Positions 1-13,558 of a stretch of DNA of 13,558 nt are shown here, piece after piece. The translations under genes were made by a program, and so were the position numbers. Position 1 is the first letter of the stretch; each line of letters begins with the position of its first letter. The notes beneath the pieces are model-generated. The model was not told the DNA's origin. It saw nothing but the letters and a program-made list of their open reading frames with translations, and made no database searches. This DNA is from Alphaproteobacteria bacterium (GTDB taxonomy: Bacteria; Pseudomonadota; Alphaproteobacteria; Rs-D84). The stretch is from positions 1-13,558 of the forward strand of contig JAGBGA010000118.1 in assembly GCA_017936185.1 (NCBI GenBank). Reading direction: 5' to 3'.

Positions 1-384
1 CATATCCATCTGGTAAAATTCACGATACCGACCACGTTGCGCACGTTCCCCGCGATAACGTTTTGAAAATTGACTGGCACGAAACGGAAACACCAAATCA
101 TTCAGATGCCCTGCCACATACCGCGAAAGACCGACCGTCCCATCATAACGCAACCCCATTTTTGTATCACCTTTTTGAAACAAAAACATTTGTGTTTCAA
201 TTTCATCCCAATTGTCTTTGTCTGTCAAAACTTCGGCACGTTCAATGGCCGGCAAATCCAATTGATTAAATCCAGATGTTTTTAAAACATCCAACATACG
301 CCCCGCACAAAAATCAAAGCAACGTTGTTGTGCCGGCAACAATTCTATAAAACCCGATAATGGTTTTGTTGGTTTAAGATCCAT
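1..384 (-). CDS. hisS: Histidyl-tRNA synthetase, 5' part only
   Basis: This is the N-terminal 128 residues of a class II histidyl-tRNA synthetase, which charges tRNA-His with histidine in the cytoplasm. The reading frame is open to the left edge, so about two thirds of the protein lies outside the window. Seen directly: LRYDGTVGLSRYVA around residues 77-90, matching the LRYDxTVPxARYVA histidine/ATP-binding block of the family, then motif 2 ending in RGRYREFYQMDM (residues 117-128). The ATG at 384 follows a GGGGA ribosome-binding site after a 6-nt gap, and a sigma70-like promoter lies just upstream. It differs from the E. coli type (LRPEGTAGxVRA) and resembles the other large HisRS subclass. 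A distant paralogue such as HisZ is possible, but the intact motif 2 favours a true synthetase. Confidence 0.93.
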   Translation of the reverse strand, partial: MDLKPTKPLSGFIELLPAQQRCFDFCAGRMLDVLKTSGFNQLDLPAIERAEVLTDKDNWDEIETQMFLFQKGDTKMGLRYDGTVGLSRYVAGHLNDLVFPFRASQFSKRYRGERAQRGRYREFYQMDM

Positions 385-732
385 TTTAATTCCCCGTTTG
401 TTTTATGGAAAAACTTTTGCACATCGTGCAACATTATATCACAAAAAAAGACAATATGCTAATACCCACCCACGTGGGCGTGATGATTTACGACAAAGAA
501 AAATAAATTCTTTTGCATTTCAAACAAATTATAGAACATTTTTTCAGATTTTCAAGTATAAACAAAACAAAAAACCAAGGCGGGGCACAACCCACACACA
601 AATGACGAAAGAAAAGTTTTTCTTTTGGCTTTATAACATTTGTGACATGTAATCGCGCCCCGGAAAGATATACATATCATACCCCAAAACACATCCACAC
701 GCCACAGGTACGTTTTCACAGCCACAACACGC
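385..732. other. Gene-poor gap between hisS and a secreted-protein gene
   Basis: I find no credible gene here. The gap holds the hisS promoter, a perfect 10-bp palindrome CCCACGTGGG at 469-478 just beyond its -35 box, and an A/T palindrome (AAAGAAAA/TTTTCTTT, about 608-625). The last could be a weak end for the transcript arriving from the right. Open frames on either strand have no ribosome-binding site and atypical composition. Confidence 0.5.
433..462 (-). promoter_or_regulatory. Promoter of hisS
   Basis: On the minus strand TTAGCA (462-457) and a perfect TATAAT (438-433) are 18 nt apart. This predicts a start near 426 and a leader of about 42 nt carrying the GGGGA ribosome-binding site. 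Confidence 0.55.
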
Positions 733-1134
733 CTAATTTTCCACCAAATGATAAACCACATCACCAATCTTTACATTAATTGTACCAGACGCATTTCCTT
801 GTTTCATATCGGCATAGCACACCATACCATTATATTGCACATTCAGCGACGGCGTCGTGACTTTATCAGAATAAAGCGAAACAGACAAACCATTTGACGT
901 CTTTATTTTTGTTATACCCGCACCACACAGTGCACGAATTTGTTCAACAATCCAACAGGCGCTTGACGAACTTGCCCCCGAACAAGATTCCGCATCACCA
1001 AGCACAACCACATCAAACGGACACGCATCTGCAACAAACACATCCGGCACATCAATAGAAAGATACCCCGCCGGACATGACGCCGCATCAACCACCGCCG
1101 GCCACAACATAATAAAGCACAATACTTTTTTCAT
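733..1134 (-). CDS. Small secreted cysteine-containing protein, function unknown
   Basis: A 133-residue protein that I cannot name. Residues 1-18 form a Sec-type signal peptide (MKK, hydrophobic core, cleavage near VDAA|SC), so the product should be exported. The mature part has six cysteines (C20, C38, C51, C60, C70, C106), suggesting disulfide bonds in the periplasm or outside. It opens with SCPAGYLSID, a CPAGY start that I associate with cysteine-rich exported proteins of uncultured gut Alphaproteobacteria; this is from memory, not a search. The gene starts 9 nt after the stop of the secreted-protein gene at 1144-1587, and an AAGG ribosome-binding site overlaps that stop codon. The two are therefore probably co-transcribed and translationally coupled. 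No catalytic motif is visible. Confidence 0.8.
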   Translation of the reverse strand: MKKVLCFIMLWPAVVDAASCPAGYLSIDVPDVFVADACPFDVVVLGDAESCSGASSSSACWIVEQIRALCGAGITKIKTSNGLSVSLYSDKVTTPSLNVQYNGMVCYADMKQGNASGTINVKIGDVVYHLVEN

Positions 1135-1143
1135 ACCCCGACC

Positions 1144-1587
1144 TTAGTTTGACAACGCCCCCAGCATATTTGAACGAAAGACATACGAACCACCACCCCC
1201 AACAAGACCGTCCGCACACAGTGACGCACACTGCTCAGCACATACTTCCGCATCATCGACTTCGCCATACGCAACCCAAGACGACACCGCCGGGCTTAAC
1301 ATACGGCACCAACAATACGTATTACTATTTTGATTACCATCATAAAAATTATCATCATATTTTATAGACACAACAACATCACCATATTCGCCGACCGTTT
1401 CTGCACACACCCCAATACCACGTATTGTTATATGCGGCCATTCCAACAACCAATCTACATCACCCAAATCCGCAACATACGAATCAAGAAACCCTGACAA
1501 ATCACCAAAATTTATACACTTTTGTGCCGACATCGCCACCCCTGGAAAGAAAATACAAAACATTAACAAATATAAAACACGCATCAT
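1144..1587 (-). CDS. Small secreted cysteine-rich protein with CWC motif
   Basis: A 147-residue exported protein of unknown function. I chose ATG 1587; ATG 1584 is equally possible, since both lie 4-7 nt after a GGGGG ribosome-binding site. The in-frame ATG at 1602 has no such site. Residues 1-21 are a signal peptide cleaved near AMSA|QK. Cysteines in the mature part are C24, C61, C92, C94, C116, C120 and C124. The C-terminal half has a recognisable order: YCWCRM (91-96), a spaced tryptophan (SSWVAYG), CAEQCASLC (116-124), then FRSNMLGAL near the end. I recall similar CWC...W...CxxxCxxxC...FR proteins in uncultured gut Alphaproteobacteria, unverified. It is the first gene of a two-gene unit and is preceded by a long structured leader. 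Confidence 0.8.
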   Translation of the reverse strand: MMRVLYLLMFCIFFPGVAMSAQKCINFGDLSGFLDSYVADLGDVDWLLEWPHITIRGIGVCAETVGEYGDVVVSIKYDDNFYDGNQNSNTYCWCRMLSPAVSSWVAYGEVDDAEVCAEQCASLCADGLVGGGGSYVFRSNMLGALSN

Positions 1588-1784
1588 AAAGCCCCCATTC
1601 AAAGAAAAACCACACGCAAAACGAGTGGTCAGGAGGTTAGTAACAATTATCGGAATTGTGCTGCTTATTCAATATATTCACAAGCCCTCCTGACCATAAG
1701 CCAGGAGAAACATTGCCGAAATCAAAAACATTTTCGACACCGATATCGGGTTACTACACCCCATTATGGCAAAACCACCATAAC
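1588..1784 (-). ncRNA. Structured 5' leader, candidate cis-regulatory RNA or repeat element
   Basis: About 200 nt between a good promoter and the start codon of the secreted-protein gene, dense in complementary segments. Read on minus: TTATGG/CCATAA (1783-1778 with 1769-1764); GGGT/ACCC (1761-1758 with 1751-1748); palindrome CCGATATCGG (1749-1740); TGTCGAAA/TTTCGGCA (1739-1732 with 1721-1714, one G-U); CTCCTG/CAGGAG (1707-1702 with 1692-1687); CAATT/AATTG (1658-1654 with 1648-1644); CCACTCG/CGTGTGG (1628-1622 with 1616-1610). GGTCAGGAGG (1695-1686) also pairs perfectly with CCTCCTGACC (1636-1627), competing with the CTCCTG hairpin. TAGTAAC (1756-1750) can pair with GTTACTA (1644-1638), crossing that helix and making a possible pseudoknot. 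The G-U pair in one helix is A-C on the other strand, which favours minus-strand RNA. I recognise no known riboswitch or RNA family. Confidence 0.55.
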
Positions 1785-1790
1785 ACACAC

Positions 1791-1819
1791 ATTATAACAC
1801 AATAATTTCCAATGCGCAA
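1791..1819 (-). promoter_or_regulatory. Promoter of the structured leader and secreted-protein pair
   Basis: On minus, TTGCGC (1819-1814) and a perfect TATAAT (1796-1791) are 17 nt apart. The predicted start, near 1784, falls at the base of the first leader hairpin. Confidence 0.55.
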
Positions 1820-1885
1820 ATACTTAAATAAACAATGCCAAAAAAAGGCAGTCACACATTTGCTTATTACAACCTTGCCAACTAA

Positions 1886-1913
1886 TAAAAAAATCCCGCA
1901 GAACGCGGGATTA
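1886..1913 (-). terminator. Terminator after the metallopeptidase gene
   Basis: ATCCCGC (1893-1899) and GCGGGAT (1905-1911) form a 7-bp GC-rich stem with a 5-nt loop. On minus a run of seven T follows (1892-1886). It lies 8 nt past the stop at 1919 and closes the transketolase-metallopeptidase transcript. The other side also has a T run, so it may work in both directions. Confidence 0.8.
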
Positions 1914-1918
1914 GTTTT

Positions 1919-2611
1919 TTAAAACCACCTGTGCAATTCACCACCATTTTTGGCCAGCCACCGTTTTGCCCGCTCAACCCCCGGGCCATAAAGTTCGGAA
2001 ACCTGTGTCCAAAATTCACTTGAATGATTCATATGTTTTTTATGCGCCAATTCGTGCATAACAACATAACGCATAACATCATACGGCGCAAACGCCAACC
2101 GCCATGAAAAGGACATCGTCCCCGTCGAAGAACAACTGCCCCAACGACTGGTCGTGTCACGCAACGTAATTCGCGCCGGCCAAAAATCACGTGGTGCCCC
2201 ACGAATAACCAACTTTAATTCGCGCAAAAATTCATTTTTTACAAAGTCCCGCACACGCCGTTCAAACATATTAATATCACCACCAACAACCAACACATCA
2301 CCAACACGCGAATTCGAACGAAGCGCCGGATTATGCCGCAATTCAATTGAACGCCCCAAAAAGTCGATTACATCACCCGGCTTTAACTTTATCTTTTCCG
2401 GGCATCGTTCAAACACACATTCAATCCACTTTTGTTTTGATTCAAGAAATCGCAACGCCGCCGACGTTGGAACCAACCAAGGTTTTGAAATATGAATTTC
2501 TTTTTTTGCACCTGTCTTGGGACGCAATGTAATATTGCGTATTCCACGACGCGTTGTAATTACAACTGGAATTTCTTGTCCCGACGCCAAAGTAAAAACA
2601 TAATCGGCCAT
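1919..2611 (-). CDS. YgjP-like zinc metallopeptidase (M48/SprT-like, DUF45)
   Basis: A 230-residue protein of the YgjP/DUF45 family of predicted zinc metallopeptidases. Seen directly: HELAH at residues 186-190, giving two zinc ligands and the catalytic glutamate; a likely third ligand H196 in MNHSSEFW; and the family block SRWGSCSSTGTMSFSW (155-170) just before the active site. Residues 1-110 form the usual beta-rich N-terminal part. Length is normal for the family, and no signal peptide or membrane helix is visible, so it should be cytoplasmic. The ATG at 2611 lies 3 nt after the transketolase stop, so it is probably read from the same mRNA; its ribosome-binding site is weak. The biological substrate is not established for most members, and the link to transketolase looks like shared transcription rather than shared chemistry. 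Confidence 0.88.
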   Translation of the reverse strand: MADYVFTLASGQEIPVVITTRRGIRNITLRPKTGAKKEIHISKPWLVPTSAALRFLESKQKWIECVFERCPEKIKLKPGDVIDFLGRSIELRHNPALRSNSRVGDVLVVGGDINMFERRVRDFVKNEFLRELKLVIRGAPRDFWPARITLRDTTSRWGSCSSTGTMSFSWRLAFAPYDVMRYVVMHELAHKKHMNHSSEFWTQVSELYGPGVERAKRWLAKNGGELHRWF

Positions 2612-2614
2612 AAA

Positions 2615-4396
2615 TTACTTTATCTTCTTTTTTATATCATCTGCAATTACATCCGCATCAAGACCCGACCGCGCATAAACTTCATCCCCCGGCCCCGACA
2701 TACCAAAGTTATCAACACCAACAACGGCATCTGCAAATTCAAACCATGGCGCCGATGCCGCCGCTTCAATCGCAACAACAAATCCGCGCAAAATACGTTG
2801 TTGATATTCAGAATCTTGATTACGAAAATCCGACACAGATATTACGGACACAACCTGAACATTATCGCCCAGTTTTTCTGCAACCGAAACAGCCAACGGC
2901 ACCTCACTTCCCGTTGCCAAAATAGTGACACGAACACGCGCCGTCTTGGCATTACGAACAACATACGCCCCACGCGACAAATCCGCCCCCAATGGTGTTA
3001 CAATACGCCCGATGGCCTGGCGCGACAAAACGATACATGTCGGCCGATTTTTTTCCATCAATGCCCGACGCCAAGAATAAACAACTTCGACATCATTACA
3101 TGGACGAAATACATTCATATTTGGTATTAATCGCAAAGACGGTAACTGCTCAACCGGTTGATGCGTTGGTCCATCTTCGCCAACGGCAACACTGTCATGT
3201 GTCAAAACATAAACAACCGGCAATTTTGACAGCGCCGACAAACGCATCGCAGGCTTCATATAATCACTGAACACCAAGAAAGTCGAACCATAAACACGCA
3301 ATCCTGATATCGACATACCATTCATTATTGCCGCCATCGCATGTTCACGCACACCAAAGTTTATATAATTCCCCGAAAAATCATTTGGAACAATATCGCG
3401 CGACACCGACACGCGGGCATTGGTACTGCCCCCCAAGTATGCACTGCCCCCAATCAAACAAAAATCTGTTTTCAACAATTCGTTCAGATACATTCCCGAC
3501 AATTCGCGCGTCGAAACATTCTTGTCAAGAACCGGCATAACAACATTTGGCACAGACACATCTTTATCCCCACGCATCACCGACACATGTTCCATTGCAA
3601 CATTACGCCACAATTCATCCCCACTTGGCGAAATAAAACGTTGCACCAATGTCATTAATTCAGAATCCGACAGCGCCAACCCATGCGCTTTATTTGTTCC
3701 CGCCAAACTGGACCCAGCCCCAATTTCCGTTTTACATTGAACAAACACCGGCACATCTGATTGCAACGCCGCCGCCAACGCACGATTAATTCGCGCAAAA
3801 TCATCACCTGGCACCGACATAACGCGCCATCCCGCCGCCGTCATACGCGCAACAACATCGACATCCGTCTGGGCCACACCATCAATACTGACCCCATTAT
3901 CATCCCACAACAAAACCAAGTTATTTAATTTATAGCGCCCTGCAAACGCGATTGCTTCGTTTGCGACCCCTTCCATCAAGTCACCATCAGAACAAAGACA
4001 ATACACGCGCGCATCTGTCTTGTTTATTTTTTCGGCCATTGCCATACCAACGGCGTTTGCCACACCCTGGCCCAGGGGACCTGTGGTTGCATCAACACCA
4101 TCAATACCATATTCTGGGTGTCCGGGCAAACCGGCAATCTTTCTGAACCCATCAAGGTCACCAACATTATACCCCGCCAACTTTAACACCGAATAAAGCA
4201 ACGCCGAACCATGTCCCGCCGACAACACGAATCGGTCACGACCACGACGAAGGAAATTTGCAAACACCGCCGTCACAACATCCGCCGACCCAAGGACGAT
4301 TCCGACATGCCCACTGGCCGCGCAACGCACCGCATAAAGCGCCCATGCCCGAACGGCATTTGCCATTTCTTTTAAATCTTTGGATTTATACTTCAT
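2615..4396 (-). CDS. tkt: Transketolase, short form
   Basis: Transketolase moves two-carbon ketol units between sugar phosphates in the non-oxidative pentose phosphate pathway, using thiamine diphosphate. Seen in 593 residues: SGH (H30), LSAGHGSALLYS (H62), GLPGHPEYG (H93), the cofactor/Mg motif SDGDLMEG (D137) with DDNG (N167), FGVREHAMAA holding the catalytic glutamate, and GEDGPTHQPVEQ with a substrate-binding histidine. The order PP domain, Pyr domain, C-terminal domain is intact. At 593 residues it is shorter than the roughly 660 of the E. coli enzyme, and the usual SGHPGAPMG is SGHVGIVLG. I chose ATG 4396: the upstream in-frame ATG at 4426 precedes the promoter's TATAAT (4409-4404), so it could not be on that transcript. 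The chosen start then has almost no 5' leader. A 1-deoxyxylulose-phosphate synthase is unlikely because the transketolase-type GEDGPTHQP block is intact. Confidence 0.93.
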   Translation of the reverse strand: MKYKSKDLKEMANAVRAWALYAVRCAASGHVGIVLGSADVVTAVFANFLRRGRDRFVLSAGHGSALLYSVLKLAGYNVGDLDGFRKIAGLPGHPEYGIDGVDATTGPLGQGVANAVGMAMAEKINKTDARVYCLCSDGDLMEGVANEAIAFAGRYKLNNLVLLWDDNGVSIDGVAQTDVDVVARMTAAGWRVMSVPGDDFARINRALAAALQSDVPVFVQCKTEIGAGSSLAGTNKAHGLALSDSELMTLVQRFISPSGDELWRNVAMEHVSVMRGDKDVSVPNVVMPVLDKNVSTRELSGMYLNELLKTDFCLIGGSAYLGGSTNARVSVSRDIVPNDFSGNYINFGVREHAMAAIMNGMSISGLRVYGSTFLVFSDYMKPAMRLSALSKLPVVYVLTHDSVAVGEDGPTHQPVEQLPSLRLIPNMNVFRPCNDVEVVYSWRRALMEKNRPTCIVLSRQAIGRIVTPLGADLSRGAYVVRNAKTARVRVTILATGSEVPLAVSVAEKLGDNVQVVSVISVSDFRNQDSEYQQRILRGFVVAIEAAASAPWFEFADAVVGVDNFGMSGPGDEVYARSGLDADVIADDIKKKIK

Positions 4397-4408
4397 GTGT
4401 GATATTAT
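4380..4408 (+). promoter_or_regulatory. Promoter of rnhA
   Basis: TTGGAT (4380-4385) and TATTAT (4403-4408) are 17 nt apart, predicting a start near 4415 and an 18-nt leader with AAGGA (4417-4421) before ATG 4433. It lies inside the 5' end of tkt and shares its AT core with the tkt promoter. Confidence 0.45.
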
Positions 4409-4409
4409 A
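4404..4409 (-). promoter_or_regulatory. -10 box of the transketolase promoter
   Basis: A perfect TATAAT on minus (4409-4404) ends 7 nt before ATG 4396, so transcription should begin about one base before the start codon. The -35 region is weak (T-rich). It overlaps the rnhA -10 box on the other strand. Confidence 0.5.
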
Positions 4410-4432
4410 TCATAAAAAGGACACATATAAAA

Positions 4433-4861
4433 ATGTTAAAAATTTGGACAGACGGCAGTTGCCTTGGCAACCCTGGGCCGGGCGGTTGGGGCTTTGTTGC
4501 GACCGACGGCAAAAACATTGCAGAACGCAGTGGTGGCGAAAAAAACACCACCAACAACCGCATGGAATTAATGGCGGTGATACGGGCATTAACGGCGGCA
4601 TCGCGTCACGACGAATTGGAAATCCACACCGACAGCCAATATGTAAAAAACGGCATGTTATCATGGGTTCGCGGTTGGAAAAAAAACAATTGGCGCACTG
4701 CGAACAAAAAACCGGTCAAGAACCAAGACCTTTGGCAACAACTTGATGAATTGGCATCAACCAAAAAGATACATTGGTTTTGGGTTCGCGGCCACAATGG
4801 CGACGAAATGAACGAACGCGTCGACACACTTGCCCGCACCGCCGCCGAAAGTTTTAAATAA
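4433..4861 (+). CDS. rnhA: Ribonuclease HI
   Basis: RNase HI cuts the RNA strand of RNA-DNA hybrids, removing R-loops and primer remnants. The 142-residue protein shows the whole active site: D7 in IWTDGSCLGNPGPGGWG, E45 in NNRMELMAV, D67 in HTDSQYV, H121 in VRGHNGDEMNERVD, and D131. The basic handle WVRGWKKNNWRTA (78-90) is present as in the E. coli enzyme, so this is the bacterial HI type with its substrate-binding protrusion. It is one of only two plus-strand genes here. Its codons end mostly in C or A, unlike the T/G-ending codons of its minus-strand neighbours. It is divergent from tkt and shares a terminator with convergent rlmE. Confidence 0.96.
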   Translation: MLKIWTDGSCLGNPGPGGWGFVATDGKNIAERSGGEKNTTNNRMELMAVIRALTAASRHDELEIHTDSQYVKNGMLSWVRGWKKNNWRTANKKPVKNQDLWQQLDELASTKKIHWFWVRGHNGDEMNERVDTLARTAAESFK

Positions 4862-4862
4862 C

Positions 4863-4886
4863 AAACCGCCGAAACGGCGGTTTTAT
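4863..4886. terminator. Bidirectional terminator between rnhA and rlmE
   Basis: AAACCGCCG (4863-4871) and CGGCGGTTT (4875-4883) form a 9-bp stem with a 3-nt AAA loop. T-rich sequence follows on plus, and on minus the T's of the stem are followed by TGTTAT. It lies between two convergent stop codons (4861 and 4887), so it serves both genes. Confidence 0.85.
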
Positions 4887-5546
4887 TTATCCACGAAATC
4901 CCATGGCAACAATAAACATTTCAACACTGTCTTTTCGTGACGACGGCGGTTTCATATGATGAACTGATTCGAATTTTTCTTTGATTTGCTTTAACAAATC
5001 TTGGGTTGTGCCACCGGTAAAGGACTTGCACACAAACGTTCCGCCCGGCTTCAATGCCCGCAACGCAAAATCAAACGCATATTCCAACAACACCATCTGA
5101 CGAATATGATCTGTCTTTTTATGACCGACCGTATTTGGCGCCATATCTGAAACAATCACATCGGCGGTACCATTACCAATTTCATCGGGTGCCAAGTTTA
5201 ACTTTTCTTCCAGCCATCGCAACGCATCATCACTTGTAAAGTCACCTTGATACGTTTCAACGCCAACAATTGGTGAAATTTCCAACAAATCCATTGCAAA
5301 GATTTTTGATTTTGGATACGTACGCGCAATATATTGCGACCAAGACCCCGGCGCCGCCCCAAGATCAACAACAACCTGACCATCGCGCAAGAATTTGAAC
5401 TTTTCATTCATTTCAATCAACTTGTACGCGGCCCGCGCCCGGTATCCATCTTTGTGCGCCCGTGCGACATACGGATCGGCCGCCTGGCGTTGCAACCATG
5501 CGACCGAAGATTTTTTACTGGCAATTTTTTTATTTGTTATTTTCAT
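4887..5546 (-). CDS. rlmE: 23S rRNA U2552 2'-O-methyltransferase RlmE (FtsJ/RrmJ)
   Basis: RlmE methylates the ribose of U2552 in the A loop of 23S rRNA during late large-subunit assembly, using S-adenosylmethionine. The 219-residue protein has the K-D-K-E catalytic set: K42 in RARAAYKLIEM, D134 in VIVSDMAPN, K174 in FVCKSF and E209 in SSRKDSVEMFIVA. The SAM-binding loop is DLGAAPGSWSQ (61-71). The N terminus is lysine-rich, as expected for an rRNA-binding enzyme, and the length is typical. It is the last gene of the uvrA - M-domain protein - rlmE unit, starting 13 nt after the M-domain stop with no clear ribosome-binding site, so it may depend on translation of the upstream gene. Confidence 0.95.
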   Translation of the reverse strand: MKITNKKIASKKSSVAWLQRQAADPYVARAHKDGYRARAAYKLIEMNEKFKFLRDGQVVVDLGAAPGSWSQYIARTYPKSKIFAMDLLEISPIVGVETYQGDFTSDDALRWLEEKLNLAPDEIGNGTADVIVSDMAPNTVGHKKTDHIRQMVLLEYAFDFALRALKPGGTFVCKSFTGGTTQDLLKQIKEKFESVHHMKPPSSRKDSVEMFIVAMGFRG

Positions 5547-5559
5547 ATTTTGTCATTTT

Positions 5560-6075
5560 TTATTTTGCACCCGGCACACCGCCCTGTTGCATACGTGCCA
5601 TAACCGCTTCCATTCCACCCATACGCTGAATCATTGCCATTTGCTGCTTCATTTTTGTATACTGCTTTATCATATGTTCAACATCACGAACTGTACAGCC
5701 CGCAGTTTCGGCAATTCGCGCTTTTGCATTTGCAAAAACCTTTTCTGGTTCACTGCGTTCGGCCGGCGTCATTGCTTCAAGAATTTTAATTTGCGCATCG
5801 ACACTGCCATCTTTTATCTTTTCTTTCATTGCGGACACCGCCCCCGACATACCAGGCACCATTTTTAACAGTCCGCTAAAGTTGCTCATTTTTTTAATTT
5901 GTTTTAACTGGGCCAGCATATCATTCATATCAAATTGTCCCGACATCATGCGCTGGGCTGTTTCCTTCATGCCACTGGGCATTTTATCCATACCCAAATC
6001 TTTTTCTGTGGCATTAACATCTGTTACATTATCCACTGCGACTTTTTTTTCTTTCTTTTTTCCAAATCCGAACAT
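5560..6075 (-). CDS. Free-standing SRP54/Ffh M-domain protein
   Basis: A 171-residue protein that matches only the C-terminal methionine-rich M domain of the signal recognition particle protein Ffh, which binds signal sequences and 4.5S RNA. Seen: SGQFDMNDMLAQLKQIKKM (45-63), equivalent to the FDLNDFLEQLRQMKNM start of Ffh M; the finger-loop-like NFSGLLKMVPGMSG (65-78); ILEAMTPAERSEPEKV (98-113), like IINSMTxxERxxPE; and RIAETAGCTVRDVEHMIKQY (120-139), like the RNA-binding helices. Methionines number 21 (12%). Residues 1-30 are charged (MFGFGKKKEKK) and not Ffh-like. There is no NG GTPase domain in this frame or upstream, where uvrA ends 16 nt before it. The usual RIAxGxG RNA-binding loop reads RIAETAG, so binding to 4.5S RNA may be altered. 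AGGAG lies 7 nt before ATG 6075. It may be a paralogue or half of a split Ffh; the role is unknown. Confidence 0.85.
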   Translation of the reverse strand: MFGFGKKKEKKVAVDNVTDVNATEKDLGMDKMPSGMKETAQRMMSGQFDMNDMLAQLKQIKKMSNFSGLLKMVPGMSGAVSAMKEKIKDGSVDAQIKILEAMTPAERSEPEKVFANAKARIAETAGCTVRDVEHMIKQYTKMKQQMAMIQRMGGMEAVMARMQQGGVPGAK

Positions 6076-6091
6076 ATACCTACTCCTTTTT

Positions 6092-8953
6092 TTACTTTTT
6101 TATTTTATTTGCTTTTACTGCTTTGTCCAGATACTTTTTCAAATATTTTCCTGTTTGTGATTCTGGCACATTTGCAACATCTTCGGGTGTACCGGTTGCG
6201 ATAACCCGGCCACCACCGGCACCACCTGTTGGTCCCAAATCAACAATCCAATCCGCCGTTTTTATTACATCCAAATTATGTTCAATAACAATTACAGTGT
6301 TTCCCTGCTCTACCAACTCGTGCAAGACAGACAACAACATTTTTATATCTTCAAAATGTAATCCTGTTGTTGGTTCATCCAATATATATATTGTTTCCCC
6401 GGTGCTTCGCGCAGCCAATTCCTTGGACAACTTTATACGTTGCGCTTCCCCGCCAGACAAATCAAGCGAACTTTGTCCCAACTTTATATAATCCAATCCC
6501 ACACGTTTCAGCAATTCCAACTTTCTTGAAATTTTTGGCACATTTACAAAGAATCTGTATGCTTCTTCAACGGTCATATTCAGCACATCTGCAATTGATT
6601 TACCTTTGTACTTTACCGCCAGTGTTTCTTCATTATACCGCGTCCCATGACAACAATCACATTCGACATAAACATCGGCCAAGAAGTTCATTTCTATCTT
6701 TATCTGTCCATCACCTTGGCATGCTTCACATCGCCCGCCTTTGACATTAAAAGAAAACCGTCCCGATGTATATCCGCGCGCCTTGGCTTCGGACAAGCCC
6801 GCAAAGAAATCACGAATATCGCCAAACACACCGGTATACGTTGCCGGATTACTGCGTGGTGTGCGTCCAATTGGCGATTGGTCAATATCAACCACCTTGT
6901 CGATATTTTCCATACCTGTAATAATATCATGCGCCCCTGTTTCCAACTTTGAATTATAAAGCGCGCGCATCAGCGCAGGATAAAGTGTACTTAGCAACAA
7001 CGACGACTTTCCCGACCCCGACACCCCTGTCAAAGCAATAAAGCGCCCCAACGGAAATTCAACGGTTACATTTTTCAAATTATGTTCACGCGCCCCCGAA
7101 ATAATAATTGATTTACCGTTTCCTGGACGTCTTTTTGTGGGCACCGGAATACTTCTTTTTCCCGCCAGATATTGTCCCGTTATTGAATCTTTATTTTTTA
7201 TAACCTGTTGTGGCGTTCCATGCGCAATAACATTTCCACCATTAACCCCAGCCCCACGTCCAATATCAACCAAATAATCCGCCGCCAACATTGCGTCTTC
7301 ATCGTGTTCTACAACAATAACTGTATTATCCTTGTCGCGCAACATCTTCAGCGTTTCCAACAAGTTATCATTATCGCTTTGATGAAGTCCAATTGATGGT
7401 TCATCCAAAACATACAATACCCCGGACAGACCACTTCCAATCTGTGATGCAAGACGAATACGTTGTGCTTCCCCGCCCGACAAAGTTCCCGCCATACGTG
7501 ACAATGTTAAATATCCCAACCCAACATTTTGCAAAAAGTATAATCTGTCCGTTATTTCACGCAAAACGATACGCGCAATTTCATTATCTTTGACCGACAA
7601 ATGATTTGGCAAATCGCGAAACCACTTTAACGAATCATCAACTGACATATCGCACACATCCATAATATCTGCGTCATTTATACGCACACACAACGCGTGA
7701 ATATTTAATCGCTTGCCATGGCAAACCGGGCATGGCTTTTCCGATTGATACTTTGCCAATTCGCTTCGCATTGCTTCTGAATCAGATTCCCGCCATCTGC
7801 GTTCTATATTTGGGATAACACCTTCATACGGCTTTTCATAAACAAACCCATTCCAATTTATTTTAATTGGTTCATCACCACTGCCATACAAGACCAAATC
7901 TTTTTGTTCTTGGGTCAGTGTATGCCATGGTTTTGACAACGGTATTTTGAATTTTTTATGAAGCGCGTCTAATAAATGTTCAAACTGGCTAAGCATTCCG
8001 CCACGCGACCATGGTGCAATCGCACCACCAAGTATAGACTTTGATGGGTCTGGCACCACCAAATCAGGCGACATATTTAATTGCACCCCCAACCCATCAC
8101 AATTTTGACACGCCCCCATTGGCGCATTAAAAGAAAACAATCGCGGTTCGATTTTTGGCACTGTAAAGCCACTGACCGGGCATGCATAACTTTGCGAATA
8201 AAGCGTATCTTCGTTTGTATCCAAACGACGCACCAACACCGACCCCGGCACCAAGCGAAGCGAACCTTCGAACGACGAATAAAGGCGCGATTTAAATTCT
8301 TCTGTATCTGAATCAGACGGCGGCATTTGCAATCTGTCCACCACGACCAAGATTGTATGCTTTTTATTTTTATCCAATGGCGGCACCGCCGACAAATCAA
8401 CAATTTCACCATCAATAATTGCACGCTGATACCCCTGCTTTACCAAGAACGCCAATTCCTTGCGATATTCACCTTTGCGTTCACGCACCAATGGTGCAAG
8501 AACAAAAATCTTGGTACCCGCAGGAATTTTCATTGTCCAATCGACCATTTCTGCAATTGTCTGGGACTTGATTGGTTTTCCAGTAACCGGTGAATGTGGC
8601 ACACCAATACGCGCCCACAACAATCGCAAATAATCATAAATTTCTGTTACTGTACCAACGGTTGAACGCGGATTTTTTGATGTTGTTTTTTGTTCGATTG
8701 AAATTGCCGGTGCCAATCCTTCGATTAAATCAACATCTGGCTTTTTTTGCATATCCAAGAATTGACGTGCATAACTGGACAACGATTCGACATAACGCCG
8801 TTGCCCTTCGGAATAAATTGTATTAAATGCAAACGATGATTTTCCCGACCCAGAAACGCCCGTAAAGACCACCAATTTATTTTTTGGTATGTCTAAATCA
8901 ATATTTTTAAGATTATTTTCGCGTGCATCACGAATTTTTATTATTCCAGCCAT
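6092..8953 (-). CDS. uvrA: Excinuclease ABC subunit A (UvrA)
   Basis: UvrA is the damage-sensing ATPase of nucleotide excision repair and loads UvrB at lesions. The protein of about 953 residues has two ABC ATPase modules. The first has Walker [10 protein letters not shown] (32-40) and signature [16 protein letters not shown] with [10 protein letters not shown]. The second has Walker [12 protein letters not shown] near residue 645, signature [15 protein letters not shown], and [10 protein letters not shown]. The C-terminal zinc module CEAC...CDCC is complete. In the first module the usual CxxC reads CPVSG while CQNC remains, a variant I know from alphaproteobacterial UvrA. I chose ATG 8953 rather than the in-frame ATG at 8962, because a promoter predicts transcription beginning near 8957. 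Length matches the family (E. coli 940). It is the first gene of the operon with the M-domain protein and rlmE. Confidence 0.97.
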
Positions 8954-8963
8954 AGTACACATA

Positions 8964-8991
8964 AATATAGCTTAAATATTATTTTTTTCAA
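8964..8991 (-). promoter_or_regulatory. Promoter of the uvrA operon
   Basis: TTGAAA (8991-8986, five of six consensus bases) and TATATT (8969-8964) are 16 nt apart on minus. The predicted start near 8957 leaves only about 3-4 nt before ATG 8953, so the mRNA would be leaderless. No LexA-type CTGT-N8-ACAG operator is visible. Confidence 0.6.
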
Positions 8992-8994
8992 GAC

Positions 8995-9021
8995 AAAGGG
9001 CGAAGAATCCTTTCGCCCTTT
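8995..9021 (-). terminator. Terminator hairpin after rodZ
   Basis: AAAGGGCGAA (8995-9004) and TTCGCCCTTT (9012-9021) form a 10-bp stem 6 nt past the rodZ stop. On minus the T tract is short (TTTGTCTTG); on plus it is TTTTGTTATTATT. It abuts the uvrA -35 box and so insulates the two transcripts. Confidence 0.75.
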
Positions 9022-9026
9022 TGTTA

Positions 9027-9890
9027 TTATTCTTTCTTGGCCGCTGTCAAATTCTTGGGCGCCAATGAAATACCCGTCTTTCTGGTATGATCTGGGCCGG
9101 CATCTGGAACCAATTTTCCATTTACCCATATATCGATACCACCCGCATTTCCAAATGTTGCCTTGTATTTATCACCTTTTGGAACATAGTACAAATCCCC
9201 CGGCACCAAGACGCGACTGAACACAGTGTTTCCACGTCCGTCTTCAACCTTGACCCACGATTCTTGTGACGCCTGTAAAACAACATTTGCCGTTTCGCGA
9301 TTATCAACCCCAAAGCGTTCACGAACAGTCTGTTTATATTCTGGCTCTTTATCTTTTTCTTCAACTGTAACAACGGTATCCACCACTGTCGGAACTGGTT
9401 CAGGTTCTGATTTTGACGGCGTCAACATAACAATTGCAAAAATAATTAACGCAATTGCTAAAACCCCACCAAGGAACCACAACCAATGCTGATACACAAA
9501 CTGATACGCTTTGACAAACGTCATCTTGCCCCAACTTTCTTCCTTGATACTTGGCATCGCGCACGCCGAAGTGTCTTCATCGTCATCTGCAGCGCAATCA
9601 CTTGTCATACCCATTTCTTTCTTTATTTTTGCGACAACTTCGTCTGGATTTAATCCCAATTCCATTGCATAGTTACGCGCAAACCCCAATATATAAACAG
9701 GTTCTGGAATCACAGAATAATCACCATTTTCCAACGCTTCCAAGAATTCTTCACGAATACACAATTGCTTTGATATTGTTGGAATTTCGCGTTTACGACG
9801 TCCAGTGGTTCGTGCATTACGCAACATTTCACCCGCACTTAATTCCACCGGTGTTTCAACAACTTCATTATTTTCAATGTTTTCTGTCAT
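9027..9890 (-). CDS. rodZ: RodZ-like cell-shape protein (HTH, one membrane helix, DUF4115)
   Basis: RodZ links the MreB cytoskeleton to the wall-elongation machinery through the inner membrane. The 287 residues have its usual layout. A cytoplasmic helix-turn-helix domain (about 18-93) contains LSAGEMLRNART and the family block PEPVYILGFARNYA (62-75). An acidic linker (98-118) follows, then one transmembrane helix (about 137-157, WLWFLGGVLAIALIIFAIVM), a charged proline/valine linker (158-195), and a periplasmic DUF4115 beta domain (about 203-280, SQESWVKVEDGRGNTVFSR). ATG 9890 follows AGGGGA by about 9 nt. The gene lies 30 nt downstream of dusB with no terminator between, so the two are probably co-transcribed. 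Length is close to other alphaproteobacterial members. Confidence 0.9.
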   Translation of the reverse strand: MTENIENNEVVETPVELSAGEMLRNARTTGRRKREIPTISKQLCIREEFLEALENGDYSVIPEPVYILGFARNYAMELGLNPDEVVAKIKKEMGMTSDCAADDDEDTSACAMPSIKEESWGKMTFVKAYQFVYQHWLWFLGGVLAIALIIFAIVMLTPSKSEPEPVPTVVDTVVTVEEKDKEPEYKQTVRERFGVDNRETANVVLQASQESWVKVEDGRGNTVFSRVLVPGDLYYVPKGDKYKATFGNAGGIDIWVNGKLVPDAGPDHTRKTGISLAPKNLTAAKKE

Positions 9891-9920
9891 TTTTCACAAT
9901 CCCCTAAAGCTATTTTCACG

Positions 9921-10835
9921 CTAAATAATACCCCAAAAATCGCGAATTGCAACCTTTAAGGCACCTTCATCCACAATTTGATTTACTTTTATACGAAAAT
10001 CCGAAGAATTCGGCATACCCGCACTGTACCATGCGGCATGCTTTCTGAACATTGGAATGGCATTTTTTTCACCATAATATTCCAACGCATATTCCAAGTG
10101 TTCCAACACAACACGCCCAACATTATCTGGCGCGCCACCCTGGCCCAGCATTTCTGCCAACACCCATGGGCGCCCCAAAATTCCACGTCCAATCATTGCG
10201 CCACTGTACCCCAAGTCATCCAACCCGCGCAAATCATCGGCATTCTTTATATCGCCATTTGCGATAATTGGAATTGGGGCGTCTGATACATCTGGGTGCA
10301 CTGCATTTCCCAAATAAAGTTGCGCACGTGTCCGCCCATGAAGCGCCACAAATTGCACCCCACAATCGGCCGCAATATTAATCAAATCACGCCAATCACG
10401 ATGTTCATCATCCCACCCAAGACGTGTTTTTATCGAAACTGGTATATTTACCGCCCGAACCACTGCATGCATAATTTGTCCGGCCAACTTGTGGTCACGC
10501 ATCAAGTGCGCACCGGCCCCGGCGCGTGTTGCAACCTTTGGCACAGGACACCCCATATTAATATCAATCCACTTTGCCCCGGCATCTTGCAATATACGCG
10601 CCGCATCGGCCATTAACCCAACATCTGCACCAAAGATTTGTGCCCCAACATTACCTTCGTCGGCATAACTGTCAAAATTACGAAGACAATTCTTATGCGC
10701 CCCAACCAACGAATGACACGAAATCATTTCTGTAACCAACGGCGCATCTGGTGAAAAGCAACGCACAATACGGCGAAACGGGCGATCTGTAATCCCCGCA
10801 AGTGGTGCAGCAAAAATTTGATTATTTGTAAACAT
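9921..10835 (-). CDS. dusB: tRNA-dihydrouridine synthase (DusB family)
   Basis: A flavin enzyme that reduces uridine to dihydrouridine in the D loop of tRNA. The 304-residue TIM-barrel protein shows APLAGITDRPFR (10-21), the catalytic cysteine C96 in DINMGCPVPKV, K136 in VSIKTRLGW, H166 in ALHGRTR, and the FMN phosphate-binding blocks IANGDI (191-196) and GAMIGRGILGRPW (212-224). PLAGITD and GCPVPKV fit the DusB subgroup better than DusA, although subgroup placement from motifs alone is not certain. It is the first gene of a probable dusB-rodZ unit and is divergent from the ftsB-like gene. No ribosome-binding site precedes ATG 10835, which fits the leaderless promoter proposed here. Confidence 0.94.
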   Translation of the reverse strand: MFTNNQIFAAPLAGITDRPFRRIVRCFSPDAPLVTEMISCHSLVGAHKNCLRNFDSYADEGNVGAQIFGADVGLMADAARILQDAGAKWIDINMGCPVPKVATRAGAGAHLMRDHKLAGQIMHAVVRAVNIPVSIKTRLGWDDEHRDWRDLINIAADCGVQFVALHGRTRAQLYLGNAVHPDVSDAPIPIIANGDIKNADDLRGLDDLGYSGAMIGRGILGRPWVLAEMLGQGGAPDNVGRVVLEHLEYALEYYGEKNAIPMFRKHAAWYSAGMPNSSDFRIKVNQIVDEGALKVAIRDFWGII

Positions 10836-10847
10836 TTATGATATAAT
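10818..10847 (+). promoter_or_regulatory. Promoter of the ftsB-like gene
   Basis: TTGATT (10818-10823) and a perfect TATAAT (10842-10847) are 18 nt apart. The predicted start near 10854 is directly next to ATG 10855. The in-frame ATG at 10846 overlaps the -10 box, so it cannot be the start on this transcript. Confidence 0.6.
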
Positions 10848-10871
10848 GCCATCGATGAAAGGAAAAATCAA
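10843..10871 (-). promoter_or_regulatory. Promoter of dusB
   Basis: TTGATT (10871-10866) and CATTAT (10848-10843) are 17 nt apart on minus, predicting a start near 10836, one base before ATG 10835. Its -10 overlaps the -10 of the ftsB promoter on the other strand, so the two should compete. Confidence 0.4.
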
Positions 10872-11181
10872 AAATTTATTCAGTTTTTTATCCCGCGCAT
10901 GGTCTGGTGGCTGGCGCGGAAAAATCGGCATAGCCCTTACATTATTTGCATGTTTTATGTTCATTGGCCTTTTTTGGGGCAGTGTCAGCGTCCAACGCGT
11001 CGCCATAAACGTATGGGAATTGAATCAAGAGCAAGCACAACTTGCCCATGAACAAGACACATTACAAGAAATACAAAAACACATTGAACTGTTACAAAAT
11101 TACAGTCCAGACTATGTCGAAGAACTTGGACTAAAATATTTAAACATCGGCACCCCGAACACAAAAATACTTAAAATTTAA
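10855..11181 (+). CDS. ftsB: FtsB/DivIC-type septum formation initiator
   Basis: A 108-residue single-pass membrane protein of the FtsB/DivIC family, which with FtsL and FtsQ helps activate septal wall synthesis. Seen: a basic N terminus, one membrane helix (about 22-42, IGIALTLFACFMFIGLFWG), a heptad-like coiled coil rich in Q, E and L (about 51-83), and a conserved-type end PDYVEELGLKYLNIGTPN (85-102) like the xxYIEExARxxLGMxxPGE tail of the family. ATG 10855 was chosen over 10846 because the latter lies in the -10 box. Its plus orientation and C/A-ending codons match rnhA. The family call rests on architecture and tail, not on a strong motif, so the symbol is provisional. Confidence 0.78.
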   Translation: MKGKIKNLFSFLSRAWSGGWRGKIGIALTLFACFMFIGLFWGSVSVQRVAINVWELNQEQAQLAHEQDTLQEIQKHIELLQNYSPDYVEELGLKYLNIGTPNTKILKI

Positions 11182-11204
11182 TCCCCCGATTCGGGGGATT
11201 TTTC
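11181..11204. terminator. Terminator between the ftsB-like gene and tspO
   Basis: ATCCCCC (11181-11187) and GGGGGAT (11193-11199) form a strong stem followed on plus by TTTTTCTT. It overlaps the ftsB stop and ends just before the tspO stop at 11205, so it may serve both convergent genes. Confidence 0.85.
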
Positions 11205-11681
11205 TTAATTCAGCAATAACACCGTTCCATTTAAATAAAGCGCAAATACCAACCACGCCAAATATGGCCACACCAGATATGATGCCGCACGACTTATTGG
11301 TTTAAAGGCAACCATCATCCAAATCGCCACTGCAATCAACGCGACAAGACACAACAACGCCCCACCAACGAACTGTAATCCAAAGAACAAATAAGACCAC
11401 AATGCATTCAAACACATCTGTGACACAAACAATGCGTACGCTTTTGTTTTACTTTGTCTTGTTTTGTCATTGTTCATTATCAAGAACAACGCAATACCCA
11501 ACAAGGTATAAAGTATAATCCACGCCCAAACAAACACCCAACCATTTGGTGTTAACGCAGACTGATTTAACGCATTATACCATTCATTTGCCCCGGGCGA
11601 CATTGGCGAAAAGAACCCGCCAATAATACCTGGGATAAACGAAATAACGATTGCCAAAATAAACATTAAAAATTTTTTCAT
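11205..11681 (-). CDS. tspO: TspO/MBR tryptophan-rich sensory protein
   Basis: TspO proteins are five-helix membrane proteins that bind porphyrins and cholesterol-like ligands and modulate tetrapyrrole or stress responses. The 158-residue sequence has five hydrophobic segments (about 3-22, 44-67, 76-97, 101-122 and 128-152). Family blocks are visible: WYNALNQSALTPNGWVFVWAW (35-55), QMCLNALWSYLFFG (83-96), and the end VWPYLAWLVFALYLNG with its Y..W...A..LN pattern. Start ATG 11681 has an AGGAGG ribosome-binding site 6 nt upstream; the 14-residue upstream extension to 11723 does not. It is transcribed alone, and a possible operator overlaps its promoter. Confidence 0.95.
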   Translation of the reverse strand: MKKFLMFILAIVISFIPGIIGGFFSPMSPGANEWYNALNQSALTPNGWVFVWAWIILYTLLGIALFLIMNNDKTRQSKTKAYALFVSQMCLNALWSYLFFGLQFVGGALLCLVALIAVAIWMMVAFKPISRAASYLVWPYLAWLVFALYLNGTVLLLN

Positions 11682-11694
11682 ATGAATCCTCCTT

Positions 11695-11733
11695 GTGATA
11701 AAAATTGTATCACATTGGCACAATTAATATCAC
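11695..11733 (-). promoter_or_regulatory. Possible tspO promoter with operator-like repeats
   Basis: TACAAT on minus (11709-11704) is a plausible -10, with GTGATA (11733-11728) 18 nt upstream as a weak -35. GTGATA (11695-11700) and TATCAC (11708-11713) form an inverted repeat around the -10, and a third copy TATCACA occurs at 11728. This is consistent with a repressor site, but the regulator is unknown. Confidence 0.35.
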
Positions 11734-11756
11734 AGGAACGATTTACTAAAACGCCA

Positions 11757-11787
11757 TAAAAAAAGCCACCAAATGGCGACTTTTTTA
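11757..11787 (-). terminator. Terminator after the 249-residue secreted-protein gene
   Basis: On minus, AAAAAAGTCGCCA and TGGTGGCTTTTTT pair along their length with two G-U pairs and are followed by a T tract. The G-U pairs exist only in minus-strand RNA, matching the gene that stops at 11801. Confidence 0.75.
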
Positions 11788-11800
11788 TTCATAATGGTAA

Positions 11801-12550
11801 TTAATTTGTAAACTTGCATTTTTGGGAAAACGTATATTCACCTGAATTGTCTTGATATTTAACGTCATCACCATATCCGACAAAACATTCTGTCTTCCCC
11901 AACTTTATCCCCGCATCACTTTTACCTGGATAAGTATTGCCTCCACTGGTCATCGTCGGACATACCGCACACCCAGTGCATGACGTAAAATTACCACTTG
12001 AATCCACGCTACAGTTTACCAAAGCATAAAAACTAGCATTAAAACTTGCTGACGTATTATAATATCCTGCAGCGCATCTAAATTTGTTTCCGTATTCCCA
12101 CTGACATGTACTTGTATTACACGAACAAGTCTGCTCATAATCATATCCATCAACACCTGTTTCAAACCAAAACGGCAACGTATGACAAATCCCATCACAC
12201 GTCCCATTACAATCACTTGCCGAAACAACACAATTTTTAATTGTTTGTGTGGCGTTACTGCTGCACCCCGGAAGGGTAATTGTTTGATTTGTTAATGTTC
12301 CTTTACTGCAAGAATTGCATGTTGCATACTTAAAATAAGTACCATCACTTCGCTGCACACAGTATTCCGTTACATTTGAACAAAACGTCATTGTATTAAC
12401 ATAAGCTGACACCCCACTGCAATTACTGATTGGCACAACATTACAGGCTGTAAAAGCAATGCCACCAACATCCGTAGTCGCGGCATATACCCCACGCACA
12501 GCAAAAACACAAAAAAATCCAATAAAAAACAACTTTGTGATTATTTTCAT
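11801..12550 (-). CDS. Secreted cysteine-rich protein, function unknown
   Basis: A 249-residue exported protein that I cannot assign. ATG 12550 has a GAGAG ribosome-binding site about 10 nt upstream. An upstream in-frame extension to 12640 runs into an inverted-repeat element and is rejected. Residues 1-23 are a signal peptide (MKIITKLFFIGFFCVFAVRG, cleavage near VYA|AT). The mature part has 21 cysteines in about 226 residues, spaced throughout: CNSCSKG, DCNGTCDGIC, TCSCNTSTC, RCAAGYYN (a CxAGYY block), SCTGCAVC and TECFVGYG. The end, GEYTFSQKCKFTN, and NTYPGKSDAGI before it recall a family of cysteine-rich exported proteins I have seen in gut Alphaproteobacteria. That memory is unverified. 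N-rich N-x-S/T sequons are frequent but have no known meaning here. It stands alone between a repeat element and its own terminator. Confidence 0.82.
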   Translation of the reverse strand: MKIITKLFFIGFFCVFAVRGVYAATTDVGGIAFTACNVVPISNCSGVSAYVNTMTFCSNVTEYCVQRSDGTYFKYATCNSCSKGTLTNQTITLPGCSSNATQTIKNCVVSASDCNGTCDGICHTLPFWFETGVDGYDYEQTCSCNTSTCQWEYGNKFRCAAGYYNTSASFNASFYALVNCSVDSSGNFTSCTGCAVCPTMTSGGNTYPGKSDAGIKLGKTECFVGYGDDVKYQDNSGEYTFSQKCKFTN

Positions 12551-12579
12551 ATTAATTTCTCTCTTCTTTTTTACGAATG

Positions 12580-12725
12580 TGCCAAATCCATCGGGGGCGT
12601 TTACAACTAGGAAAGAAACGGTGGTTTGGATTCGGCACAAAATGGCCTTGACTTTTGTCCGAAAAACATGGAAAATTTACATTGAATCAGTGCCAAATTC
12701 AAAGGACCGTTTGGATTCGGCACTG
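12580..12725. repeat. Compound inverted-repeat element (REP/MITE-like)
   Basis: Four copies of one motif in alternating orientation: GTGCCAAATCCA (12580-12591), TGGATTCGGCAC (12628-12639), CAGTGCCAAATTCAAA (12688-12703) and TTTGGATTCGGCACTG (12710-12725). Each adjacent pair forms a hairpin, with 11 of 12 and 14 of 16 bases complementary, and the two outermost arms are also mutually inverted. The second hairpin is followed by a T-rich run on plus, so it may stop plus-strand transcription. No coding capacity or flanking target duplication is evident. It lies directly before the secreted-protein gene and could be part of its leader. Confidence 0.65.
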
Positions 12726-12790
12726 ATTTTTTTACTTTTTTATTTGTAAAAACAATTAATTAAACACAAAAAAACAAATGTATAAAAATT

Positions 12791-12823
12791 AAAAAAAATC
12801 CCCAACATTGGGGATTTTTTTTT
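12791..12823. terminator. Terminator after the lipoprotein gene
   Basis: ATCCCCAA (12798-12805) and TTGGGGAT (12808-12815) form a stem with an A tract before and a T tract after, so it can work on both strands. It lies 14 nt past the stop at 12838. Confidence 0.85.
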
Positions 12824-12837
12824 GTAATACACATTGT

Positions 12838-13203
12838 TTACATACACTGTGAAACGGCATACATTGCAACACCGTCAAACACAGGATTTTTAAGCATTAC
12901 ACGATATCTCCTTGTTCCATCACCACATTCATTTGGATTCAAATTAACCCAAACACCTTCGGTATCTGCGGCATATTCTGTAATATTTTTTTCTGCAAAA
13001 TCACCACTTACAAACATTGAATTTGCTTCCATTGCTTGGATTGCTTCTAATTCCGGTGTCACAGGACATTTTACCAAAGAATCCCCATTCACAGACGTTG
13101 CCACAACATCACATTCTGTGCCAAAAACATCCACTTTTTGCACATCATCTGCGCCACATGCGGCCACCGCCAAAACAACAGGTAAAATCAACAATTTTTT
13201 CAT
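12838..13203 (-). CDS. Small predicted lipoprotein, function unknown
   Basis: A 121-residue protein with a lipoprotein signal peptide: MKK, a hydrophobic stretch, then a LAVAAC lipobox with the lipid-bearing cysteine at residue 16. The mature part should be membrane-anchored and exposed to the periplasm. It has four more cysteines (C31, C46, C93, C120), which could make two disulfides, and it is acidic overall. An LxxxxMEANSMFVSGDF-type segment (about 52-69) and NPNECGDGTRRYRV (89-102) are the most distinctive parts, but I recognise no family. AGGAG lies 7 nt before ATG 13203 behind a clear promoter, and a strong terminator follows, so it forms a one-gene transcript. Confidence 0.85.
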   Translation of the reverse strand: MKKLLILPVVLAVAACGADDVQKVDVFGTECDVVATSVNGDSLVKCPVTPELEAIQAMEANSMFVSGDFAEKNITEYAADTEGVWVNLNPNECGDGTRRYRVMLKNPVFDGVAMYAVSQCM

Positions 13204-13235
13204 AATATTTCTCCTTTTTTTCTTGTTGTACTAAA

Positions 13236-13265
13236 ATTATAAAACCCCAAAACAAAAAATATCAA
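13236..13265 (-). promoter_or_regulatory. Promoter of the lipoprotein gene
   Basis: TTGATA (13265-13260) and a perfect TATAAT (13241-13236) are 18 nt apart on minus, predicting a start near 13229 and a 25-nt leader with AGGAG. It begins immediately after the terminator copy at 13270-13300. Confidence 0.65.
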
Positions 13266-13269
13266 CAAA

Positions 13270-13300
13270 AAAAATTAAACCGCCCTTGCGGACGGTTAAA
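13270..13300 (-). terminator. Terminator, second copy of a 31-bp repeat
   Basis: On minus, AACCGTCC and GGGCGGTT pair (one G-U) around a GCAA tetraloop and are followed by TTTAATTTTTTTT. The 31 bases are identical to 13486-13516. The G-U pair and GNRA loop exist only in minus RNA, so it was shaped for minus-strand transcripts. Confidence 0.8.
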
Positions 13301-13310
13301 AGTCTCGCTT

Positions 13311-13329
13311 GGTATTTCCAAGAAATACC
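13311..13329. repeat. Perfect 8-bp inverted repeat
   Basis: GGTATTTC (13311-13318) and GAAATACC (13322-13329) are separated by 3 nt. Next to it, TGCGCAAA occurs twice in direct orientation (13332-13339 and 13357-13364). Function unknown; it could be a recombinase or regulator site within the segment between the tRNA-end copy and the terminator. Confidence 0.5.
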
Positions 13330-13386
13330 TGTGCGCAAATTTGTTGTTATTCGAACTGCGCAAAGCTTGTTCTTATATACAAATTT

Positions 13387-13405
13387 TGGCACGCCCTACA
13401 GGATT
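13387..13405 (-). repeat. 19-bp copy of the tRNA 3' end (attachment-site-like)
   Basis: These 19 bases equal 13521-13539, the 3' end of the tRNA gene from the T loop through CCA. Identity stops exactly inside the T loop, and the upstream sequence does not resemble a tRNA. Such boundaries are typical of integrase attachment cores, but no integrase gene is in the window. Confidence 0.6.
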
Positions 13406-13485
13406 GTAATTCCCATGTTCGTTTTCACTCCATGGGCCCCTTTCGCCTGCGGCTCGAACCAGGTTCTCATCCAAGTTCGTGCAAC

Positions 13486-13516
13486 AAAAATTAAACCGCC
13501 CTTGCGGACGGTTAAA
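13486..13516 (-). terminator. Terminator of the tRNA gene, first copy of the 31-bp repeat
   Basis: The same GCAA-capped hairpin and T tract as at 13270-13300, beginning 4 nt past the tRNA CCA end (13521). Position and orientation make it the natural end of the tRNA transcript. Confidence 0.82.
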
Positions 13517-13520
13517 TTTC

Positions 13521-13558
13521 TGGCACGCCCTACAGGATTCGAACCTGTGACCTGCAGA
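13521..13558 (-). tRNA. tRNA gene, 3' part only (isotype not determinable)
   Basis: Read on minus: TCTGC as the 3' side of an anticodon stem, a 5-nt variable region AGGTC, the T arm ACAGG-TTCGAAT-CCTGT, acceptor strand AGGGCGT, discriminator G and an encoded CCA. The short variable region means a class I tRNA. The anticodon lies beyond the right edge. The 5' end should begin ACGCCCT. Confidence 0.85.

Follow-up and report, generated by a model that had tools for sequence, protein, structure and literature searches.

The core of the signal recognition particle (SRP) is taken to be a GTPase pair and an RNA, and chloroplast SRP retains both of its GTPases. Every domain of life is said to possess the particle (PMC8230904), and IOLA, another tiny bacterium, retains Ffh and FtsY (PMC8155191). 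In seed plants, chloroplast SRP54 operates without SRP RNA (PMC8321541), while in E. coli the loss of SRP can be compensated by suppressors that slow translation (PMC7844537, PMC8299109). Loss of the particle is therefore possible in principle.

The closest described protein, MAP67/mL105, is found in ciliates, green algae, apicomplexans and others. This mitochondrial relative of Ffh, which consists of the M domain only, has been treated as eukaryotic, and its proposed origin is a duplicated mtFfh from which the N and G domains were deleted (PMC8321541). mL105 has been seen at the tunnel exit of the mitoribosome, where a helix reaches into the tunnel and contacts bL23m (PMC7326499), and in an alga the density attributed to the OXA1L insertase adjoins it (PMC9576764). 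A search of titles and abstract beginnings in the open-licence literature returned no report of a bacterial M-only protein or of SRP-less bacteria.

The gene analyzed here encodes a bacterial M-only protein from an alphaproteobacterial clade that appears to have lost both SRP GTPases and the RNA, with the signal-binding domain under strong selection. The protein shares with bacterial Ffh the M domain, the locus, a conserved core and a methionine-rich tail, but differs from it by the absence of the NG domain, of 4.5S RNA and of FtsY, by an altered RNA loop and by a new N terminus. Like MAP67/mL105, it is an M-only relative of Ffh; whereas the former is mitochondrial, the latter is bacterial, is the sole ffh product, is encoded at the inherited locus and carries its own N-terminal peptide. 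The NG deletion proposed for MAP67 is seen here in place, in bacteria. The similarity to mL105 (6z1p_AT) is weak, the M-only profile scoring 26.8 bits, scarcely above the 24.8 bits of the Ffh profile, and common descent of the two as M-only proteins is not supported at the sequence level. Chloroplast SRP54 resembles the bacterial protein in working without SRP RNA in seed plants, but its system has both SRP GTPases, neither of which was found in the M-only clade.

An ffh gene without its NG-coding part

The window, i.e., the whole stretch of 13,558 nucleotides that was analyzed, carries the M-only gene on the minus strand (5560..6075, ATG start, stop codon included), encoding 171 amino acids. 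The first-pass annotation had described an intact gene, and inspection of the sequence confirmed this: a ribosome-binding site, AGGAG, lies on the minus strand at 6083..6087 (CTCCT on the plus strand), 7 nt before the ATG, and gaps of 16 and 13 nt separate the gene from uvrA upstream (6092..8962, minus strand) and rlmE (rrmJ/ftsJ) downstream (4887..5546, minus strand), the latter assigned from best NCBIfam matches to rrmJ/RlmE that fall below their cut-offs. Elsewhere in the window, three Cys-rich proteins whose starts look by eye like signal peptides are encoded on the minus strand (733-1134, 1144-1602 and 11801-12640) and have no Pfam match, a short DivIC/FtsB-like protein lies at 10846-11181 (plus strand, under the Pfam cut-off) and a TspO-like tryptophan-rich sensory protein at 11205-11723 (minus strand, under the NCBIfam cut-off).

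Analysis of the 171-residue protein revealed that residues 47-146 form an entire M domain for signal-peptide binding, matched over the full PF02978 (SRP_SPB) model (1-91 of 91; 81.9 bits for a cut-off of 27; E 4.3e-23), while Pfam lists no SRP54 G or N domain on it. The NCBIfam ffh model (TIGR00959) aligned only over positions 315-427 of 428, with 85 bits for a cut-off of 473. The predicted fold, of moderate confidence (mean pLDDT 71, below 50 for residues 1-29), gives the same M-only architecture as the Pfam match, so that the free-standing M domain described from the sequence holds under profile search. This case is hidden by annotation: six of the best 120 of 890 relatives carry a source name, and in each it is 'hypothetical protein'. 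The M-only protein was also sought in named genomes, which yielded 164 encoding stretches, 80 of which were kept.

Comparison with relatives identified the M-only gene as ffh itself, still in its ancestral position between uvrA and rlmE but stripped of the NG-coding part. In sister genera uvrA also lies upstream of full-length ffh: this arrangement was found in 12 of 14 fetched loci of the family, with gaps of up to about 1.8 kb, and in 8 of the 14 rlmE lay downstream in the same orientation. The M-only gene is flanked by uvrA and rlmE in all 20 loci of the window's genus that were examined, which puts it beyond chance, and likewise in the genera g37, g39 and g42; in g38 uvrA precedes M, and a gene that we take to be ligase-like separates M from rlmE. 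A tblastn search with Ffh-NG and FtsY (E 1e-3), which matched 4 of 4 controls, detected no NG remnant in a set of 110 loci from NG-less genomes, in which some genomes occur more than once and two loci hold the rlmE side only. The earlier statement that no NG sequence lies upstream is therefore true of the window and of these loci as well. Its companion, that the gene is not a truncation remnant, stands in that the gene is conserved and not decaying, and fails in that it is an ffh that lost its NG part in place.

Conserved and altered parts of the M-only protein

Selection acting along the protein was estimated from 77 sequences, using dN/dS as a ratio of means; of 2,926 pairs, the 312 whose overall dS fell between 0.2 and 1.2 were used. 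The M domain together with the helix before it (residues 31-160; 5596..5985, minus strand) is under strong constraint, with a dN/dS of 0.046, compared with 0.014 for residues 2-8, 0.94 for the hypervariable linker (residues 9-30; 5986..6051, minus strand) and 0.40 for the tail.

The near-invariant N-terminal peptide MFGFGKKK (residues 1-8; 6052..6075, minus strand) is new relative to Ffh and is carried on this freely evolving linker. It was present in 74 of 80 genus loci, and the pattern MFGFG[KR]K in 103 of 103, among which a genome may be represented more than once. Since the Phe and Gly codons vary, the peptide and not the DNA is what selection keeps. In the deeper genera the N termini read MFGFGKKK (g39 and g42), MAFLGFGKKK (g38), and MSWFSKKKK and MAWFGRSKK (g37), with a common pattern in which lysines or arginine come after a hydrophobic-aromatic beginning. 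In the order, certain FtsY N termini are alike (MFGNLGKK, MFGKLG), those of the family less so (MGIFSKI); an origin of the peptide from FtsY is not claimed, the peptide being too short for a homology test.

In Ffh, the SRP RNA is held by a loop of the form S-R-K-x-R-I-A-x-G-S/A-G. Its counterpart in the window, NAKARIAETAG (residues 116-126; 5698..5730, minus strand), contains the RIAETAG already read in the first pass. Counting over all loci without a loop filter, the first loop Arg and the Gly were present in 51 of 51 Ffh loci, and were replaced by Ala and a non-Gly residue, respectively, in 103 of 103 loci of the M-only genus. Five M-only loci of other genera showed Ala in four cases and the loop Gly in none; in g38 the first Arg is kept, the second is changed to Glu and the Gly is lost. 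Core residues were compared in 76 of 80 genus loci and 13 of 30 comparison loci, chosen by a text filter on the loop. The genus keeps the second loop Arg and the core motifs P-G, M-T-x-x-E-R and Q-x-x-Q, and several positions of the M-only proteins are fixed to new residues, for example S64, I96 and K97.

Distribution of the SRP GTPases and 4.5S RNA in the order

The window belongs to the genus Candidatus Enterousia, order Rs-D84, class Alphaproteobacteria. Genomes of this genus, from farm-animal faeces, measure 748-1,015 kb, and the paper describing them contains no mention of SRP (PMC12306168). In the window's own genome (71% complete), a genome-wide search returned a single PF02978 match, which is the window gene, and no match to PF00448, a model that covers both Ffh and FtsY and was detected in 14 of 14 control genomes. 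We then scanned 99 genomes with this model (the window's own, 58 of the genus, 18 of other families of the order and 22 of the class): none of the 58 genus genomes had a match over the cut-off, and all 18 genomes of the other families had two matches each.

Over 190 genomes of the order, PF00448 was absent in 156 at E 1e-5, which means that neither Ffh-NG nor FtsY is found there. The 34 genomes with a match (18 from other families and 16 from the same family) all had a best E of 7.5e-41 or lower; by subtraction, those without comprise 149 genomes from the genus (counting that of the window) and seven from the five sister genera g37, g38, g39, g42 and g44. Among the 126 high-quality genomes of the order (at least 90% complete, at most 5% contaminated), PF00448 was absent in 106 and present in 20, while PF02978 was found in 125. 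The presence of PF00448 tracks genus borders (16 of 22 genera).

The M domain itself was detected in 142 of the 149 genus genomes. G100, the most complete of the seven others, also lacks rlmE, which points to the simplest explanation that this locus is absent from the assembly; in the single genome of g44, rlmE is cut by a contig end and M was not seen. Although nearly all genomes analyzed are metagenome-assembled, G106 is a single contig of 1,001,484 bp that contains the M-only gene and no PF00448 match, which excludes the assembly artefact considered at the outset; one M-only locus, L192, is placed on OX097180.1 (1,001,484 bp), which is the Ca. Enterousia intestinigallinarum chromosome 1. 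The loss of the whole GTPase and RNA pathway across the genus lay beyond the view of a single window. Because no NG gene, whether NG-only or full-length, was found in the genome or the genus, the M-only protein is not the second half of a split Ffh, as the first-pass annotation had envisaged. Its other suggestions, a paralogue or a regulator of SRP, are excluded: neither another Ffh nor FtsY nor detectable 4.5S RNA remains for it to regulate, and sister genera carry full-length ffh at the same locus.

Weak matches to PF00448, below the cut-off (E 1e-4 to 1e-3) and ending at model position 151, occurred in 18 of the 58 genus genomes. The one that was opened, in L116, is a two-G-domain GTPase and not an SRP component, presumably Der/EngA. 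Separately, G093, a genome of the same class (600 kb, one contig, 88% complete), has YidC but yielded neither PF02978 nor 4.5S RNA, nor a PF00448 match above the cut-off, and may be a second reduced alphaproteobacterium that has lost SRP altogether.

The 4.5S RNA was searched with the Rfam model RF00169 at E 1. No match was obtained in any of the 58 genus genomes, nor with laxer filters in seven genus genomes and the L192 genome, while 15 of 18 genomes from other families of the order gave one, two of them below the cut-off. None of the 16 family-mates with SRP GTPases reached the cut-off, eight giving sub-threshold matches and eight none, which indicates that the RNA has drifted; in G105, the sub-threshold match lies at a different place from that of the family model. 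Among 11 NG-less genomes, matches at noise level were obtained in two (E 4.2 and 7.3). RF00169 being too blunt to assess RNA loss, a family-specific covariance model, R1, was built from 13 sequences (seven of the family and six of the order). R1 revealed 4.5S RNA in 15 of the 16 family-mates with SRP GTPases, at E 8.4e-9 or better; seven of these were in the model, so that the independent positives amount to eight of nine, the miss being G141. At E 1, it detected none in 24 NG-less genomes, the search scoring only 111 candidates in genomes that had many. On the single-contig chromosome, neither Ffh-NG, FtsY nor 4.5S RNA was detected with PF00448, RF00169 and R1. The loci L253-L259 reveal a family-specific short 4.5S RNA that scores below the Rfam cut-off. 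Its apical stretch is invariant, GGTCAGGGGGAAACCAGCAGCC being shared by seven of the eight family loci read and missing from the eighth, L260.

Candidate role and origin of the stand-alone M domain

As GTPases, receptor and RNA are all missing, the classical SRP cycle cannot run in these bacteria. What survives of the initial proposals is the binding of hydrophobic segments without GTPase control, and we infer that SRP has been dismantled and that the stand-alone M domain probably serves as a nascent-chain binder independent of GTP and RNA, linking the ribosome to an insertase. With the NG half of Ffh, FtsY and 4.5S RNA gone and the signal-sequence-binding M domain retained, the M-only protein would sit at or near the ribosome tunnel exit, where its methionine-lined groove could hold emerging transmembrane segments. 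The aromatic and lysine-rich N-terminal peptide, on its flexible linker, may touch the anionic membrane surface or the ribosome, and the nascent chain would pass by proximity to YidC and/or the Sec translocon. Targeting would then need no GTP cycle, RNA or receptor, release being driven by the insertase.

This proposal of a tethered binder handing chains to an insertase draws on the retention of YidC (PF02096) in 54 of 58 genus genomes and on matches to SecD, SecF and YajC in 400 kb (40%) of one chromosome; mL105, next to which the OXA1L density lies, provides a precedent. In this same 400 kb sample, SecY, SecA, SecE, uL23, uL29 and uL24 gave no match, and the trigger-factor match covered only the middle part, in no frame of at least 150 amino acids. 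Two observations run against the proposal: the first loop Arg is kept in g38, and YidC was not detected in four of the 58 genomes, including G022, G043 and G056 (96-99% complete), where it may be missing through an assembly gap or a real loss.

More tentatively, and with confidence short of even, the co-translational membrane targeting of a whole clade could be run without GTP by one small protein, an M domain fused to its own peptide for docking to membrane or ribosome, replacing SRP, SRP RNA and receptor, as a bacterial replay of the step by which mitoribosomes came to retain mL105/MAP67. Mitochondria are usually traced back to the class Alphaproteobacteria. These tiny-genome gut bacteria appear to parallel some mitochondria, independently, in keeping only the M domain, and so offer a bacterial model for that retention, in a case that separates the M domain's own role from what the GTP and RNA cycle adds.

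The first alternative, which we consider unlikely, is a soluble, cytosolic holdase acting post-translationally on hydrophobic stretches with no tie to ribosome or membrane, comparable to RNA-free chloroplast SRP54 or to SecB. The absence of both RNA and GTPase fits this role, but the near-invariant N-terminal peptide, set off by a freely evolving linker, points to one constant docking partner, and the chloroplast system retains its GTPases. That system's independence of RNA in seed plants (PMC8321541) speaks for a holdase. It is more doubtful still that the M domain was repurposed for a job other than membrane-protein targeting, such as assisting ribosome assembly or acting as a regulator: newly fixed residues such as S64, I96 and K97 and the adjoining rlmE would suit such a change, but much of the M-domain core is conserved and the neighbors were inherited from the ffh locus, so that the position of the gene carries no new information.

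It is highly improbable that the SRP GTPases and RNA are present and escaped detection through divergence or incomplete assembly. Incomplete metagenome-assembled genomes, the drift of 4.5S RNA in GTPase-bearing relatives (0 of 16 at the Rfam cut-off) and the two noise-level RF00169 matches leave some room for it; against it stand the partition of the 126 high-quality genomes along genus borders, the separation by R1 of 15 of 16 from 0 of 24, and the single-contig chromosome devoid of all three components. Finally, a decaying pseudogene heading for full loss, as the missing NG and the seven of 149 genomes without an M match might suggest, is scarcely credible, being contradicted by the constraint on the M domain at a mean dS near 1 and by the joint absence of M and rlmE from G100.

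Returning to the main reading, the NG part may have been lost once or twice. In a tree of uvrA, rlmE and rnhA, g1, g37, g39 and g42 group together, while the M-only g38, with its GFGKKK, is placed next to g41, a genus with full Ffh (support 86); a tree in which g38 was represented by rlmE alone puts it beside g40. The AU test rejects a single M-only clade by a narrow margin (p 0.045), the SH test does not (p 0.052), and the shared N-terminal peptide favors one loss. In one g40 genome (G164), the full-length ffh is split into two frames by an in-frame TAG (L228:4104-5492), which may be a sequencing error or a first step of loss.
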